Source: Alistipes sp.
GTDB taxonomy: Bacteria > Bacteroidota > Bacteroidia > Bacteroidales > Rikenellaceae
DNA: 64,000 nt
Direction of reading: 5' to 3'
Assembly (NCBI GenBank): GCA_017629145.1
Contig: JAGBXR010000034.1
Span: 1-64,000 of the forward strand
Made by a program: the position numbers and the translations under genes. The notes below the pieces were generated by a model that was not told the DNA's origin, did no database searches, and was given only the letters and a program-made list of their open reading frames with translations. Positions 1 to 64,000 of the stretch are shown piece by piece (the first letter of the stretch is position 1; every line of letters begins with the position of its first letter).

Positions 1-845
1 CCATAATAGCCCTGCGCAAAGGCACTGAATCGAGGCATTACTGATGCATCTAACGCCTTACGCTGTGCTACGAGCTTGTCGCTTTGAGCCTCAAACATCG
101 CAAGCTCTGGGCGTGCTGATGTGCGACTTGCTACATCGACCATCGCTGGGCGAGTGAGTGTTTCATCTGTGAGAGGCCGTCCGATAAACACCTCCAACAT
201 TCGGCGAAAACTTGCCCGCGATGCCACCACCTGACTGAGCGTCTGACGAGCAGTGAGTAACTCAGCCTCGATAGCATCGACATCAGATTGCATCGCTACA
301 CCATTTTTATAATAGGTACGCATACGATTTAGGTTCGCATCTAAAACTTCAATGAGTGTCTCAGTCTGTTCAACACGCTCGTCAAGCAAGAGAATGCCGA
401 AGTAGAGATTTTGAATACGAGATTGCAGGTCGTAGAGTGAAACATCCACTCGGCTACGCTGTTCGGCCGCCTCCGCCTCGGCAATTGCACGATTAGCCTT
501 TGACTGACCGCCGTCCCAAATATTTTGCGAAACATCGATAGCCACTTTGTACTGGTCTTTGCGAACGCCCGACATATCCAATCCACTGGCTGCAATCATC
601 GGATTGAAAGCCTCGGGATAGGTAGGTGTCGCCGATTGATAGGTGGCTTGCCCAGAGAATACCACCTGTGGAATCCACGCACGAGCAGCATTCGATATGT
701 TATACTGCTCCGTCTCCGCTATTAAGTCGTATTGCCTAATTTCGGGATAGTTTTCTCGTGCCAATTTGCAACACTCGTCAAGCGTTTGCGCCTGAGAGGT
801 GAGTACCGTTAGCATCATTAACGATAATAAAATAGACCGTTTCAT
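1..845 (-). CDS. TolC-family outer membrane efflux protein (C-terminus beyond window)
   Basis: About 281 N-terminal residues are visible and the gene continues past the left edge. Translation begins MKRSILLSLMMLTVLTSQAQ, a Sec signal peptide ending in a typical Bacteroidetes AQ site, followed by TLDECCKLARENYPEIRQYD, the usual opening of TolC/OEP proteins. Long helical stretches with regular Ala, Glu and Gln follow, and a second half-repeat starts near residue 230. The family forms trimeric outer membrane ducts for RND or ABC/MFP exporters. The start codon lies one base after the stop of the upstream TetR gene, so the two are co-transcribed. The adaptor and pump genes expected downstream lie outside the window. 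Confidence 0.9.
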   Translation of the reverse strand, partial: MKRSILLSLMMLTVLTSQAQTLDECCKLARENYPEIRQYDLIAETEQYNISNAARAWIPQVVFSGQATYQSATPTYPEAFNPMIAASGLDMSGVRKDQYKVAIDVSQNIWDGGQSKANRAIAEAEAAEQRSRVDVSLYDLQSRIQNLYFGILLLDERVEQTETLIEVLDANLNRMRTYYKNGVAMQSDVDAIEAELLTARQTLSQVVASRASFRRMLEVFIGRPLTDETLTRPAMVDVASRTSARPELAMFEAQSDKLVAQRKALDASVMPRFSAFAQGYY

Positions 846-846
846 A

Positions 847-1470
847 CTATTCTTTTTTGATTCTTCGCATAATAAGTTCTATATTTTCAGTCTTGCGTTG
901 AGCGAGCAGCATCTCTATTGATTGCCTGTTATCACTCAATAAGTTCTCTATCATATTTGCCATTAACGAAGGGAATATGTTAAGCGATAATACGGACTGA
1001 AACAACAGTAACACATTGAATGACTCAACCTCCCCTCTTGCAGCCGCCTCGTCAACCTCTCGTTGCAAAGAGTTGAAGAGGTGGAAGCAACTTGCAATCT
1101 TTGTCTTTAAGAGGTCGCATCTATTTTTATAGGGCAACACCTCATTTACTATGAATCGAGGTAGATCAGGATTGACTGCAACAAAATCAAAATGGACAGA
1201 TATTGCCTCTTCGATACGCTTAACCAAAGGAAGGTCGCCATTACCGAAAAGATGGGTTATCAAAGGAACTATCTCCGACATCTTTTTGTCGATGAAACGC
1301 TCAAATAGTTGCTCTTTGGTACGGAAATAATAATGCAACATTGCGTGTGTTACATCTGCCGCCTTGGCTATCGATGTGGTTCTTGCACCATTATACCCCT
1401 TTTCCAAGAACTCCTTTTCAGCCGCTTCAAGTATCTGTTGCTCTTTGCTTTGCACTGTTTGCTCATTCAT
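847..1470 (-). CDS. TetR/AcrR-family transcriptional regulator
   Basis: A 207-residue protein with an N-terminal TetR helix-turn-helix: helix 1 QQILEAAEKEFLEKGYNGAR (residues 11-30), then TTSIAKAADVTHAMLHYYFR (31-50), whose YYF motif is the family hallmark. The C-terminal two thirds is the variable ligand-binding and dimer domain. I chose the ATG at 1470 because the upstream in-frame sequence overlaps the likely operator and follows the promoter. It is the first gene of an operon with the TolC-like protein, so it probably represses its own efflux genes. Two adjacent dyads just upstream fit autoregulation. The ligand is unknown. Confidence 0.93.
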   Translation of the reverse strand: MNEQTVQSKEQQILEAAEKEFLEKGYNGARTTSIAKAADVTHAMLHYYFRTKEQLFERFIDKKMSEIVPLITHLFGNGDLPLVKRIEEAISVHFDFVAVNPDLPRFIVNEVLPYKNRCDLLKTKIASCFHLFNSLQREVDEAAARGEVESFNVLLLFQSVLSLNIFPSLMANMIENLLSDNRQSIEMLLAQRKTENIELIMRRIKKE

Positions 1471-1489
1471 TTTTTTGATGTTAATTTTG

Positions 1490-1522
1490 CGATTTAACAA
1501 AATCGTTTAACAAAACTGTTAA
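1490..1522. promoter_or_regulatory. Probable TetR operator (two adjacent dyads)
   Basis: Two perfect 6-bp inverted repeats lie side by side: CGATTT-aaca-AAATCG (1490-1505) and TTAACA-aaac-TGTTAA (1507-1522). Both have a 4-bp spacer and share the core TTTAACAAAA. They cover the predicted transcription start and leader of the TetR gene, the usual position for an autorepressor site. Binding by this TetR protein is inference. Confidence 0.6.
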
Positions 1523-1524
1523 TA

Positions 1525-1554
1525 CAAAGGTACGATTTATTTTTAATTCGCAAA
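1525..1554 (-). promoter_or_regulatory. Bacteroidetes-type promoter of the tetR-tolC operon
   Basis: Read on the minus strand, TACCTTTG (1532-1525) matches the -7 consensus TAnnTTTG, and TTTG (1554-1551) lies 18 bp upstream as the -33 element. Transcription would start near 1521, inside the operator dyads. Confidence 0.7.
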
Positions 1555-1578
1555 ATATAATCGTATAAATATACCCCA

Positions 1579-3066
1579 CTACTCTACCATCTTGCCATAT
1601 TTCTCCAATATCCACTCCCAAACCATATCCTTTTCTGGGTCATTTAGCTCGACCCACACATCCGGAGCAAGAGACTCCTCGTCGATAGCTTTATCGGGGC
1701 GTACGAAATGCTTATGGCTTACGGTTACCATTGTAGCCGTATTAGGCAGTGTGCAGTACAGTACATCACCATAGTGGCTTGGCTTGCCGCCCGATGACTC
1801 ACCGACGATTGTGCCAATACCGTTATCGCGTGCTAGTGTCAATAGAAGCGTTGAGCTACTAAATGAGTTCCTGCTTTGAATAAACACGACGTTGCCGTCG
1901 TAGATTTGCGCATCATCGAAGTTGAATATATGATTTTTGGGGTCTTGCGGTGCGGTGTAGTCTACAGCATAATTTTTACTATGGTCAAATCCCATATAAC
2001 CATACAATTTACCCATCTCGACAGGCTCTCCGTTTACGGTAAACTGTCGATAATATGGATAGAACGTGAACAACAACTCCGAGATTCTCACATCAACATC
2101 ATATCGTCTCATCTCTCTATGGGGGTATAGCCACGACAAGAGCACATCGCCAAGTTGACTATTACCGCCACCATTATACTGAAGATCAACAACAAGTGTA
2201 TTAATCTCCTTACGTTTCATTTCTGCCATCATCTCACCAACAAACTCGTCAAAACGCGCAAGTTGCGGATATTGCGGATATATAAGGCGATCGGCAAACT
2301 GGTTAAATTGCAGGTAGCATATGCTCTCCTCTTCAAACATTGTGTAGTCGAATAGCACGCCTCGCTGTGCTGTAACTCTATTGTCGCTCTTTTTCTGCAG
2401 CTGCGCGATTTTCAAATTAGCCTTATCCACTGGCTCGATTGCTGCGCTGCTTCCGTCAGCGAAGGTTATATGCATAACCTCACTACTCATACCCAGCAAC
2501 TCCCAGAACTGTGCGAACATCAGGTACTCCTTTATGCTATTTTCGTAGTTCGCACGATTGTCAGCGCTAACTAACGGACGCGCAAGTTTGAGTATCTCTT
2601 CGAATGGCTTACCATTTACGTTCTTTACCTCCTTGCCCAGCAACTCACCCTTGTCTCCAGGCGATATCTCGACAATGACAGGCGCATCGCCATTGATTTT
2701 AAACTTTACGGGATATATCTTCTCGAATGTCGTCCAATAAGGTACAGCCGTATGTCCATCGTTAAGCTGCGCCGCGATCTTTGCGATGTAGACCTTAAAA
2801 TCGGTATCCGAAGTTATTTTACCGCACTCCTTATACATCTTCTTGGTGCGCTTATCGAGTTGAGCCTGGCGTTTCGCATCTGAATAGTATGGATGTGTCG
2901 TCTTTAGCATATCGACATATAGAAGCAGATCCTTTTGAAAACTGTTACCCTCGGCATACTCGATAGAGGTTTCCACATTCACGTTGTGATACGTAGGGAG
3001 ATTCTGTCCAAGGCAGATGGTTGTCCCGAATATCAAGATTAACAATGTAAGGAGCGTACGTCGCAT
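1579..3066 (-). CDS. Secreted S41-family (C-terminal processing) peptidase
   Basis: A 495-residue exported protein with signal peptide MRRTLLTLLILIFGTTICLG. S41 features seen: LNDGHTAV (101-108, the conserved DGH turn before the core), a PDZ-like central region, LVVDLQYNGGGNS (291-303, the conserved DLRxNxGG strand), and NVVFIQSRNSFSSSTLL (392-408) with the candidate nucleophile serine in S401-S405. GESSGGKPSHYGD follows. The family cleaves protein C-termini in the periplasm or at the cell surface. It stands alone, with its own upstream region and the TetR gene ahead on the same strand. The substrate cannot be read from the sequence. Confidence 0.88.
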   Translation of the reverse strand: MRRTLLTLLILIFGTTICLGQNLPTYHNVNVETSIEYAEGNSFQKDLLLYVDMLKTTHPYYSDAKRQAQLDKRTKKMYKECGKITSDTDFKVYIAKIAAQLNDGHTAVPYWTTFEKIYPVKFKINGDAPVIVEISPGDKGELLGKEVKNVNGKPFEEILKLARPLVSADNRANYENSIKEYLMFAQFWELLGMSSEVMHITFADGSSAAIEPVDKANLKIAQLQKKSDNRVTAQRGVLFDYTMFEEESICYLQFNQFADRLIYPQYPQLARFDEFVGEMMAEMKRKEINTLVVDLQYNGGGNSQLGDVLLSWLYPHREMRRYDVDVRISELLFTFYPYYRQFTVNGEPVEMGKLYGYMGFDHSKNYAVDYTAPQDPKNHIFNFDDAQIYDGNVVFIQSRNSFSSSTLLLTLARDNGIGTIVGESSGGKPSHYGDVLYCTLPNTATMVTVSHKHFVRPDKAIDEESLAPDVWVELNDPEKDMVWEWILEKYGKMVE

Positions 3067-3171
3067 AATATCGTGGTTTTAGATTTTTCGTAAAGTTACA
3101 AAATCTTTCAGCGATATCATAATAATCGCCTAAAAAAAGGTCTATAGCATACATTATTTCAAAAAAGTATG

Positions 3172-3179
3172 TATCTTTG
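3172..3179 (+). promoter_or_regulatory. -7 element of the PagL-like gene
   Basis: TATCTTTG matches TAnnTTTG exactly, about 50 bp before the ATG at 3229. The leader also contains a short hairpin (CTGCCT-tt-AGGCAG, about 3197-3210). The -33 element is weak. Confidence 0.6.
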
Positions 3180-3228
3180 CGCTTCAATTTTAAAACCTGC
3201 CTTTAGGCAGAAGTAAAACCCAAACATT

Positions 3229-4476
3229 ATGAAGCGATTTACGACATTCGCATTTGCAGTTATAGCTCTCATCTTCGCCGCAACCACAACGGCGAGTGCG
3301 CAGGGCGTACGTAGCTCCGACCTCTCGTTTATGGCGCAGGGTTGGTATGGTTTCGATATCGAGAAGAGCCGTCCGAACCTCACCTCATATGGTTATATGA
3401 ACTACGAGGCAGCAGTAGGTATTCAGACAAATCCAGAAAACCGTAATCCATATGCCGAGGCATTCGGATTCCCAATGATCAACATCGGTTTTTCGCTTTC
3501 TCGTACCAGCAATTTCAAGTTTAGCGATACAACAAAATTCCCCGATCTCTACACGCTTTATGGTTCGTTTGAGCGTTCTATTCTCAAGAAGCGTTTGGTG
3601 TCAGCTGGTTATCTTCTTGACTTCGGTATTACCTACAACCCAGGACGCTACGACCCCGTAAACAATCCTGGCAACAACTGGCTCAGCTCGCCAATTATGG
3701 CATACTTTGGTGCTGGTGTATTTGCCAAGATGCATATCGGCAAGCGCTGGGAGGCAGGTGTAAACGTTATGTTCCGCCACTTCTCGAATGGTCGTCTTGA
3801 CCTCCCTAACGAGGCACTCAATGGTGTAGGTGCAGGCTTATTTGTTCGCTACCGTATGTCGGACTACGAGTATGAGAAGTATACACAGAAGTATAACTTC
3901 GAGCGCAATTGGGACAAAGGTATGCAGTATATGATTGTTCTTGGTGGTGGTGTACACACCTGTATGGCCGAGTGGAACGCCTACGTAGAGAGCGAGCCAG
4001 ACCCAGTGAAGAAGGCTGAGGCAGCAGCCCAGCTCAAGGCTCACCCCAAGTTCTCGCTCAGCTTTGATGCAATCTATCGATACTCGATGCGCTACGCAAC
4101 AGGTATCGGTCTTGACCTCTTCTACTCGACCAATATGGATGCCTTGGAGAAGAGCGACCGCGTATTCTATGGCGACGAGGCTGTGGACAATTGCCCAGGT
4201 TACTTCCCTCTATCAGTCGGTATTGCAGTGGTACAGGAGGTGTATTGGGGAAACTTTGCAGTGCACGTAGCCGTTGGTGCTTACCCATACCGCCACAAGG
4301 GTGTGAACGGTGAGTTGGCCAAGGAGGCTGGCGACCGTGAGCGAGGATGGCACTACGAGAAGGCCGGTTTCCGATACTACTTCCCCAAGCTCGGCGATAT
4401 GTTCGTAGGCTTTGCAATCAAGTCACACAGCATCAAAGCCGAATATCTAGAGTTCTCGCTTGGTGTGAGAATCTAA
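3229..4476 (+). CDS. PagL-like acyloxyacyl hydrolase / lipid A deacylase family outer membrane protein
   Basis: A 415-residue protein with signal peptide MKRFTTFAFAVIALIFAATTTASAQ, alternating beta-barrel-like strands and a C-terminal aromatic-rich strand ending LEFSLGVRI. The motif FRHFSNGRLDLPNEALNGVG (182-201) closely resembles the PagL active-site segment HxSNxxxxxPN, giving H184 and S186 as candidate catalytic residues. By my recall of PagL, the acidic residue sits 12 positions after the serine. Here that position is Asn198, with Glu195 nearby, so the triad is not cleanly conserved. Known family members remove 3-O acyl chains from lipid A. At about 400 residues it is longer than PagL (about 170), as is usual for Bacteroidetes homologues. 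Activity is inferred. Confidence 0.75.
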   Translation: MKRFTTFAFAVIALIFAATTTASAQGVRSSDLSFMAQGWYGFDIEKSRPNLTSYGYMNYEAAVGIQTNPENRNPYAEAFGFPMINIGFSLSRTSNFKFSDTTKFPDLYTLYGSFERSILKKRLVSAGYLLDFGITYNPGRYDPVNNPGNNWLSSPIMAYFGAGVFAKMHIGKRWEAGVNVMFRHFSNGRLDLPNEALNGVGAGLFVRYRMSDYEYEKYTQKYNFERNWDKGMQYMIVLGGGVHTCMAEWNAYVESEPDPVKKAEAAAQLKAHPKFSLSFDAIYRYSMRYATGIGLDLFYSTNMDALEKSDRVFYGDEAVDNCPGYFPLSVGIAVVQEVYWGNFAVHVAVGAYPYRHKGVNGELAKEAGDRERGWHYEKAGFRYYFPKLGDMFVGFAIKSHSIKAEYLEFSLGVRI

Positions 4477-4490
4477 TAATAAATGATACT

Positions 4491-4526
4491 AAAAGAGCCA
4501 AACGCAACGCTGCGTTTGGCTCTTTT
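4491..4526. terminator. Bidirectional intrinsic terminator between convergent genes
   Basis: A perfect 16-bp stem (AAAAGAGCCAAACGCA against TGCGTTTGGCTCTTTT) with a 4-base loop and A/T tails on both sides. It serves the PagL-like gene (+) and the patatin gene (-). Confidence 0.92.
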
Positions 4527-4544
4527 AGGTTTTTAAGCTCAAGC

Positions 4545-6923
4545 CTAGAAATAGTGTCCGAGGCTGAGGTATAGATGAACATTGTGCGATATGCTCGACG
4601 TGCTGATATCGAAGCTCACAGGGCCAATCTTTGTATCTATAGAGTAGCGAATACCTGCGCCCCACCAGTTTGATGCGTTGTAGTCGTACATATCTGGCCA
4701 CACAAGTTCGGACTGCTGCTTGAAGAAGTTGCGCAAATCGATACTCGAGCGTCCGTAGTTGAACATCGCCGTGAGGTAATGGCTTCTAAAGAGGCGCACT
4801 CGGAAGTCGGCTCTCAAGATAGCTACGTTATTGAAGGCAAACGATGGCTTATTAAGACCTATGAATGGCAACTGCTGGTCGATATATCGACCCATCTCTG
4901 CACCACCCACATAGTTGTTCATACAAGGATACATTGGTACTGGGCCCTTGAACAACGGATTCCATCCCTCGCCAGCACCATTGACAGCACCCTTGCCGAA
5001 GAGCATACTTGCGTAGATTTGCGGAATGATGACAAAGCGTTTCTCGACAACGGGGATATAGCTTTCGAAGCCGACAATGATAGAACCGAACTTGAGGCTC
5101 TCGATGCTGTTAGACGTGAAGATTCTATCTCTCCAGGTAAAATCGATGCTACCCTTCACACCGCGCGTTGGGAAGCGATTCTGGTTTAGGTTATCGAAGT
5201 GTAGATAGGCAAATGCACCGAGCGTATTTACCGACTTGTAGTCCTGATCCAGCGCATCGCTTAAGGCGTACATCACCTTTCGATTTTTGAGCATCTCGGT
5301 TTCGAAACCAAATCCGATACTAAAGGTGCGCGAATAGTTCTCCGAGAGATACAATCTGAACTTATGCTGCAAGAACTTATGATTCATCTGCAGTGCATCC
5401 ATATCATAGATATCGAGCTCCGAGTTACGGAAATGGTAGGCGAAGTTGATTCTCGGATATAGAAGGTTACCATACGACAGATTCAACTTAAGCCACTGGT
5501 TACCGCCCACCTTGGCCATAATATCGCCCTTGAAGCCACTAATACGATTACTGTTGTAGCCAGCGTGGAGCAACAACGATAGCATATCCTGGGTATCGAA
5601 TCTTATGCCCAGACCGATATCGTGTGCAGGCTTTGCGACGAAGTTAAATCGCAGGATGTAACCGCCTGCCACTGAAGCATCCTCGTGGAGCGTATAGGTG
5701 ATGCTATCGTACGCACCTGTACCATAGTATATCGACACCGACTTATCGATATCGCTCTTACACACCATATCTCCGTTTTTTACGGTACACGCACGACGTA
5801 CCCACTTATCGACACCCTTTTCAACACCGTTGAACTCGATGCCCGTTACGAGAACCTTATTGTTGATGATGTTGATAGCTCGCTTCTTCGTTTTGTTAGT
5901 TGCAGGCTCTGCCTCACCACCCGCATAGATCTTCTCTTTGAGCGCCTCAAAGTTCTCCGCCTGGGCGGTTGCCGCCTCGTAGCCACTCTGCGTCACGCGC
6001 GCAACGCTCTCGGCATTGAAGCTCAACATACCTACACCCTTCAAGTCGGGACTGATAAAGATATCGCAGAGTTCGTGATACTTGCTGAAATCCTTATCCG
6101 TAATTATCTCCTTGAGCTGCTTAACCTGGGTTAATATCGACGTCAGCTTCTTGGGATTTGTCTCCAGGCCAGGCGACATACTCACACCGATGATATAATC
6201 AGCACCCATTGCACGACACTGCTCCGCAGGGAAGTTGCTGACCAGACCACCATCGACATATAGAGTATCGTTTATTCGGATTGGGTCGAACAGAATGGGG
6301 ATGGCCATCGATGCTCGCATCGCCTTTGTAAATTCACCCTTGTTGAGAACATCGGCCTCGCCATTTAACATATTCGTAGCGATACAAATGTACGGAATAG
6401 GCAACTCATCGAAGGATATAGGGTCGGAATAACCCACAGCCAACGAGTTGAATAGGTTTATAAGATTATCGCCAGAGACGATACCCTGTGGCAAAGAGTT
6501 TCTGAAGGATTTAGACTGTAGTTCCTTCTCGTCAGGCTTCACCGAGAAAGGTATGGTGATAATTTGCGTACTCTTCTCGCGCTTCTCGCTGAACGATATA
6601 CTCTTTCGATCGACATTGTTACTAATGAGTCTATCCCAGTCGAGGCTTGCCAAAAGTTCGAGAATCTCGTCCGACGAATAGCCCAGAGCGTACAATCCGC
6701 CGACAATAGAGCCCATACTCGTACCAGCAATATAGTCGATAGGTATACCTGCCTCCTCGATATATTTGAGCACACCGATATGTGCTGCACCTTTGGCTCC
6801 ACCACCCGACAAAACAAGACCTACTTTAGGGCGCGTAGACTCTGCTACGGGCTTTTGAGCCGAGGCTCCGAATGCGATAAGCAGCAACAATATGAGGGAT
6901 GCGCTCTTCAAAAATCTCATCAT
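4545..6923 (-). CDS. Patatin-like phospholipase fused to an outer membrane beta-barrel
   Basis: A 792-residue protein with signal peptide MMRFLKSASLILLLLIAFG. The patatin domain (about 32-330) shows the oxyanion loop GGGAKG (G40-G45), the nucleophile elbow GTSMG (S69) and a DGG motif in YVDGGLVSNFP for the Ser-Asp dyad. After a POTRA-like region (VTGIEFNGVEKGVDKWV), the C-terminal half is a Omp85/BamA-like barrel ending in YLSLGHYF. The family is RssA/PlpD-like: a surface or secreted lipase carried by its own barrel. I chose the ATG at 6923 because the -7 element at 6963-6970 lies inside a longer in-frame extension. Convergent with the PagL-like gene, so two lipid-modifying envelope proteins sit together. 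Confidence 0.9.
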   Translation of the reverse strand: MMRFLKSASLILLLLIAFGASAQKPVAESTRPKVGLVLSGGGAKGAAHIGVLKYIEEAGIPIDYIAGTSMGSIVGGLYALGYSSDEILELLASLDWDRLISNNVDRKSISFSEKREKSTQIITIPFSVKPDEKELQSKSFRNSLPQGIVSGDNLINLFNSLAVGYSDPISFDELPIPYICIATNMLNGEADVLNKGEFTKAMRASMAIPILFDPIRINDTLYVDGGLVSNFPAEQCRAMGADYIIGVSMSPGLETNPKKLTSILTQVKQLKEIITDKDFSKYHELCDIFISPDLKGVGMLSFNAESVARVTQSGYEAATAQAENFEALKEKIYAGGEAEPATNKTKKRAINIINNKVLVTGIEFNGVEKGVDKWVRRACTVKNGDMVCKSDIDKSVSIYYGTGAYDSITYTLHEDASVAGGYILRFNFVAKPAHDIGLGIRFDTQDMLSLLLHAGYNSNRISGFKGDIMAKVGGNQWLKLNLSYGNLLYPRINFAYHFRNSELDIYDMDALQMNHKFLQHKFRLYLSENYSRTFSIGFGFETEMLKNRKVMYALSDALDQDYKSVNTLGAFAYLHFDNLNQNRFPTRGVKGSIDFTWRDRIFTSNSIESLKFGSIIVGFESYIPVVEKRFVIIPQIYASMLFGKGAVNGAGEGWNPLFKGPVPMYPCMNNYVGGAEMGRYIDQQLPFIGLNKPSFAFNNVAILRADFRVRLFRSHYLTAMFNYGRSSIDLRNFFKQQSELVWPDMYDYNASNWWGAGIRYSIDTKIGPVSFDISTSSISHNVHLYLSLGHYF

Positions 6924-6962
6924 AACTATAGAAATAGAATCATTCAAAAATCTTAAATTGTT

Positions 6963-6994
6963 CAAATTTAGCGAATAAAACGATAATATGCAAG
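6963..6994 (-). promoter_or_regulatory. Promoter of the patatin/barrel gene
   Basis: Minus-strand TAAATTTG (6970-6963) is a perfect -7 box, with CTTG (6994-6991) about 20 bp upstream as an imperfect -33. It decides the start at 6923. Confidence 0.65.
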
Positions 6995-7027
6995 ACATCC
7001 GTGAACTTTTAGCACATTAAGCTCCCC

Positions 7028-7071
7028 CAAAAGAGCAGAGCAGGAACCTGCACACAGCAAGACTCCTGCTC
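7028..7071 (-). terminator. Intrinsic terminator of the BACON lipoprotein gene
   Basis: Stem GAGCAGGA/TCCTGCTC (7038-7045 with 7064-7071), followed on the minus strand by CTCTTTT. Confidence 0.75.
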
Positions 7072-7096
7072 CACAATATTCTTATACGACTGACGA

Positions 7097-8278
7097 TTAG
7101 TCGAAATCAGCCTCAACTTTAAGCGCACCGTTGTATGTAACAACGTGCTGAACGCCCTGAATATATGTTGTAAGCGTTGCATTATCCTCGGTCACCACAA
7201 GAGTAGTTCCTGTAGCAAACGGACTCTGAATAGTTGCACCTACACCCGAGCTATTCATAACCAGGTATTGAGAATCTTCGTTTCCGATTGTCCACTCTGC
7301 CAAAGTATCCTCTGCATCGAAGGTATATGTTCCAGCAGGAACGGTTACCATACCATCGGCATCAACAATACCCTCGACACTAAACAAATCGAGCTTATAG
7401 TATGTTGCGTTAGCCTTTGGTGTATCGTTAGCACCCAAGCCGAGATCCGAGAGATATACTCCATACTCCCAAGAGCCCTTTGAGCAAGCTCCCAAGCAGT
7501 AACCACCACACTCTTTAGCCTCGAAATTTACACTCTCGGCAAGCATATTGTTAATCTTGCCGTTGAATGCAGCGTGGAAGCGATTGCCCTTGACATCCTC
7601 AAATACAACGTCAATATGATAGTTGTTAACATCGCCCTCGACAACAGCCGTAACATTACCGCCACCAAAAGCATACTTCTCGGCAGCGCTTACCATAAAC
7701 TCACACTCTTCGCCAATGATGGTACCATTGTCTGTGGTATAAGTACCCGCAGAAAGCACTGTCTCGCCCTCGTCGCATACAAACACAAGGCTAACACCCA
7801 TTGTTTGCACCTCATTTGCTAACACTACAACCACATAATTCTCTGGGAAATTAAACATCTGCGATGATACACGCGTACCGACAGCGAGCGTTAGATCGTA
7901 AAGATACTCACTGGTATTAACCTCCTCGGCCTGCTTAACGGTAACCTCGAATGAGCTAGTCTGGTATGACACAACTATCTTGGCCTCGCGCTGGCCTGCA
8001 GCATTTGGATTAACCGTAAAGGTAATATTCTCCGCAACGGTAAGATCCTTAATCCACTTTGCATTGCACTCTGCCTTAACTGCAACGCCCTCGACAGCAT
8101 TCTCGAGTGTGTAGGTAATAACACCATCACCACCATCGGCCGTAAACTCCATTGTGCTGTTGGATGTAAGAGTTAAAACCGGATCCTGCGAAACGATTGG
8201 CTCATCGTTATTTTTGCTACAACTAACAGACACCAAGGTCAACGCAAGCAACAGACTGAATAAATTTCTTAATTTCAT
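7097..8278 (-). CDS. BACON-domain lipoprotein
   Basis: A 393-residue protein starting MKLRNLFSLLLALTLVSVSC, a lipoprotein signal with the lipidated Cys at residue 20. An Ig-like BACON domain (about 34-118) reads LTLTSNSTMEFTADGGDGVI, then CNAKWIKDLTVAENITFTVN and REAKIVVSYQTSSFEVTVKQ. The rest (120-393) is beta-rich and repetitive in style (two TYTTDNG/AGTYTFDAED-type strands), without a catalytic motif I recognise. BACON domains are common in Bacteroidetes surface proteins and are often linked to glycan or mucin binding. Binding here is inference. It is a single-gene unit with its own promoter and terminator. Confidence 0.85.
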   Translation of the reverse strand: MKLRNLFSLLLALTLVSVSCSKNNDEPIVSQDPVLTLTSNSTMEFTADGGDGVITYTLENAVEGVAVKAECNAKWIKDLTVAENITFTVNPNAAGQREAKIVVSYQTSSFEVTVKQAEEVNTSEYLYDLTLAVGTRVSSQMFNFPENYVVVVLANEVQTMGVSLVFVCDEGETVLSAGTYTTDNGTIIGEECEFMVSAAEKYAFGGGNVTAVVEGDVNNYHIDVVFEDVKGNRFHAAFNGKINNMLAESVNFEAKECGGYCLGACSKGSWEYGVYLSDLGLGANDTPKANATYYKLDLFSVEGIVDADGMVTVPAGTYTFDAEDTLAEWTIGNEDSQYLVMNSSGVGATIQSPFATGTTLVVTEDNATLTTYIQGVQHVVTYNGALKVEADFD

Positions 8279-8317
8279 AGTTGTGTATCAATAAATCATA
8301 AATAAAATAATGTATCA

Positions 8318-8325
8318 CAAATATA
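8318..8325 (-). promoter_or_regulatory. -7 element of the BACON lipoprotein gene
   Basis: Minus-strand TATATTTG matches TAnnTTTG, about 40 bp before the ATG at 8278. No clear -33 TTTG at the right distance. Confidence 0.5.
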
Positions 8326-8441
8326 TGAAAATTTACCAAAATATACACACTTTTGGATAGTTTTTTCGGACTTTCCTCCCAATTTAGACCAAATTATTTC
8401 ACCGAGTTCTGCTCTATTATTGCAGAAATAAAAATTTATCT

Positions 8442-8449
8442 TAAATTTG
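8442..8449 (+). promoter_or_regulatory. -7 element of the DUF4252-like gene
   Basis: TAAATTTG matches TAnnTTTG, about 45 bp before the ATG at 8494. Confidence 0.55.
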
Positions 8450-8493
8450 CCAGACCATAATAAAATTAGTTTATAAAAAACGTATTGAACCAT

Positions 8494-8967
8494 ATGAAAC
8501 ATTTCAGATTAAAGGCTATACTGCTGGCTATGTTGCTTCTTTTCACCAATGCAGACCTCTATGCGCATACTCCATCAGAGGTCGAAAACAAGGTGCGTAA
8601 GATTTGCGAGAAGTATGAGGATACGAAAGGTGTTGACGCAATGATAATTGTCAAGGGTGAGGGCCTCGAGTTCTTCAAGATGATGATGCGAAAGGAGTTC
8701 GGCAAAACATTTATGAAGGGCGTAGAATGCATTGGCTTCATCGAGTACGGCAAGGCATCGAGCCAGGTAGCAGACGCATTGAAAAAGGAGCTGGAGCCCT
8801 GCTACGCAATGCTCGAAGAGATAGACCTAACAGATGCAAAGGAGATTGATGACACGAGCCATATAAAATGCTATATAAAGAGGCTCGATTCCACTAAACT
8901 ATCAGACTTTATGTTGGTAATGGAGGATACTGTCACTTATATGAGTGGCGAGATAACTATGGAATAG
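8494..8967 (+). CDS. Small secreted protein, DUF4252-like
   Basis: A 157-residue protein starting MKHFRLKAILLAMLLLFTNA, a signal peptide. The mature part begins near HTPSEVENKVRKICEKYEDT. The layout KYEDTKGVDAMIIVKGEGL, then FFKMMMRKEFGKTFMKGVEC, then a C-terminal LSDFMLVMEDTVTYMSGEI, resembles Bacteroidetes DUF4252 proteins of similar length, which carry a VTSVYISKAM-type strand after the KY motif. I have no profile score. An in-frame TTG at 8485 is possible, but the ATG fits the signal peptide better. The function of the family is unknown. It is a single-gene unit between a promoter and a strong terminator. Confidence 0.7.
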   Translation: MKHFRLKAILLAMLLLFTNADLYAHTPSEVENKVRKICEKYEDTKGVDAMIIVKGEGLEFFKMMMRKEFGKTFMKGVECIGFIEYGKASSQVADALKKELEPCYAMLEEIDLTDAKEIDDTSHIKCYIKRLDSTKLSDFMLVMEDTVTYMSGEITME

Positions 8968-8980
8968 CAGGCAAACAACA

Positions 8981-9030
8981 AGAGGGAGAATTATTGAGCT
9001 GTGTGCTTCATAATTCTCCCTCTTTTTTTT
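8981..9030 (+). terminator. Intrinsic terminator
   Basis: A 14-bp perfect stem (8981-8994 with 9010-9023) followed by eight T residues. It may also stop the convergent DUF3667 gene. Confidence 0.92.
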
Positions 9031-9036
9031 ATAATT

Positions 9037-10152
9037 TTATACATATTTATCTGCCACAATGAAGCAGGCGATTATACATATAACTATAAGGACAACGAAA
9101 CAATTGAACAAGTAGATAACGTTGATATATAGCGCCCTAATCATTGCCCTTATCCACGACTTCATATCGTAGGTGCATTTGATGGCTGCCGCCAAATAGA
9201 AGAACAACGACAGTATCATTATCCACTCCATAACTTTTACGGGAGGCGACGCCACAAGATAGAGCACATATATGAACAATATCATTAGCTCTACAAACGA
9301 GGTATAGTAGAGTGAGAAAACAAAGTGGTGGACAAAAGGTCGTTTATTCTTACGTTGGGTACGTGCCAGAGCCATTGCCAGTAAAGGAATTGTAAACAAC
9401 ACGATTATAGGCAAATAGGTCGTAATGATATTGAATATATGTGATGTAACATCCTGTATCATATTTATCTCTTTGCCAAATCGGATCTCCTCGGCATTGA
9501 AGCTATAGTAACCGTCCTCGTTAACTATAACGATATCATCCTCGATAAGGCATCGTGGGATGACTGCAATCCATCGATCCATTGCATCACCCTCGTTGTC
9601 CTCAAAAACCTCGGCACAGCTAATGTAGGCAGGATGCTCCAAAGCTATCGTGGTCGGAGCGTACATCAGTACACTATCGCGTGGCGATGCGGCCATTTTC
9701 TCTACATACTCCTGATCATCAACCAAAAAAGACATCTGTACGTTTGACACAAATCTCTCATCGCGCACTAAATTGTCAAGAGGTTTCTCGATGGCATCGG
9801 TATCGGCAAAGATGAAGAATATGGTAAGAAAGGCTAGAAGCAGGAACATATTGAGCTTGAGCGGATGGATGTTCGACACAATCTTTCCCGCAAGAAACTC
9901 TTTAGCCAAATAGCCTGGCTTGCTCACCAAATCCCATATAGTCTTAAATAGCTTTATATCGAGCATATATGCATTGTCGAGATAGACGCTGATAAAATTG
10001 CCTACCGTGGGTTTTGGATCTATAAACTCCTGACCACACATATGACAGAATGGGCCAGTGAGCTCCGTGCCACAATTCAGGCAACGATTCACCTCACCAC
10101 CCTTCTCGACTGATTCCGAATCCTTGATCTGCTCCTTATCGCACATAACCAT
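9037..10152 (-). CDS. DUF3667 zinc-ribbon membrane protein
   Basis: About 371 residues. An N-terminal zinc ribbon NRCLNCGTELTGPFCHMCGQ (two CxxC pairs) is followed by the DUF3667 signature FIDPKPTVGNFI and TIWDLVSKPGYLAKEFLAGK, a transmembrane segment LNMFLLLAFLTIFFIFA, a soluble loop of about 120 residues, and three to four more membrane helices at the C-terminus. Function of the family is unknown. The ATG at 10152 (or 10146) follows the -7 box at 10172-10179, so a longer extension is not supported. It lies convergent to the DUF4252-like gene. Confidence 0.82.
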   Translation of the reverse strand: MVMCDKEQIKDSESVEKGGEVNRCLNCGTELTGPFCHMCGQEFIDPKPTVGNFISVYLDNAYMLDIKLFKTIWDLVSKPGYLAKEFLAGKIVSNIHPLKLNMFLLLAFLTIFFIFADTDAIEKPLDNLVRDERFVSNVQMSFLVDDQEYVEKMAASPRDSVLMYAPTTIALEHPAYISCAEVFEDNEGDAMDRWIAVIPRCLIEDDIVIVNEDGYYSFNAEEIRFGKEINMIQDVTSHIFNIITTYLPIIVLFTIPLLAMALARTQRKNKRPFVHHFVFSLYYTSFVELMILFIYVLYLVASPPVKVMEWIMILSLFFYLAAAIKCTYDMKSWIRAMIRALYINVIYLFNCFVVLIVICIIACFIVADKYV

Positions 10153-10171
10153 TAATTTTAAATTGATATGA

Positions 10172-10202
10172 CAAAGATATATCAATTGTATGGCAAATCC
10201 AA
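10172..10202 (-). promoter_or_regulatory. Promoter of the DUF3667 gene
   Basis: Minus-strand TATCTTTG (10179-10172) is a perfect -7 box, with TTG (10202-10200) 20 bp upstream. Confidence 0.65.
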
Positions 10203-10231
10203 TGAGAAAGCCATTTTTTTACGGTCCGACA

Positions 10232-10267
10232 TAAACAAATCAGGCCATCCCAATCGGGATAGCCTGA
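10232..10267 (-). terminator. Intrinsic terminator of the secreted 211-residue protein gene / STAS operon
   Basis: Stem TCAGGC-ATCCC paired with GGGAT-GCCTGA (10240-10267) with a 4-base loop. A T-rich stretch follows on the minus strand. Confidence 0.75.
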
Positions 10268-10294
10268 CTTATTCGGATAGCATCGCACCGACGA

Positions 10295-10930
10295 CTACAT
10301 CATATCTTCAACATTTCTCTTCTTCTTACCCTTGGCATCGCGCTTTGCCTGCTTCGCGGCCTGCTTGTCGAGGTATTTTGATGTTGGCTCTACGCCTGTA
10401 TTGATAATGAATGTATACTCGTTGTACGACTCATCAACACTCTTCACAGATTTGTAATCTATCGTACGTGATGATGTTCGACTGATGATATGCTGCTCCA
10501 TAGATAGCTCAATGCTGTAGTCTTCGTAGATGGCGTGCTGTATTACAACCTTACCTGAAGAGGTCTCGAAAAAGTTGTCGCAGTTGTGCATCATAAACGA
10601 AAGTAGCTTATGGTAGGTCTCGTCCTTGTAGAAAACAACATATATAGACGACACCTTATCCTCGACGCCCATCTGCACAGCGATAGAGTAATCGCCCGAC
10701 GCAGGACGTATATCATCTTCGGCATCAGCAAAAATTGCAAGGACGTTGAGCGCCACATTGAGTCCGTTAGTACGGGTCAAGCCCCACGTATTGGTGTAGT
10801 TATCATACTTGAAGTTGTTCTCCTTGAACTCCGCCTTGCTGAAATAGATATACTTCGAATAGGGAAGCTCCTGGGCCTTGGCTGCAATCACAGCACACAA
10901 CGCCAAACATAGAAATAGTACCTTTTTCAT
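10295..10930 (-). CDS. Secreted protein of unknown function
   Basis: A 211-residue protein with signal peptide MKKVLFLCLALCAVIAAKAQ. I do not recognise a family. Visible features are an aromatic, beta-rich middle (YIYFSKAEFKENNFKYDNYT, then SSIYVVFYKDETYHKLLSFM) and a very basic tail (KQAAKQAKRDAKGKKKRNVE) near the C-terminus. It starts 42 bp after the stop of the STAS gene on the same strand with no visible terminator between, so it may be the last gene of the partner-switching operon. A -7 element of its own is not evident. Confidence 0.7.
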   Translation of the reverse strand: MKKVLFLCLALCAVIAAKAQELPYSKYIYFSKAEFKENNFKYDNYTNTWGLTRTNGLNVALNVLAIFADAEDDIRPASGDYSIAVQMGVEDKVSSIYVVFYKDETYHKLLSFMMHNCDNFFETSSGKVVIQHAIYEDYSIELSMEQHIISRTSSRTIDYKSVKSVDESYNEYTFIINTGVEPTSKYLDKQAAKQAKRDAKGKKKRNVEDMM

Positions 10931-10972
10931 AATTTCGGTTAGATTTTATTAATTTTTCCTATTCGAGAGCTA

Positions 10973-11272
10973 TTACTCGATATTAAGCAGGCGCGAAAAT
11001 CCCGTAAGATCAAACACCGACTGCACCTCCTTGTTGAGATTGCGGATTGTAAATTTACCGCCTACTGCAGCAAGCTGCTTATAGGTAGATAGTATCACAC
11101 GCAGTCCCGACGAACTAACATAATCCATCTTCTCACAATCGAATACGACAACTGCGCCCAAATCAATGAGTGGTTTTACAGTTTGCTCCAGCTCGGGAGA
11201 TGTTACCGTATCGAGGCGACCCGCGATGTGGAGTATCGTAGTGCCCCCCTCTTCTAAAATTGTAATATCCAT
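10973..11272 (-). CDS. STAS-domain anti-sigma factor antagonist (STAS-1)
   Basis: A 99-residue single STAS domain, the size of SpoIIAA/RsbV. MDITILEEGGTTILHIAGRL (1-20) is the first strand-loop, and KMDYVSSSGLRVILSTYKQL carries the conserved phosphoacceptor region (S54/S55 before GLR). It ends SVFDLTGFSRLLNIE, typical of the family. In partner switching an RsbW-type kinase phosphorylates this serine and a PP2C phosphatase removes the phosphate. The upstream gene encodes both activities in one protein, only 6 bp away. The final partner (sigma factor or other target) is not in the window. Confidence 0.92.
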   Translation of the reverse strand: MDITILEEGGTTILHIAGRLDTVTSPELEQTVKPLIDLGAVVVFDCEKMDYVSSSGLRVILSTYKQLAAVGGKFTIRNLNKEVQSVFDLTGFSRLLNIE

Positions 11273-11278
11273 TATATA

Positions 11279-13666
11279 CTATTGTGTTAAATATTCCGAC
11301 TCAATTCCATCCTTCTTATCACCTATAACCTTGACCATTGTCAGGATATTCTCTCCATTCACACGATGATACTCCACCATCTGCATAATACGACGGATGA
11401 GGAATATACCCAAACCGCCAATAGGACGCTCCTCCAACGATAGCGTTATATCAGCCTCGGGCTGCTTCGTTGGGTCGAACTCCTTGCCCGAGTCAACAAT
11501 CTTGAAGACCAAGCGATTCTCGACCTGACGCACCGTAATAGTCAACGTATGCTCCTCGTCCTGTGGGTAGGCATACATAATGACGTTCGACACAGCCTCC
11601 TCCATAGCGAGATGGATATTGAACGAATCCTCTGCCGAGAGATTCAGCTCCTCGCTGATTTGCTCAAGGAAAGCTGCCATACGTGCTATCTCCTCGATGC
11701 GATTTGAGAGAACTATCTGTCGAGAATCCTCGTCATTGCCCAGTTTGCCTATGCTACAGCACAAAATTGTGATATCATCGTTCTGATCTGCACCCTTGGT
11801 GTGGATGGCAATATCCTCAAGAACCTCATCTATAATCTTGCGTGGTGTGTTCGACGACTTATCCTGCAAGAACTCCATAAGACGATGCACGCCATAGAGC
11901 TCCTTATCGACACTTTCGGCCTCGGTAACGCCATCGGTATACATAAACAACGTAGAGCCGTTCTCGATATGGCACGACTCACTCTCGTACTTAAAGCCCG
12001 ACCATATACCCATTGCTAAGTTAGGCTTGACGCAGAGCTGCTCTGCGCAACCGTTAGGCAGCAGAATAATCGGAGGATTGTGTCCTGCATTGCAATATCG
12101 CAGTTCACCACTCTTCAAATCCAGAATGCCGACAAAGGCTGTACAGAACATATTCGACTCGTTAGACTCCGAAAGTGCATCGTTAAGCGTTGCGACAATA
12201 CCCTCGGGACTCTCCACGTTATAGGCAATAGTTCTAAACAGGCGACACGTAACAGCCATAACCAATGATGCAGGAACACCCTTACCCGACACATCACCCA
12301 CGATAAAATGGAGCTTTTCGTCGTCGATAAAGAAGTCGTACAAGTCGCCACCGACCTCTCGCGCTGGGCGCAGCTTGGAGTAGAGGTCGATATCATCGCG
12401 CTCGGGGAACGGAGGGAAAACCTTGGGCACCATACCCATCTGTATAGCGCGAGCAATACGCAATTCACTCTCGATACGCTCCTTGTTTGCAGCCGTAAGC
12501 TGCAGCTCATCAACATATTTGAGCAATGACTGTTGCATATTTGCAAACGAATCGCGCAGCGTGCGCACCTCGTCGCGTCCCGAGACTGTAGGCAGCTTGG
12601 CCAGCAGGTTACCCTCGGCAATTTCGGTTGCTACGCCAGCGATCTTAATCAGAGGTCGCGTCATTCGACGTATGGTCAAGAAGCAGATAATGGCGACAAG
12701 CAGCAAGCATATGAAACCTGCTATATAGGAGTACTTGCGTACGCTCTCCACACCAGCAAAGATATCGCTATGCAGACAAGCTACTGCAACCGACCACCCC
12801 GTAGCCTCGATAGGAGCGTAGAGTAGATAGAACTTCTCGCCCTGACGCTCGAACTCACCGTTACCACACTCGCCACTAATCATTCGATATGCCGTCTCAA
12901 CCATCTGATGGTCACCCTGCGAGTAGGCCACATCGAACATCGTCTTGTTGAGGATATAGTCGTGGTTATAGTGTACGAGATATGCTCCCAAACGGCCAAT
13001 CATCAGATTGTAGGCATTGGGATATGGCTTGATGCTGTTCACCATCTTGGCAAACCACTCGAGCGAAAGGTCGGCAGTAAAGATTGCTATAATCTGACCA
13101 TCGTTGTTGTATATCGGATAGGAGTAGGTGGTCATAATGATATTGCCACCACCCTCGTCGAAATATGGCTCACTCCAGTGTGGTGCATTGAGCTGCATTG
13201 GGAGTCTGTACCAATCCATCAGGTGGTAGTTATACGACTCTGTACCAAGCTGCTTGCTGCGAATAGCATCTCCGTCGCGATAGGAATAGGGCGAGTAGAA
13301 CCTGCCCATCTCTTCGTAGTAGTATGGCTCAAAGGCTATGGCCGAGCCCGAGATGAAATCGTTGCTCTGGATGATATGCTCGGTGATTGTATATAGCTTC
13401 TCGGGATTGTTCAGACTCTCGACTACCTGCCACGACAAGTTATTTAGAGTGATTTCTACCGAATGTAGTACGCTGTTGATGCGAAGAATAGTATTATCAA
13501 GTGCAGACTGTGCACGCTCGATAGACTCGTTCTGAACATATCGGCGCGCCGAGCGTGAGTTGCCTACGATGGTCGCTGTGAAGAGTGCCGACACCAGCAC
13601 AAGAATTACCAAGCTCAAACGAAGAGGGAATGAGCGAATAAGTAAATTAGCTAATTTAACCACCAT
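11279..13666 (-). CDS. dCache-HAMP-SpoIIE phosphatase-RsbW-like kinase fusion (partner-switching sensor)
   Basis: A 795-residue membrane protein. TM1 (about 14-35) and TM2 (about 313-335) flank an extracytoplasmic sensor of the double-Cache type (HWSEPYFDEGGGNIIMTTYS, then ATGWSVAVACLHSDIF). A HAMP domain (about 336-390) starts RRMTRPLIKIAGVATEIAEG. The PP2C/SpoIIE phosphatase (about 430-630) shows REVGGDLYDFF, VGDVSGKGVPASL, CNAGHNPPIIL and MYTDGVTEAES with metal-binding Asp residues. The C-terminal HATPase (about 660-790) shows the N-box LAMEEAVSNVIMYAY, G1-like DSGKEFDP and G2-like GGLGIFLIRR. It therefore carries both the phosphatase and the kinase for STAS partners, under a periplasmic ligand sensor. 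Neighbours are a STAS gene on each side of the operon and an ABC transporter. Confidence 0.92.
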   Translation of the reverse strand: MVVKLANLLIRSFPLRLSLVILVLVSALFTATIVGNSRSARRYVQNESIERAQSALDNTILRINSVLHSVEITLNNLSWQVVESLNNPEKLYTITEHIIQSNDFISGSAIAFEPYYYEEMGRFYSPYSYRDGDAIRSKQLGTESYNYHLMDWYRLPMQLNAPHWSEPYFDEGGGNIIMTTYSYPIYNNDGQIIAIFTADLSLEWFAKMVNSIKPYPNAYNLMIGRLGAYLVHYNHDYILNKTMFDVAYSQGDHQMVETAYRMISGECGNGEFERQGEKFYLLYAPIEATGWSVAVACLHSDIFAGVESVRKYSYIAGFICLLLVAIICFLTIRRMTRPLIKIAGVATEIAEGNLLAKLPTVSGRDEVRTLRDSFANMQQSLLKYVDELQLTAANKERIESELRIARAIQMGMVPKVFPPFPERDDIDLYSKLRPAREVGGDLYDFFIDDEKLHFIVGDVSGKGVPASLVMAVTCRLFRTIAYNVESPEGIVATLNDALSESNESNMFCTAFVGILDLKSGELRYCNAGHNPPIILLPNGCAEQLCVKPNLAMGIWSGFKYESESCHIENGSTLFMYTDGVTEAESVDKELYGVHRLMEFLQDKSSNTPRKIIDEVLEDIAIHTKGADQNDDITILCCSIGKLGNDEDSRQIVLSNRIEEIARMAAFLEQISEELNLSAEDSFNIHLAMEEAVSNVIMYAYPQDEEHTLTITVRQVENRLVFKIVDSGKEFDPTKQPEADITLSLEERPIGGLGIFLIRRIMQMVEYHRVNGENILTMVKVIGDKKDGIESEYLTQ

Positions 13667-13693
13667 AACATCAGACGTTTATATTTTATACTC

Positions 13694-14749
13694 TCACTGC
13701 AGTCGAGCCTTACTTAATTCCATATGCAAGATATGCATACTACCCTCCACTCGCTCCTCGAGCACATCGCACAATCCGCGCAGAATACTCAGACTCAAAT
13801 CGTCGCGACACGTGCTCTCATCGGCATACAGCACACCGGCCTCATCGGTTACGATATCGAGCATCATACGCATATCATCATTCATCTTGGCAAGTTGCAG
13901 ACGCGCACCACCCTCGAGTGGCACAAGGTTAAGCGACTCCTCAACGACAAGTTGCACATAACGTGACGCCTTAGCATTCAGACCATAGCGAGAGCAGAAC
14001 TGCTCAATGCGTGAGTTGAGCTCAGGACGGTCGAATTGCACAGACTCGATTGTGTAGTGTAAGTCACGCATATAGCTTAGCAATCGTCTTGTAGCCTCCT
14101 GGCGAGGTGATGTAAGTACCTCATCAACAGAGCCATCCTCGCAGATGTAACCCTCATCAAGAATGGCGATCCTATCAGCAAGCTCTGATGCCGCCTGTAT
14201 GTCGTGGGTGCTAATTACTAAGGTTATCTCACTCTTCAGCTTACGCAAAACATCCATAACCTCACCTCTTGAGATTGGATCGAGTGACGATAGCGGCTCG
14301 TCAATAAGTAGTATCTGTGGCTTCATCACCAATGCTCGTGCTATAGCAACACGCTGCTGCTGACCTGCAGAGAGCTCGTGCGGAAAGAGGTGGCTCTTGT
14401 GTGCAAGACCGATAGAGTCAAGTTGTGCCATAGCTATACGCTCTGCCTCGGCTGTCGACATACCTAAGACCTGCTTAGGTGCCAATGTGAGGTTGTGGAG
14501 CACAGTGAGAAAGGGAAATAGGTTGAACTGCTGAAATATCATACCAATACGCGGTCTCTCGCCCCCAGAGAATACTATCTCTCCGCTGTCGAGTTGCTCT
14601 AATCCAGCAAGGCAGCGTAGCAGCGTACTCTTGCCACAGCCGATAGAGCCAAACAGACATACCGACTCTCCCTCTACGAGTTTCAGCGACAAATCATTCA
14701 AAACCTGACAGCCATCGAACGACTTATATACGTGTTTAAGCTCAATCAT
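13694..14749 (-). CDS. Amino-acid-type ABC transporter ATPase with a C-terminal degenerate RsbW-like domain
   Basis: A 351-residue protein. Residues 1-230 are a complete polar amino acid ABC ATPase: Walker A GSIGCGKST (34-42), Q-loop FQQFNLFPF, signature LSAGQ (126-130), Walker B ILLIDE (146-151), H-loop H182. About 120 extra residues follow. They align by eye with the anti-sigma kinase domain of the neighbouring sensor: FCSRYGLNAKASRYVQLVVE then ESLNL keeps ExxxN (E270, N274), D302-E-A-G resembles a worn G1 box, and the G2 glycines are replaced (DDLSLSILRGLCDVLEER). It thus looks like an inactive or altered HATPase fused to a transporter ATPase. Usual family length is about 240. It overlaps the permease by 8 bp. 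Confidence 0.9.
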   Translation of the reverse strand: MIELKHVYKSFDGCQVLNDLSLKLVEGESVCLFGSIGCGKSTLLRCLAGLEQLDSGEIVFSGGERPRIGMIFQQFNLFPFLTVLHNLTLAPKQVLGMSTAEAERIAMAQLDSIGLAHKSHLFPHELSAGQQQRVAIARALVMKPQILLIDEPLSSLDPISRGEVMDVLRKLKSEITLVISTHDIQAASELADRIAILDEGYICEDGSVDEVLTSPRQEATRRLLSYMRDLHYTIESVQFDRPELNSRIEQFCSRYGLNAKASRYVQLVVEESLNLVPLEGGARLQLAKMNDDMRMMLDIVTDEAGVLYADESTCRDDLSLSILRGLCDVLEERVEGSMHILHMELSKARLQ

Positions 14750-15506
14750 ACTTGAATAATTTTGTAGTTATAACCCTTACCCCTCGAATAATCGACTTTG
14801 CCATTATCAGATAGAATAGTGATGCTACCAACAGTGGCGCAAGCATATCGGAGTATATGTTTTGGACATCAAACACAGCCCTAATCAAGTCAGTCTGAGC
14901 GATATAACCTGCATACGATGTAATACGGAGTTGTATCTTTACCTGGTCTGTGAGCGTGGGTATCATCATTTTTGCAGCCTGTGGTAATACTATATATCGG
15001 TAGCATTGGCGAGTGGTCATACCCAATGCTCGTCCTGCCTCGATTTGTCCCTTGCCGACCTTGTTAATATTACGTGTAAAAATGCCCTCAATAGCTCCTG
15101 AGGTGTATAATCCTGCGGCTATAATTGTTACGATAATACCATTGACCTTGCCGGCGAAGATGACATAATAGAACAGCATCATCAAAGCTACTGACGGTAT
15201 ATCGCGTATCGTGGTAACAAACCAATGCATTGGTTTGTAAAACCATTGACACTTGTTGGTGATAGCAAGATATGTCAACAGAGATGAGACGAGGAGGGAT
15301 TCAATTATAGCAAAGAAGAATATTATGACCGTTGTCTTCAAACCACCCAAAATCACGCACCACATATCTCGGGATAGCAGAATCGACCAAAAACTGCTTG
15401 ACTCAGCAGCATCTGCCGCCATACAATACTCACAAGAGCATAACATCATAAGCAATACTAAAAATAGTATGCTTGGTCTGCGATATCTCTTGGCTATATA
15501 ACTCAT
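14742..15506 (-). CDS. Amino-acid-type ABC transporter permease (HisM/GlnP-like)
   Basis: A 254-residue protein with about six membrane segments. It starts with a hydrophobic segment (RPSILFLVLLMMLCSCEYCM), then a short soluble stretch, then the permease core starting LGGLKTTVIIFFFAIIESLL. The EAA loop that docks the ATPase is clear: EAGRALGMTTRQCYRYIVLP. The conserved region RDIPSVALMMLFYYVIF corresponds to RGTPLLVQLFxxYxG of polar amino acid permeases. No substrate-binding protein gene accompanies it in this operon, which is unusual. It lies between a STAS gene (77 bp upstream) and the ATPase (8 bp overlap). Confidence 0.9.
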   Translation of the reverse strand: MSYIAKRYRRPSILFLVLLMMLCSCEYCMAADAAESSSFWSILLSRDMWCVILGGLKTTVIIFFFAIIESLLVSSLLTYLAITNKCQWFYKPMHWFVTTIRDIPSVALMMLFYYVIFAGKVNGIIVTIIAAGLYTSGAIEGIFTRNINKVGKGQIEAGRALGMTTRQCYRYIVLPQAAKMMIPTLTDQVKIQLRITSYAGYIAQTDLIRAVFDVQNIYSDMLAPLLVASLFYLIMAKSIIRGVRVITTKLFKYD

Positions 15507-15583
15507 CGTGTGATTATTAGAAAAGAATATACACAGACCCCGTTTAACCAGAGTCCGTGCAATCTTCTAAAGTGTAGCAAATG

Positions 15584-15874
15584 TTACTCGATATTGAAAA
15601 TCTGACTAAATCCAGACATATCAAACACACTCTTAACGAGTGGTTCAAGATTGCGAATAATCAACTTACCGCCCTTTGCTGTGATATTTTTGTTAAACGA
15701 CAAGAAAATACGCAATCCAGAAGAGCAGATATAGTTCATACCTGCACAATCAATTACTACTATATCTCCAAGGTTTACCTCCAGTCTGTTGATATCATCC
15801 TCCAAAGCCTTAAGGTGAAGCGAATCCATTGGATAGTTTGCGTATATGTTATGTGTTGTAAAATTTTCCGCCAT
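15584..15874 (-). CDS. STAS-domain anti-sigma factor antagonist (STAS-2)
   Basis: A 96-residue STAS domain, first gene of the operon. DIVVIDCAGMNYICSSGLRI carries the SSGLR phosphoacceptor, and the end SVFDMSGFSQIFNIE nearly copies STAS-1 (SVFDLTGFSRLLNIE), so the two are paralogues. I chose the ATG at 15874. The in-frame TTG further upstream lies in the promoter. Having two STAS proteins for one kinase/phosphatase suggests two outputs or a competition, which is inference. Confidence 0.9.
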   Translation of the reverse strand: MAENFTTHNIYANYPMDSLHLKALEDDINRLEVNLGDIVVIDCAGMNYICSSGLRIFLSFNKNITAKGGKLIIRNLEPLVKSVFDMSGFSQIFNIE

Positions 15875-15901
15875 AATTACATTTATATATCTTAACTCGT
15901 A

Positions 15902-15934
15902 CAAAGGTAGTAAAAAAAATCAAAGTGAAACAAA
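15902..15934 (-). promoter_or_regulatory. Promoter of the STAS/ABC transporter operon
   Basis: Minus-strand TACCTTTG (15909-15902) with TTTG (15934-15931) 21 bp upstream matches the Bacteroidetes consensus at both elements. The leader to the ATG at 15874 is about 24 bases. Confidence 0.75.
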
Positions 15935-16084
15935 ATTTTTATTATTTTAACATTAAATTTTGTCGAGCTTATCCGTAGGATAGTCCCGAAACAGACAAAT
16001 AATTGCGACATATTCAACAATCTATTGCAGCATCCTGTTTTTAATTTTTGCATCTCTGGTGCAGATATTGCATTGTGGCGATTT

Positions 16085-17005
16085 ATGAAGAATCGAGGAA
16101 CCATCAATGCACATATCGCACTCATCGCCTGCAACGTCGTATGGGCGTGCGACTATCCATTTTACAACCTGCTACTCGGAAAATATATCGAGCCGTTAGC
16201 AATGGTCACAGCCTCGCTTATAGCAGCTGCTGCACTGTCGTGGATACCTGCTATATGGCAACCCCGAGAGCGCATCGAAAAAAGCGACTGGGCGATGATA
16301 ATCTTTGCTGCGATGCTGATGGGTGTGACACGCAAAATGATGATGATGTTTGGCCTATCACGCACCTCGCCTATCGATGGTTCGATAATAGCCACATTAG
16401 TACCTATACTCGTACTTATCGTTTCGTTAATTGCGCGTGTCGACAAGCTAACAATTCGCAAGGCGGTTGGTCTGGTAGTAGGTCTTACGGGTGCCATAGC
16501 CGTAATTATCACAAGCCACAGTCCGACACACCCAAAATCGGAACTTTGGGGCAACGTGATGATGATGTGCAGCGGTACGGTAACAGCTCTCTATATGGTA
16601 TTTTTCAGACGTCTGGTATCTAAATACCGCATAACGACCACACTTCGCGCCATATACACAATATCGGCGGTCGTTATGCTCCCGATAGGTATGGACTCGA
16701 TGATAGATATCGACTTTGCAGATATGAACGCCGAGCTATGGGCAGCTGCCGCGTTTGTACTTATCATACCGACATATCTGCCTAACCTCCTGCTCAACTA
16801 CTCGTTGCGCTACCTCCAACCTACTCTATCGAGCATCTACACCTACATCCAACCAGTGCTTGCCGTAGCGCTGTCGGTAGCTATGGGTCTCGACCGTCTG
16901 CACACCGACACGATATTCTTTGCCGTTGTGCTATTTGTTGGCGTGTGGTTGGTCATCACATCCTACAAAGAGAGCCCTCAACAACCGCAACCTCTGAAAA
17001 ATTAA
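16085..17005 (+). CDS. EamA/DMT-family transporter
   Basis: A 306-residue protein with ten hydrophobic segments in two EamA repeats: NAHIALIACNVVWACDYPFY opens repeat 1, and WGNVMMMCSGTVTALYMVFF opens repeat 2. YTYIQPVLAVALSVAMGLDR is the conserved region near the end. The family exports or imports small metabolites such as amino acids or nucleotides. The substrate is not readable. I prefer the ATG at 16085 because a -7-like box (AATTTTTG, 16043-16050) lies inside the longer in-frame extension that starts at 16025. It is transcribed divergently from the STAS operon. Confidence 0.85.
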   Translation: MKNRGTINAHIALIACNVVWACDYPFYNLLLGKYIEPLAMVTASLIAAAALSWIPAIWQPRERIEKSDWAMIIFAAMLMGVTRKMMMMFGLSRTSPIDGSIIATLVPILVLIVSLIARVDKLTIRKAVGLVVGLTGAIAVIITSHSPTHPKSELWGNVMMMCSGTVTALYMVFFRRLVSKYRITTTLRAIYTISAVVMLPIGMDSMIDIDFADMNAELWAAAAFVLIIPTYLPNLLLNYSLRYLQPTLSSIYTYIQPVLAVALSVAMGLDRLHTDTIFFAVVLFVGVWLVITSYKESPQQPQPLKN

Positions 17006-17012
17006 TATAAAA

Positions 17013-17055
17013 GAAGCGAGTCCACAGCATAGCAGTCTATGCAAGGACTCGCTTC
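17013..17055. terminator. Bidirectional terminator between convergent genes
   Basis: An 11-bp perfect stem GAAGCGAGTCC/GGACTCGCTTC (17013-17023 with 17045-17055) with an inner CATAG/CTATG stem. It separates the EamA gene (+) and the dipeptidase (-). Confidence 0.8.
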
Positions 17056-17091
17056 GAGTGTATAGTGCTAAAATAGCACGACTACTCTGCG

Positions 17092-18462
17092 TTACTTCAT
17101 CTCGGCGAAGTACTTATAGAAGTATGGCAAAGTCTCCAAGCCCTTGTAGAACTGGTCGAGACCGTAGCTCTCGTTAGGCGAGTGGATAGCATCCTTCGAT
17201 AGACCGAAGCCCAAGAGGATAGACTTGATGCCGAGGATGTTCTCGAAGCCCGAGATGATAGGAATCGAGCCACCAGAGTAGAATGGCAGAGGAGTAACAC
17301 CAAATGTCGTCTCCACAGCCTTCTCCGCAGCCTTGTATGCTGGCAAATCGGTTGGCGACACATAAGGTGCACCACCGTGCAAGAACTGAACATCTACCTT
17401 CACGCTCTTTGGAGCAATGCGACGGAAGTGCTTCTCGAAGAGTTTTGCAATCTTCTTGAAATCCTGGTTAGGAACAAGGCGCATCGAGATCTTGGCGTAT
17501 GCCTTTGATGGGATAACGGTCTTTGTACCCTCGCCAGTGTAACCGCTCCAGATACCATTAACGTCGAGTGATGGACGGATACCTGTACGCTCCATAGTTG
17601 TGTAGTCGATCTCGCCCTCTACATCGCCCAAGTCGAGAGCCTTCTTATACTCTGCGAGTGAGAATGGGGCCTTGTTAAGAGCCTTGCGCTCGGCCTCCGA
17701 GAGGATACGAACATCGTCATAGAAGCCAGGGATAGTCACGCGGCCAAACTCATCGGTAAGCGATGCTACGAGGCGCGCAAGAACATTTGCTGGGTTGGCA
17801 ACAGCACCACCAAACAGACCAGAGTGCAAATCCTTATCTGGACCTGTAACCTCCACCTGCATATATGTCAAACCACGAAGACCTGCTGTGATTGTAGGAG
17901 TATCGAGGCCAATCATCGATGTATCAGAAACAAGGATGATATCGGCCTTGAGGAGCTTCTTGTTATCGGCGCAGAACTTGTAGAGGCTTGGTGAGCCAAT
18001 CTCCTCCTCGCCCTCGAGCATAAACTTCACGTTGCAAGGCAATGTGTCGGTTGCGACCATAGCCTCGAAAGCCTTGGCGTGCATATAGAGCTGACCCTTA
18101 TCGTCATCAGCACCACGACACCAAATGCGACCATCGCGAATCTCTGGCTCAAATGGATTTGACTTCCACTCATCGATTGGGTCCTCTGGCATTACATCAT
18201 AGTGACCATATACGAGCACAGTCTTTGCCTTTGGATCGATAATCTTCTCGGCATATACCACTGGGTTACCCTCGGTAGGCATAACCTCTGCACGGTCAGC
18301 ACCCGCCTTTACCAAAGCTGCAGCAAGCCACTCGGCGCAGCGTACCATATCCTGTTTGTGAAGCGAAGGCTGTGCGCTGATTGATGGGATGCGCAACAAG
18401 TCGAAAAGCTCCTCCAAGAAGCGCTCTTTGTTTTGCTGAATGTAGTCGTTTGCAAGTTTCAT
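17092..18462 (-). CDS. M20-family dipeptidase
   Basis: A 456-residue cytosolic metallopeptidase (no signal peptide). Zinc ligands of the M20 family are visible: VLVYGHYDVMPED (His and the catalytic Asp two residues on), WCRGADDDKGQL (bridging Asp), and MLEGEEEIGSPSL (general base Glu and ligand Glu). A dimerisation lid follows (about 190-350) containing TGPDKDLHSGLFGG. The closing HSPNESYGLDQFYKG holds the last His ligand. It resembles the carnosinase/CNDP-like dipeptidases of about 450-460 residues. It probably trims dipeptides from peptide uptake. It stands 56 bp downstream of glmM on the same strand. Confidence 0.92.
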   Translation of the reverse strand: MKLANDYIQQNKERFLEELFDLLRIPSISAQPSLHKQDMVRCAEWLAAALVKAGADRAEVMPTEGNPVVYAEKIIDPKAKTVLVYGHYDVMPEDPIDEWKSNPFEPEIRDGRIWCRGADDDKGQLYMHAKAFEAMVATDTLPCNVKFMLEGEEEIGSPSLYKFCADNKKLLKADIILVSDTSMIGLDTPTITAGLRGLTYMQVEVTGPDKDLHSGLFGGAVANPANVLARLVASLTDEFGRVTIPGFYDDVRILSEAERKALNKAPFSLAEYKKALDLGDVEGEIDYTTMERTGIRPSLDVNGIWSGYTGEGTKTVIPSKAYAKISMRLVPNQDFKKIAKLFEKHFRRIAPKSVKVDVQFLHGGAPYVSPTDLPAYKAAEKAVETTFGVTPLPFYSGGSIPIISGFENILGIKSILLGFGLSKDAIHSPNESYGLDQFYKGLETLPYFYKYFAEMK

Positions 18463-18518
18463 AAGCGTATTGTTTTAAGGTTTTAATTATATAGTTCTGT
18501 CTGTTATACAAGCCGAAA

Positions 18519-19910
18519 TCAGGCTTTACAAATTTGTTCTATCTCGGAAATAAAACGCTTCGCCAAAGCATCGGCCTCATCCATACTTTTCGCCTCGGTA
18601 TAGATGCGGATGATAGGCTCGGTATTCGACTTGCGGAGGTGTACCCAATTCTCGGCAAAATCGATCTTTACACCATCGATATCATTGACTTTTTCACCTG
18701 AATATCTTGACTTTATCTCGCGCAAGATCTTATCCACATCGATACTTGGAGTAAGTTCAATCTTGTTCTTTGATGCATAGTACGCCGGATATGTCTTACG
18801 CAACTCTGACATCGTCATATCGAGACCTGCAAAATAGGTCAAAAAGAGTGCAACACCGACAAGCGCATCGCGACCATAGTGCAACTCGGGATAGATAACA
18901 CCACCGTTACCCTCGCCACCGATAACCGCAGCCGTATCCTTCATCTTCTTCACCACGTTAACTTCACCAACTGCCGCCGCCGAGTATGAGCAACCCTCGT
19001 AGCGTGATGTGACATCGCAGAGTGCGCGCGATGACGAAAGATTCGATACGGTATTACCCTTGGTGTGACGCAACACATAGTCGGCAACAGCCACCAACGT
19101 ATACTCTTCAACAAACATCTCGCCATTCTCCATAACGAACGCCAAACGATCAACATCGGGATCGACAACAACACCGAGGTCGGCACCCTCACGTCGAATA
19201 ACCTCCGAAATCTCGGTCAGGTTCTCGGGGAGCGGCTCTGGATTATGAGCGAACTCACCCGTAGGCTCGCAGTTAAGCTCCACAACCTCGCATCCCAACT
19301 GACGTAGAAGCTCGGGGATAACAACGCCACCAACCGAGTTGACAGCATCAACAACAACCTTGAACTTACGCTTACGCACAGCCTCCACATCAACAAGCTT
19401 GAGGGCCAAGACCTGCTCGATATGTCGTTTGTTGAAATCTTCACGCAATATGACGTGTCCGATTTCGTCGATGGTAGGATAGTTGTAGTCGCCATCCTCG
19501 GCCATTGCCAGAACCTCCTTACCCTCGGCATCATCAAGGAACTCACCACGCTCGTTGAGGAGCTTCAGCGCATTCCACTGTCGTGGGTTATGAGACGCGG
19601 TGATGATGATACCGCCATCGGCCTTATGTGTAATTACGGCCATCTCCGTACCAGGCGTCGTACAGAGACCCACATTGATAACATCAACACCAACGCCGAG
19701 GAGTGTACCCTCAACGAGGCTCTCGACCATCGAGCCCGAGAGTCGGGCATCGCGACCTACGACAACCGTAATTCTGCGACCCTCGTTCTTGCGCTTAATC
19801 AAACGCGCATAGGCAGTCGTAAACTTTACGACATCGATTGGTGTGAGGTTTTCGGCAGGAGCACCGCCAATAGTTCCACGTATTCCAGATATAGATTTGA
19901 TTAGTGTCAT
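18519..19910 (-). CDS. glmM: Phosphoglucosamine mutase
   Basis: A 463-residue alpha-D-phosphohexomutase. The active-site phosphoserine lies in GGIIITASHNPRQWNALKLL (S106). The metal loop DPDVDRLAFVMENGE carries the DxDxDR motif, and the sugar-binding loop GGEGNGGVIYPELH and the phosphate-binding end LRKSNTEPIIRIYTE are complete. It interconverts glucosamine-6-phosphate and glucosamine-1-phosphate for UDP-GlcNAc, peptidoglycan and lipid A. Length fits GlmM. A PMM/PGM role in addition cannot be excluded from sequence alone. A -7 box at 19960-19967 gives a leader of about 46 bases. Confidence 0.9.
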   Translation of the reverse strand: MTLIKSISGIRGTIGGAPAENLTPIDVVKFTTAYARLIKRKNEGRRITVVVGRDARLSGSMVESLVEGTLLGVGVDVINVGLCTTPGTEMAVITHKADGGIIITASHNPRQWNALKLLNERGEFLDDAEGKEVLAMAEDGDYNYPTIDEIGHVILREDFNKRHIEQVLALKLVDVEAVRKRKFKVVVDAVNSVGGVVIPELLRQLGCEVVELNCEPTGEFAHNPEPLPENLTEISEVIRREGADLGVVVDPDVDRLAFVMENGEMFVEEYTLVAVADYVLRHTKGNTVSNLSSSRALCDVTSRYEGCSYSAAAVGEVNVVKKMKDTAAVIGGEGNGGVIYPELHYGRDALVGVALFLTYFAGLDMTMSELRKTYPAYYASKNKIELTPSIDVDKILREIKSRYSGEKVNDIDGVKIDFAENWVHLRKSNTEPIIRIYTEAKSMDEADALAKRFISEIEQICKA

Positions 19911-19959
19911 AACACCCTAAATTTTGTAAAATTCGACTAAAACATTTTGCTATTTCTGA

Positions 19960-19967
19960 CAAAATTA
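19960..19967 (-). promoter_or_regulatory. -7 element of glmM
   Basis: Minus-strand TAATTTTG matches TAnnTTTG. No strong -33 was found. Confidence 0.5.
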
Positions 19968-20018
19968 TTAATTTTACGCGAATATTAAAAATAAATAGAG
20001 CAATAAAATATTTTCGAT

Positions 20019-20894
20019 ATGCGAACGATACCCTCTTCCGAGCTGATTATCAATGAGGATGGCACTATTTTTCATCTTCATCTTCGCCCTGAACAAATCG
20101 CCGATATAGTGATTCTTGTTGGCGATCCAGGTCGTGTAGCTATGATTGCTGAATATTTCGAGAAGCGAGAGTGTGAAGTCTCAAACCGCGAGTTCAAAAC
20201 AGTCACCGGCAGCTACAAAGGTCGCCGTATGACCGTACTCTCAACAGGTATCGGCATCGGCAATATCGACATATGTGTTACGGAGCTGGATGCCCTCGCA
20301 AATATTGACTTTGCAACACGCCAGGTCAAGGATGAGTTACGCCAACTCACACTCGTACGACTCGGCACATCAGGCGCAATACAGCGCGATATCGAGGTAG
20401 GCAATGTTGTGTTTGCTCGCACCTCACTCGGCTTCGACGGTCTGCTATCATACTACGAAGGTCGCGACAGCGTGTGCGATTTGGCGTTGGAAGAGGCATT
20501 TACCCACCACACCAACTGGTACTCAAAGCTGCCTGCACCCTACTTCGTAAATGCAGACGACTCACTATTCGAGCTATTCAAGGATTCGGTTGTCGAGGGT
20601 ATAACCATCGCGGCACCAGGATTTTACGCTCCACAGGGTCGCTGGGTGCGCCTCGCGCCACACGACAAGCAACTCAACGAGAAGATCGAGAGCTTTAGCT
20701 TCGAGGGCCGCCGCATCACCAACTTCGAGATGGAGGGCTCGGCACTCGCAGGTCTCGCCGCACTTATGGGTCACCGCGCAGCAACCATCTGCACAATCAT
20801 CGCCCAGCGCGTAGCCAAGGATGCCTGCACCGACTACAAGCCATTTGTGCGCCGTATGATTGAGACAGCGCTCGACAAGCTGGCAACCATTTAA
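20019..20894 (+). CDS. Nucleoside phosphorylase (uridine phosphorylase-like)
   Basis: A 291-residue PNP/UDP family protein. Phosphate-binding motif DIVILVGDPGRVAMIAEYF near the N-terminus, STGIGIGNIDICVTELDALA (the GxGxxxxxI/E segment), VRLGTSGAIQRDIEVGNVVF (phosphate loop with GTSG), and NFEMEGSALAGLAALMGHRA (ribose-binding Met-Glu) are all present. It cleaves a nucleoside to base and ribose-1-phosphate in the cytosol. Uridine preference is suggested by the overall layout but not proven. It is divergent from glmM and sits 50 bp upstream of dnaN. Confidence 0.88.
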   Translation: MRTIPSSELIINEDGTIFHLHLRPEQIADIVILVGDPGRVAMIAEYFEKRECEVSNREFKTVTGSYKGRRMTVLSTGIGIGNIDICVTELDALANIDFATRQVKDELRQLTLVRLGTSGAIQRDIEVGNVVFARTSLGFDGLLSYYEGRDSVCDLALEEAFTHHTNWYSKLPAPYFVNADDSLFELFKDSVVEGITIAAPGFYAPQGRWVRLAPHDKQLNEKIESFSFEGRRITNFEMEGSALAGLAALMGHRAATICTIIAQRVAKDACTDYKPFVRRMIETALDKLATI

Positions 20895-20944
20895 TTGAAT
20901 TTAGATTAATCGAAATAAACAATAAAAGTAAAACTATAGCAAAT

Positions 20945-22072
20945 ATGAAATTTACAGTATCAAGTTCAGCACTTTTGTCGCTGCTCGCAACAACCGGTAA
21001 GGTTATCAGCAGCAAGAATACACTCCCCATCCTCGACTACTTCCTCCTCGAGCTCAAGGGCGACGAGCTTACAGTTACAACTTCAGACCTTGAGACAACG
21101 CTCATCGGTCACTTGCGCGTCGACAATGTGGAGCGCGAGGGTGTTATCGCTGCACCAGCAAAGCTTATGCTCGACTCGTTGAAGGAGTTCCCCGAGATGC
21201 CTCTTGAGTTCGACGTGAACGACTCAACCTGGGAGATTCGCGTTAAGTGGAACAGCGGTTCACTCTCTATCCCTGGTGCAAGCGCTGTTAGCTACCCAGC
21301 AATGCAGACTATCGGTGCAGAGCACAAGGAGATTTTGCTCGACGTAGATATGCTCATCTCTGGTATCAACAAGACCATCTTCGCAACTGCCGACGATGAG
21401 CTTCGCCCCGTGATGAATGGTGTATACTTCAACTTCGAGGTAGGCAAGCTCACATTTGTAGCAACAGATGCACACAAGCTCGTTCGTTCAGTTGCCGAGT
21501 GCGCAGATGTAGACTTCAACTCATCGTTCATCCTTCCAAAGAAGCCAGCTAACCTACTTAAGGGTGTATTGCTCAAGGAGGAGGAGCCTATCCGCGTTAC
21601 GTTCGATGCCAAGAATGTTGTCTTCGACCTCAAGAACCACAAGCTCGTTTGCCGTCTTATCGAGGGTAACTACCCTAACTACAACGCCGTAATTCCCACA
21701 GCGAACCCTAACCGCGTTCTTGTTGACCGCGTAGAGCTCGTCAACGGTATCAAGCGTGTTGCGGTATGTTCTAACCCCACGACAAACCTTATCCGTATGG
21801 ATATTGCTGGCAACAAGATCAGCCTCGCAGCACAGGATATCGATTTCTCGGTATCGGCTAACGAGACTATCTCTTGCAGCTACGAGGGTCAGCCAGTAAC
21901 TATCGGCTTCAAGTCGACATTCCTTGTCGAGATTCTCTCGAATATCGACACTCCTACTGTACTCGTAGAGCTTGCCGACTCAACTCGCGCAGGTGTCTTC
22001 AAGCCAGTATACGACGATAAGCACGCAAGCGATGTGCTTATGCTCCTTATGCCAATGATGATCAACTCATAG
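20945..22072 (+). CDS. dnaN: DNA polymerase III beta sliding clamp
   Basis: A 375-residue protein with the three repeated clamp domains. It opens MKFTVSSSALLSLLATTGKV with SSKNTLPILDYFLLELKGDE, the standard first domain. FATADDELRPVMNGVYFNFE and FVATDAHKLVRSVAECADVD mark domain 2, and PVYDDKHASDVLMLLMPMMI the C-terminal strand of domain 3. It forms the ring that tethers polymerase III to DNA. Next gene downstream is a DEDDh exonuclease, giving a replication/repair flavour to this block. dnaA is not adjacent. No replication origin features are evident. Confidence 0.96.
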   Translation: MKFTVSSSALLSLLATTGKVISSKNTLPILDYFLLELKGDELTVTTSDLETTLIGHLRVDNVEREGVIAAPAKLMLDSLKEFPEMPLEFDVNDSTWEIRVKWNSGSLSIPGASAVSYPAMQTIGAEHKEILLDVDMLISGINKTIFATADDELRPVMNGVYFNFEVGKLTFVATDAHKLVRSVAECADVDFNSSFILPKKPANLLKGVLLKEEEPIRVTFDAKNVVFDLKNHKLVCRLIEGNYPNYNAVIPTANPNRVLVDRVELVNGIKRVAVCSNPTTNLIRMDIAGNKISLAAQDIDFSVSANETISCSYEGQPVTIGFKSTFLVEILSNIDTPTVLVELADSTRAGVFKPVYDDKHASDVLMLLMPMMINS

Positions 22073-22302
22073 TTTTGGCATAACTGGGAAAGATGCACCA
22101 TCGGTACAATTGCCTCGAGTGTGAATTGCGCTATGCGTATTCCATTCGCGGCAATTGCTACCCAACAGCATATCGACCCTATACAATAATGTTGGGGAGG
22201 CGATGAGCAAAGGTTGGATGCACTATCACCGACCTCGCCTTCGCCCAAAGCACCTTGCGCAAAGCAGGGTGAACTCGTATATGAGTTTAAACAAGCGATG
22301 CT
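22073..22302 (+). other. 230-bp intergenic region between dnaN and the exonuclease gene
   Basis: No open reading frame of note. It holds possible short pairings (GGCGA against TCGCC around 22200-22245, and a small hairpin AACTC-gtatat-GAGTT at about 22272-22287, just before the exonuclease start). No TAnnTTTG box was found. I cannot assign a role. Confidence 0.3.
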
Positions 22303-23067
22303 ATGAACTTAAAACTTAAAAGGCCAATAATATTTTTTGACCTCGAGACCACAGGTATCGACACCTCTAACGATCGTATCGTGGAGATTTCGATGGTAAA
22401 AATTGGTGTCGACGGAAGCAAGGTGGTGAAGACTCGCCGCGTAAATCCCGAAATGCCCATCCCTGCAGAGGCAACAGCCGTACACGGCATCACAGACGAG
22501 GATGTTAAGGATGAGCCAACATTCCGTCAGATTGCCAAGTCGCTGGCGCAGTTTATCGAGGGTTGCGACTTCGGAGGATTCAACTCCAACCGCTTCGACC
22601 TGCCTATGCTCGTTGAGGAGTTTATGCGCGTAGGCGTGGATGTCGATTTCAAGCGCCGCAAGTATATCGACGTGCAGAACATCTTTCACAAGAAGGAGCA
22701 ACGCACATTGGTAGCAGCCTACAAGTTCTACTGCGACAAGGATCTGGAGAATGCCCACTCTGCCGAGGCCGACACACTCGCCACATACGAGGTACTGGAG
22801 GCGCAGATTGGTCGCTATGGTGATATCGGCGAGACGGTCGAGGAGCTTGCGGAGTTCTCTACGCATTTCGAGTCTGCCGACTTTGCTGGACGCATCGGCT
22901 TCGATAGCGAGGGCTGCGAGATATTCACATTCGGCAAGCACAAGGGTTGCCGCGTCGAGGATGTCTTCAATGCCGAGCTAAGCTACTACACCTGGATGAT
23001 GAATGGCGACTTTCCGCTATACACCAAGAAGGTGATTACGGACATACGTCTGCGCTCGAAGAAGTAG
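22303..23067 (+). CDS. DnaQ-like 3'-5' exonuclease with ExoX-type C-terminal domain
   Basis: A 254-residue protein. The DEDDh exonuclease domain (1-170) shows Exo I IFFDLETTGIDTSNDRIVEI, Exo II FGGFNSNRFDLPMLVEEF, and Exo III with H-x4-D in NAHSAEADTLATYEV. The C-terminal 60 residues (IFTFGKHKGCRVEDVF, then YYTWMMNGDFPLYTKKV) match the small domain found at the end of exodeoxyribonuclease X-like proteins (DUF3820-like). This is a repair or proofreading nuclease rather than the polymerase III epsilon chain alone. It follows dnaN on the same strand after a 230-bp gap and precedes the LysM gene by 36 bp. Confidence 0.88.
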   Translation: MNLKLKRPIIFFDLETTGIDTSNDRIVEISMVKIGVDGSKVVKTRRVNPEMPIPAEATAVHGITDEDVKDEPTFRQIAKSLAQFIEGCDFGGFNSNRFDLPMLVEEFMRVGVDVDFKRRKYIDVQNIFHKKEQRTLVAAYKFYCDKDLENAHSAEADTLATYEVLEAQIGRYGDIGETVEELAEFSTHFESADFAGRIGFDSEGCEIFTFGKHKGCRVEDVFNAELSYYTWMMNGDFPLYTKKVITDIRLRSKK

Positions 23068-23103
23068 GTCACAGACCAACACAATATTGCATATCAATAG
23101 ACT

Positions 23104-25074
23104 ATGAGAAAAATAGGTTTGCTGATGGCATCACTGATGCTCTTGGCCTCTATCGTTGCGAAGGCTTCAGAGCCTTCGAGTGTTATCGTTGCTGTCGATG
23201 GCAGGAACTACTACCTGCATACCGTAGTGCGTGGCGACACATTGTATTCGCTGTCTAAAGCCTACGAGGTTACGACCCAGGAGATTGTGGATTGCAACGA
23301 GAACCTCACAGCCTCAACACTCAAGGCTGGCAACAAGCTGCTCATACCCTTCAAGGAGCTCTCGTCACAAAACAAGAGCCACGAGGATAATAAACGCTAC
23401 CGTATACACACTGTGGAGGCTGGCGAGACTCTTCACGCCATTGCACGTTCCTACAAGATAGCTATCGCGACACTCATCGAGGACAACCCCGAGGTGGATG
23501 CCGAGCATATGGCTATCGGCACACAACTGCGTATACGTCGCTCCGAGATAGGTTATACCACAACGAGCGAGATAGACACCGAGCAGCAGAAGCGCGAGGC
23601 AGATACCGCAAACGAAATACCTGCGGAGAATACTCCGAATGTGACCACAGAGCACTCTTCTACGAATAACACATACGTAGTGAAGCCTGGCGACACGCTC
23701 TACTCGCTTGCTCGTCAGTACAACCTGTCATCACGCGAATTACTCAAGCTGAACAACCTCAAGAGTCAGCGCGATATAGTTGTAGGTATGACGCTTATCG
23801 TCGGCAGCAGCAAGAGCGAAGCATCGAACGAGCTGAAGAATGAGGCTCCAGCATCGACAAAACCACAGAAAAACGACGAGGCGGAGCAGCCTGCTGCCAT
23901 CATCGATGAGCAGCACGCCTCAACCGAGGAGCACGACATATTTGCTGGTGGCGAGTATCAGGGCGATGTCAATCCTATGGATGTGGAGTTTATGCAATTG
24001 GCACAACACCACACGCTCAAGGTGGCCCTTATGCTTCCTTTCCACGTGCGCGACAACAAGATTAATCCTAACTATGTAGACCTCTACAAGGGTGTTCTAC
24101 TTGCTATGGAGGATCTCAAGGAGGAGGGTTACTCTATCGACCTTGCAGTATTCGACACACGCAGCAGCGCATCAAACATTGCAGATATCGTAAACTTTGA
24201 GCCTGGATTTATGGATGCCCAACTCATCATTGGCCCAGTACACGAGGATGAGTTGCGCCACGTACTCAGCCACGCCGAAGCCAACGAGGTCCCCGTAGTC
24301 ACACCTCTGGCCGATATCGAAGCCCTGCGTAGCCCTGTGCTCTTCCAGCTTCAGGCCGAGGAGTCACATCGCTTCGATAAGGTAATGGACCTCTTCGACG
24401 GAACGTACGAGGTAGTAACCATCTATGCCACAAGCAACGACTGGGACTACGCCACAGAGATAGCCTCGAAGGTTGGCGATTTGCCACGCCGAGGTTTAAA
24501 CTATGTCTTCGACCGCGAGTCGTTCTTCTATGAGCGTGGTGCCGATGGTGCAAATGGCGAGGAGGTTATTATGGAGGAGTTGATGCGCACCGCAACAAAG
24601 AAGCTATTCGTTGTCGTAGCATCTGACGAAACCGACGTAGACCGTATCTTGACAACACTCTCGTCTACCAAAGCCTCTATCGCAGGCCGAGGTTTGAGCT
24701 ACGGAAACTACACCGTAATCGGCAACCGCAAATGGTTGAATATGAAGAATATCGACCGTCAGTCATTCTTCAAGAACAACGTATTGTTCGTCGTTCCATA
24801 TCACGCCAAGCGCAACGACGAGACCATCAGACATTTCGATGGCCGTTATATTGAGGCATATGGCACACTGCCGTCGATGTTCGCATACAGAGGCTACGAT
24901 GCAGCTATGATCTTCTGTCGCAAGATGTTCTCGGGTCTCGACCCGAACATCAGCGAAGAGTACTTCTGCCCTCTTACCACGCCATACCGCTTCAGCTTCG
25001 AGGATGGCATCTACGTGAACACCGAGTGGACTACGGAGCACTACCACACTAACTTTACCATAGAGTCGAGATAG
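23104..25074 (+). CDS. Triple LysM protein fused to a PBP1-like periplasmic binding domain
   Basis: A 656-residue exported protein (signal peptide MRKIGLLMASLMLLASIVAKA). Three LysM domains bind peptidoglycan: 37-83 (HTVVRGDTLYSLSKAYEVT), 99-145 (HTVEAGETLHAIARSYKIA) and 191-233 (YVVKPGDTLYSLARQYNLS). After an acidic linker, residues about 300-650 form a type-1 periplasmic binding fold (LKVALMLPFHVRDNKINPNY, DAQLIIGPVHEDELRHVL, VTPLADIEALRSPVLFQLQA), as in LivJ-like proteins. The combination is known in Bacteroidetes, but its ligand is not known to me. It lies 2 bp upstream of rex and is likely in one transcript with it. Confidence 0.9.
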   Translation: MRKIGLLMASLMLLASIVAKASEPSSVIVAVDGRNYYLHTVVRGDTLYSLSKAYEVTTQEIVDCNENLTASTLKAGNKLLIPFKELSSQNKSHEDNKRYRIHTVEAGETLHAIARSYKIAIATLIEDNPEVDAEHMAIGTQLRIRRSEIGYTTTSEIDTEQQKREADTANEIPAENTPNVTTEHSSTNNTYVVKPGDTLYSLARQYNLSSRELLKLNNLKSQRDIVVGMTLIVGSSKSEASNELKNEAPASTKPQKNDEAEQPAAIIDEQHASTEEHDIFAGGEYQGDVNPMDVEFMQLAQHHTLKVALMLPFHVRDNKINPNYVDLYKGVLLAMEDLKEEGYSIDLAVFDTRSSASNIADIVNFEPGFMDAQLIIGPVHEDELRHVLSHAEANEVPVVTPLADIEALRSPVLFQLQAEESHRFDKVMDLFDGTYEVVTIYATSNDWDYATEIASKVGDLPRRGLNYVFDRESFFYERGADGANGEEVIMEELMRTATKKLFVVVASDETDVDRILTTLSSTKASIAGRGLSYGNYTVIGNRKWLNMKNIDRQSFFKNNVLFVVPYHAKRNDETIRHFDGRYIEAYGTLPSMFAYRGYDAAMIFCRKMFSGLDPNISEEYFCPLTTPYRFSFEDGIYVNTEWTTEHYHTNFTIESR

Positions 25075-25076
25075 AA

Positions 25077-25727
25077 ATGGCAAATATTGAGAATACGACC
25101 ATTCCAGAGAAGACCATTGAGCGTCTCAGCGAATATCGCCGTACACTGCTTAAGTGTCACGCCCACGGTATTACACACATCTTTTCGCACGTGTTGGCAG
25201 GTATGCACGGCATCACAGCTGTACAGGTGCGACGCGACCTTATGCTCATAGGCTTTTCGAGCGATACGAAGAAGGGCTACGACGTACGTGTGCTCATCAA
25301 CTTCATCGACAATATCCTCTACAGCGAGCAGCCTATGAATATGGCTGTAATCGGTATGGGTCACCTCGGTCAGGCCGTTACCAAATATTTCAACGGCAAG
25401 GGTCTTAAACTACGCATCATTGCCGCCTTCGATATCGACGAGCGCAAGGTGGGCGAGACCATCGATGGCATACCCTGCTACCATATCGATGAGTTTGAGA
25501 GCCGAGTTTCGGAACTCGACTTAAGCATTGTTATCGTGTCGTTGCCAACATCGTCGGCAGCATCGCTGGTACTGCCTATCATCAACTCGGGTATCAAGGG
25601 TGTGCTGAACTTTACATCGGCACCTCTAAACTTTCCGCAGGGCATTGTCGTTGAGAACTACGATATCACTACCCTTTTGGAGAAGGTTGCCTACTTCGTG
25701 AAGGTCGCCGAGGAGAACAACAACTAA
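25077..25727 (+). CDS. rex: Redox-sensing transcriptional repressor Rex
   Basis: A 216-residue protein. The N-terminal winged helix (about 10-80) includes IPEKTIERLSEYRRTLLKCH and GITAVQVRRDLMLIGF, the DNA-binding part (Rex usually has QVRKDLSYFG here). The C-terminal Rossmann domain starts MAVIGMGHLGQAVTKYF with GMGHLG at 93-98, followed by FDIDERKVGETIDGI. Rex senses the NADH/NAD+ ratio and derepresses fermentative and respiratory genes at high NADH. It starts 2 bp after the LysM gene and ends 13 bp before the FAD synthetase gene, so the three probably share a transcript. No Rex operator was searched for in detail. Confidence 0.93.
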   Translation: MANIENTTIPEKTIERLSEYRRTLLKCHAHGITHIFSHVLAGMHGITAVQVRRDLMLIGFSSDTKKGYDVRVLINFIDNILYSEQPMNMAVIGMGHLGQAVTKYFNGKGLKLRIIAAFDIDERKVGETIDGIPCYHIDEFESRVSELDLSIVIVSLPTSSAASLVLPIINSGIKGVLNFTSAPLNFPQGIVVENYDITTLLEKVAYFVKVAEENNN

Positions 25728-25740
25728 TCGTATAGTAAGT

Positions 25741-26508
25741 ATGCAACTACACCTCGGTTTCGACGATTTCCCAAAAGATGTAGCCACGGTAGTCACCGTT
25801 GGCTCGTTCGACGGCGTACATCTGGGCCATAGAGTATTACTCGACAGAGTAAAGCAGCTTGCCACACGACTCAAGGCCAGAAGCGTTGTTGTCACCTTCG
25901 AGCCACATCCACGCATTGCTATGGGACGTGCCGAAGGTATGGGATTACTGACTACTATCGAGGAGCGCGCTGCACTGCTTGCCGAGGCAGGCATCGACTA
26001 TGTTGTCGTAGCACGTTTCGATGAGAAGTTCCGCAGTCAGTCGTTCGAAGATTTCGTGCGCGAATCGCTCGTCGGCAAACTCTCTATGCGAGGACTTGTC
26101 GTAGGCTACAACCACCGTCTCGGTCGTGGTAACGAGGGTCGCTATGAGACACTACTACCAATTGCCAAGGATTGTATATTTGAGCTTGAGCGCGTGGAGC
26201 AGTATCTGGCTACAGGCGCAAAGGTGAGCTCAACTGTGGTACGCGCAGAGCTTAACAGGGGCAATCTATGCCGCGCAGCAGAGCTACTGGGACATCCCTA
26301 TATAATATATGGTATAGCTAACGAGGGCAAGATAGAGCTCACAAACGAGCATAAACTTTTGCCGCCTGACGGCAGCTACCGAGCAACAGTATCGCGTGGC
26401 ACAGATAGTCCAGCACTCGAGACGTTGCTCCACGTCGATGGAGTGAGCCTTACACTCTCGGAGCGGATAGATGGAGTGTTGACTGTTGCATTGCACGACA
26501 GAGCTTGA
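25741..26508 (+). CDS. FAD synthetase family protein with a degenerate riboflavin kinase part
   Basis: A 255-residue protein. The N-terminal nucleotidyltransferase domain (1-190) is intact: TVGSFDGVHLGHRVLLDRVK with HLGH (27-30), VVTFEPHPRIAMG, VGYNHRLGRGNEG, and the ISSS/T-like motif as KVSSTVVRAEL. This half adenylates FMN to FAD. The following riboflavin kinase domain of RibF should start LGRPYxxxGxVxxGxxxGRTxGFPTAN. Here LGHPYIIYGIANEGKIELTN replaces it, the PTAN motif is missing, and the domain is only about 60 residues instead of about 125. RibF proteins are usually about 310 residues. Kinase activity is therefore doubtful. Confidence 0.85.
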   Translation: MQLHLGFDDFPKDVATVVTVGSFDGVHLGHRVLLDRVKQLATRLKARSVVVTFEPHPRIAMGRAEGMGLLTTIEERAALLAEAGIDYVVVARFDEKFRSQSFEDFVRESLVGKLSMRGLVVGYNHRLGRGNEGRYETLLPIAKDCIFELERVEQYLATGAKVSSTVVRAELNRGNLCRAAELLGHPYIIYGIANEGKIELTNEHKLLPPDGSYRATVSRGTDSPALETLLHVDGVSLTLSERIDGVLTVALHDRA

Positions 26509-26537
26509 CATAACTCGAAATAGTCGCAAAACAGAAA

Positions 26538-26578
26538 TCCCACGGTATGCATTGTTGCTATCGTGGGAATTGTTTTAT
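26538..26578 (+). terminator. Probable terminator after the FAD synthetase gene
   Basis: Stem TCCCACG/CGTGGGA (26538-26544 with 26562-26568), then ATTGTTTTATT on the plus strand. It overlaps the worn end of repeat copy A. Confidence 0.6.
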
Positions 26579-26672
26579 TAAAAGAATTCGGGGAGGATGA
26601 GATATACTTGACGTATTTCTCATTCTCCCCGATGATTGAGAAGTCAAAGAGACTTCCTTATCACAAGAAATT
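26549..26672. repeat. MITE-like palindromic element, copy A (3' of rpsT)
   Basis: Right terminal inverted repeat ACAAGAAATT (26663-26672) abuts and overlaps the rpsT stop codon. Central stem-loop 26589-26631 (CGGGGAG, then GATGAGA, ATAC-loop-GTAT, TCTCATT, CTCCCCG) and a sub-terminal hairpin GAAGTC-aaaga-GACTTC (26640-26656). The left end expected near 26549 is worn (about half matching). Spacing of the parts equals that of copies C and D. Confidence 0.65.
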
Positions 26673-26922
26673 AAAGTGCGTTAACGTGCAAAGCAAGTGA
26701 GCTCTTAAGGTTAGCTGCCTTGTTCTTGTGGATAATGTTAGTCTTTGCCAACTTGTCCAACATAGAGCTTACCTTTGGCAAAAGTGCCTCTGCTGCGCTG
26801 CGCTCTGTAGTGTTACGCAAAGCCTTAACTGCGTTACGAGTAGTCTTGTGGTAAAGACGGTTGTGAGCACGCTTTGATACGGTCTGACGAATTCTCTTCT
26901 TTGATGACTTGTGATTTGCCAT
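26671..26922 (-). CDS. rpsT: 30S ribosomal protein S20
   Basis: An 83-residue basic protein beginning [20 protein letters not shown], with [20 protein letters not shown] and the end [20 protein letters not shown], all characteristic of S20. S20 binds 16S rRNA helices early in 30S assembly. Its stop codon TAA touches the terminal inverted repeat of element A. It lies downstream of tRNA-Glu on the same strand with no clear terminator between, so the two may share a transcript. Confidence 0.97.
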
Positions 26923-27145
26923 AATTTTCTAAATCTTTTATTTTTTACTTTTATGTTTGCTTTGTTTTCCGACTATGCCCTATTTTAACTGTTACCCATC
27001 CTGGTAACTTCGTTAAACTGGGGGCGTTTGCCCTGTCGGCTGGCATCATAAAGACGGTCGTAACCGCTCTCGGATAGGCCGAAGCCCGCTCCTAAAAAAC
27101 CTTCCTACCGCACGCACCACATCGTATGATGTAACGCGCCAAGTG

Positions 27146-27217
27146 CAGCCCGTACGAGAGTCGAACTCGTCTTTCAAGAATGAAAATCTTGCGTCCTAGC
27201 CGATAGACGAACGGGCC
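27146..27217 (-). tRNA. tRNA-Glu (anticodon TTC)
   Basis: Minus strand starts GGCCCGTTCGTCTATCGG. Acceptor stem GGCCCGT pairs with ACGGGCT with one G-T. Anticodon arm CAAGA-TTTTCAT-TCTTG gives TTC. T arm ACGAG-TTCGACT-CTCGT. CCA is not encoded. Confidence 0.95.
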
Positions 27218-27221
27218 AATC

Positions 27222-27289
27222 CACTAAAGCCCAACATTTAGTGAGCAAATTAGCGGTGCGAAGGTACGCAAAATTTTCGATATGGCAAA
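27222..27289 (-). promoter_or_regulatory. Promoter region of tRNA-Glu with a leader hairpin
   Basis: Minus-strand TACCTTCG (27266-27259, one mismatch to TAnnTTTG) with TTTG (27289-27286) 19 bp upstream. A 7-bp hairpin CACTAAA/TTTAGTG (27222-27243) sits in the leader directly before the mature tRNA. Confidence 0.55.
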
Positions 27290-27334
27290 ATCTTTTGTGA
27301 AAATTTTTGAAAATCGTACGCAGAAGGCTATATT

Positions 27335-28096
27335 TTACCCCTTTAATATGCGTATCGAGCGGCTTTCTGCATCGAAAGCAGCATAACTACCATTGAACAA
27401 ACGTTCGATATTTCCAGATGAAATCATCTCTTCTGTAGTGAGATGCACAAGTCGCGGTGTATCGACAAGCGCTATGCTATCAGCAAGCGAGAGAGCAATG
27501 TCGAGTTCGTGCGTCGAGAAGATTATGCACTTACCCTCCTCGCGCGCTAGACGTCCGAGAAGCGTACATAGTTCGTAACGATTCGGCAGATCGAGAAATG
27601 CCGTAGGCTCATCGAGAAGGATGACAGGCGTATCCTGGGCCAATGCTCGAGCAATCATCACTCGCTGCGCCTCACCATCCGAGAGTGTTTCTACCCTGCG
27701 CTTGGCCATCGACTCGACACCTGCAATCTGCATAGCGCGCTCGACTATAGCTCTATCATCGGCCGTAAGACGTCCCGACCAACCAGTATATGGCGAACGA
27801 CCTATCGACACCAGATCGTATGCCGTAAGCGCCTCAACATCTATGCGCTCGGTATTTACGAAGGCTATTTTTCGCGCCAGCTCCGTCGAAGTATATTCCG
27901 CAAGCGAACGTCCATCGATAGAGATATCTCCCGAACGCAGTTCACCAAGCGAGGCGATAGCACGCAGCAACGTGCTCTTACCCGTACCATTACGACCAAG
28001 CAATGCAACCATTCGGCCGCACTCAAATCGAGCCGTAGCACCCTCGATAAGTGTTCGAGAGCCAAAGCCAAGAGTTATGTCACAAAGCTGAATCAT
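27335..28096 (-). CDS. FecE/BtuD-like ABC transporter ATP-binding protein
   Basis: A 253-residue ATPase. Walker A LLGRNGTGKSTLLRAIAS, signature LSDGEAQRVMIARALAQ, Walker B VILLDEPTAFLDL and H-loop FSTHELDIAL are all intact. The sequence class (Q-loop region SIGRSPYTGWSGRLTADDRA) is that of iron-siderophore, heme and cobalamin importers. It overlaps the permease by 4 bp (ATGA). With the permease and binding protein it forms a full BtuCDF-type importer. The ligand (cobalamin, siderophore or heme) cannot be decided from sequence. No TonB receptor is adjacent. Confidence 0.92.
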   Translation of the reverse strand: MIQLCDITLGFGSRTLIEGATARFECGRMVALLGRNGTGKSTLLRAIASLGELRSGDISIDGRSLAEYTSTELARKIAFVNTERIDVEALTAYDLVSIGRSPYTGWSGRLTADDRAIVERAMQIAGVESMAKRRVETLSDGEAQRVMIARALAQDTPVILLDEPTAFLDLPNRYELCTLLGRLAREEGKCIIFSTHELDIALSLADSIALVDTPRLVHLTTEEMISSGNIERLFNGSYAAFDAESRSIRILKG

Positions 28097-29127
28097 CGGC
28101 GGTTACGGTTACGAAGTACGACAAATATTATGATAGGTACACCGAGCAACGATGTGATACTATTTACAGGCAACATCAGGCCATTGTGCGCCACTACATC
28201 GCAAAGCAGACAGCAGAGCAACATAGACACAGCACCCCAAAGCATCGAGGCAGGGACAAGCACGCGATGGTCGGCCGTGCGGAAGGTCATACGCGCAAGA
28301 TGGGGCATAGCCAAGCCTATGAAGCCGATAGGGCCACAAAATGCTGTAACACTTCCTGCAAGCAGCGTTGTGGAGAGGAAGATCACCACACGAGAACGCA
28401 CAACGTGAAGGCCCACTGTTCGGGCATTAGCCTCGCCCAGTAGCAGCAAATTCAGCGACTTGACAACCGACAGTGCCAACACCAGTCCGAGAATGATTGC
28501 TGGCACAAAGATATACATATCGTCGATGGTCACTGCCGAGAGCGAGCCCATAGTCCACACCATAAAGGCCTTGAGCGACTCCTCGGTGCCTATGTATTGC
28601 AGGATGCCCACCACAGCCGATATTGCCGAGCCAAGCATCATACCGAGGATAAGTATCACGTTGATATTCTTGATTCGTCGCGACAACGACATAACCATCA
28701 TAAGAATCGCAGCCGAGCCTATCCACGCCATACCCGTAATGCCGAAGCGCATTAGCCAGCCACCCGACACCGCGCCCAACATAGGCAGGGCCATAGTGAA
28801 GAGCGCCACACCAAGGCTCGCACCCGAGTTGATACCCAACACATAAGGGCCAGCCAAAGGGTTGCGGAACAGCGTCTGCATCTGCAGACCACTTGCCGAG
28901 AGTGCCATACCCGACAGAATCGCCACAATGACCTTGGGCAGACGCATACGGCAGACAATCATCTCGTAGTGCTCACTCGACGCCACACCGCACAACGATG
29001 CCCACACCTCCTCCAATGGTATGCGCGTAGTGCCCACAAGAAGGTCGGCAATAGCCAGACCTGCGACCGTAAGGGCCAGGAGCACAAAGAGCACAGTGTG
29101 CAGTATGTTGAGTCTCTCGCGTCTCAT
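28093..29127 (-). CDS. FecCD-family ABC transporter permease
   Basis: A 344-residue protein with about ten membrane segments. Typical family blocks are IVCRMRLPKVIVAILSGMAL, LQMQTLFRNPLAGPYVLGIN, MVWTMGSLSAVTIDDMYIFV, and the coupling region GPIGFIGLAMPHLARMTFR. It carries metal-chelate or cobalamin substrates across the inner membrane with the ATPase just downstream. It starts 3 bp after the binding protein gene. Confidence 0.93.
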   Translation of the reverse strand: MRRERLNILHTVLFVLLALTVAGLAIADLLVGTTRIPLEEVWASLCGVASSEHYEMIVCRMRLPKVIVAILSGMALSASGLQMQTLFRNPLAGPYVLGINSGASLGVALFTMALPMLGAVSGGWLMRFGITGMAWIGSAAILMMVMSLSRRIKNINVILILGMMLGSAISAVVGILQYIGTEESLKAFMVWTMGSLSAVTIDDMYIFVPAIILGLVLALSVVKSLNLLLLGEANARTVGLHVVRSRVVIFLSTTLLAGSVTAFCGPIGFIGLAMPHLARMTFRTADHRVLVPASMLWGAVSMLLCCLLCDVVAHNGLMLPVNSITSLLGVPIIIFVVLRNRNRR

Positions 29128-29130
29128 CCG

Positions 29131-30261
29131 CTATTTAAGTTTATGATGATAATACATCTCCTCCTCGCCGCCACGCATAATTGCCGCCATATCGCGAAGC
29201 ACAATATCGGGGCGTACGATAGCCGACTCCCAAAAGTCGCTTCCACCGGCTGCCGTAGCTCGTGCGTTATTGTTATAGACAGCACCACGCACAACAACGG
29301 GTACATTAGCAAAGTGTGGCGCTGCACTTCGCAACTCCTCGAGCGATGAGCACTGCCCCACGTTCATCCACACGTCGGCCTCGGTAGCCAACATATAGGC
29401 CTCCTCGAGCGATATACCCACAGAGCCAGAACTCTGATTGCGGCCTTTGTATATGTATTCGCCACCACTATCCTCTACCAAGCGCACCATATAGCTCTCA
29501 TCCGAGGGCATATACCACACATCCTGATATGGGGTATTGAACATCACCTTTGGGCGCTCCGACTCGTAGTCTATAGTAGTGCGTACCGACTCGTAACGCG
29601 CCACAATATCGGCATATAGCGCCTCGCCACGCTCTCTACAACCCATTATCTCGGCCACAGCCACCAGCCACTCCGCCTTACCCAGCGGAGACTGCTCCAC
29701 ATAGTCGCCGAGGTAGATGTACGGAATACGCAACTCACGTAACTTTGTTGTAACCGACGTATTCTCGGCTGAAACACCATAGAGCAACACCACGTCGGGA
29801 CGCAGAAGTAAAAGCTTTTCGTAATCGAGATTGCTATCGTAGCCAATATCGATAACATCGACATTATCAGCCACCTCTTCGTTCATCACATACTGCTTAC
29901 CCGAGACACCAACAACGGTCTCGACAAGTCCGAGAGCATCAAGCATAGCAATATGACTTGTCGACATACATACTACCCTGCTTGCACGACCCACTATTCG
30001 CTGACCGCTATACCCTTCTGCCGACTCGGCATTAGCAAACATAGCCAAGGTCTGCTCCTCGATAGCCTCACCCTGCCACGGACGTGTGACGCGCAACAAG
30101 ACATTGTTGTCTGCATCGGCAACAATCTCAAAACCAGAGGCATTCGTCGGCAAATAGAGCGATTCAGTAAAAATAAAATCGTGCTCTTTACCAACTTCAG
30201 CGCAGCCAATCGACACCCAAATGGCCGCAAATATTATAGCTAAATAACCAAATAGTTTCAC
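29131..30261 (-). CDS. BtuF/FepB-like periplasmic binding lipoprotein
   Basis: A 376-residue protein if started at the GTG at 30261: MKLFGYLAIIFAAIWVSIGC, a lipoprotein signal with Cys at residue 20. The two-lobe TroA/BtuF fold shows RIVGRASRVVCMSTSHIAML, VDVIDIGYDSNLDYEKLLLL, RPDVVLLYGVSA, LRELRIPYIYLGDYVEQSPL and KVMFNTPYQDVWYMPSDES. It delivers ligand to the FecCD-type permease encoded 3 bp downstream. The longer in-frame extension is not plausible since it would pass through the promoter and toward tRNA-Pro. With the -7 box at 30266-30273, the GTG lies at or next to the predicted transcription start. Confidence 0.9.
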   Translation of the reverse strand: MKLFGYLAIIFAAIWVSIGCAEVGKEHDFIFTESLYLPTNASGFEIVADADNNVLLRVTRPWQGEAIEEQTLAMFANAESAEGYSGQRIVGRASRVVCMSTSHIAMLDALGLVETVVGVSGKQYVMNEEVADNVDVIDIGYDSNLDYEKLLLLRPDVVLLYGVSAENTSVTTKLRELRIPYIYLGDYVEQSPLGKAEWLVAVAEIMGCRERGEALYADIVARYESVRTTIDYESERPKVMFNTPYQDVWYMPSDESYMVRLVEDSGGEYIYKGRNQSSGSVGISLEEAYMLATEADVWMNVGQCSSLEELRSAAPHFANVPVVVRGAVYNNNARATAAGGSDFWESAIVRPDIVLRDMAAIMRGGEEEMYYHHKLK

Positions 30262-30265
30262 AGCA

Positions 30266-30299
30266 CAAAGGTATATTTTTTTATGATTAATTTGCACAA
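30266..30299 (-). promoter_or_regulatory. Promoter of the BtuFCD-like operon
   Basis: Minus-strand TACCTTTG (30273-30266) with a TTG-containing -33 near 30299-30297. The predicted start of transcription (about 30262) coincides with the GTG start codon. Confidence 0.6.
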
Positions 30300-30323
30300 T
30301 TCGAAAATTTATTATTATCTTTG
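30291..30323 (+). promoter_or_regulatory. Promoter of tRNA-Pro
   Basis: TTTG (30291-30294) and TATCTTTG (30316-30323) at 21-bp spacing, a near-ideal Bacteroidetes promoter. It overlaps the divergent binding protein promoter's -33 region. Confidence 0.8.
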
Positions 30324-30339
30324 CACCGCAAAAATGCTT

Positions 30340-30414
30340 CGGGATGTAGCTCAGCCCGGTTAGAGTACACGTCTGGGGGGCGTGTTGTCGCAAGTTCGAA
30401 TCTTGTCATCCCGA
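30340..30414 (+). tRNA. tRNA-Pro (anticodon GGG)
   Basis: Acceptor stem CGGGATG pairs with CATCCCG, discriminator A at 30414. Anticodon arm CACGT-CTGGGGG-GCGTG gives GGG. T arm CAAG-TTCGAAT-CTTG. CCA is not encoded. Confidence 0.95.
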
Positions 30415-30422
30415 CTAACCAT

Positions 30423-30456
30423 AAGCCTTGATAATCAACAGATTATCGAGGCTTTT
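30423..30456 (+). terminator. Terminator of tRNA-Pro
   Basis: A 14-bp stem (one T-G pair) from AAGCCTTGATAATC to GATTATCGAGGCTT, loop AACA, then TTTCG. Confidence 0.85.
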
Positions 30457-30483
30457 CGTTTATACACATTGCTATACAATCGT

Positions 30484-31251
30484 CTATATGCGTGTGGTAA
30501 TATGGAAACAGCGCTGCTTCTTCTCGTACTTAACGTAGCACATCTCCTTCTGCTGCAATGCCATAAGCACTTCGCCCAAAACCTGCTTCAGCACTCCTGG
30601 CTCGATAGATTCGCAACGACGCAGACGCTTATACTCAACCTTCTCGTAGTCCGCATAGGCAATGTCGAACGTCGTAGCGTAGCAATGCGCCGAGTTGCTG
30701 CTTGCATTGATATTACCCGACTTCTGCAATGATTTTATATCGGCCTGTGTTCTCAATACCGAGGTCACGATAATCTTGTTCGGATTGATACCCTTCTGCT
30801 TCAGCGAGTCGCGGAAGTTCTTACCAATCACCTCGAGCAACTCCGCAGCCCCCTCTGTCAAATAGGGAATCGAGTGCGTGAGACGCGCTATGGAGTAGTA
30901 GCGGTTGTCCTCGATGCGCACCAAATCATCCATAACATCTTCGGCCTCATCTCTGCCCTTTAACGGTTTTTCGAGACCAAGACTCTTTGCAGCCTTTAGA
31001 TGCACACTATTTACATCATTGAACACCTTCGCGTAGTTAATCTTCTTTAGTCTGACGGGATTATTCTTATATGGCTTAAAGAGCGAGATTGCGAACATAA
31101 CGCCTACGACAATCGCCGCTAATAGAACGACACCTCGGTAGTTTATCTTTACTCTCCTTAAACCACTTACACCCTTATAAAAAAACCTCCTCCACGTCTC
31201 ACCATTTTTAAGTTTATCGATTATAGGCCATACGCCGCGAATATCTCTCAT
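30484..31251 (-). CDS. DUF5715-like protein with M15 peptidase-type zinc motif
   Basis: A 255-residue protein with one N-terminal membrane anchor (VVLLAAIVVGVMFAISLF, about 41-58). The soluble part has the LAS/M15 layout of D-Ala-D-Ala peptidases: IIVTSVLRTQADIKSLQ, NASSNSAHCYATTFDIAY (H189 and D196 as zinc ligands, in the SxHxxGxxxD pattern) and CFHIT (H250 as third ligand). In M15 enzymes the sequence between is a Gly; here Ala192 follows Tyr191. It probably acts on peptidoglycan peptides in the periplasm, which is inference. It follows a predicted 35-residue membrane protein gene by 27 bp. Confidence 0.75.
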   Translation of the reverse strand: MRDIRGVWPIIDKLKNGETWRRFFYKGVSGLRRVKINYRGVVLLAAIVVGVMFAISLFKPYKNNPVRLKKINYAKVFNDVNSVHLKAAKSLGLEKPLKGRDEAEDVMDDLVRIEDNRYYSIARLTHSIPYLTEGAAELLEVIGKNFRDSLKQKGINPNKIIVTSVLRTQADIKSLQKSGNINASSNSAHCYATTFDIAYADYEKVEYKRLRRCESIEPGVLKQVLGEVLMALQQKEMCYVKYEKKQRCFHITTRI

Positions 31252-31278
31252 AACTACTATTTAACTATTAACATATCC

Positions 31279-31386
31279 CTATCGATTACGCTTGCGAAAC
31301 AGAGCAACAATATCCTTAAGCAGGAAGTTACACAAATAAGCAATAAGCCCCACACTGATAAGTATGCCCAGAATATGCCCCAACAT
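31279..31386 (-). CDS. Predicted 35-residue membrane protein
   Basis: Too short for usual gene calls. It reads MLGHILGILISVGLIAYLCN then FLLKDIVALFRKRNR, one hydrophobic helix and a basic tail, the pattern of a real small inner membrane protein (positive-inside). The stop is TAG at 31281-31279. A -7-like TATCTTTA (31414-31407) lies 21 bp before the ATG. It ends 27 bp before the DUF5715-like gene, so the two may be one operon. I do not recognise a family, and the overlapping longer frame (31257-31562) looks non-coding. Confidence 0.5.
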   Translation of the reverse strand: MLGHILGILISVGLIAYLCNFLLKDIVALFRKRNR

Positions 31387-31795
31387 AAAGCAATCGAATT
31401 GATTGGTAAAGATACAAAAAAATTACAGATAAACAAGCATCTCACCACAGCCTTATTATGAAATTCCCATAAGCAGAGAGCTACACTTTTGCAGGTGATC
31501 CGATCCTCCCAACCTCCCTGAGAGGGAGGCGACCCAGGGTTCATCACTCCCTGAGTGGGCACAAAAAAAAGAAGACAACCTTTCGATTGTCTTCTTCGTA
31601 CCCTCTCAGGTGGGGGGTATAAAATATTGGGGTTTATGCGCCTACAACGCCTATTTCGCTACATTAGGTTCTGTATAGGTTCAACACTTTTACCGCATTT
31701 TGTCGCAATGGGCGGATAGGTACCCCATAGAACTTTAAATGATTATATCAAAATCTATGTCCCGATAAAGAACTTCAATTATTAAAATTAAATTT
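31387..31795. other. 409-bp intergenic region with dispersed-repeat-like hairpins
   Basis: No gene is visible. Near the left is the -7-like box of the small membrane protein. 31497-31560 contains a palindrome CTCCCTGAGAGGGAG (31517-31531) and a related CTCCCTGAG copy about 30 bp on, followed by a strong terminator (31562-31596) and then CCCTCTCAGGTGGGGGG. These G/C-rich CTCCCTGAG words look like a dispersed repeat. 31620-31795 holds nothing I recognise. Confidence 0.5.
31562..31596 (-). terminator. Intrinsic terminator (minus strand)
   Basis: Stem AAGAAGACAA/TTGTCTTCTT (31569-31578 with 31587-31596), followed on the minus strand by eight T. It is about 200 bp downstream of the SLOG/TIR-like gene. 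Confidence 0.85.
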
Positions 31796-32857
31796 TCATT
31801 TTAACTTGCTATTATTAATCAGCCTATAAAGTTTATCATACGCATATTGCATAAGAACTATAGAAATAGCACAAGACAAAACTCCCCATATAATAGCCGA
31901 TTTAACACTCAAGTCAAACTTTAGAGCCAACAACCACCAACACACTACCATTATAGCAATATGTAACCACACGGCTATAATTAATCTCTTTTGAGTAAAA
32001 ATAAATCTTCGTAATCCTAATTTTTCATACATCATCTTTTTCAGTATGCGCATATAATCGTTTTCCTTATTAGAATACTTGGATGTTATAACCTCATTAC
32101 AATCTTTTAATACATACGAAATGGTTCCATTCGTAAGTCCTATCGGAATAGGATAAACGCATTGCTTATTAAGTTCTTTTCTAATATTCAGCAGTTTTGA
32201 ACTATTATCACATATATATACAACGCTCTCCTTAAATTGATTTGACCTACTTACTTCCCATATACAACTTGGACTATCATTAAGCAATATAACTATTAGA
32301 CTTGCCCGAGTCATTAAATCCAAAACTTCAGATTCCCAGTTAGCATCATTTAAATATATGCGTTCCGCGCCAATAGGAGAACATAACTCTTTAGTCATAC
32401 CTACAGCATATACTGGCATATATTGCTTCAAAATTCCTATAAAAAGCCCCTCAGAAAATTTGTTGATATCTTTTTTTTCTAAAAGAGTTTTGTTATTCGT
32501 AGTATAATCGTCAAATGCAAATCCTCTTAGATACAATACAAATTTGGATTTTATATCATTTGGGCGTTTACCTGACAAAGGCAAACTACGACTAACAATA
32601 AATGATGACCAAGCATATACAACTCCGACCATTATACAATTTACATCTGCGGCATCTCCAGAAAAAATTATATACATAGCGATAACTACATACAAAGAGG
32701 TTATAATGGTTCTTTGCCAAAAGAACTTTTTTCTATAAAAACATGAATTATCAGCATTATTGCTATTTTGTATTTTATTTAAAGCTGATTTCCTAAGTAA
32801 TTCGAAAGATATTATATATATTGTGGAGATTATAAGCAGGATAATAGTATTATTCAT
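31796..32857 (-). CDS. Membrane protein with SLOG/TIR-like core, AT-rich orphan
   Basis: A 353-residue protein, much more AT-rich in codons (Lys AAA, Asn AAT, Ile ATA) than its neighbours, suggesting transfer. Two N-terminal membrane helices (4-22; about 48-83), a soluble middle (about 105-260), two C-terminal helices. The middle reads FVLYLRGFAFDDYTT, then MPVYAVGMTKELCSPIGAER, IYLNDANWESEVLDLMTRAS and LIVILLNDSPSCIWEVSRS. This matches the order of motifs (VLYLRSF-DD, PVVAIGxPxExxPPxGAxR, YxxDxxWxxxV, ARLIV, WE) that I know from actinobacterial and other membrane proteins with a nucleotide-binding, TIR/SLOG-like fold. I infer a signalling or defence effector. No partner gene lies beside it. 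Confidence 0.75.
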   Translation of the reverse strand: MNNTIILLIISTIYIISFELLRKSALNKIQNSNNADNSCFYRKKFFWQRTIITSLYVVIAMYIIFSGDAADVNCIMVGVVYAWSSFIVSRSLPLSGKRPNDIKSKFVLYLRGFAFDDYTTNNKTLLEKKDINKFSEGLFIGILKQYMPVYAVGMTKELCSPIGAERIYLNDANWESEVLDLMTRASLIVILLNDSPSCIWEVSRSNQFKESVVYICDNSSKLLNIRKELNKQCVYPIPIGLTNGTISYVLKDCNEVITSKYSNKENDYMRILKKMMYEKLGLRRFIFTQKRLIIAVWLHIAIMVVCWWLLALKFDLSVKSAIIWGVLSCAISIVLMQYAYDKLYRLINNSKLK

Positions 32858-33201
32858 GGTAATACAAAAAATTATTCAATTTATATATTATGTAATAAAA
32901 TAACTGTTGTTAATTACCTATTACTCATACAAATACTAGCAATAAGATTGGTCATTATCTAGCATAATACGCGTATTTTGCTATACAAAGATAATATAAA
33001 ACTCTAAATATGGGCTTAATAATGTTAAGAATGTAGCACAGACGAATAAGCAGTACTAGAAATCAGTTTAGGGGTGTAGCCGACATTCCTTTCTTTATAT
33101 TTCGTTTAGCTACTATTTTTGCATGATTCTTTTCAATCCCCCACCGGGTTTTCGAACTGATCCTCTATTCATTACACGCACCGCGTGCAGCTGCCCCAAA
33201 A
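32858..33201. other. Intergenic region between the AT-rich gene and tRNA-Lys terminator
   Basis: No gene or promoter is evident. The left half is AT-rich like the adjacent gene. Around 33120-33165 composition returns to normal. A GTTCGAAAACCCGG string on the minus strand (about 33145-33160) recalls a tRNA T-loop but has no matching stem. No clear attachment site could be proven. Confidence 0.4.
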
Positions 33202-33236
33202 CAAAAAAAGGGGAAAGATATTCATCTTTCCCCTTT
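33202..33236 (-). terminator. Terminator of tRNA-Lys
   Basis: A 12-bp stem AAAGGGGAAAGA/TCTTTCCCCTTT (33207-33218 with 33225-33236), followed on the minus strand by seven T. Confidence 0.9.
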
Positions 33237-33237
33237 G

Positions 33238-33310
33238 TACCCCCTCAGGGGCTCGAACCCTGGACCCCAACATTAAGAGTGTCGTGCTCTACCAACTGAG
33301 CTAAAGAGGC
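33238..33310 (-). tRNA. tRNA-Lys (anticodon CTT)
   Basis: Minus strand starts GCCTCTTTAGCTCAGTTGG. Anticodon arm CGACA-CTCTTAA-TGTTG gives CTT. T arm CAGGG-TTCGAGC-CCCTG. The acceptor stem GCCTCTT/AGGGGGT has three G-T pairs. CCA is not encoded. Confidence 0.93.
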
Positions 33311-33336
33311 ATTTACAACCTTTTTGATTGCGAGTG

Positions 33337-33368
33337 CAAAGATAAAGCACTTTTTTTAATCTACCAAA
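33337..33368 (-). promoter_or_regulatory. Promoter of tRNA-Lys
   Basis: Minus-strand TATCTTTG (33344-33337) and TTTG (33368-33365) at 20-bp spacing. Confidence 0.75.
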
Positions 33369-33481
33369 TATTTTTACAAAAAAATTTAAACTTTTTTGCA
33401 CTATTTTTTAAGACCTCTACCTTATACACTGATATTCAATATTTTACACAACTAAAAAATTTTGAAGATTTTTCAGACTTT

Positions 33482-34786
33482 TTAGTCGTTATTCCACTCA
33501 TTTCCACCATCCGAGTAGAAAACTGCTCTATTGCCTGCAACTTTTTTTGCTGCAAGATAGCTCTCATAGAGACAAATTCCGTTGCTACTTGCATCCGCAA
33601 GATAGTACGCAACGACACAAACGTGATGTTTTGTGGTGTGAATCATCTGCAAAGTACGCTCCACATAGCTATCCTTCCACGAAGGCTGGTTCGATGGATT
33701 ACCACCCTTCTTACGCGAAGTACCGCTCAACGATGAGTTGATAGGCGCAGTAAGAGCTACATATATACCCTCCATATCGCAATAGCTCAACACATCCTCA
33801 CTAACGCATCCAGCCGTAAAACGTATCTTATCGACACCCTGACGCGCTTTAGAAGCCACCTCCTCGACAGTAGATGCAGGAGACATATCTAGCCATTGAC
33901 CATCGACAACCTCGCGATTTACGACCATCTGACCGCCCAAATAGCGCAACTCACAAAGACCGACAGGCAGATCATAGAACTCCACATCGCGGCCCTCGAT
34001 ACGGTTATACATTCGCAGACTTATGCGCTGAGGATTACGACTGCTCCACAACAGCGTATCGGCAAGCGAAGCACCGAAACGCAACGTATCTACGCCGTAC
34101 ATACCGAGCGACACATCACGATGGCCACCAGCAAGGCGCATTGTATCATTAAGATATACATCATAGTACAGGCGAGCGCTCTTTCGGCCGAGCGTCTCGT
34201 TGTGCATAACCACGCTAAACACAGCATTTGCAACGCCCGCCATACCGATCTCGACATCCGACATCACCTCGCGTACGCGCACGCGCGGCTGCGAAATAAT
34301 ATATGCTACGGGAGATTCGGCAATCACACCCCCGAAGCACTCGATAGGCGCCATAGGGTTATCCTCCAAGAAACGCAACTCCACGCGATTTTTATCCTCG
34401 CGCGAATGCTTCGTGATATTGAATTCCGTTGCCGCATAGCCGTTGGCCGCAAGGCCTACTCGCTTGCCATTTAACAACACCTCGTAGCCTCTACCCGTAG
34501 CCTCAACGCGCAGAAATACCTGACGCTCGAGCCACGAGAAGGGAAAGGTAAACTCCCCCTCGAAGCCTCCATCTACACCTCGAGACCACTCCGTAATAGG
34601 TTGCATATATCGCTGGCGCTCCATACTACGTTCCTTGGCCGCAGCAGCAGTATGATAAGGAATGAGCTGCGAACGATGTAAATCGCAGCCATCGGACAGC
34701 ATCTGTGCCGAACAGCGATCACCTCCGAGAGCGACGGTTGTAATAGTTGCAAAGGCTATCGCTGCATTTCGTATTATCTTTGACAT
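33482..34786 (-). CDS. Exported GH2-like protein with jelly-roll sugar-binding domain, no clear catalytic site
   Basis: A 434-residue protein with a signal peptide (MSKIIRNAAIAFATITTVAL). Residues about 65-190 match the N-terminal jelly roll of GH2 beta-galactosidases: WSRGVDGGFEGEFTFPFSWL, QVFLRVEATGRGYEVLLNGK, VGLAANGYAATEFNITKHSR and RVELRFLEDNPMAPIECFGG. An Ig-like domain follows (about 195-290). The last 130 residues start like the GH2 barrel but are too short and I see no NE acid-base or nucleophile Glu motif. It may bind sugars or be a structural protein. It starts 3 bp after the OstA-like gene and ends the envelope operon. Confidence 0.75.
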   Translation of the reverse strand: MSKIIRNAAIAFATITTVALGGDRCSAQMLSDGCDLHRSQLIPYHTAAAAKERSMERQRYMQPITEWSRGVDGGFEGEFTFPFSWLERQVFLRVEATGRGYEVLLNGKRVGLAANGYAATEFNITKHSREDKNRVELRFLEDNPMAPIECFGGVIAESPVAYIISQPRVRVREVMSDVEIGMAGVANAVFSVVMHNETLGRKSARLYYDVYLNDTMRLAGGHRDVSLGMYGVDTLRFGASLADTLLWSSRNPQRISLRMYNRIEGRDVEFYDLPVGLCELRYLGGQMVVNREVVDGQWLDMSPASTVEEVASKARQGVDKIRFTAGCVSEDVLSYCDMEGIYVALTAPINSSLSGTSRKKGGNPSNQPSWKDSYVERTLQMIHTTKHHVCVVAYYLADASSNGICLYESYLAAKKVAGNRAVFYSDGGNEWNND

Positions 34787-34789
34787 AGG

Positions 34790-37651
34790 TTACTCTTTAT
34801 TTTGGTACGATGAGCGCGAATTTCGCCACTCGATAACCTCTGGCAGCAACTCATCTACTCTATCCTCCCACACTCCATTCTCGACAAGGCGTCTGCGATC
34901 GTAGTCGATGCGTTCCGTAATGCGGAAGCGAGGCTTACTCTGCACTGCATTGTCGCTACGACGAGTATCACGTATCACGCGGTCGATAACCTCATTGCGA
35001 CTTGGACGTCTGTCGCCAAACCACTCGAAATCGGGCAAGCGCAATTTCTGCGTCTCTGGAATCATATCCATAGGATAGAGCTTATACTCGGGATTCTGCT
35101 TATAGGCAATCTTGTCAATCTCGCCATTTGTAAGATAGAAACTGATCGATGCACTCTCGATATACATCAGGCCGGTAACATCCGTCGAATTCTCCTGCTC
35201 CTGCATATAGTATATCGTCTGGGCGTTGCCATCCACATTGTTGCGATAGATGCTACCATCGGCGAACAACGCTGTCATATCCTTACCCTTAACCTGATTG
35301 TAGTACGTCGTATCAATCTGCGACGACATTATCGGATCACCCATAAAATGCACTTTATCGATACGCTGCTGCGCGGTGTAGATAGCCATCGAATCCGAGA
35401 CAATCTGGTTGGTCTCGTTCCACATCACAGGGTCGATATAGAGGCGAATAATCGAGTCGGTGTTGAGCATAATCATCGAGTCGCACACCATTTGCGAGTC
35501 ACTGCGATACATCTTCACACGATGATACGCTTTGATGAGCTTATAGCTGCTATCAGCAGGGAATGGTCGCTCTACGACAGCCTCGGCCATCGTATCGAGC
35601 TGCATAGAGTCTACCGAGAGGCTATCCTGCGACAATGTATCGCGCGACATAGGCTCCTCCGTCACGAGCGTATCGAGAACATAATCCTCGCCCGTATACT
35701 CCTTACCGCGCTTCAGCGCACGTGCCTTGGCCTTGTCGATCTTGCGACGACGACGCTCCTCGCTCTTCTGCTTGATGCGCTCGAGACGTGCTGCCTCCTC
35801 ATCGGCAATACGTGCACTCTGCGCCTTTCGCTTGGCGATAATCGTGTCGAGCTTTATGTTCAGCAACGAATCTTTGATATGCTGTATCGAGTCGCGTTCT
35901 GCCGTCTTTATAGCCTTAAGCGAGTCTCGCAGACGCTGCTTCTCCACACGCGCTGTGTCGCGCAGACGACGACGCTCTAACTTGGCACGATAGCGCAACT
36001 GCTTCTCTGTGAGCTGAACGGTATCGACACCCTCCTGCGCAAGAGCCAACGAATCGACAGCGATGGTCTCACCCTCGATAGCAACCTGATCATCAGCATA
36101 CTCCTCATCCCTAATCTCGCCATCCTCAAGCACCGTCTCCTCGATTGGTTGATCGCTACCAACTACAACACTCTCGGGAATGATGCTCTCCGACGCAGCC
36201 GATGCACCCAGAGCCTCGGCAAGACCCTCGTCCATAAGCACACCGCTCACCGTGGAGTTATCACCCTCTACGGGCTGCTCCATAGCCTCTACTGCCTCGG
36301 CAGACGTATGCTCGACCACGATATCCTCGCTATGCTCCGCTACAGCCATAGAATCTTGCTCCTTGCGTCCTCGGTCCTCCATCATAGCATCGCGGCCTCG
36401 CGCACCAGACATTCGCTTATCCATTGAGTCGCGCTGCATCATATCGCGCTGACGGCCTAGATTTGCCTGTCGGTTTACTACATCTTTCGACGCCTCGCTC
36501 ACACTGTCGGCACCTTCAACTGGCTGCTCCGATGGCAGACTATCCTTTACATCAGCACCAAGCTCCGCATCGCTGCCTGCTACTGCATCATCTGCCGAAG
36601 CCTCCGCAGCAACTTTATTTGGATCTGGGACAGCAATCGTATACATCCACAACGTATCGGCACACAAGAACAACGAGTCGGGCTGCTGTGGGCCATAGCT
36701 AATCATCGATGGTCGGCGTGTGAAGAGTGCATTGCCCGGCTCATCCCACCACTCGCCATAGTCAGCAAAGCCTATAATCTTTTGCGTGGTGTCATCAACC
36801 TGAATATTTCCGCGACTGATGATATGTCCTGCTGTACGATAATACTCGATAGAGTCGCTCCACACCTCACGTTCGGGAGAGAGCAGATAGGCATCGCGTG
36901 TCAAATGGTGCAGATCGCGCGCCTTATTGTAGCTACCTCGGTTTGCGAAGAGATACTCATCCTTATCGTTCCAGATGTTCGTATTACGGAAATACTGTGC
37001 ATTCTCTGTTTCGGTGTTGAATATTACCGAGTCGCCAATCATCTGATATACCTCGTCGCGCATCTCGACATTGTCCACAGCGATAAGGTCGTGAGTCGAG
37101 GTGTTGTAGTAGCCACGTTCCGACTCCATAAGACTCTTACCCTTGAGCACATAGCAGCCACCAAAAAACTCGCCCATCTCAGCATCGGTGTCGAACGTAC
37201 AGTTGTAGGTATACATCACCGCATCGCCATCTACAACCTTGATCAAATCGGAGTATATCGTCGCCTTGCCCGAATTGTGGCTATACTCCGCCTTGTCGCC
37301 ATAGATATACGTAGTATTCTGATTTATAAGCACATTGCCATAGCACTCGAAACTCTGATTCGAGAAGCGCACAGCACTGTCTGCCGTGATCACTGCGCCA
37401 TTGTGATGCGCAGCGAAGTTACCCACAAGGATAAAAACGGTAGAATCACCGTGGTCGATAAGGTAGGAGTCATCCGCAACCATATCCACCATACGGCGAT
37501 TGTTATCCTGCTTGCGCGCCGATGCTGCGAGCACCGCCTCGGCCGAGGTATCCAGATAGTTGTAGGCTACGCGTCCGCCAGCGCTATAGAATAGCGCGCC
37601 GACAAACATCGATACCACAACTACAAATGAGACTAATAGTTTACGAAGCAT
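34790..37651 (-). CDS. OstA/LptA-like envelope protein with a long charged insert
   Basis: A 953-residue protein with one N-terminal membrane segment (LLVSFVVVVSMFVGALFYSA). Residues about 55-350 consist of OstA-type beta repeats: YLIDHGDSTVFILVGNFAAH, VRFSNQSFECYGNVLINQNT, AEYSHNSGKATIYSDLIKVV and WDEPGNALFTRRPSMISYGP. Between about 355 and 700 lies a low-complexity, acidic then basic insert (ERRRLRDTARVEKQRLRDSL, ERIKQKSEERRRRKIDKAKA), probably coiled coil. OstA-like repeats then resume (AYHRVKMYRSDSQMVCDSMI, VHFMGDPIMSSQIDTTYYNQ). The family handles LPS transport to the outer membrane. Placement with SurA-like foldases supports an outer membrane biogenesis role. Confidence 0.85.
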   Translation of the reverse strand: MLRKLLVSFVVVVSMFVGALFYSAGGRVAYNYLDTSAEAVLAASARKQDNNRRMVDMVADDSYLIDHGDSTVFILVGNFAAHHNGAVITADSAVRFSNQSFECYGNVLINQNTTYIYGDKAEYSHNSGKATIYSDLIKVVDGDAVMYTYNCTFDTDAEMGEFFGGCYVLKGKSLMESERGYYNTSTHDLIAVDNVEMRDEVYQMIGDSVIFNTETENAQYFRNTNIWNDKDEYLFANRGSYNKARDLHHLTRDAYLLSPEREVWSDSIEYYRTAGHIISRGNIQVDDTTQKIIGFADYGEWWDEPGNALFTRRPSMISYGPQQPDSLFLCADTLWMYTIAVPDPNKVAAEASADDAVAGSDAELGADVKDSLPSEQPVEGADSVSEASKDVVNRQANLGRQRDMMQRDSMDKRMSGARGRDAMMEDRGRKEQDSMAVAEHSEDIVVEHTSAEAVEAMEQPVEGDNSTVSGVLMDEGLAEALGASAASESIIPESVVVGSDQPIEETVLEDGEIRDEEYADDQVAIEGETIAVDSLALAQEGVDTVQLTEKQLRYRAKLERRRLRDTARVEKQRLRDSLKAIKTAERDSIQHIKDSLLNIKLDTIIAKRKAQSARIADEEAARLERIKQKSEERRRRKIDKAKARALKRGKEYTGEDYVLDTLVTEEPMSRDTLSQDSLSVDSMQLDTMAEAVVERPFPADSSYKLIKAYHRVKMYRSDSQMVCDSMIMLNTDSIIRLYIDPVMWNETNQIVSDSMAIYTAQQRIDKVHFMGDPIMSSQIDTTYYNQVKGKDMTALFADGSIYRNNVDGNAQTIYYMQEQENSTDVTGLMYIESASISFYLTNGEIDKIAYKQNPEYKLYPMDMIPETQKLRLPDFEWFGDRRPSRNEVIDRVIRDTRRSDNAVQSKPRFRITERIDYDRRRLVENGVWEDRVDELLPEVIEWRNSRSSYQNKE

Positions 37652-37692
37652 AGGCTATATCTCTTTGTTCGGGCAATGTCTAAACTCTAATT

Positions 37693-39126
37693 CTACTTAA
37701 TCCAGTTCTTGTTCTTGAAGCTATCGTGACGATACTCTGGGGCTATATAGATATACATCGACTGAATCTTGCGGTTGAGCCACTCACGATACACCTTGTC
37801 CTGCTTCTCGGCAAGTGCCATCTCCTCCAGACGCACATAGTCATCGACAAGCGATGCGGTGTGTGCAGGGATGATATCAACAAGTTTCACAATCTTACTG
37901 AGATGGTTGCCCTTGAAGTCGGTGGTCTGGAACGAACTCGAGATCTCGCCTACGCGCAAGCGTCTGAGCGCATTGTAGTCCTCCAACGACTTGCCACCCT
38001 CTGCACCGAAGTCCTCCTTGAGGAAGCGTGTGGCTGTCATTCGCGCGCCATCGTATACACCCTGACGCTCCAGGATATCGTGGTTCGAGACGATACCGCC
38101 ATTCATCTTCGACGATGCATCATCCGAGAAGCGCAATGCTGCCTCCTCGAACGTGAGCGAATCCTTGCGAATAAGGTTTGCTATGCTATCCAACTCGCGC
38201 GATGGCTGCATAAGCTCATCGCGTGTAAATGTTGGGCGGATAACGATGTGGCGGCAGTGGTACATCTCTCCCTGCTTGTCGATAAGTTCGATAATATGGA
38301 AACCATACTCCGTCTCGACAATCTCCGACACCTGACCCGGCTTGAGCTTCTCGAGAGCCTCGGCAAAGGGTCGTACGAAGTATGACGATGGCGCAGGCTG
38401 CATCTCACCACCGTGAAGTGCCGAACCATCCACCGAATACATTCGCGCCAAAACCGAGAACTTGGTCTGACCAGTAATCACACGCTCACGCATATCGAGC
38501 AAACGCTCCTTGGTACGCTGCTGCGCCTCCTTGAGCGAAGCAGGGAACTTGGTAATCTGCGCATATACATACTGCTCACCAATCATCGGAAGGCTATCCT
38601 TGTCGATACGATTGTAGAAACGCTCTACCTCGCCAGGCACAACCGTAACACGCGACACAACATCCATTCTCATATTCTGTGCATAGGCCTGCTCCTCGTA
38701 TCGCTGACGCAACATCTCGCGATATGTGTAGATAGGCATATGCTCACGAGCCTCGAGCTGCTGGATACCGCCAGCCTCGTCGACAAGCATCTGGAGATAG
38801 GTCTCGATACGCGAAACGATCTCACCCGAAGATATCTGAATAGAGTCGAGCTGCGCCTGATTGAAGAGCAACTTCTGCTCGAGCAGATTCTCCAGCGCCT
38901 CAACCATAGGTTCGCGCTCCGAGGTATAACCCATCTGTCGCTGCTCGGCAACCAGCATCTCGGCATACTCGGCAACCTCCGAGTGCAGAATAGATGAGCC
39001 ACCTACAACGGCAACCACCTTATCCAACATCACCTGACGTCTCTGCTGTGCCTCGGCCTTAACCGCTCCAAACGCTACGATTGCTCCTACAGCAACCACA
39101 CTAACAACTCTCTTAATGCTTATCAT
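37693..39126 (-). CDS. SurA-like periplasmic peptidyl-prolyl isomerase
   Basis: A 477-residue exported protein (signal peptide SVVAVGAIVAFGAVKAEA). The SurA N-domain begins MLDKVVAVVGGSSILHSEVA. Two parvulin-type domains follow: about 180-285 (YVYAQITKFPASLKEAQQRT, FSVLARMYSVDGSALHGGEM, GQVSEIVETEYGFHIIELID) and a second, more divergent one about 290-400 (YHCRHIVIRPTFTRDELMQP, FEEAALRFSDDASSKMNGGI). SurA escorts outer membrane barrels across the periplasm. It lies between the SurA-N-like lipoprotein and the OstA-like gene, with gaps of 24 and 41 bp. Confidence 0.9.
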   Translation of the reverse strand: MISIKRVVSVVAVGAIVAFGAVKAEAQQRRQVMLDKVVAVVGGSSILHSEVAEYAEMLVAEQRQMGYTSEREPMVEALENLLEQKLLFNQAQLDSIQISSGEIVSRIETYLQMLVDEAGGIQQLEAREHMPIYTYREMLRQRYEEQAYAQNMRMDVVSRVTVVPGEVERFYNRIDKDSLPMIGEQYVYAQITKFPASLKEAQQRTKERLLDMRERVITGQTKFSVLARMYSVDGSALHGGEMQPAPSSYFVRPFAEALEKLKPGQVSEIVETEYGFHIIELIDKQGEMYHCRHIVIRPTFTRDELMQPSRELDSIANLIRKDSLTFEEAALRFSDDASSKMNGGIVSNHDILERQGVYDGARMTATRFLKEDFGAEGGKSLEDYNALRRLRVGEISSSFQTTDFKGNHLSKIVKLVDIIPAHTASLVDDYVRLEEMALAEKQDKVYREWLNRKIQSMYIYIAPEYRHDSFKNKNWIK

Positions 39127-39150
39127 AGTTTTCTTCTGTTTTTCAGTTTA

Positions 39151-40149
39151 CTAAATACCTTGTGACAGGCTATCCGCCTCATCGAATAATCTCTCCTCAT
39201 CGCCAACCAGCGAATCAACCTCCTCGACAGAGACCTCCTCGACAACCGGGAGACTCGCCAACATCGACTGCAGGAGCAACGAATCCTGGATTGTAAGACG
39301 ACCCGACACTACTGCCTCGCGTAGCATCTCGGCCTCGTAACGACCTACGATTGCCGAACGGCGATCGGCATACAACACCCTGCGGATATCCTCCTCGACA
39401 CACTCCAAGGGTGCAACCTGACCACGACGTGCAACATCGGTTATGATGAAGTAGAAGTTTGCCTCATCGTTGCTCATCTGCTGAACACCACTCTTCGAGA
39501 GGAGGTTATCGTAGGAACGGGTACGCACCGTAGGCAGATGGCTCAAAAAGTCGGAGTACGACACCCAATCGACAGACATATCGCTGAGCAACAACGAGTG
39601 TTTCTCGACCAATGCCTCAAGCTCCGAAACGCCACTCTTCGCGACATTGCGCAACGCCGTAGAGAGAGTCGATGTATTGCGGAACGAACGCGGAGTCTTG
39701 ACCACGACACCACGCACCTTGTGATGGTCGAGCTTATAGCGTGCTCCGTTGGCACGATAGTGAGTGATGATTTCGCGCTCGCTGATATCCGGGTCGATAG
39801 CGTGGTCGATATAGTACTGGTCGAGCTGTCGCATAATGAGCGACTGACGGTAGCCCTCAACCAGACGCTCGATATCTGCCTCGTTCGACGATAGCACCTC
39901 CTCGGCACGACGCATCTTGAGCTGCTTGAGCACCCAGTTATCGACATACATCTTCGAGAAAGTTACACTATCTGCACCAACCAAACCAGCAGGAATATCA
40001 CGACGAAGCTCCGTGCGAGTGAGTGTCACTCCGTCGACGGTAGCTACGATCTCGTTTACATCAATAGACGTGCGCACATCGACTACGTCGATACACGATA
40101 CGACGAATGCCGATGCAACAACGATTAATATGTTTCTAAATTTTGCCAT
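39151..40149 (-). CDS. SurA_N-like lipoprotein (foldase-like)
   Basis: A 332-residue protein starting MAKFRNILIVVASAFVVSC, a lipoprotein signal with Cys19. NEIVATVDGVTLTRTELRRD is a SurA/PpiC N-domain start, followed by helices (NEADIERLVEGYRQSLIMRQ). The middle (AIDPDISEREIITHYRANGA, then KLDHHKVRGVVVKTPRSFRN) is where a parvulin domain would lie, but its key residues are not obvious. It is probably a chaperone-like partner of the next gene product. The ATG at 40149 follows the -7 box at 40160-40167 by only a few bases. It heads the four-gene envelope operon. Confidence 0.8.
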   Translation of the reverse strand: MAKFRNILIVVASAFVVSCIDVVDVRTSIDVNEIVATVDGVTLTRTELRRDIPAGLVGADSVTFSKMYVDNWVLKQLKMRRAEEVLSSNEADIERLVEGYRQSLIMRQLDQYYIDHAIDPDISEREIITHYRANGARYKLDHHKVRGVVVKTPRSFRNTSTLSTALRNVAKSGVSELEALVEKHSLLLSDMSVDWVSYSDFLSHLPTVRTRSYDNLLSKSGVQQMSNDEANFYFIITDVARRGQVAPLECVEEDIRRVLYADRRSAIVGRYEAEMLREAVVSGRLTIQDSLLLQSMLASLPVVEEVSVEEVDSLVGDEERLFDEADSLSQGI

Positions 40150-40159
40150 AATCAACCTA

Positions 40160-40167
40160 CAAAGATA
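40160..40167 (-). promoter_or_regulatory. -7 element of the envelope biogenesis operon
   Basis: Minus-strand TATCTTTG. Predicted transcript start is about 40156, giving a leader of only about 7 bases to the ATG at 40149. Confidence 0.6.
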
Positions 40168-40233
40168 CATTTTTTCTATTGAATAACGCATCATTAGGTC
40201 ATATTATTACAAAATATTGCATAGCAATAGCAA

Positions 40234-40259
40234 ACGAGAGGCACAAAAGCACCTCTCGT
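40234..40259 (-). terminator. Probable terminator of the GadC-like gene
   Basis: Stem ACGAGAGG/CCTCTCGT with a 10-base loop, 14 bp after the GadC-like stop codon. The T tract is poor. Confidence 0.6.
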
Positions 40260-40273
40260 CAGCTCATTTCAAA

Positions 40274-41725
40274 TCATTTTTCCCATTCGAACTTTTCGAA
40301 TTCGGCATCAGCGCTCTTCCACGTGGGCTTACGGCGCGAGTAGATTATGAAGGGAATCACCACAAAGATAATCGCTCCAATGAACAACACCGCGTACCAC
40401 ACTGCCGAGCTACCTACGGCAATCTGCGATGGTGGAATAAAGCTCAACACGAAGGCGAGTAACGAACCGCAGAAGCCCAAACCAGCAAGCAACCAGATGA
40501 GTCCGTTGCCCTTCGCGCCAAGGCGGAAAGGACGCTCATAGCTGGGCAGTTTATAGCGCAGCGTGATGGCCGCAGCAAACATCAGCATATACATTATAAG
40601 ATACAGAAGCACTGTAAGTTGCGAGAGTATCTGATAGAAAGACTGCACCGATGGCATAACCACAAACAGAAGGCCGAGAATGGTCACAATAACACCTTGC
40701 ACAAGGAGAATATTTCGCTGTACACCGCGACTATTCGTACGCTGGAAGAATGGCGGCAGATAGCCTGCGCGGCCCACCGTGAAGATACCCTTCGAGGGAC
40801 CTGCAACCCACGTAAGCACACCAGCCAAAACACCAAACACCAGAGCGATTGCGATGATAGGGCCAGCCCACGACATATGCAAGAATCTAAAATAGTTATC
40901 AAAACCTATGAGCAACGTCTGCGTAAGGCTGATATCCTTGGCTGGCACGACAATACCAAGCGAGAATGTACCGAGTATGAAGATTACGACCGTAACCAAC
41001 GAGCCGATAACTATGGCGCGAGGATAGTTGCGCTTGGGGTTGTCCACATCCATAACGTGGATACCCATCATCTCCATACCAGCATAGAACAGGAAGATAC
41101 TGCTAGCAAGCACAAGATTGTTGAAATTGGTCAAATCAGGGAAGAAACTCTGCTTCATATTCAGGTGATTTACACCACCTTTAGCCAGATAGAATATTGC
41201 AAGGAGTATAAGCAGAGCGGCAGGGATAATCGTTCCGATGATACCACCCCACTTACTCACCTTGCCTACCCATCCGAGACCTCGTAGCGAGATGAAAGTC
41301 GCTATCCAATATATGGCCAGTACGACAACTAATGTAAAGAATCTATTGGATGCGAGCGCAGCATCGGCCGTCATATCCGTACCGATAAAGGCTAGGCTTA
41401 CTGCACCGAATGTCAGTACCGTAGGATACCAGATTGTCGACTGTATCCACTGTAGCCATATCGCAAGGAAGCCAAACCTCGCGCCAAAGGCCTCGCCAAC
41501 CCAGCGGAATACGCCACCCTGCTTTGCCGAGAACATCGCAGCAAGCTCGGCAGCAACCATCGCTGTAGGGATGAGAAAGACTATGGCTGCAAAGAGATAG
41601 TAGAACGCCGATGTAGGGCCATAGATAGCCTCGGTAGCCAAACCTCGGAGGCTCACTACCGCTGTTACGTTCATTATGGCCAGCGTCATCACACTGAGCC
41701 GAAATGTAGGTTTTGTTGTTTGCAT
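40274..41725 (-). CDS. APC-family amino acid transporter, GadC-like antiporter
   Basis: A 483-residue protein with about twelve membrane helices. Features of the glutamate:GABA antiporter branch: AIMNVTAVVSLRGLATEAIY, AAELAAMFSAKQGGVFRWVG, EAFGARFGFLAIWLQWIQST and WYPTVLTFGAVSLAF. The C-terminus (FIIYSRRKPTWKSADAEFEK) is short and charged. In E. coli GadC exchanges glutamate for GABA in acid resistance. No glutamate decarboxylase or glutaminase gene is adjacent, so the exchanged pair is uncertain. It is divergent from rubrerythrin. Confidence 0.88.
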   Translation of the reverse strand: MQTTKPTFRLSVMTLAIMNVTAVVSLRGLATEAIYGPTSAFYYLFAAIVFLIPTAMVAAELAAMFSAKQGGVFRWVGEAFGARFGFLAIWLQWIQSTIWYPTVLTFGAVSLAFIGTDMTADAALASNRFFTLVVVLAIYWIATFISLRGLGWVGKVSKWGGIIGTIIPAALLILLAIFYLAKGGVNHLNMKQSFFPDLTNFNNLVLASSIFLFYAGMEMMGIHVMDVDNPKRNYPRAIVIGSLVTVVIFILGTFSLGIVVPAKDISLTQTLLIGFDNYFRFLHMSWAGPIIAIALVFGVLAGVLTWVAGPSKGIFTVGRAGYLPPFFQRTNSRGVQRNILLVQGVIVTILGLLFVVMPSVQSFYQILSQLTVLLYLIMYMLMFAAAITLRYKLPSYERPFRLGAKGNGLIWLLAGLGFCGSLLAFVLSFIPPSQIAVGSSAVWYAVLFIGAIIFVVIPFIIYSRRKPTWKSADAEFEKFEWEK

Positions 41726-42032
41726 AATACTTAATAGGTATTAGTTTATTCACTGCACGACAATCTGCAATTTCAGTGCCTACCGCGATACATCGATAGC
41801 AAAAAATTCATATCTTTGTAGTGGTCATACAAAGTGATTATTTCGCTTTATATAATATAAGATGTTTATTCACATAGTATCAATATTATAAGTTTTGATT
41901 ATAATATAATAGAAAAATTCAATAAAAATACTATTGTTAATAACAAAATATCTATTATCTTTGCATCGGGAAAAGGAAATAAACCCAACAAAACAGAAAA
42001 GAATAATTACAAACCTAAAAACTAATAAGACT
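41726..42032. other. 307-bp divergent intergenic region
   Basis: It separates the GadC-like gene (-) and rubrerythrin (+). It is AT-rich on the right. Besides the rubrerythrin promoter at 41956, a second TATCTTTG lies at 41811-41818 (+) with no good -33. No open reading frame is seen. Confidence 0.5.
41934..41963 (+). promoter_or_regulatory. Promoter of the rubrerythrin gene
   Basis: TTG (41934-41936) and TATCTTTG (41956-41963) at 19-bp spacing. The leader to the ATG at 42033 is about 66 bases. A longer in-frame extension of the gene would start at this promoter and is unlikely. Confidence 0.7.
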
Positions 42033-42569
42033 ATGAAAGATTTGAAAGGAACAAAGACCGAGAAGAATTTGTGGGAGGCTTTTGCAGGTGAGAGCCAGGC
42101 TCGCAACAAGTATACATACTTCGCATCGAAGGCAAAGAAGGACGGCTACGTTCAGATCGCCAAGATTTTCGAAGAGACTGCAGCTAACGAGAAGGAGCAC
42201 GCAGAGTTGTGGTTCAAGCTTTTGGGCGGTATCGGCGATACAGCACAGAACCTTAAGTCAGCAGCAGAGGGCGAGAACTACGAGTGGACAGATATGTACT
42301 CATCTATGGCCAAGGATGCTCGCGAGGAGGGCTTCGACCACATCGCATTCCTCTTCGAGGAGGTAGGTAAGATCGAGAAGGATCACGAGGAGCGTTACCT
42401 CAAGCTTTTGTCTAATGTTGAGGGCGGTTTGGTATTCTCTCGCGATGGCGATATGATCTGGCAGTGCTCTAACTGCGGTCACGTAGTAGTTGGCAAGAAG
42501 GCTCCAGAGATGTGCCCAGTGTGCGCTCATCCAAAGGCTTACTTCCAGCTCAAGGCTGAGAACTATTAG
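42033..42569 (+). CDS. rbr: Rubrerythrin
   Basis: A 178-residue protein. The diiron ferritin-like domain (1-140) has the two ExxH-type helices: [40 protein letters not shown] (EKEH) and [20 protein letters not shown] (EKDH). The C-terminal rubredoxin domain has two CxxC knuckles, [20 protein letters not shown] then [11 protein letters not shown]. It reduces hydrogen peroxide with electrons from NADH-dependent partners and is a main peroxidase in anaerobes. Single-gene unit. Confidence 0.97.
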
Positions 42570-42627
42570 TAGAGTCTTATATCAGGTATAATGATTGCAT
42601 TGTGCAATCTTCGGATCTGAAGAGTCG

Positions 42628-42660
42628 AGGGGCTATCCAAGCTATTTGGAAAGCCCCTTA
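42628..42660 (+). terminator. Terminator after rubrerythrin
   Basis: Stem AGGGGCT-TCCAA / TTGGA-AGCCCCT with A bulges (42628-42658). It sits just before the ZIP gene start at 42674. Confidence 0.75.
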
Positions 42661-42673
42661 ATTATACAAAGTT

Positions 42674-43450
42674 ATGAATACGATTACGATACTGCTTTTG
42701 CCAATGTTCGGCACAATACTCGGTGCTTCGTCTGTGCTTTTTGCGCGCCACGAGGTCTCGGCACGTGTGCAAAATGCACTCCTCGGCTTTGCAGCAGGCG
42801 TTATGGTTGCTGCCTCGGTGTGGTCACTTATCATACCGGCTATCGATATGTCCGAGGGTATGGGCAAATTAGCGTGGTTGCCAGCCGCTGTTGGCATAGT
42901 ACTCGGTATGCTCTTCCTGCTTGCGCTGGATAGTCTCGTGCCACATATGCACCCCACGACCGACAATCCCGAAGGTATACGCTCGTCGCTTGGCAAGCGC
43001 CAGATGCTGATGCTCGCTGTGACGTTGCACAACATCCCCGAGGGTATGGCCGTAGGAGCCGTCGTAGCTGGCGCTATGAGCAACCAGATAGGCATCTCGG
43101 TAGCTGCAGCTATGGCTTTGGCTGTCGGTATGGCAATACAGAATATCCCCGAGGGAGCTATCATATCACTTCCGTTGCGTGCTGATGGTGCATCGCGCCG
43201 CAAGGCCTTCGGCTATGGAGCACTGTCGGGAGTTGTCGAGCCAATCTCGGCAATAGTTATGATATTGCTCTTCGAGCATATCTCGCCACTGCTACCCTAT
43301 CTCTTGGCATTCTCGGCAGGTGCTATGCTCTACGTTGTTGTCGAGGAGCTTATCCCCGAGACGCAACAGGGCCAGCACTCCGACACAGGCACTGTGGCAT
43401 TTGCAATCGGCTTTGTTATTATGATGATTCTCGATGTAGCACTTGGATAG
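42674..43450 (+). CDS. ZIP-family divalent metal transporter
   Basis: A 258-residue membrane protein with eight hydrophobic segments. The metal-binding helix IV carries LAVTLHNIPEGMAVGAVVAG (HNIPEG) and helix V MAIQNIPEGAIISLPLRADG (here Asn-Ile-Pro-Glu-Gly without the His of HNIPEG). A short His-containing loop VPHMHPTTDNPEG lies between helices III and IV. It imports zinc or iron into the cytosol. It resembles the GufA branch of about 260-270 residues. Confidence 0.9.
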   Translation: MNTITILLLPMFGTILGASSVLFARHEVSARVQNALLGFAAGVMVAASVWSLIIPAIDMSEGMGKLAWLPAAVGIVLGMLFLLALDSLVPHMHPTTDNPEGIRSSLGKRQMLMLAVTLHNIPEGMAVGAVVAGAMSNQIGISVAAAMALAVGMAIQNIPEGAIISLPLRADGASRRKAFGYGALSGVVEPISAIVMILLFEHISPLLPYLLAFSAGAMLYVVVEELIPETQQGQHSDTGTVAFAIGFVIMMILDVALG

Positions 43451-43470
43451 AGATACATCGCTATACAACA

Positions 43471-43497
43471 AAGACCACTCTTTAAGGGTGGTCTTTT
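43471..43497 (+). terminator. Terminator of the ZIP gene
   Basis: Stem AAGACCAC/GTGGTCTT followed by TTTTCG. Confidence 0.85.
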
Positions 43498-43556
43498 TCG
43501 TATTATGGATTTTATAAGTTATCTACACCACACTGCCAACATTCTCGCACACCACC

Positions 43557-43674
43557 AATTGCTTGATAGAAGAGGTCTGATGTGCTATGAAACGAAAAAT
43601 GGCGAATGGGAGATATATTTCCATTCGCCATTTTGACTGAAGAGTCGCAGATGACCCCTTATCACAATAAATTT
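43557..43674. repeat. MITE-like palindromic element, copy B (worn)
   Basis: Left end AATTGCTTGATAGAAG (43557-43572), right end ATCACAATAAATTT (43661-43674), both worn copies of the terminal repeat. Central stem-loop AATGGCGAATGG/CCATTCGCCATT (43598-43632) has lost the 7 apical bases present in A, C and D. The right sub-terminal hairpin is imperfect. Its right end shares AAATTT with the left end of copy C. Confidence 0.75.
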
Positions 43675-43800
43675 CTTGTTAGAAGGGCGCCGAGTGCTAC
43701 ACTCGGCAAAAATGGCGACGATGGGTAGTACTTGAACGTACGTCCCATTGTCGCCAGTTTTTGTTAGGGGCCGCAATCGACCCCTTATCACAAGAAATTT
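43670..43800. repeat. MITE-like palindromic element, copy C (intact, 3' of the FKBP gene)
   Basis: A 131-bp element with perfect 11-bp terminal inverted repeats AAATTTCTTGT (43670-43680) and ACAAGAAATTT (43790-43800). Sub-terminal hairpins GCCGAGTG-cta-CACTCGGC (43689-43707) and AGGGG-loop-CCCCT (43766-43785) flank a 44-base central stem-loop (43713-43756) with outer stem TGGCGACGATGGG and apical GTAC-ttgaac-GTAC. It abuts the FKBP stop codon at 43801. Confidence 0.88.
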
Positions 43801-44805
43801 TTACTCGGTAACCTTAATAAGCTCCACCTTAAACTCCAACGCCTCGTTAGGGCCGATATCACGACCTGCGCCACGCTGACCATATGCAAGCTCCGATGGG
43901 ATCCACAAAGTGATCTGACCACCCTCCTTTACATACTTCATACCCTCGGTCCAACCCTTGATTACACCATTGAGTGGGAATGAGATAGACTCACCACGCT
44001 CGTAGCTTGAGTCGAAGATCTTACCTGTGCGAGTCTTACCCTCGTAGTTTACCTCTACGATATTGGTGTCGGCTGTAGCCTGAATACCTGTACCCTCGCG
44101 GTCGATACGATAGAGAAGACCAGACTCTGTCTTGATAACGCCCTCCATCTTCTCAACCTCTGCAAGCCACTTTGCTGAAGCCTCTGCATTCTCCTGCAAA
44201 GCCTTCTCGCGAGCCTCCATAGCCTTCTTCTGCTGCTCTGCCTGCAATGTCATAAATGCGGCACGCATCTGATCGCCAGTGAGGAGCATCAATGAATCCA
44301 TCTCCTCTACAGACTGGAGCTTAAGACCATCCTCAACAGCACGCAATACGCTTGCGATATGCATCTCACGGTCGATACTCTTAACCCAGCCACCCATATT
44401 TGTACCAACAAGGCGTGACACCTCCTCGCGTGTGAACTCCTCGTCGAAGAGTGCTGGTAGAGCTGGCAATGTATCTGGGCAATCGGTCTTCTGGAAGCTC
44501 TGAATACGCTTTGCATTCAGGTATGGCATCATACGTGACGCCTGGAACTCGTTCATACGCTTGCGCGCTTCAACAATCTCCTCGCCCTCCAAATTACCAT
44601 TCTTGTAGAAATCCTTGATAGACTTCTTAACAAGCTCCTTGTCGAGCTCGAGGTCTGCCATATCGAAGTTAAGGCTCAAACCGAGCTCTGCACCTACAGC
44701 GTATGAGATAGTATCAATCTCGCCCTTACCAAGACCTGTACCCTCGCAAGCTGTCATTGAGAGTGTTGCAGCAGCTGCTGCCGCAACGAAAAACATCTTT
44801 TTCAT
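43801..44805 (-). CDS. FKBP-type peptidyl-prolyl isomerase lipoprotein
   Basis: A 334-residue protein with a lipoprotein signal (ATLSMTAC, Cys20). The FKBP N-domain (about 28-130) starts EIDTISYAVGAELGLSLNF and may be duplicated. A helical, Ala/Glu/Lys-rich stretch (about 175-235) follows. The C-terminal FKBP domain (about 240-334) has VEVNYEGKTRTGKIFDSSYE, SFPLNGVIKGWTEGMKYVKE and LAYGQRGAGRDIGPNEALEF, with the usual active-site aromatics. It is FkpA/Mip-like: a periplasmic foldase, anchored to a membrane here. The stop codon touches element C. Confidence 0.93.
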   Translation of the reverse strand: MKKMFFVAAAAAATLSMTACEGTGLGKGEIDTISYAVGAELGLSLNFDMADLELDKELVKKSIKDFYKNGNLEGEEIVEARKRMNEFQASRMMPYLNAKRIQSFQKTDCPDTLPALPALFDEEFTREEVSRLVGTNMGGWVKSIDREMHIASVLRAVEDGLKLQSVEEMDSLMLLTGDQMRAAFMTLQAEQQKKAMEAREKALQENAEASAKWLAEVEKMEGVIKTESGLLYRIDREGTGIQATADTNIVEVNYEGKTRTGKIFDSSYERGESISFPLNGVIKGWTEGMKYVKEGGQITLWIPSELAYGQRGAGRDIGPNEALEFKVELIKVTE

Positions 44806-44836
44806 CGTTTTGTTATTAGTTTAAATTATCGTAAAT

Positions 44837-44844
44837 CAAATATA
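44837..44844 (-). promoter_or_regulatory. -7 element of the FKBP gene
   Basis: Minus-strand TATATTTG, about 32 bp before the ATG at 44805. It suggests separate transcription from the SDR operon. Confidence 0.5.
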
Positions 44845-44864
44845 TCTTCTCTATCTCACCTCTA

Positions 44865-45680
44865 TTACTTCTGCCACCTCATCGTGAAGTTACGCAACGG
44901 ACGAATGAGGAAACCAGGCAAGAAGCGACATACTGGGATAAACAGGCGGAACCACCAGTCAGGCACTACAACACTGCGGCCGCGAAACATAGCATTCAGG
45001 CCACGACGCGCGCAACTCTGCGGAGACATCAGCGCACCCCACTTAACGCCGAACTTCTGCAAACCCTTCGAGAGGCCGTAGAGGTCGGTAGCGATACCTG
45101 CAGGACAGATTGCCGTGACGCTCACGCCCGTACCCTTGAGTTCCTTTGCGAAAGCCTGCGTGAAGCTCTTGACATAGGCCTTACTTGCGCTATATGACGC
45201 AAGACCCGGGAATGGCATCCATATAGAGTATGAACTCATATTGAGGATACGACCCTTACCGCGACGACGCATATCCTCGCCATAGAGGCGACACATAACC
45301 GTGAGTGCGAGGTCGTGGAGTAAAATGATACGCTCCAAACGCTCGACAGGAGTATTTAGTATGTCGCAGAACGAGAAGATGCCGGCATTGTTGATGACAA
45401 CATCGAACTCCAGACCCTCGGCTACGCTCCAGCTATGCAACGCGTGTGCTGCCTCTGCCGAAGCAAGGTCTGTAACGCGCGCTATGCACTTTACGCTATA
45501 CTTATGTGCCACGACAGCAGCCTCCTGCTCGACACTCTCGAGAATGTCGACCAACACGAGGTTGTAGCCCAACATAGCCAAACGCTCGGCATACTGACGA
45601 CCAATGCCCAATGCTGCACCCGTAACCAGCGCCCAAGCCGAGCCTCGGGTAATCTCTCCGAGATTTTTCTTACAACACAT
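44865..45680 (-). CDS. SDR-family hydroxysteroid dehydrogenase-like oxidoreductase
   Basis: A 271-residue classical SDR. Cofactor loop VTGAALGIG (19-27), Asp45 at the end of strand 2 (NLVLVD), which favours NAD(H), NNAG (97-100), catalytic Ser149/150, Tyr163 and Lys167 (SSYSIWMPFPGLASYSASK). The C-terminus (VVPDWWFRLFIPVCRFLPGF) is hydrophobic and may touch the membrane. In gut Bacteroidales clusters with a 5-alpha-reductase and an OYE reductase, the SDR is a 3-hydroxysteroid dehydrogenase. That role is inferred here from context. It is the last of three genes, 2 bp after the OYE gene. Confidence 0.85.
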   Translation of the reverse strand: MCCKKNLGEITRGSAWALVTGAALGIGRQYAERLAMLGYNLVLVDILESVEQEAAVVAHKYSVKCIARVTDLASAEAAHALHSWSVAEGLEFDVVINNAGIFSFCDILNTPVERLERIILLHDLALTVMCRLYGEDMRRRGKGRILNMSSYSIWMPFPGLASYSASKAYVKSFTQAFAKELKGTGVSVTAICPAGIATDLYGLSKGLQKFGVKWGALMSPQSCARRGLNAMFRGRSVVVPDWWFRLFIPVCRFLPGFLIRPLRNFTMRWQK

Positions 45681-45682
45681 TG

Positions 45683-46930
45683 TTACTTAATTTTGTTAAT
45701 CTCACGCCACAATCTCTCGGGGATATGCTCCTTGCAGTTGTGACAGCACTGCATATCTACCGAATACATACGTGCCATACAGTAGTCGCGATGGTCGCAA
45801 CCGCTGCGTGTGCTCATATCGCCAGCCTTGAGCTTATTGACAAATGCAGGGTCGTTGACCAAAGCACGCGCCATCTGTACAAGCTCGAAGCCCTCGTCCA
45901 AAACCTTCTCGATACCCTCGCGCGAAACAAGACCACCGACGTATACCAGCGGACCCTTGAGCGCCGCGCGGAACTTCTTGGCATTCTCCAGGAAGTAGCA
46001 CTCCTCGAAGTCGTACTGCTTGATGAGCCACTGACCTGCAAGCGTCACGACAATCTTCTGCAACCACTCGTTCCAGCCCATATAGTAGCCCATAGTCTTT
46101 GTTGGGATACGGCCACGCATAACAGCCATAGGAGCCTTCGACACGAAACCCGAAGAGAGCACGATACCATCCACGCCAAACGTCTCGATCTGCTTTGCAA
46201 TCTCGATAGACTCCGGAATCTGAATACCGCTCTTAAAGCCATCCTCCATATTGTGCTTAACCAATACGCCCATACCGCGCTTGCGAGCTGTGTTTACAAC
46301 CTCCTCCAGGCACATATTCATAAAGCGCATACGGTTCTCCAACGAGCCACCGAACTCATCGCGACGATGGTTGGTATATGGCGAAAGGAACTGCGAGATG
46401 AGGTATCCGTGACCTGCGTGCACCTCGACAGAGTCGAAACCGGCGTTATATGCTGTATCTACCGCCTTGCCGAAATCCTTGGCAAACTCCGCGATCTCCG
46501 CCTTTGACATACGGCGATGGAAGGTTGGTGAGTAGAGGTTGAAACCATTTGAAGCCGACACTGGGAAGCTACCAGCCGTAGACCAGTGTGTCATATTTCC
46601 GCAGTGGCCGAGCTGAATACCTACCGCAGCACCCTCTGCGTGCACAGCATCGGTAAGGTCGCGCAACTGTGGAACAATCTCATCGCGCAACCAGAGCTGC
46701 TTGTTGAACGAGATACCACTACGATTAATCGAGGCATAAGCCACAGTAGTCATACCCACACCACCACGCGCAACACTTACGTGATAATCCTTAAGAGCCT
46801 GCGTCGGAGCAAAATCCTTACCCATTGACTCAAAGGCAGCCGAGCGAATAACTCGGTTGCGAAGAGTTACGCTACCAATCTTGTAGGGCGTAAACAGCTT
46901 TGACTCTGTTAGTTCCTTCTTATTTTCCAT
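45683..46930 (-). CDS. OYE-family NADH:flavin oxidoreductase (5-beta-reductase-like candidate)
   Basis: A 415-residue FMN-binding TIM barrel. It opens KLFTPYKIGSVTLRNRVIRS AAF (family start), then GIQLGHCGNMTHWSTAG, VEVHAGHGYLISQFLSPYTN (the conserved HxxH/GYL segment), EFGGSLENRMRF and YVGGLVSREGIEKVL. The C-terminus has a Cys-rich motif CDHRDYCMARMYSVDMQCCH plus NC, where related enoate reductases such as BaiCD hold a 4Fe-4S cluster, but the spacing here differs. Enzymes of this type reduce the steroid ring A 4-5 double bond in bile acid clusters. The assignment is by family and context. Spacing to both neighbours is 2 and 24 bp. Confidence 0.85.
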   Translation of the reverse strand: MENKKELTESKLFTPYKIGSVTLRNRVIRSAAFESMGKDFAPTQALKDYHVSVARGGVGMTTVAYASINRSGISFNKQLWLRDEIVPQLRDLTDAVHAEGAAVGIQLGHCGNMTHWSTAGSFPVSASNGFNLYSPTFHRRMSKAEIAEFAKDFGKAVDTAYNAGFDSVEVHAGHGYLISQFLSPYTNHRRDEFGGSLENRMRFMNMCLEEVVNTARKRGMGVLVKHNMEDGFKSGIQIPESIEIAKQIETFGVDGIVLSSGFVSKAPMAVMRGRIPTKTMGYYMGWNEWLQKIVVTLAGQWLIKQYDFEECYFLENAKKFRAALKGPLVYVGGLVSREGIEKVLDEGFELVQMARALVNDPAFVNKLKAGDMSTRSGCDHRDYCMARMYSVDMQCCHNCKEHIPERLWREINKIK

Positions 46931-46954
46931 TGTATGTGTAGTTTACTTTCGATT

Positions 46955-47737
46955 CTAATAGATGAATGGTATTATACGCTTACGGCCAAGCGAGGTAAAC
47001 TCCTCGCCAAACTCCTGCTCATAGCGCTTGTAGAGCGATGCCGAGCGAGGGCCGAGATTTGCGAATGTCCACCACGCAAAGACAACACCAGCCCACGACC
47101 ACGAAGCGATAGCAAAGCCAACCCACTCCATAAACTCGCCGAAGTAGTTTGCCGACGATACGAAGCGGAACATACCACCCTTGGGGATGTAGTGTTTAGT
47201 ATCGCCAGGACGACGCAAGTGGCGGATAATGTAGTCGGAATGGAGGTTTGTGATAAATCCAAAGAGGAATACCGCAGCACCAATGTAGATGTAAGGCTTC
47301 GACATCCAGCCATCGTAGTAGCCCATCTGAGGTGCGTAGTAGAAGATCCAGCCGCCCTGCATAACTGCATTGAGCGTATTGAAGATCATACCCATAAGCA
47401 TAATGCCGAATGGCATCTTCGACTTACCGCGAAGAAGCATTGGAAATATGAACGAGCGCTGGAAGTAGTGTGTCTGGAAGATTGCGAAGAGTAGCAATGG
47501 TGCAACCTCGAACTTTGCAGGCGAAAGCCACCAAAGGATCGCCATAACGACAAACACGGGTGACTCCATAAGTACCCAGCCGAGTTTATTGGGCACAGGG
47601 AAGCCATACTTTGGATTGAAGAGGTAGCCATAGCCAGCCTCAACGAAGTAGAGCGCAACAAAGACAAACAATGCGATGACAGCCATCACAATGAGGAATA
47701 TATTGTAACACTCCAATGATATCAACTCCGAAAACAT
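46955..47737 (-). CDS. Steroid 5-alpha-reductase family membrane protein
   Basis: A 260-residue protein with about six to seven membrane helices. It matches the eukaryotic SRD5A pattern closely at several points: LLLFAIFQTHYFQRSFIFP (SRD5A has HYxxRTFIFP), PKGGMFRFVSSANYFGEFME with WVGFAIASWSW (NYFGEIxEWxGFALASWS), FANLGPRSASLYKRYEQEFG and the terminal KRIIPFIY (ALIPFIF). This goes beyond a generic DUF1295 match. The family reduces the 4-5 double bond of 3-oxo-delta-4 steroids to the 5-alpha form using NADPH. First gene of an operon with an OYE reductase and an SDR. Confidence 0.9.
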   Translation of the reverse strand: MFSELISLECYNIFLIVMAVIALFVFVALYFVEAGYGYLFNPKYGFPVPNKLGWVLMESPVFVVMAILWWLSPAKFEVAPLLLFAIFQTHYFQRSFIFPMLLRGKSKMPFGIMLMGMIFNTLNAVMQGGWIFYYAPQMGYYDGWMSKPYIYIGAAVFLFGFITNLHSDYIIRHLRRPGDTKHYIPKGGMFRFVSSANYFGEFMEWVGFAIASWSWAGVVFAWWTFANLGPRSASLYKRYEQEFGEEFTSLGRKRIIPFIY

Positions 47738-47826
47738 AATCTGTAATTTTTATCTTTTTACACGTTTTATTGTCTCCTTTTTCCTAATGTTGCACACATT
47801 TTGTAAGCATTATGGAAACAATCGTG

Positions 47827-47834
47827 CAAAGTTA
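47827..47834 (-). promoter_or_regulatory. -7 element of the steroid reductase operon
   Basis: Minus-strand TAACTTTG, about 90 bp before the ATG at 47737. No clear -33 and no obvious operator dyad or linked regulator gene. Confidence 0.5.
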
Positions 47835-47939
47835 CTATTTTTTCAGTAGATACACTCATTTTATCGAGACATTTTTCTCCTTTTAACCATTTTATTACTC
47901 CAATATACCATTTCCTTCGCTATATTTGCATCTACACAG

Positions 47940-47977
47940 ACAAATAAAAGAGTCGCCCAACTCAATTGTTGGACGAC
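47940..47977 (-). terminator. Terminator of the hut operon
   Basis: Stem GTCG-CCAAC/GTTGG-CGAC with one C/A mismatch (47952-47961 with 47968-47977), then CTCTTTTATTTG on the minus strand. Confidence 0.8.
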
Positions 47978-48005
47978 CCGGCATTTTACTTTTATATCCT
48001 ACGGA

Positions 48006-48638
48006 CTACTCAACATAGAATCCCTTCGCCATATCGCGAGGCGTAGGAGCAGGAATCTCGTCTGCAGGATAGCCAAAGGCTATGCCCACCAGAAGTTTGT
48101 AACCCTCGGGAAGCTGCAAGCGCTCAAGATAGGGCTTGGCTGCCTCGGAGGTCATCACAGGCACTACGCTACCAAGACAGCACGAACCTATGCCCATAGA
48201 CCACGCAGCAAGCATCATATTCTCCGATAAAAGACCACAGTCATACTCACCACTATAGCTCTCCTCGGGGCACGCAACAAACGCAACGGTAGGAGCATTG
48301 CGGAAGATATTTCTAAATCCCTTCTGCTCGGCAAGGCGAGGCATCTGCTCCACAGCGATAGCTGTAACTCCATCGATAAAGTCGGGAGCATCGACTACAC
48401 GCACAGCCCACGTCTGGGCATTCATCGCATTAGGAGCATAGAGACCACACTCTATGACCTTTGCCATCTGCTCACGGCATACAGGCTCGGCCTTATAATC
48501 GCGGATTGAGCGACGTGTAAGGATATTCTCCACAACGACATCCGATGCAGACTTTACCTCTGCTGGCTTTTCACAATTTGCGCAGCTCACAGCAACGAGT
48601 GCCGCAAATGCAACGCCAAGTTTCATCATTCGTTTCAT
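48006..48638 (-). CDS. Lipoprotein nitroreductase
   Basis: A 210-residue protein. The N-terminus MKRMMKLGVAFAALVAVSC is a lipoprotein signal (Cys19), unusual for this normally cytosolic FMN enzyme family. The nitroreductase domain follows: VENILTRRSIRDYKAEPVCR (FMN phosphate Arg residues), IECGLYAPNAMNAQTWAVRV (PSxxNxQPW-like), ENMMLAAWSMGIGSCCLGSV (AAxxxGLGSCWIG-like) and LVGIAFGYPADEIPAPTPRD. It starts 3 bp after hutI, so it is the last gene of the hut operon. The substrate and the source of flavin and electrons outside the cytoplasm are unknown. Confidence 0.88.
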   Translation of the reverse strand: MKRMMKLGVAFAALVAVSCANCEKPAEVKSASDVVVENILTRRSIRDYKAEPVCREQMAKVIECGLYAPNAMNAQTWAVRVVDAPDFIDGVTAIAVEQMPRLAEQKGFRNIFRNAPTVAFVACPEESYSGEYDCGLLSENMMLAAWSMGIGSCCLGSVVPVMTSEAAKPYLERLQLPEGYKLLVGIAFGYPADEIPAPTPRDMAKGFYVE

Positions 48639-48641
48639 AAC

Positions 48642-49886
48642 TTACAGTGTTTTAACGTGTTTACCGCGCAACACAACCTCACGTATAACGGGAGTTTGGT
48701 GTGCATATGGCAGGTATGCCAACGATGGCAGAGGCTTCGTAATGTAGAAGTTCGCCACCTTACCGCGCGTGATTGAGCCATAATCCTTACTCTCGCCCAT
48801 TGCCGCAGCACTATTGAGCGTTGCAGCGTTGAGAGCCTCGGCAGGAGTCATCTTCATCTTGATAGATGCCAACGACACCACGAAACGCATATTTCCCGAA
48901 GGCGCAGTACCAGGATTGAAGTCCGAAGCCAAAGCCACGGCCAAACCTGCATCTATCATCTTACGAGCTGGCGGATAGCCAATACCGAGGAAGAAGGCGC
49001 AGCCAGGCAACATAGTAGGCATCGTGCGACTACCGCGCAAAGCCTCAACCTGCTCATCACCCATACTCTCGAGGTGATCAACCGACAACGCACCATTAGC
49101 CACACCTACCTCGACACCGCCCGAAATAGCGAGCTCATTGGCGTGAATCTTGGCACGAAGGCCATACTCAGCACCTACGCGAATAATGCGCTCGGTCTGC
49201 TCGGTAGTGAAGAAACCTCTGTCGCAGAATACATCGACATACTCGGCCAAGCCCTCCTTGGCTACTGCAGGAATCATATCGAGACATACGTGGTCGACAT
49301 ACTCCTCCTGACGGCCCTTATAGGCACGACCTACAGCGTGAGCACCGAGGAACGTAGCACGTACGTCCAAAGGTGCAGTCTCGCGGATGCGGCGAATGAC
49401 GCGTAATATCTTGAGCTCGTCCTCCAGCGTAAGACCATAACCCGACTTAATCTCGACAAGGCCCGTACCCATTGCGACAATCTCGTCGATGCGCTCCATA
49501 GCCTGACGGTAGAGTTCATCCTCCGAGGTGTCGTGAAGTCTGTCTGCCGAGTTGAGGATACCTCCGCCACGCTTGGCTATCTCCTCGTACGACAAGCCAT
49601 TAATCTTATCCAAAAACTCCTGCTCGCGGCTGCCTGCATAGACGATATGCGTGTGCGAGTCGCAGAACGAAGGGAAGAGCCAACCGCCACGAGCGTCGAG
49701 GAGCTCACACCCCTCGACCTCTGGACAGCTATCCATAGTGCCGTAATCAACGATGCGACCACCATCAGCCAGAAGCCACGCATTCTCCAGCGTAGCGACC
49801 TCGGCCATAGCGCGTCCCTCGACACGCTCTCTGCCGCTCTCGTCAACTCCGACAAGTGTTCCGATATTTTTAACGAGCAAGCTCAT
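48642..49886 (-). CDS. hutI: Imidazolonepropionase
   Basis: A 414-residue amidohydrolase-family protein. Metal ligands in LFPSFCDSHTHIVYAGSREQ (HxH), FLGAHAVGRAYKGRQEEYVD, IHANELAISGGVEVGV, DHLESMGDEQVEAL and the catalytic Asp in ALASDFNPGTAPSGNM. It hydrolyses 4-imidazolone-5-propanoate to N-formimino-L-glutamate, step 3 of histidine breakdown. I chose the ATG at 49886 (an upstream TTG at 49895 is possible). The start overlaps the end of hutH by 17 bp. Confidence 0.95.
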   Translation of the reverse strand: MSLLVKNIGTLVGVDESGRERVEGRAMAEVATLENAWLLADGGRIVDYGTMDSCPEVEGCELLDARGGWLFPSFCDSHTHIVYAGSREQEFLDKINGLSYEEIAKRGGGILNSADRLHDTSEDELYRQAMERIDEIVAMGTGLVEIKSGYGLTLEDELKILRVIRRIRETAPLDVRATFLGAHAVGRAYKGRQEEYVDHVCLDMIPAVAKEGLAEYVDVFCDRGFFTTEQTERIIRVGAEYGLRAKIHANELAISGGVEVGVANGALSVDHLESMGDEQVEALRGSRTMPTMLPGCAFFLGIGYPPARKMIDAGLAVALASDFNPGTAPSGNMRFVVSLASIKMKMTPAEALNAATLNSAAAMGESKDYGSITRGKVANFYITKPLPSLAYLPYAHQTPVIREVVLRGKHVKTL

Positions 49887-51360
49887 ACTCCTCAAGGAAT
49901 TTTACAGAGGTTGCAATATGTGGGTACATAACCGTATCGTTGTCCACGAATGGAACAACCTTGCGATAAGCCTCAAACATAGCCTCAACAGGCTGTGACG
50001 AACGCAACGGACGGCGGAACTCCAAAGCCTGGGCCGAGTTCATAAGCTCGATAGCCAACACACGCTCCGTATTCTGGCAAACCTTCCAGAGCTTCGTAGC
50101 GGCATTCGAGCCCATACTTACGTGATCCTCCTGACCCTGTGACGATGGAATAGAGTCGCACGATGCTGGCCAGCACAAGCCCTTTGACTGGCTTACGATA
50201 GATGCCGCAGTGTACTGTGGAATCATAAAGCCGCTATTGAGGCCTGGGTTAGCTACAAGGAAGTTAGGCAGCTCTCTTGCACCCGAGATAAGCTTATAGG
50301 TACGACGCTCCGAGATGTTACCGAGCTCCGCAACAGCGATAGCCAAGAAGTCCATAGCCAACGCGATAGGCTGACCGTGGAAGTTACCTGCCGAGATAAC
50401 CTCGTCACTATCGGGGAAGATCGTTGGGTTATCGGTTGCCGAGTTGATCTCGGTCTCCAAAACTGTTGCTACATATGCGATAGTATCCTTCGATGCACCG
50501 TGCACCTGTGGGATGCAGCGGAATGAGTAAGGATCCTGAACGTGCTTCTTTGGACGAGCACCAATCTCGCTACCTGCCAACAACTCGCGGAAGTTCTTCG
50601 CTGTCTCGATCTGTCCGTTGTGAGGGCGGATGGCGTGTACGCTATGCTCGAATGGCTCCATACGGCCATCGAACGCATCCAACGACATTGCACCAATGTG
50701 GTCTGCCCACTTGCTCAAGCGCTGCGCATTGATAAGCGAGTATACGCCATAAGCAGACATAAACTGCGTACCATTCAACAACGCGAGACCCTCCTTCGAG
50801 CAGAGTGTGATAGGCTCCCAGCCCATCTTCTCCATCATCACGCTACCCTCGACAACCTCGCCGTCGATCTCGACGTGACCGAGGCCCAACAAAGGCAAGC
50901 ACATATGAGCCAAAGGCGACAAGTCGCCCGAAGCGCCCAACGAGCCCTGCTCATAGACAACGGGGATGATGTTGTTGTTCCACATATCGATCAATCGCTC
51001 GACGGTGATTAGCTGAACACCCGAATGGCCGTACGACAACGACTGAACTTTAAGCAAAATCATAAGGCGTGCAATCTCGGATGGCACACGCTGGCCTGTA
51101 CCACAGGCGTGCGACATCATAAGGTTCTTCTGCAACTGCGATAAGCCCTCCTCCTCAACCGAGATATTGCACAACGAGCCGAAACCTGTAGTAACGCCAT
51201 AGATAGGGCGACCTACGGTCTTAGTCTTCTGATCGAGATACTCGCGGCAATGGTTGATACGCGACTTAGCATCGTCGCTCAAAGCGAGCTTATAACCTTT
51301 AGTCAAAATCTCAGCTACGCGAGCGATAGTTAGCCTCTCGGCACTTATATAATGAATCAT
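49870..51360 (-). CDS. hutH: Histidine ammonia-lyase
   Basis: A 496-residue protein of the aromatic ammonia-lyase family. The A143-S144-G145 triad in QGSLGASGDLSPLAHM forms the MIO prosthetic group. Also seen are YGVTTGFGSLCN (Tyr of the active site), QDPYSFRCIPQVHGASKDTI and QEDHVSMGSNAATKLWK. It deaminates L-histidine to urocanate, step 1 of the pathway. The gene follows hutU by 27 bp and overlaps hutI. Confidence 0.97.
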   Translation of the reverse strand: MIHYISAERLTIARVAEILTKGYKLALSDDAKSRINHCREYLDQKTKTVGRPIYGVTTGFGSLCNISVEEEGLSQLQKNLMMSHACGTGQRVPSEIARLMILLKVQSLSYGHSGVQLITVERLIDMWNNNIIPVVYEQGSLGASGDLSPLAHMCLPLLGLGHVEIDGEVVEGSVMMEKMGWEPITLCSKEGLALLNGTQFMSAYGVYSLINAQRLSKWADHIGAMSLDAFDGRMEPFEHSVHAIRPHNGQIETAKNFRELLAGSEIGARPKKHVQDPYSFRCIPQVHGASKDTIAYVATVLETEINSATDNPTIFPDSDEVISAGNFHGQPIALAMDFLAIAVAELGNISERRTYKLISGARELPNFLVANPGLNSGFMIPQYTAASIVSQSKGLCWPASCDSIPSSQGQEDHVSMGSNAATKLWKVCQNTERVLAIELMNSAQALEFRRPLRSSQPVEAMFEAYRKVVPFVDNDTVMYPHIATSVKFLEEYELAR

Positions 51361-51387
51361 ATATCTTTCAATTATTTAGGTTAGAAA

Positions 51388-53403
51388 CTATTTATTCTCA
51401 GCAAATACACGGTCGATAAGCTCCTTATCGGCAAGGTTGGGTAGCGTAACCTTCAAGAGTGGTGTACGCTCCATCTCGCGCTTGATAGCGAACATCGCAC
51501 CCTCGTTACGAGCCCAGCTACGACGAGCAATACCATTGTTCACATCCCAAAGCAACATATCCTTGATGTGGCGTGCCGAGTCCTGCGAACCATCGATAAC
51601 CATACCGAAGCCACCGTTGATAACCTCGCCCCAGCCTACGCCGCCACCGTTGTGGATAGATACCCACGTAGCACCGCGGAACGAGTCACCGATGACGTTA
51701 TGCACAGCCATATCGGCACAGAAGCTCGAGCCATCGTAGATATTCGAGGTCTCGCGATATGGTGAGTCGGTACCCGATACATCGTGATGATCACGACCAA
51801 GAACAATAGGTGCCGAGATCTCGCCGCGCTCGATAGCCTCGTTAAAGGCCAAAGCGATGCGTGTACGGCCTTCAGAGTCGGCATAGAGGATACGTGCCTG
51901 CGAACCTACAACGAGCTTGTTCTCCATAGCCTCACGAATCCAGTGGAGGTTATCCTCCAACTGACCCTTGATATCGGCTGGAGCCTCCTGAAGCATCTGC
52001 TCCAAGACCTCTGCTGCAATGCGATCCGACTTTGCCAAATCCTCCTCCTTACCCGAGGTACATACCCAACGGAATGGACCGAAGCCATAATCGAAGAACA
52101 TTGGGCCCATAATATCCTGAACGTATGATGGGTAGCGGAACTTACCATCCTCAGTCATAATATCTGCACCGGCACGCGATGACTCCAAGAGGAAGGCGTT
52201 GCCATAGTCGAAGAAGTACATACCGCGAGCTGTGAGTTTGTTGACAGCCGCAACGTGGCGACGCAACGACTCACGAACACACTCGTGGAACTTCTCTGGC
52301 TCCTCGGCCATCATACGGTTAGACTCCTCATATGAGTAGCCTACTGGATAGTAGCCACCAGCCCAAGGGTTGTGCAACGATGTCTGGTCCGAGCCCAAAT
52401 CGACGTTGATATCCTCCTCGGCCAAGCGCTCCCAAAGGTCTACGACATTGCCAACGTATGCAAACGAGATAACCTCCTTCTGCTCGACAGCCTGACGCAC
52501 ACGTGGGATAAGCTCATCCAGCGAGCTGTAGAGCTCGTCTACCCAGCCCTGCTTATGACGCTTCTCGGCAGCTGCGATATTCACCTCGGCAGTGATACTC
52601 ACAACGCCCGAGATGTTACCAGCCTTTGGCTGTGCACCCGACATACCGCCAAGACCAGCCGTTACGAAGAGCATACCGCGCAAATCCTTCTGACCCTCCT
52701 TAAGACGCTTACGCGCTGCATTCATCACCGTGATAGTCGTACCGTGAACGATACCCTGTGGGCCTATGTACATATACGAGCCTGCGGTCATCTGACCATA
52801 CTGCGATACGCCCATAGCGTTGAAACGCTCCCAGTCATCCTGCGACGAGTGGTTAGGGATAACCATACCGTTGGTTACAATGACGCGTGGAGCATCCTTA
52901 TGCGATGGGAACAAACCGAGTGGATGACCCGAATACATAACCAATGTCTGCTCGTCGGTCATCTCCGCAAGATACTTCATAGCCAAGCGATACTGCGCCC
53001 AGTTCTGGAATACAGCACCATTACCACCATAGGTAATAAGCTCGTGAGGATGCTGCGCAACAGCCTTATCGAGGTTGTTCTGAATCATCAGCATAATGGC
53101 TGCAGCCTGACGCGAACGTGCTGGATACTCGTCAATCGAACGTGCGTACATCTCGTACTCGGGACGGAGACGGTACATATAGATGCGGCCATAGGTCTTC
53201 AACTCCTCCAAAAACTCGGGAGCGAGCTCCGCGTGGTGCTTCTCGGGGAAGTATCTCAAGGCATTTGCCAAAGCGAGCTTCTTTTCCGCATCTGTAAGGA
53301 TATCCTTGCGCTTAGGTGCGTGGTTTGCTGCTGGGTCGTACGCCCTCTTTGCGGGCAGTGGATCGGGAATACCCGCGAGTATATCTTTCTGAAAATCTGT
53401 CAT
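51388..53403 (-). CDS. hutU: Urocanate hydratase
   Basis: A 671-residue protein, longer than the 550-residue classical HutU and matching the longer form found in Bacteroidetes and animals. NAD+-binding and core motifs: LVMYSGHPLGLFPSHKDAPR, GQMTAGSYMYIGPQGIVHGT, FVTAGLGGMSGAQPKAGNIS, DQTSLHNPWAGGYYPVGYSY and SIHNGGGVGWGEVINGGFGM. It hydrates urocanate to imidazolonepropionate, step 2 of the pathway. It lies 35 bp after ftcD. Confidence 0.96.
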   Translation of the reverse strand: MTDFQKDILAGIPDPLPAKRAYDPAANHAPKRKDILTDAEKKLALANALRYFPEKHHAELAPEFLEELKTYGRIYMYRLRPEYEMYARSIDEYPARSRQAAAIMLMIQNNLDKAVAQHPHELITYGGNGAVFQNWAQYRLAMKYLAEMTDEQTLVMYSGHPLGLFPSHKDAPRVIVTNGMVIPNHSSQDDWERFNAMGVSQYGQMTAGSYMYIGPQGIVHGTTITVMNAARKRLKEGQKDLRGMLFVTAGLGGMSGAQPKAGNISGVVSITAEVNIAAAEKRHKQGWVDELYSSLDELIPRVRQAVEQKEVISFAYVGNVVDLWERLAEEDINVDLGSDQTSLHNPWAGGYYPVGYSYEESNRMMAEEPEKFHECVRESLRRHVAAVNKLTARGMYFFDYGNAFLLESSRAGADIMTEDGKFRYPSYVQDIMGPMFFDYGFGPFRWVCTSGKEEDLAKSDRIAAEVLEQMLQEAPADIKGQLEDNLHWIREAMENKLVVGSQARILYADSEGRTRIALAFNEAIERGEISAPIVLGRDHHDVSGTDSPYRETSNIYDGSSFCADMAVHNVIGDSFRGATWVSIHNGGGVGWGEVINGGFGMVIDGSQDSARHIKDMLLWDVNNGIARRSWARNEGAMFAIKREMERTPLLKVTLPNLADKELIDRVFAENK

Positions 53404-53438
53404 AGTAGTTGTTGCTTGTTAAGTTTTTACTCTTTCGA

Positions 53439-55145
53439 TTAGTTGATCTTGCTCTCCACAACAGCCAAAATCTCTGCCTCAGCCTGCTGTGCAAGACGCT
53501 GAATCTCCTCTGCCTCGGCTACCAAAGCATCAGCTACAGCTCTATCCTTGAGGCCTGCAGCATTGATCTTAACATTGAGGCAAGCACCCATAACTGCTGA
53601 ACGAGCAGCCAAAGCACCTACACCAGCATCCGATACCGAGTTAGGGTTACCCTCCTCAGCCATTGCACGAACAACGTCGAACGCCTTGTATGCAGCCTTC
53701 ATAGTACGCAAAGGCACCTGTGTAGCGTAGAGTGTAGCTACCTCCATAGCCTCTGCACGTGCTGCCTTCTCCTCGTCGGTACCCTTTGGCATACCGAATA
53801 CGTCCATAATCTTGTTGAACGCAGCAGTATCCTCGTCTACCAAGTAGAGCAACTCGTTCATAACAGCCATACCGTTGTCAGCCCAGTTAGAGAAGTACTC
53901 CCAACGATCATCCCAACCTGCCTTGTGTGACGAGAGGTTAGCAACCATTGTACCGAGAGCAGCGGCCAAAGCACCCATATATGCCGAGATAGAGCCACCA
54001 CCAGGTGCTGGAGACTCACTTGCTGTCTCCTCTGCAAAACCTGTGCAGGTCATATCAACGAGCTTCTTCACACCCTGCTGCTCCTCAGCCTCAAGGATGT
54101 ACTCTACGACCTTCTCCTCTGGCTTGAACTCCTTGAGGTTTGACAAGCCCATAGACTCGATAGCGATACGCACCAACTCTCTCTCTGGAAGACCAGTCGA
54201 GCGATTCTGCTTGCGGAGGAAGTGACGGCCAGCATCTACCAACGTGCTCTTTGGGACAAGACCTACAATCTCGGCACCTGTAACGCGCACACCACGTGCA
54301 TCAGCAGCGCGACATACCTCGTCGAATGCTACGTGCAAAGGAGTAATCGAGAGATTGGTCATATTCATAGATACCTGGGCGATACCATACTCCTCGATAA
54401 ACCAGCCGATAGCCTTACAAGCCTTCAATGTACCTGGCTTCATCACTGGGTTGCCCTTCTCGTCCTTGATAATCTTACCTGTGATAGGGTTACCCTCACG
54501 CATAGGACGGCCCTTCTCGCGAACATCGAACGCAATAGCGTTAGCACGACGAGTCGATGTGGTATTGAGGTTGTAGTTTACAGCTACAAGGAAGTCACGA
54601 GCACCCACAGCCGTTGCACCAGTGCGAGCTACACCCTCATCGTATGGGCGAGCACCGAAATCGGGCTTACGCTTCTCGTCCATCATCTTCTCTGGCAATG
54701 CCTCGTACTCACCTGCACGGCATACAGCCAAGTTGCGACGCTCGGGCGTGAACGCAGCAGCCTCGTAGCAGTATGTAGGGACGTTTACCTCCTCGGCGAT
54801 ACGCTTGGCAAGAGCACGTGCCAACTCTGCACACTCCTCCAATGTGATGCCCGACACTGGGATAAGAGGACATACGTCGCAAGCACCCATACGTGGATGA
54901 GCACCCTTGTGCTGACGCATATCGATAAGCTCGGTTGCGCGCTTGATAGCAGCTACCGCTGTATCACACACAGCCTCAGGCTCACCTACGAAGGTAACAA
55001 CCGTACGGTTTGTAGCCTCACCTGGATCAACGTCCAAGAGCTTAACACCCTTCGATGCCTCGATAACATCGGTAATCTGCTTGATGACCTCAGCATTGCG
55101 ACCCTCAGAGAAGTTAGGTACGCACTCAATAATTCTTTTCTGCAT
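53439..55145 (-). CDS. ftcD: Bifunctional glutamate formimidoyltransferase / formimidoyl-THF cyclodeaminase
   Basis: A 568-residue fusion. The formiminotransferase part (1 to about 330) opens RIIECVPNFSEGRNAEVIKQ and has LDVDPGEATNRTVVTFVG and HPRMGACDVCPLIPVSGITL. The cyclodeaminase part (about 365-568) has SESPAPGGGSISAYMGALAA, the phosphate-binding loop. It moves the formimino group of formiminoglutamate to THF, releasing glutamate, then forms methenyl-THF and ammonia. This replaces HutG or HutF, none of which is present. Second gene of the operon, 45 bp after the Dabb gene. Confidence 0.96.
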   Translation of the reverse strand: MQKRIIECVPNFSEGRNAEVIKQITDVIEASKGVKLLDVDPGEATNRTVVTFVGEPEAVCDTAVAAIKRATELIDMRQHKGAHPRMGACDVCPLIPVSGITLEECAELARALAKRIAEEVNVPTYCYEAAAFTPERRNLAVCRAGEYEALPEKMMDEKRKPDFGARPYDEGVARTGATAVGARDFLVAVNYNLNTTSTRRANAIAFDVREKGRPMREGNPITGKIIKDEKGNPVMKPGTLKACKAIGWFIEEYGIAQVSMNMTNLSITPLHVAFDEVCRAADARGVRVTGAEIVGLVPKSTLVDAGRHFLRKQNRSTGLPERELVRIAIESMGLSNLKEFKPEEKVVEYILEAEEQQGVKKLVDMTCTGFAEETASESPAPGGGSISAYMGALAAALGTMVANLSSHKAGWDDRWEYFSNWADNGMAVMNELLYLVDEDTAAFNKIMDVFGMPKGTDEEKAARAEAMEVATLYATQVPLRTMKAAYKAFDVVRAMAEEGNPNSVSDAGVGALAARSAVMGACLNVKINAAGLKDRAVADALVAEAEEIQRLAQQAEAEILAVVESKIN

Positions 55146-55190
55146 AGTAGTTTTAGTTTTTATTTAGATTTACGTTTATATGATTCGCAA

Positions 55191-55490
55191 TTATAGCTCA
55201 TAATCCACATCTACACGCTCCAGACGACAACCCTTGCAGTAGTCGCTGATTACCACGTGCAGAGGATTTACCTTATAGGCCTCCATAGCCTCCCACGATG
55301 TGAAGTCGGCAGTAAGCACCGCATCGAACGAGGATGCTGTCTCCTTAATGTTGACTCCCACCTCGGCACGCAAAAGACCCTCAATCTTGCCATTAAGTGC
55401 CTCAAGGCGGCTCTTCATCTCTGCCGCAATCTCCATTGGAGTCTGCTCCAAATCGCGGCGGAATTTCCACATAACGATGTGTCGTATCAT
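55191..55490 (-). CDS. Dabb (stress-responsive A/B barrel) domain protein
   Basis: A 99-residue protein that is one Dabb ferredoxin-like domain: MIRHIVMWKFRRDLEQTP opens with the conserved HIVxxKF, then LNGKIEGLLRAEVGVNIKE, FDAVLTADFTSWEAMEAYKV, NPLHVVISDYCKGCRLERVD. Such dimeric barrels bind varied small ligands, and some are enzymes (olivetolic acid cyclase). It heads the hut operon. A role in histidine breakdown or its control is not established to me. Confidence 0.9.
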   Translation of the reverse strand: MIRHIVMWKFRRDLEQTPMEIAAEMKSRLEALNGKIEGLLRAEVGVNIKETASSFDAVLTADFTSWEAMEAYKVNPLHVVISDYCKGCRLERVDVDYEL

Positions 55491-55531
55491 AATTTAAACG
55501 GGTGTTTAGTTATTGCAATATGTTTAACATA

Positions 55532-55539
55532 CAAATATA
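55532..55539 (-). promoter_or_regulatory. -7 element of the hut operon
   Basis: Minus-strand TATATTTG, about 42 bp before the Dabb ATG. No recognisable operator and no linked regulator. Confidence 0.55.
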
Positions 55540-55600
55540 TTAATTTTTTTCGAGAAATCTCGCACATTGCGAAGCATTTTTTTTTGATACATAGCGATTG

Positions 55601-55858
55601 GGGCTAAAGGAGTTTAAGGAATTTAGGGAATTTAAGGAAGGCTTGCGCGCCTTTGGGATGGGGGCTAAAGGAGTTTAAGGAATTTAGGGAATTTAAGGAG
55701 GGCTTGCGCGCCTTTGGATGGAGGCTAAGGGAATTTAAGGAGTTTAAGGAATTTAAGGAGGGCTTGCGCGCCTTTAGAACGCACTCAGCTTCCTTACTCC
55801 CTAATTTCCCTAAACTCCCTAATTTCCCTAAACTCCCTAATCTCCCTAATTTCCCTAA
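55601..55858. repeat. Tandem 61-bp repeat array facing a short inverted array
   Basis: Three tandem units of 61, 60 and about 60 bp start at 55601, 55662 and 55722. Each has a GGAATTTAGGGAATTTAAGG-type part and ends GGCTTGCGCGCCTTT. From about 55797 to 55858 the reverse-complement motif (CTCCCTAATTTCCCTAAA) is iterated with a 6-12 bp period. The two halves could fold into a large imperfect hairpin. An open frame through it (55653-55979) encodes only repeat-derived KEFKEF/LPNFPN strings and is not a gene. Confidence 0.85.
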
Positions 55859-55885
55859 TCACCACCCTTCTGGGCCGCACACCCT

Positions 55886-56012
55886 AATTTGTTGTCAGAG
55901 TGGTGCTAATTTGCCGCCGATAAAGAGAAAGAGCGGATGGGACATACTTAGCGTATTTCCCATTCGCTCTTTGGATTGAGGTGGCGAAGGAGCGCCACTA
56001 TCACAACAAATT
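55886..56012. repeat. MITE-like palindromic element, copy D (3' of the O-methyltransferase gene)
   Basis: A 127-bp element with perfect 10-bp terminal inverted repeats AATTTGTTGT (55886-55895) and ACAACAAATT (56003-56012). Central stem-loop 55928-55972 (AAAGAGCG outer stem, inner GGGA, apical ATAC-ttagc-GTAT). Right sub-terminal hairpin GTGGCG-aaggag-CGCCAC (55981-55998). The right end overlaps the last codons of the methyltransferase gene. Confidence 0.88.
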
Positions 56013-56642
56013 AACTCGTATCATATTGATACCATCGCGTATTGGCACAATCACGTTGTCTACCCTATCGTCCTCGACAACCATACGGTTGAACTCGACA
56101 ATAGCCTCGGTGTGACGGTCGTTACGCGCTATAGGCTCGGCAACCTTACCATACCACAAGATATTATCAGCCAAGAGTATCGAGCCCGAACGCACATAAC
56201 CACCATCCATCAACATTTTGTAGTAGGCAGGGTACTCGCGCTTATCGCCATCGATGAATACCATATCGTAAACCTCACCCAGACGTGGCACAACCTCCAA
56301 TGCCGAGCCTACGTGCTGACGTATACGGTGACCATACGATGAGGCATCGAAGAACTTTGCAGCCATATCCTCCAGCTCATCGTCCACCTCGATAGTATCG
56401 AGATATGCGCCATCTTCCAGGCCACGTGCAATGCTGAGTGCCGAGTAGCCGGTGAACGTGCCTATCTCCAGCACTCGCTTGGGGCGCATCATACGCACCA
56501 GCATCTCGAGGAGCTTACCCTGCAGATGTCCCGAGATCATACGTGGGTTGATGACACGCAGATATGTCTCACGCTCAAGCTTATGCATCAACTCCTCCTC
56601 GGGCGATGTATTCGCCAATATGTACTGTTCTAACTTATCCAT
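56001..56642 (-). CDS. O-methyltransferase (class I, CCoAOMT-like)
   Basis: A 213-residue SAM-dependent methyltransferase. Motif I VLEIGTFTGYSALSIARGL, the metal and SAM region YDMVFIDGDKREYPAYYKML, and LLADNILWYGKVAEPIARND are intact. Family members methylate catechol-type or other hydroxyl groups. Substrate unknown. The last three codons and TGA stop (N-L-L-stop, 56012-56001) are written by the terminal repeat of element D, so the natural C-terminus may have been changed. Last gene of the dapB operon, 13 bp after the M16 peptidase. Confidence 0.9.
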   Translation of the reverse strand: MDKLEQYILANTSPEEELMHKLERETYLRVINPRMISGHLQGKLLEMLVRMMRPKRVLEIGTFTGYSALSIARGLEDGAYLDTIEVDDELEDMAAKFFDASSYGHRIRQHVGSALEVVPRLGEVYDMVFIDGDKREYPAYYKMLMDGGYVRSGSILLADNILWYGKVAEPIARNDRHTEAIVEFNRMVVEDDRVDNVIVPIRDGINMIRVNLL

Positions 56643-56655
56643 AACACCATTAACA

Positions 56656-57873
56656 TTATTTATATATCAACTGTGAGAGCGAGCCGAGGCAATCGTCGGC
56701 AACGTCGCGTATCTGCTCCGCAGTGATAGCCATAACCTTGCGGTAGGCCTCTTCCAAAGTGTCGATGTCGCGGTAGAGAAGATAACTTTTGCCTGCACCA
56801 AGCATATAACCCTCATTCGACTCCATCGAGATGGCCATCTGCGCCACGAATTGTCGCTTGGCAATAGAGAGACGGCGAGGTGTGATTGGCTGACGGCGCA
56901 ACTGCTCCACCTCGGCACGTATGAGCTCCACACACTGCTCCCTATTGTCGTGGTCCGATGAGAAGTATATGCCCACGATACCACTATCGGAATAGGGCGT
57001 ATAGGTAGCCTCAACATTATACGAAAGGCCGTAGCGCTCGCGTAGTGACAGGTTGAGCAGCGAGTTTGCCGAAGGGCCACCCAGGATATTGACCATCAAC
57101 GCAAGAGGCAGACGACGCTCATCGCCTATGCCATAGCCACGCGCACCGATAATGCCGTGTGCCTGATGGGTATGTCGCTGCTGGCAGACATCGAACATCT
57201 CGTATGGTGCTGGTGCTACACGCCAAAACTCGCGCTTCGTAGGCGCAAACTCCGCAAGATAGCGCTCGGCAACGCTGCGTGCCGTAGCCACCGAGAAGTT
57301 ACCAATCGAGGAGAAGACCATCTGATCGGTGGTATAGCTACGACCCACAAAGCTATGCAGCTCGTCGGTCGACAGACGTGCGATAGTAGCCTTCGAGCCG
57401 AGGATGTTGTGACCCAGCTCCGAGCCTCGGAACATCAGATCCTCGAAATCGTCGTAGATACGCTCCGAAGGTGAATCCTTGTATGTATTTATCTCATCAG
57501 CAATGACTTCGCGCTCCTTCTTGAGCTCCTTTTCGGGGAATGTAGAGCGAAACATCACATCGGCGATAAGCTCTACGGCACGCGCAAAATCGCGGCGCAT
57601 AACCGTTGCGTGAAGCGTGGTATCCTCCTTCGTGGTGTAGGCATTAAGCTCGCCACCGAGATTCTCCAGTCGACAGTTTACCTGGTAGGCCTTACGGCTC
57701 TGCGTACCCTTAAACAGGGCGTGCTCCGCAAGGTGGGCAATGCCATATTCGCCCTTACGCTCATCTCTGCTGCCAGCATTAACCACAAGAGCGCAGTGGG
57801 CTACGCCACTACGCACCTGACGATGTATACCTCGAATACCGTTACCTAATTCGTATGTATCAAACTCTCTCAT
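56656..57873 (-). CDS. M16-family zinc peptidase
   Basis: A 405-residue single-chain M16 protein (pitrilysin/MPP type). The inverted zinc motif HxxEH is H47-L-A-E50-H51 in GIAHLAEHALFKGTQ, and the third ligand Glu lies in KEREVIADEINTYKD. A second M16 domain (about 165-400) has SSIGNFSVATARSVAERYLA and LNLSLRERYGLSYNVEATYT. No signal peptide, so it probably degrades peptides in the cytosol. Its start overlaps the end of uvrA by 14 bp. Confidence 0.92.
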   Translation of the reverse strand: MREFDTYELGNGIRGIHRQVRSGVAHCALVVNAGSRDERKGEYGIAHLAEHALFKGTQSRKAYQVNCRLENLGGELNAYTTKEDTTLHATVMRRDFARAVELIADVMFRSTFPEKELKKEREVIADEINTYKDSPSERIYDDFEDLMFRGSELGHNILGSKATIARLSTDELHSFVGRSYTTDQMVFSSIGNFSVATARSVAERYLAEFAPTKREFWRVAPAPYEMFDVCQQRHTHQAHGIIGARGYGIGDERRLPLALMVNILGGPSANSLLNLSLRERYGLSYNVEATYTPYSDSGIVGIYFSSDHDNREQCVELIRAEVEQLRRQPITPRRLSIAKRQFVAQMAISMESNEGYMLGAGKSYLLYRDIDTLEEAYRKVMAITAEQIRDVADDCLGSLSQLIYK

Positions 57874-60649
57874 TGTGTATCTTTAGGAATTGTCCTGTAT
57901 AGCTATTCTCGCAGGCCTCGACATCCTCGGGCGTACCTGCGACAACAACATATCCACCATCGGCACCAGCCTCGGGACCAAGGTCGATAACCCAATCGGC
58001 GCACTTTATAACCTCCATATTATGCTCCACAACAACCACCGTATGACCACGAGCAATAAGAGCATCGAAAGCACCCAGCAGACGGCCAATATCGTGGAAA
58101 TGGAGACCCGTAGTAGGCTCATCGAAGATAAACATAAGCTTATCTGTAGACCTCTCCTTAACAAGGTATGACGCAAGTTTAACGCGCTGCGACTCACCAC
58201 CCGACAGTGTCGAGGAGCTCTGGCCAAGCTTCACGTAACCCAGACCCACCTGCTGAAGAGGACGTATGCGGTCGACAATACGGCGACATACAGAGTTATC
58301 GCGATCCTCGGCAAAGAACTCTATAGACTCGTCTACCGACATCTCCAGAACGTCGTGGATACTCTTGCCGCGATACTTAACCTCGAGGATTTCAGGCTTG
58401 AAGCGCTTACCGCCACACGCCTCGCACTGCAACTCGACATCGGCCATAAACTGCATACTCACCTTGATGACACCCTCGCCCTCGCACTCCTCGCAGCGAC
58501 CACCAGGCATATTGAACGAGAAGGCCGTAGCTGCAATGCCATTATGCTTGGCATATGGCTGCTCGGCGAAGAGACGGCGAATCTCATCGTAGGCCTTGAG
58601 GTAGGTCACAGGATTCGAGCGCGTAGACTTTCCGATAGGCGACTGCGAGACCATCTCGACACCCTGCAACAGAGCGATATCGCCCGACGACGAGTCGTGG
58701 TCACCAGGTGCTACGACCGAATCCGAGAGCTTACGACGCAGCGCAGGATACAATATATCATCCGCCAACGATGACTTACCCGAGCCCGAGACTCCCGTAA
58801 TGCAGGTAAGCACACCCAGCGGAATCTCCACATCGATATTTTTGAGGTTGTTGTGGCGTGCACCACATATCTTGATAGCGCCAGCACGTGCTCGGCGGCG
58901 CTCTGGTATAGCAATACTCCTACGGCCCGTAAGATAGTCGGCCGTGAGCGAATTTGCAGCGCTCTCGATACCCCGAGCATCGCCACTATAGACCACCTCA
59001 CCGCCACCGATACCTGCCTCGGGACCCATATCGACAATCCAGTCGGCAGCACGTATTACCTCCTCCTCGTGCTCGACAACGATCACCGTATTATCCAAAT
59101 CGCGCAACTGCTTGAGTACGCCGATAAGGCGATGTGTATCGCGCGGATGGAGACCGATGCTTGGCTCATCAAGGATGTACATTGAGCCAACAAGGTTGCT
59201 ACCCAACGATGTCGACAGATTGATGCGCTGCGACTCGCCACCCGACAGCGTCGACGAGAGACGGTCGAGCGTAAGGTAGTGAAGACCCACATCGGCAAGA
59301 TAGCCCAGACGGCTGCCTATCTCCTTGAGCACACGCTCCGAGGTTTTTGCTGCATACTCATCTAATTGCAGACTATCGAAGAAGGCGATGAGCTCACCAA
59401 CGGTCATCTGCACAAGCTCGGCGATATTCTTGCCGCCAACCTTGACATACAGAGCCTCGGGACGCAGACGCGTACCACCACATTCGGGGCAGGTGGTCTT
59501 GCCCATATATCGTGACTTGAGCACTCTGTACTGCACCTTATGGCGCTGTGTATCGATATGCTCGAAGAAGTCGTCGATACCCTTAAAATCGGCACATCCG
59601 TGCCACAACATATCCTTATGCTCGGCCGACAAGGCGTAGTATGGCGTATGTATAGGGAAGCCACAACGCGACGAGGCAAGAATGAGTTCATTGCGCCAAC
59701 GACCCATTGTAGCACCATTCCAGCAAGCCACAGCACCATCGTACACGCTCTTCGACTTATCGGGTACGACCAAATCCTCGTCGATACCGACAACCTTACC
59801 ATAACCCTCACACAGGGGACAAGCACCCACAGGGTTGTTGAACGAGAAGAGATGCTCGGTAGGACGCTCGAAGGTCATACCACCCTCCTCGAAGCGCGAC
59901 GAGAGGCTCTCAACCTGATTGCGGATGATGAGATACATCTCGCCCGAGCCGTAGCCCATAGCCCTCGACACCGAATCGGCCAAGCGCGAGAGTGTATCCT
60001 GCGTATGGTCGACAACAACTCGGTCGACAACCACCATAATATCCTCGATGGCCATAGTCTCTTCGATACGTGGCATAAACTCCTCGACACGCATAACCTC
60101 ACCACGATAGCTTAAACGGTTGACACCATCCTCCATAAGCGTAAGCATACGCTCGACGATACCCTCCGAGCCTTTGAGCAGTAGCGGAGCAGCGATAACT
60201 ACCCTCTCGCCATCCTCCAGCTCGAGGATGCGCGCTACGACATCATCAACCTCGTAGCAACGTATCTCGCGACCCGTTACAGGCGAATAGGTTGTTCCGA
60301 TACGCGCAAAGAGCAACTTGAGGTAGTCGTATATCTCGGTTGTCGTGCCAACAGTAGAGCGCGGATTACGCGAGATTACCTTCTGCTCGATAGCAATGGC
60401 TGGGGCTATGCCCTCAATACTCTCGACATCGGGCTTCTCGACACGACCCAAGAACTGACGCGCATATGCCGATAGGCTCTCGACATAGCGGCGCTGACCC
60501 TCGGCAAAGATGGTATCGAAGGCGAGTGTCGACTTTCCCGAGCCCGAAAGACCGGTAATCACAACGAGTTTAGAGTGCGGAATATCGACATCCACACTCT
60601 TGAGGTTATGCACCCTCGCACCCCTTATTTTTATTTTGTTGTTGTCCAC
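57860..60649 (-). CDS. uvrA: UvrABC excinuclease subunit A
   Basis: A 929-residue protein with both ATPase modules: Walker [10 protein letters not shown] (33-41) and GVSGSGKSS in the second half, ABC signatures [11 protein letters not shown] and [11 protein letters not shown], and zinc modules [10 protein letters not shown] and CPECGGTRL plus CEECEGEGV and CEACGGKRF. It scans DNA for bulky damage and loads UvrB. The start is GTG (60649), giving [20 protein letters not shown]. No ATG lies in frame nearby. 21 bp after yigZ. Confidence 0.97.
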
Positions 60650-60670
60650 GCTGAAATGACTATTTTGCGT

Positions 60671-61276
60671 TTACTCCATAACATCGACTATGGCATCCTC
60701 GACCTTGCTGAGGCGGCCGATGAGCTGCTCCGACTCGCTCTCACGAATCGAGAGGTGCATAGTGCAGACATTGTCGAACTCCTGACCCAAGACCTTTGGC
60801 TGCATATCCTTGACGATGCGCATAATGTCGTTCATAACGATATACGAGAACTCCACCCTGAGCACCACATCTACCGTACGCTCCACAATCTCGCACTCGG
60901 CCAAAACCTGCGCCGTAGACTCCTTATAGGCGGCGATAAGACCCGGAACGCCGAGCTTCGTACCTCCAAAGTAGCGCACAACGACAACCAGACAGTTGGT
61001 AATATCGTTCGAGAGGAGCTGTCCGAGGATAGGCTTGCCTGCCGTAGAGCTGGGCTCGCCATCATCGTTGGCACGGAACTGCTCACCGTGAGGGCCCAGA
61101 CGCCACGCATAGCAATGGTGCGTAGCATCGAACCACCTCTTGCGCAACGCATCGAGATGCTCCTTGATCTCAGCCTCCGTCTCGACGGGATAGGCATAGG
61201 TAAGGAACTTGCTGCTCAACTGGCGGTAGGTTGTCTCCTGTGCTCGGGCAATTGTCTTATAACTATCTGCAGCCAC
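60671..61276 (-). CDS. yigZ: YigZ/IMPACT-family protein
   Basis: A 201-residue protein with a UPF0029 N-domain: FLTYAYPVETEAEIKEHLDA, ATHHCYAWRLG, RANDDGEPSSTAGKPILGQL (the family signature) and VVVVRYFGGTKLGVPGLIAA. A short DUF1949 C-domain follows (VVLRVEFSYIVMNDIMRIVK). YigZ homologues are linked to translation control, with little biochemistry known. The start is GTG (61276), 8 bp after lepB. Confidence 0.93.
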   Translation of the reverse strand: MAADSYKTIARAQETTYRQLSSKFLTYAYPVETEAEIKEHLDALRKRWFDATHHCYAWRLGPHGEQFRANDDGEPSSTAGKPILGQLLSNDITNCLVVVVRYFGGTKLGVPGLIAAYKESTAQVLAECEIVERTVDVVLRVEFSYIVMNDIMRIVKDMQPKVLGQEFDNVCTMHLSIRESESEQLIGRLSKVEDAIVDVME

Positions 61277-61284
61277 CGTAGTCG

Positions 61285-62784
61285 TTATTTAATCTCACCA
61301 AACATTCGCTCCCAGCGGATACCTCCCTCGTAGGGGTCTACCGAGAACCATATGTACATAGCCTTACCGACAATGTGGTCTGCAGGCACAAAGCCCCAGA
61401 AACGTGAGTCGAGCGAGCCGTGGCGGTTGTCGCCCATCATAAAGTAGTAGTCTTGCTCGAACTGATACTCCGTAGCCTTCACGCCATCGACAAACCACTT
61501 ACCATCGCGCTCCTCAAGGCTGTGACCCTCGTAGACCTCGATACAGCGGCCATACATAGCCACATTCTCGGCCGTAAGCTCGACACTTGCGCCAGCTTCA
61601 GGAATCCACACCGGTCCGAAATTATCGAGTGTCCACTCGGCAGAAGCACCGCGACGTGTGTGTGGGATAAGGCCACTGCGCACACCATCGCCAATCTTCA
61701 CAAGGCGGTAGCGCGTAGAGTCGCTATAGGCCGCGAGCTCCGAATCGCGCACAGGCAGCTCGGCATAGCCACCCATCGAAGCATCGACACCCATCTTCAA
61801 AGGCTTGCCCGTAATTTCGTTGTAGTAGTAGTACTGCTTATCGGGAATTGCGCTCTCTTGCGTATCGTTACAGAACACCACGCCATCGACAATGCGCAGG
61901 GTGTCGCCAGCAACGGCTACACAGCGCTTGATGTAGTTCTCCTTCTTGTCCAACGGACGCGCTACGACGTGATAGTTCTCCGCGAGGTTTGCTCTGCGCT
62001 CGGCAACCGATGCGCCATAGCTCTTGTCGCGCAGCAGCTGGTAGTAGCTCACCGCAGGCATCTCCATAACAACCGTATCGCCCTCGGGGAAGTTAAAGAC
62101 CACAACATCGCCACGCTTAACCTCGCTCGAGGCGGCAAGACGGCGGTAGTCGCGCTGCCACTTTGTCGAGAAGGAGGCCTTCGTATCGTTCATCGGCAAG
62201 GTATTGTGCACGAAGGGGAACGAGAGAGGTGTCATAGGCACTCGTGGGCCGTACGACACTTTGTTCACGACGATATAGTCACCTGCAAGGAGCGTGCTCT
62301 CCATAGAGCCTGTGGGGATTACGAACATCTGGAACCAGTACGACTGGATGAGCGTCGCCAGCACCACAGCCCAAAGTATGGCATTCACCCAGCCATATAT
62401 CCAGATGTAGACCTTCGTCTGACGCTTCAGCTCGTTCCACAACGCAAAGGCAAAGACCACAGCGAAGGTGAGCAGGAAGGGTTGCTCCCAACGGAAGATG
62501 AGCATATGGACGATGACACCCACGACAAGTGCGAAGAACAACGCACACCATACGGCATAGATAACCCTCCACCACGCAAAACGCTCGTAAAGCTTGTGGT
62601 GAAGCGAGGCCATACGGTGACCGATATAGTAGTCGTAGATGAACGGCAGGGCGATAATGAGCGACCACGCAGCACCATACCACACAGCAAAAGCCGAGAC
62701 TACCAAAGCGGTGAAAATAGCCAGCACCCACGGACTTGAGAGTACGTTGCGCACAGCTCCATATATCTTCTTAATCGAATCCAT
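61285..62784 (-). CDS. lepB: Signal peptidase I
   Basis: A 499-residue membrane protein. Several N-terminal helices (about 20-150) precede the catalytic domain. The Ser nucleophile is in MFVIPTGSMESTLLAGDYIV with VNKVSYGPRVPM after it, and the Lys base in KENYIKRCVAVAGDTLRIVD. The C-terminal box YYFMMGDNRHGSLDSRFWGF is complete. A 120-residue insert between the Lys and C-terminal boxes is typical for Bacteroidetes LepB. It cleaves signal peptides of exported proteins in the periplasm. 7 bp after dapB. Confidence 0.96.
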   Translation of the reverse strand: MDSIKKIYGAVRNVLSSPWVLAIFTALVVSAFAVWYGAAWSLIIALPFIYDYYIGHRMASLHHKLYERFAWWRVIYAVWCALFFALVVGVIVHMLIFRWEQPFLLTFAVVFAFALWNELKRQTKVYIWIYGWVNAILWAVVLATLIQSYWFQMFVIPTGSMESTLLAGDYIVVNKVSYGPRVPMTPLSFPFVHNTLPMNDTKASFSTKWQRDYRRLAASSEVKRGDVVVFNFPEGDTVVMEMPAVSYYQLLRDKSYGASVAERRANLAENYHVVARPLDKKENYIKRCVAVAGDTLRIVDGVVFCNDTQESAIPDKQYYYYNEITGKPLKMGVDASMGGYAELPVRDSELAAYSDSTRYRLVKIGDGVRSGLIPHTRRGASAEWTLDNFGPVWIPEAGASVELTAENVAMYGRCIEVYEGHSLEERDGKWFVDGVKATEYQFEQDYYFMMGDNRHGSLDSRFWGFVPADHIVGKAMYIWFSVDPYEGGIRWERMFGEIK

Positions 62785-62791
62785 AGCTTAC

Positions 62792-63502
62792 TTAAAAGAG
62801 GTTATCCATAGTGTGAACGCCACGCTTGCCGTTGAGATACTCACCAGCAACAACCGCACCCATAGCCAATGCTCGGCGGTTGAGAATAGAGTGCTTTAAC
62901 TCGAGGAGGTCGTCTGCCGAGGTGTAGGTGATGGTGTGGATACCTGGCACCATACCCTCGCGGTGCGACTCGATGAAGAGCTGCTCGCCTTTGTCGGTTG
63001 CGGCATTCACCCACTCGCTCTTGCGCTCCAGATTCTCGATGATGCCCTCGGCAAGCGTTATGGCCGTACCGCTGGGTGCATCCTTCTTCCACATATGGTG
63101 TGTCTCCTCGATACGCACGTCGTACTCCTTGTGGGGATTCATCAACTCGGCAAGACGGCGATTGAGGCGGAACATAACATTGACACCTATCGAGAAGTTC
63201 GAGGCGTAGAACAACGCACCACCCTTCTGCTCGGCCAAAGCCTCCATCGCTGGAAGCTCCTTGAGCCAGCCCGTAGTGCCACACACTACTCTACCACCTG
63301 CCGAGAGCACCTTCTCCACATTTGCTGCTGCGGTATCGGGCGTTGTGAACTCGAAACATACATCGACACGTGCGATGTTATCCATAGTTAGCTCCTCGGC
63401 ATTTGCCTCGTCGATAACAAACTCTACGCTGTGGCCACGCTCGGCAAGGATACGCTCAATCTCGCGACCCATCTTGCCGTGACCTATGATTGCACACTTC
63501 AT
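62792..63502 (-). CDS. dapB: 4-hydroxy-tetrahydrodipicolinate reductase
   Basis: A 236-residue protein. The NAD(P)-binding start MKCAIIGHGKMGREIERILA, VCGTTGWLKELPAMEAL, ASNFSIGVNVMFRLNRRLAE and EETHHMWKKDAPSGTAITLA (catalytic His-His and Lys) are family hallmarks. Reduces the product of DapA in the lysine and diaminopimelate pathway, so it feeds peptidoglycan synthesis. First gene of the dapB-lepB-yigZ-uvrA-M16-methyltransferase operon. A -7-like TAACTTTA (63540-63533) lies 31 bp upstream. Confidence 0.95.
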   Translation of the reverse strand: MKCAIIGHGKMGREIERILAERGHSVEFVIDEANAEELTMDNIARVDVCFEFTTPDTAAANVEKVLSAGGRVVCGTTGWLKELPAMEALAEQKGGALFYASNFSIGVNVMFRLNRRLAELMNPHKEYDVRIEETHHMWKKDAPSGTAITLAEGIIENLERKSEWVNAATDKGEQLFIESHREGMVPGIHTITYTSADDLLELKHSILNRRALAMGAVVAGEYLNGKRGVHTMDNLF

Positions 63503-63541
63503 AATTTTACGTCAGTTATAATTAAAACGCGGTAAAGTTAC

Positions 63542-63573
63542 AAAAAAAATGCACTATGTGCAAACATAGCGCA
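63542..63573 (-). terminator. Terminator of truA
   Basis: Stem TGC-CTATGT/ACATAG-GCA with a GCAA loop (63550-63573), followed on the minus strand by eight T, directly before the dapB promoter region. Confidence 0.88.
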
Positions 63574-63604
63574 TTACTTCGACATTTTAGCTACTAATTT
63601 TCAA

Positions 63605-64000
63605 TTAGTACTTCACACCCGAGAGGAACAAACCACAAGCTGGAGCACCTGCACTCGAGCGCGACAAATCCTTCGAGAGGATGATATCTTCGAACTCCTC
63701 GACACTATAGCGACCACGCCCCACATCGACCAACGTGCCGACTATGGCGCGCACCATATTGCGCAGAAAACGGTCTGCTCGGATGGTGAAACGCAGCGTG
63801 CCATCCACCTCTCTTTGCCACTCGGCGTGGGTTATGTGACAGATGTTGGTTTTGTTGTTGGAATTGAGCTTTGCAAACGATGTAAAATCCTCGTGTATAA
63901 GCAGTTTTGCAGCGGCTCGATTCATAGCCTCGACATCCAGTTCTACCTCGAAACGCCACGCCGAGAAGCGACGGAAGGGGGATTTATGCTGCGTGAGCAG
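63605..64000 (-). CDS. truA: tRNA pseudouridine synthase A (N-terminus beyond window)
   Basis: About 131 C-terminal residues are visible and the gene continues past the right edge. MNRAAAKLLIHEDFTSFAKL (TruA 'DFxxF' region), WQREVDGTLRFTIRADRFLR with NMVRAIVGTLVDVGRGRYS, and AGAPACGLFLSGVKY at the end are characteristic. TruA makes pseudouridine at positions 38-40 of tRNA anticodon arms. The catalytic Asp lies in the missing part. Confidence 0.93.
   Translation of the reverse strand: MLTQHKSPFRRFSAWRFEVELDVEAMNRAAAKLLIHEDFTSFAKLNSNNKTNICHITHAEWQREVDGTLRFTIRADRFLRNMVRAIVGTLVDVGRGRYSVEEFEDIILSKDLSRSSAGAPACGLFLSGVKY

Follow-up and report, generated by a model that had tools for sequence, protein, structure and literature searches.

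The operon described here, from an Alistipes sp. genome, carries a complete partner-switch set among the genes of an ABC importer. Because a degenerate RsbW-like domain is fused to the ABC ATPase, this arrangement suggests that the transporter does not merely supply a signal to the switch but is a target of it. Our main reading, to which we assign a probability of about 0.64, is that the motor of this ABC importer is itself a target of a partner switch, and the cell would probably adjust the import pump itself via a phosphorylation switch. The features of the operon in the window (the whole stretch of 64,000 nucleotides that was analysed) are listed below.

15902-15934, minus strand: promoter-like sequence of Bacteroidota type, upstream of STAS-2, fitting TTTG-N-TAnnTTTG
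15584-15874, minus strand: STAS-2, 96 aa, with CSSGLR and a Ser at the phospho-acceptor position (Pfam STAS, 1.3e-12)
15530-15561, minus strand: terminator-like hairpin between STAS-2 and the permease, with a T-rich run after it
14742-15506, minus strand: permease, 254 aa (Pfam BPD_transp_1, 9e-11)
13694-14749, minus strand: ABC ATPase, 351 aa (Pfam ABC_tran, 2.9e-31)
13697-14086, minus strand: SpoIIAB/RsbW-fold pseudokinase-like domain at the C-terminus of the ATPase, named PSK here (hhalign, AF2, Foldseek and motif loss)
11279-13666, minus strand: sensor, 795 aa, dCache-HAMP-SpoIIE phosphatase-RsbW kinase
10973-11272, minus strand: STAS-1, 99 aa, with SSSGLR and a Ser at the phospho-acceptor position (Pfam STAS, 4.3e-20)

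All five genes lie on the minus strand in the order STAS-2, permease, ATPase, sensor and STAS-1, with gaps of 77, -8, 27 and 6 bp. This order and these gaps are those given in a preliminary description of the DNA, and Pfam matches agree with the domains that it had named (two STAS proteins, a permease, an ATPase and a dCache-HAMP-SpoIIE-RsbW protein). It had also claimed that one promoter reads all five genes. The pattern TTTG-N-TAnnTTTG, which we take to be the Bacteroidota-type promoter pattern, was matched seven times in the window versus 0.8 matches expected by chance, and the string at 15902-15934 is among these matches. The upstream region of STAS-2, including this string, is kept in the congener G907. 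The full pattern has no exact match in a second congener, G896, in which the contig covers only ~70 bases upstream of STAS-2 and only a TATCTTTG is seen there by eye. Equal read-through of all five genes from one promoter is doubtful because a conserved terminator-like hairpin follows STAS-2. The hairpin is present in both congeners and the intergenic region between STAS-2 and the permease has a folding z of -5.7; no double compensatory change was found between the congeners and the shuffle control was not in its favour, so that the support for the hairpin rests on conservation and folding energy. No RNA family reached its gathering score between positions 9000 and 18000. A foreign composition of the operon was rejected, since its GC content (0.42-0.49) is inside the spread of the window. 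The 211 aa gene after STAS-1 was likewise rejected as a sixth member: it is found in four of 41 genomes of the genus, its own included, and lies away from the operon in two.

The sensor matches the Pfam families MCP-like_PDC_1/dCache_1, HAMP, SpoIIE (1.4e-52) and HATPase_c_2 (4e-26). Its phosphatase domain presents GGDLYDF, GDVSGKG, YTDGVTEA and DDITILC, which we take to be the metal-binding motifs of PP2C/SpoIIE, and its C-terminus presents MEEAVSN, VDSGKEFD and IGGLGIFLI, presumably the N, G1 and G2 boxes of an RsbW/SpoIIAB kinase. The phospho-acceptor Ser is found within S-x-G-L-R in both STAS proteins of the window; when the scanned public loci are added, S-x-[GF]-[LI]-R is present in all 26 STAS proteins and the strict form S-x-G-L-R in 21 of them. 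The operon does not contain the sigma factor target of a sigma-factor-type partner switch, and Pfam detected no sigma factor among the five operon genes and the next two. We rejected an amino-acid-binding dCache, as the carboxylate-binding Arg of the published motif is absent by eye from the window sensor. The same Arg is absent by eye from six other sensors with the WY anchor in its usual place; a match in L124 is out of register, and none was obtained for five sensors.

Residues ~1-220 of the ATPase form the nucleotide-binding domain (NBD), in which the Walker A/B, signature and H-switch motifs were located, and no Pfam match was obtained outside the ABC part. The preliminary description missed the C-terminal domain of ~130 aa, which presents the SpoIIAB/RsbW fold. 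Searches of the PDB with the single domain sequence and then with a 14-row profile yielded chance matches only and a fold comparison was therefore needed. The domain profile matched RsbW kinases at 97.0% (E 1e-10; hhalign, 14 versus 6 sequences) and at 98.3% (E 1.2e-13; hhalign, 59 versus 17 sequences). Pfam HATPase_c_2 was matched by seven of 14 domain members (best 1.1e-5), and the Pfam scores of the domain relatives, where listed, are under the Pfam cut-off. The AF2 model of the domain has a pLDDT of 86 and all 18 of its Foldseek matches in the PDB at E<=0.001 are anti-sigma kinase entries (UsfX, SpoIIAB, RsbW), with a weaker structural match to 3ke6 (Rv1364c; E 0.011). We consider it nearly certain that an RsbW-fold domain exists on the ATPase.

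The domain of the window shares 13-30% identity with the 58 remaining rows of the domain alignment. The aligned N-box Asn, the aligned G1 Asp and the GGLG box are each found in 0 of 59 rows, versus 16 of 17 RsbW kinases of these loci for each box with loose patterns (12, 11 and 16 of 17, respectively, with stricter ones); D-x-G occurs out of register in two to four rows by pattern. Because these three elements are absent from all 59 rows, the domain looks, from its sequence, like a pseudokinase, and we have not filed it as a SpoIIAB/RsbW kinase since it has the fold but not the catalytic and ATP-binding boxes. This domain is the likely contact point between the switch and the transporter, and there is a reasonable probability that it receives STAS proteins.

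The conservation of gene order, which had been proposed as a check, was borne out: two congeners present the same five genes together with a binding-protein gene that is absent from the window. The possibility that the operon is unique to one strain is thus rejected. The binding protein differs between these congeners while the five genes stay. STAS-2 is 82-84% identical in the two congeners and STAS-1 71-81%; the C-terminal domain of the ATPase is 56-64% identical and the NBD 65-72%. The fusion ATPase was found in Bacteroidota including Chlorobiaceae, in Bacillota, in Pseudomonadota and in Geobacteraceae; of the 80 loci obtained in a public genome scan, 78 present the fusion. Many plasmid ABC ATPases resemble that of the window, none of them with more than 60% identity among the matches listed.

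Related gene combinations are present in Chlorobiaceae, Ignavibacteriales, other Bacteroidales and a Geobacteraceae MAG. STAS, RsbW or SpoIIE genes were found in the same gene run for 22 of 118 distinct fusion loci versus 0 of 20 control ABC ATPases; for loci with 5 kb on both sides, the counts are 15 of 74 versus 0 of 20 (Fisher p 0.02). These controls were taken from 11 fusion-bearing genomes and are mixed, with importer-type neighbours detected in nine of the 20 runs. The other 96 fusion loci have no such gene in the run and the switch would therefore have to act in trans there. With Bacteroidota taken in the wide sense, the Geobacteraceae MAG is the only linked locus that comes from a named group beyond it. 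On the ATPase tree there are at least 13 changes of linkage, which indicates that linkage does not derive from one founder. In the order sample, a SpoIIE match at E<=1e-45 was found in 21 of 21 fusion genomes versus 92 of 393 overall, a cut that was chosen after the list was seen and for related genomes that are not independent; at E<=0.001, the counts are 21 of 21 versus 292 of 393 (p 0.0016).

The ATPase and permease belong to the subunit families of polar amino acid ABC importers, with NCBIfam scores under the equivalog cut-offs, and the nearest solved relatives of the NBD are the polar amino acid importers ArtP, HisP and GlnQ. These importers have the NBD and the permease family in common with the window but are devoid of the C-terminal domain: among 60 of 484 PDB matches listed, none covers ATPase profile positions beyond 261 of 360. 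The permease starts with a lipoprotein-like signal sequence (by eye) and has no binding-protein domain. The family 3 binding protein SBP_bac_3 adjoins most other fusion ATPases, and the operon of G907 possesses a binding-protein gene of the NMT1/THI5 type. The operon of the window lacks a binding-protein gene; SBP_bac_3 had 0 matches in its genome (76% complete), where neither of the two kinds of binding-protein gene searched was found. Bulk transport by the window copy is doubtful since no such gene was found. The label of amino-acid transporter given previously is appropriate for the subunit family but does not denote an established substrate, considering the NMT1/THI5 protein of G907 and the dCache Arg that is absent by eye.

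Our literature search found no description of an operon combining a partner switch and an ABC importer, in line with the preliminary description, which knew of no such system. SpoIIAB-SpoIIAA-SpoIIE and RsbW-RsbV-RsbU of Bacillus resemble the window set in their SpoIIE-type phosphatase, RsbW-type kinase, STAS Ser and SpoIIAB fold. The window differs in its dCache receptor sensor, in having no sigma factor in the operon and in that its ABC ATPase also bears the RsbW fold, in degenerate form. Rv1364c (PDB 3ke6) joins an RsbU and an RsbW domain in a single polypeptide, as the window sensor does with phosphatase and kinase, and we know of no transporter there. MetN and MalK possess an extra domain after the NBD, as does the window ATPase, and both are among the Foldseek matches of the full ATPase; however, their long alignments to it have an rmsd of 9-12, so that the extra domains cannot be superposed. 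Methionine is the ligand of MetN, and MalK has MalT or EIIA as its binding partner. In the MlaFEDB system, the STAS protein MlaB binds the ABC ATPase MlaF and is proposed to control it, and the interface between the two may contain a phosphosite (PMC7367683). MlaB binds the NBD there, the tail of MlaF is ~25 aa and not an RsbW fold, and the permease is MlaE (PMC7367683). The window set is not an MlaFEDB system (MlaE and MlaB), as its permease is of the BPD_transp_1 type and the MlaB model gave 17.6 bits for STAS-1 versus a cut-off of 90, STAS-2 not being listed.

We propose that, when no ligand is present, the RsbW domain of the sensor would keep STAS in its phosphorylated form, away from the ATPase. 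The arrival of ligand at the dCache domain in the periplasm would activate the SpoIIE phosphatase, and dephosphorylated STAS would dock on the pseudokinase domain of the ATPase in the way that SpoIIAA docks on SpoIIAB. Docked STAS may gate or assemble the ATPase dimer, and an external signal would exert post-translational control of transport activity. By analogy, activation of the ATPase by docking is slightly favoured over inhibition because MlaF requires the binding of MlaB to enter its complex.

Alternatively, the flow might be reversed: the transporter would be the sensor, its pseudokinase domain would titrate STAS by the transport cycle and freed STAS would act on an unlinked target. Several properties are compatible with this view. 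The window copy has kept its signalling parts with no binding-protein gene and doubtful bulk transport, the presence of two STAS proteins would allow a second output, and the domain follows the NBD like the regulatory domains of MalK and MetN, which Foldseek lists as relatives; MalK holds MalT. We nevertheless regard reversed flow as unlikely, because a sensor with both phosphatase and kinase is already encoded in the operon, making a second input superfluous, and no sigma-factor domain is found among the genes of the run. Somewhat less probable again, the ATPase domain could be an RsbW-derived scaffold or dimerisation module with no present link to STAS, whose neighbour genes are co-regulated for other reasons. 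The 96 of 118 loci without partner-switch neighbours would fit such a module, but linkage is repeated in different arrangements and is seen in none of the 20 controls, SpoIIE co-occurs in 21 of 21 genomes, and the domain is retained in congeners at an identity (56-64%) beside that of the NBD (65-72%).

It is improbable that the C-terminal domain is a still-active STAS kinase through which the transporter itself phosphorylates STAS. The window does present ExxxN, shifted by one residue from the register, and a D-x-G is seen by eye close to the G1 position in its congeners, but none of the 59 rows has the aligned N-box Asn or the GGLG box of the ATP lid. A chance neighbourhood or an assembly artefact is hardly credible: the window genome is a single draft of 49 contigs that is 76% complete, yet two congeners present the same order and the fusion was read in 78 of 80 scanned loci.

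Returning to the transporter as a target of the switch, we give even odds to a broader scenario in which an undescribed and widespread group of ABC importers receives STAS through an RsbW-derived pseudokinase on the ATPase, so that partner switching would throttle nutrient uptake directly. In the lineage of the window, the switch would have been retained through the degradation, exchange and eventual loss of the binding protein, a course that may reflect conversion of the importer to a pure signalling device. If the main reading is true, ABC importers would constitute a new kind of output for partner switching, which is known mainly from sigma-factor control, and would gain a signal-controlled regulatory domain that has no Pfam name. 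The authors of the MlaFB study left open a broader STAS-type regulation of ABC transporters and the role of phosphorylation in it (PMC7367683), a question that becomes testable with the present operon, which combines kinase, phosphatase, STAS and receptor-like domain. Finally, the main reading suggests a target for those STAS/RsbW/SpoIIE sets of Bacteroidota that have no adjoining sigma factor.

The preliminary description placed a partner-switching module inside an amino-acid ABC transporter operon. Its account of five genes, their order and gaps of 77, -8, 27 and 6 bp holds, and Pfam agrees with the domains it named. What it overlooked is the C-terminal part of the ATPase, which is an RsbW/SpoIIAB domain.

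15584-15874 (-), STAS-2
15561-15530 (-), terminator-like hairpin between STAS-2 and the permease, kept in two congeners
14742-15506 (-), permease
13694-14749 (-), ATPase, with the C-terminal domain at 13697-14086
11279-13666 (-), dCache-HAMP-SpoIIE-RsbW sensor
10973-11272 (-), STAS-1

The window ATPase is 351 aa long; Pfam's ABC_tran stops at residue 153, the closest amino-acid-type NCBIfam models stop at residues 225-227, and nothing in Pfam matched the remaining C-terminal part. A profile search yielded 14 relatives of this part, 7 of which matched HATPase_c_2 (best E 1.1e-5) at a permissive limit, the inspected scores lying below Pfam's cut-off. Compared with RsbW kinases, the profile of these 14 sequences reached 97.0% (E 1e-10) and a 59-sequence profile (58 used by hhalign) 98.3% (E 1.2e-13). 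AlphaFold2 modeled the window domain from 59 rows with a mean pLDDT of 86, and all 18 Foldseek matches at E<=0.001 came from anti-sigma kinase entries (SigF-anti-sigma, UsfX-RsfB, SpoIIAB and RsbV-RsbW; TM 0.56-0.72 on the query). The domain profile searches also catch open frames of ~140 aa and ~800 aa, some overlapping SpoIIE matches, as expected for kinases and sensor-kinase fusions. The identity of the domain follows from these profile matches, structural matches and catches taken together.

Judged by its motifs, the domain looks like a pseudokinase. None of the 59 rows of the domain alignment has Asn at the aligned N-box position, Asp at the aligned G1 position (mostly Ser there) or the GGLG box. 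By loose patterns, each of the three was present in 16 of 17 RsbW kinases from these loci; stricter patterns found them in 12, 11 and 16, respectively. Nucleotide binding by the domain is nevertheless possible, because the window copy carries an ExxxN that lies one residue off the register (1/59) and the copies of the congeners G907 and G896, both outside the alignment, have a D-x-G near the G1 position. The sensor presents its own kinase and phosphatase motifs and the window ATPase its Walker, signature and H motifs.

The fusion of ABC ATPase and RsbW-like domain was found in 3 of 180 genomes of the genus: the window's, G907 and G896. Two more matched weakly, and the one retrieved (G925) was another protein. 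Among the matches listed for the family sample (101 genomes), only the window and G051 had a full-length match. The domain profile matched 39 of 393 genomes in the order sample, with the fusion in the 21 inspected by locus; in the other 18 the open frames are mostly of kinase or sensor-fusion type. Matches in the phylum sample (43/394) fell mainly in one genus, whose contigs recur as Chlorobiaceae in an organism-named scan. That scan gave 212 confirmed stretches, and the fusion was read in 78 of the 80 loci examined, which include Chlorobiaceae, Ignavibacteria, Bacteroidales, Sporomusa, Pelotomaculum, Syntrophomonas, Rhodocyclus purpureus DSM 168, Methylophilales, Geobacteraceae and Desulfobacteraceae. 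Not every MAG label can be trusted: L208 ("Alphaproteobacteria") is nearly identical to L213 (Bacteroidales), likely through mislabelling or mis-binning. Among individual loci, L120 (8698-11646) encodes a single chain of 983 aa that unites permease, binding domain, ATPase and RsbW-like domain; L119, L117 and L118 have fusion ATPases with short permeases, the binding protein being separate or not seen; and the domain profile caught in L080 (6827-11047) a 1407 aa protein with C-terminal SpoIIE and RsbW domains.

The window's gene order recurs in G907 (L247) and G896 (L254), where STAS, permease and domain-bearing ATPase are followed by a 312 aa protein, the sensor fusion and STAS. Identity to the window is 82-84% for STAS-2, 71-81% for STAS-1, 65-72% for the nucleotide-binding domain and 56-64% for the ATPase C-terminal domain. 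The 312 aa protein of G907 is an NMT1/THI5-like binding protein (PF09084, 4e-31), and that of G896 is, by length and sequence start, evidently its homologue. The window operon has no binding-protein gene between ATPase and sensor. Part of a family-3 binding domain is still present in the G896 permease; by eye, merely a lipoprotein-like leader is left in the window's. The window's assembly (76% complete) contained neither SBP_bac_3 (controls positive in 12/14) nor a homologue of the G907 binding protein (search without positive control). STAS, permease, ATPase, sensor and STAS form a constant core around which the binding protein varies, and an amino-acid substrate is therefore not established. 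The published amino-acid dCache motif contains an Arg (R126 of PctA; PMC10104139); by eye, the window dCache has Met where that Arg would align, ahead of W-Y.

A promoter-like string lies at 15902-15934, where a single promoter had been proposed. The string fits the Bacteroidota consensus, and its region upstream of STAS-2 is conserved in G907, but G896 has no exact match upstream of STAS-2, only TATCTTTG near the gene on that side (by eye). The pattern has 7 matches in the window against 0.8 expected. Folding of the STAS-2/permease intergenic region gave z -5.7 for the window, with -3.9 and -2.8 for two congeners; the hairpin stem is conserved across the three, yet without double compensatory changes. 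Since this terminator-like hairpin follows STAS-2, STAS-2 may be produced in excess over the other operon products, with the hairpin as a possible attenuator. Flanking the operon are a divergent EamA-type transporter gene (16025-17005, +) and, 42 bp after STAS-1, a gene for a secreted-looking 211 aa protein (10295-10930, -) without Pfam match. The latter protein occurs in 4 of 41 genus genomes, its own included; the G907 copy of the gene also follows the operon, with an in-frame stop.

STAS, RsbW or SpoIIE genes lie in the same gene run at 22 of 118 distinct fusion loci and are absent at 96 (15/74 linked with >=5 kb on both sides). None of 20 control ABC ATPases without the domain, hand-picked from 11 fusion-bearing genomes, had such a gene in its run (p 0.02 against the 15/74), and one had a STAS gene 7.5 kb away. 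This control set is mixed, because binding-protein or permease genes were detected in the runs of just 9. The gene order of linked loci varies. In Chlorobium and in one Geobacteraceae MAG it runs sensor, binding protein-permease, ATPase, STAS, RsbW; an Ignavibacteriales MAG begins with RsbW and ends with STAS; L188 opens with sensor, RsbW and STAS; and in L124, as in the window, the sensor-kinase fusion stands immediately 3' of the ATPase. Two oppositely oriented fusion ATPases, with SpoIIE, RsbW and STAS genes nearby, occur in Rhodocyclus purpureus DSM 168 (L194). A FastTree ATPase tree (87 rows of known state, several long branches) implies at least 13 changes of linkage state. In the order sample, SpoIIE was found in 21/21 fusion genomes versus 92/393 overall at E<=1e-45, a cut picked after the list was seen (Fisher 8e-15), and in 21/21 versus 292/393 at E<=0.001 (p 0.0016), both statistics ignoring kinship of genomes. 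The single SpoIIE match of the window's assembly is the operon sensor.

The literature searched, which mostly excludes subscription journals, contains no description of this system, an absence that is not proof. The nearest known case is MlaFB, a STAS protein bound to an ABC ATPase; its authors report no further STAS-ABC pair in the PDB and leave phosphoregulation open (PMC7367683). The term ABC is absent from the main text of a review of STAS-only proteins (PMC8256260, in part), and the accessible part of PMC11418112 does not mention transport.

The full ATPase model (pLDDT 91, pTM 0.78) places the domain after the nucleotide-binding domain, where MetN and MalK also have regulatory domains, a likeness of position with no superposition on the window ATPase domain. 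Fold and operon together suggest a mechanism in which the sensor would set the phosphorylation state of STAS; unphosphorylated STAS would then dock onto the ATPase domain as SpoIIAA does onto SpoIIAB, and this docking would alter the assembly or activity of the transport motor.
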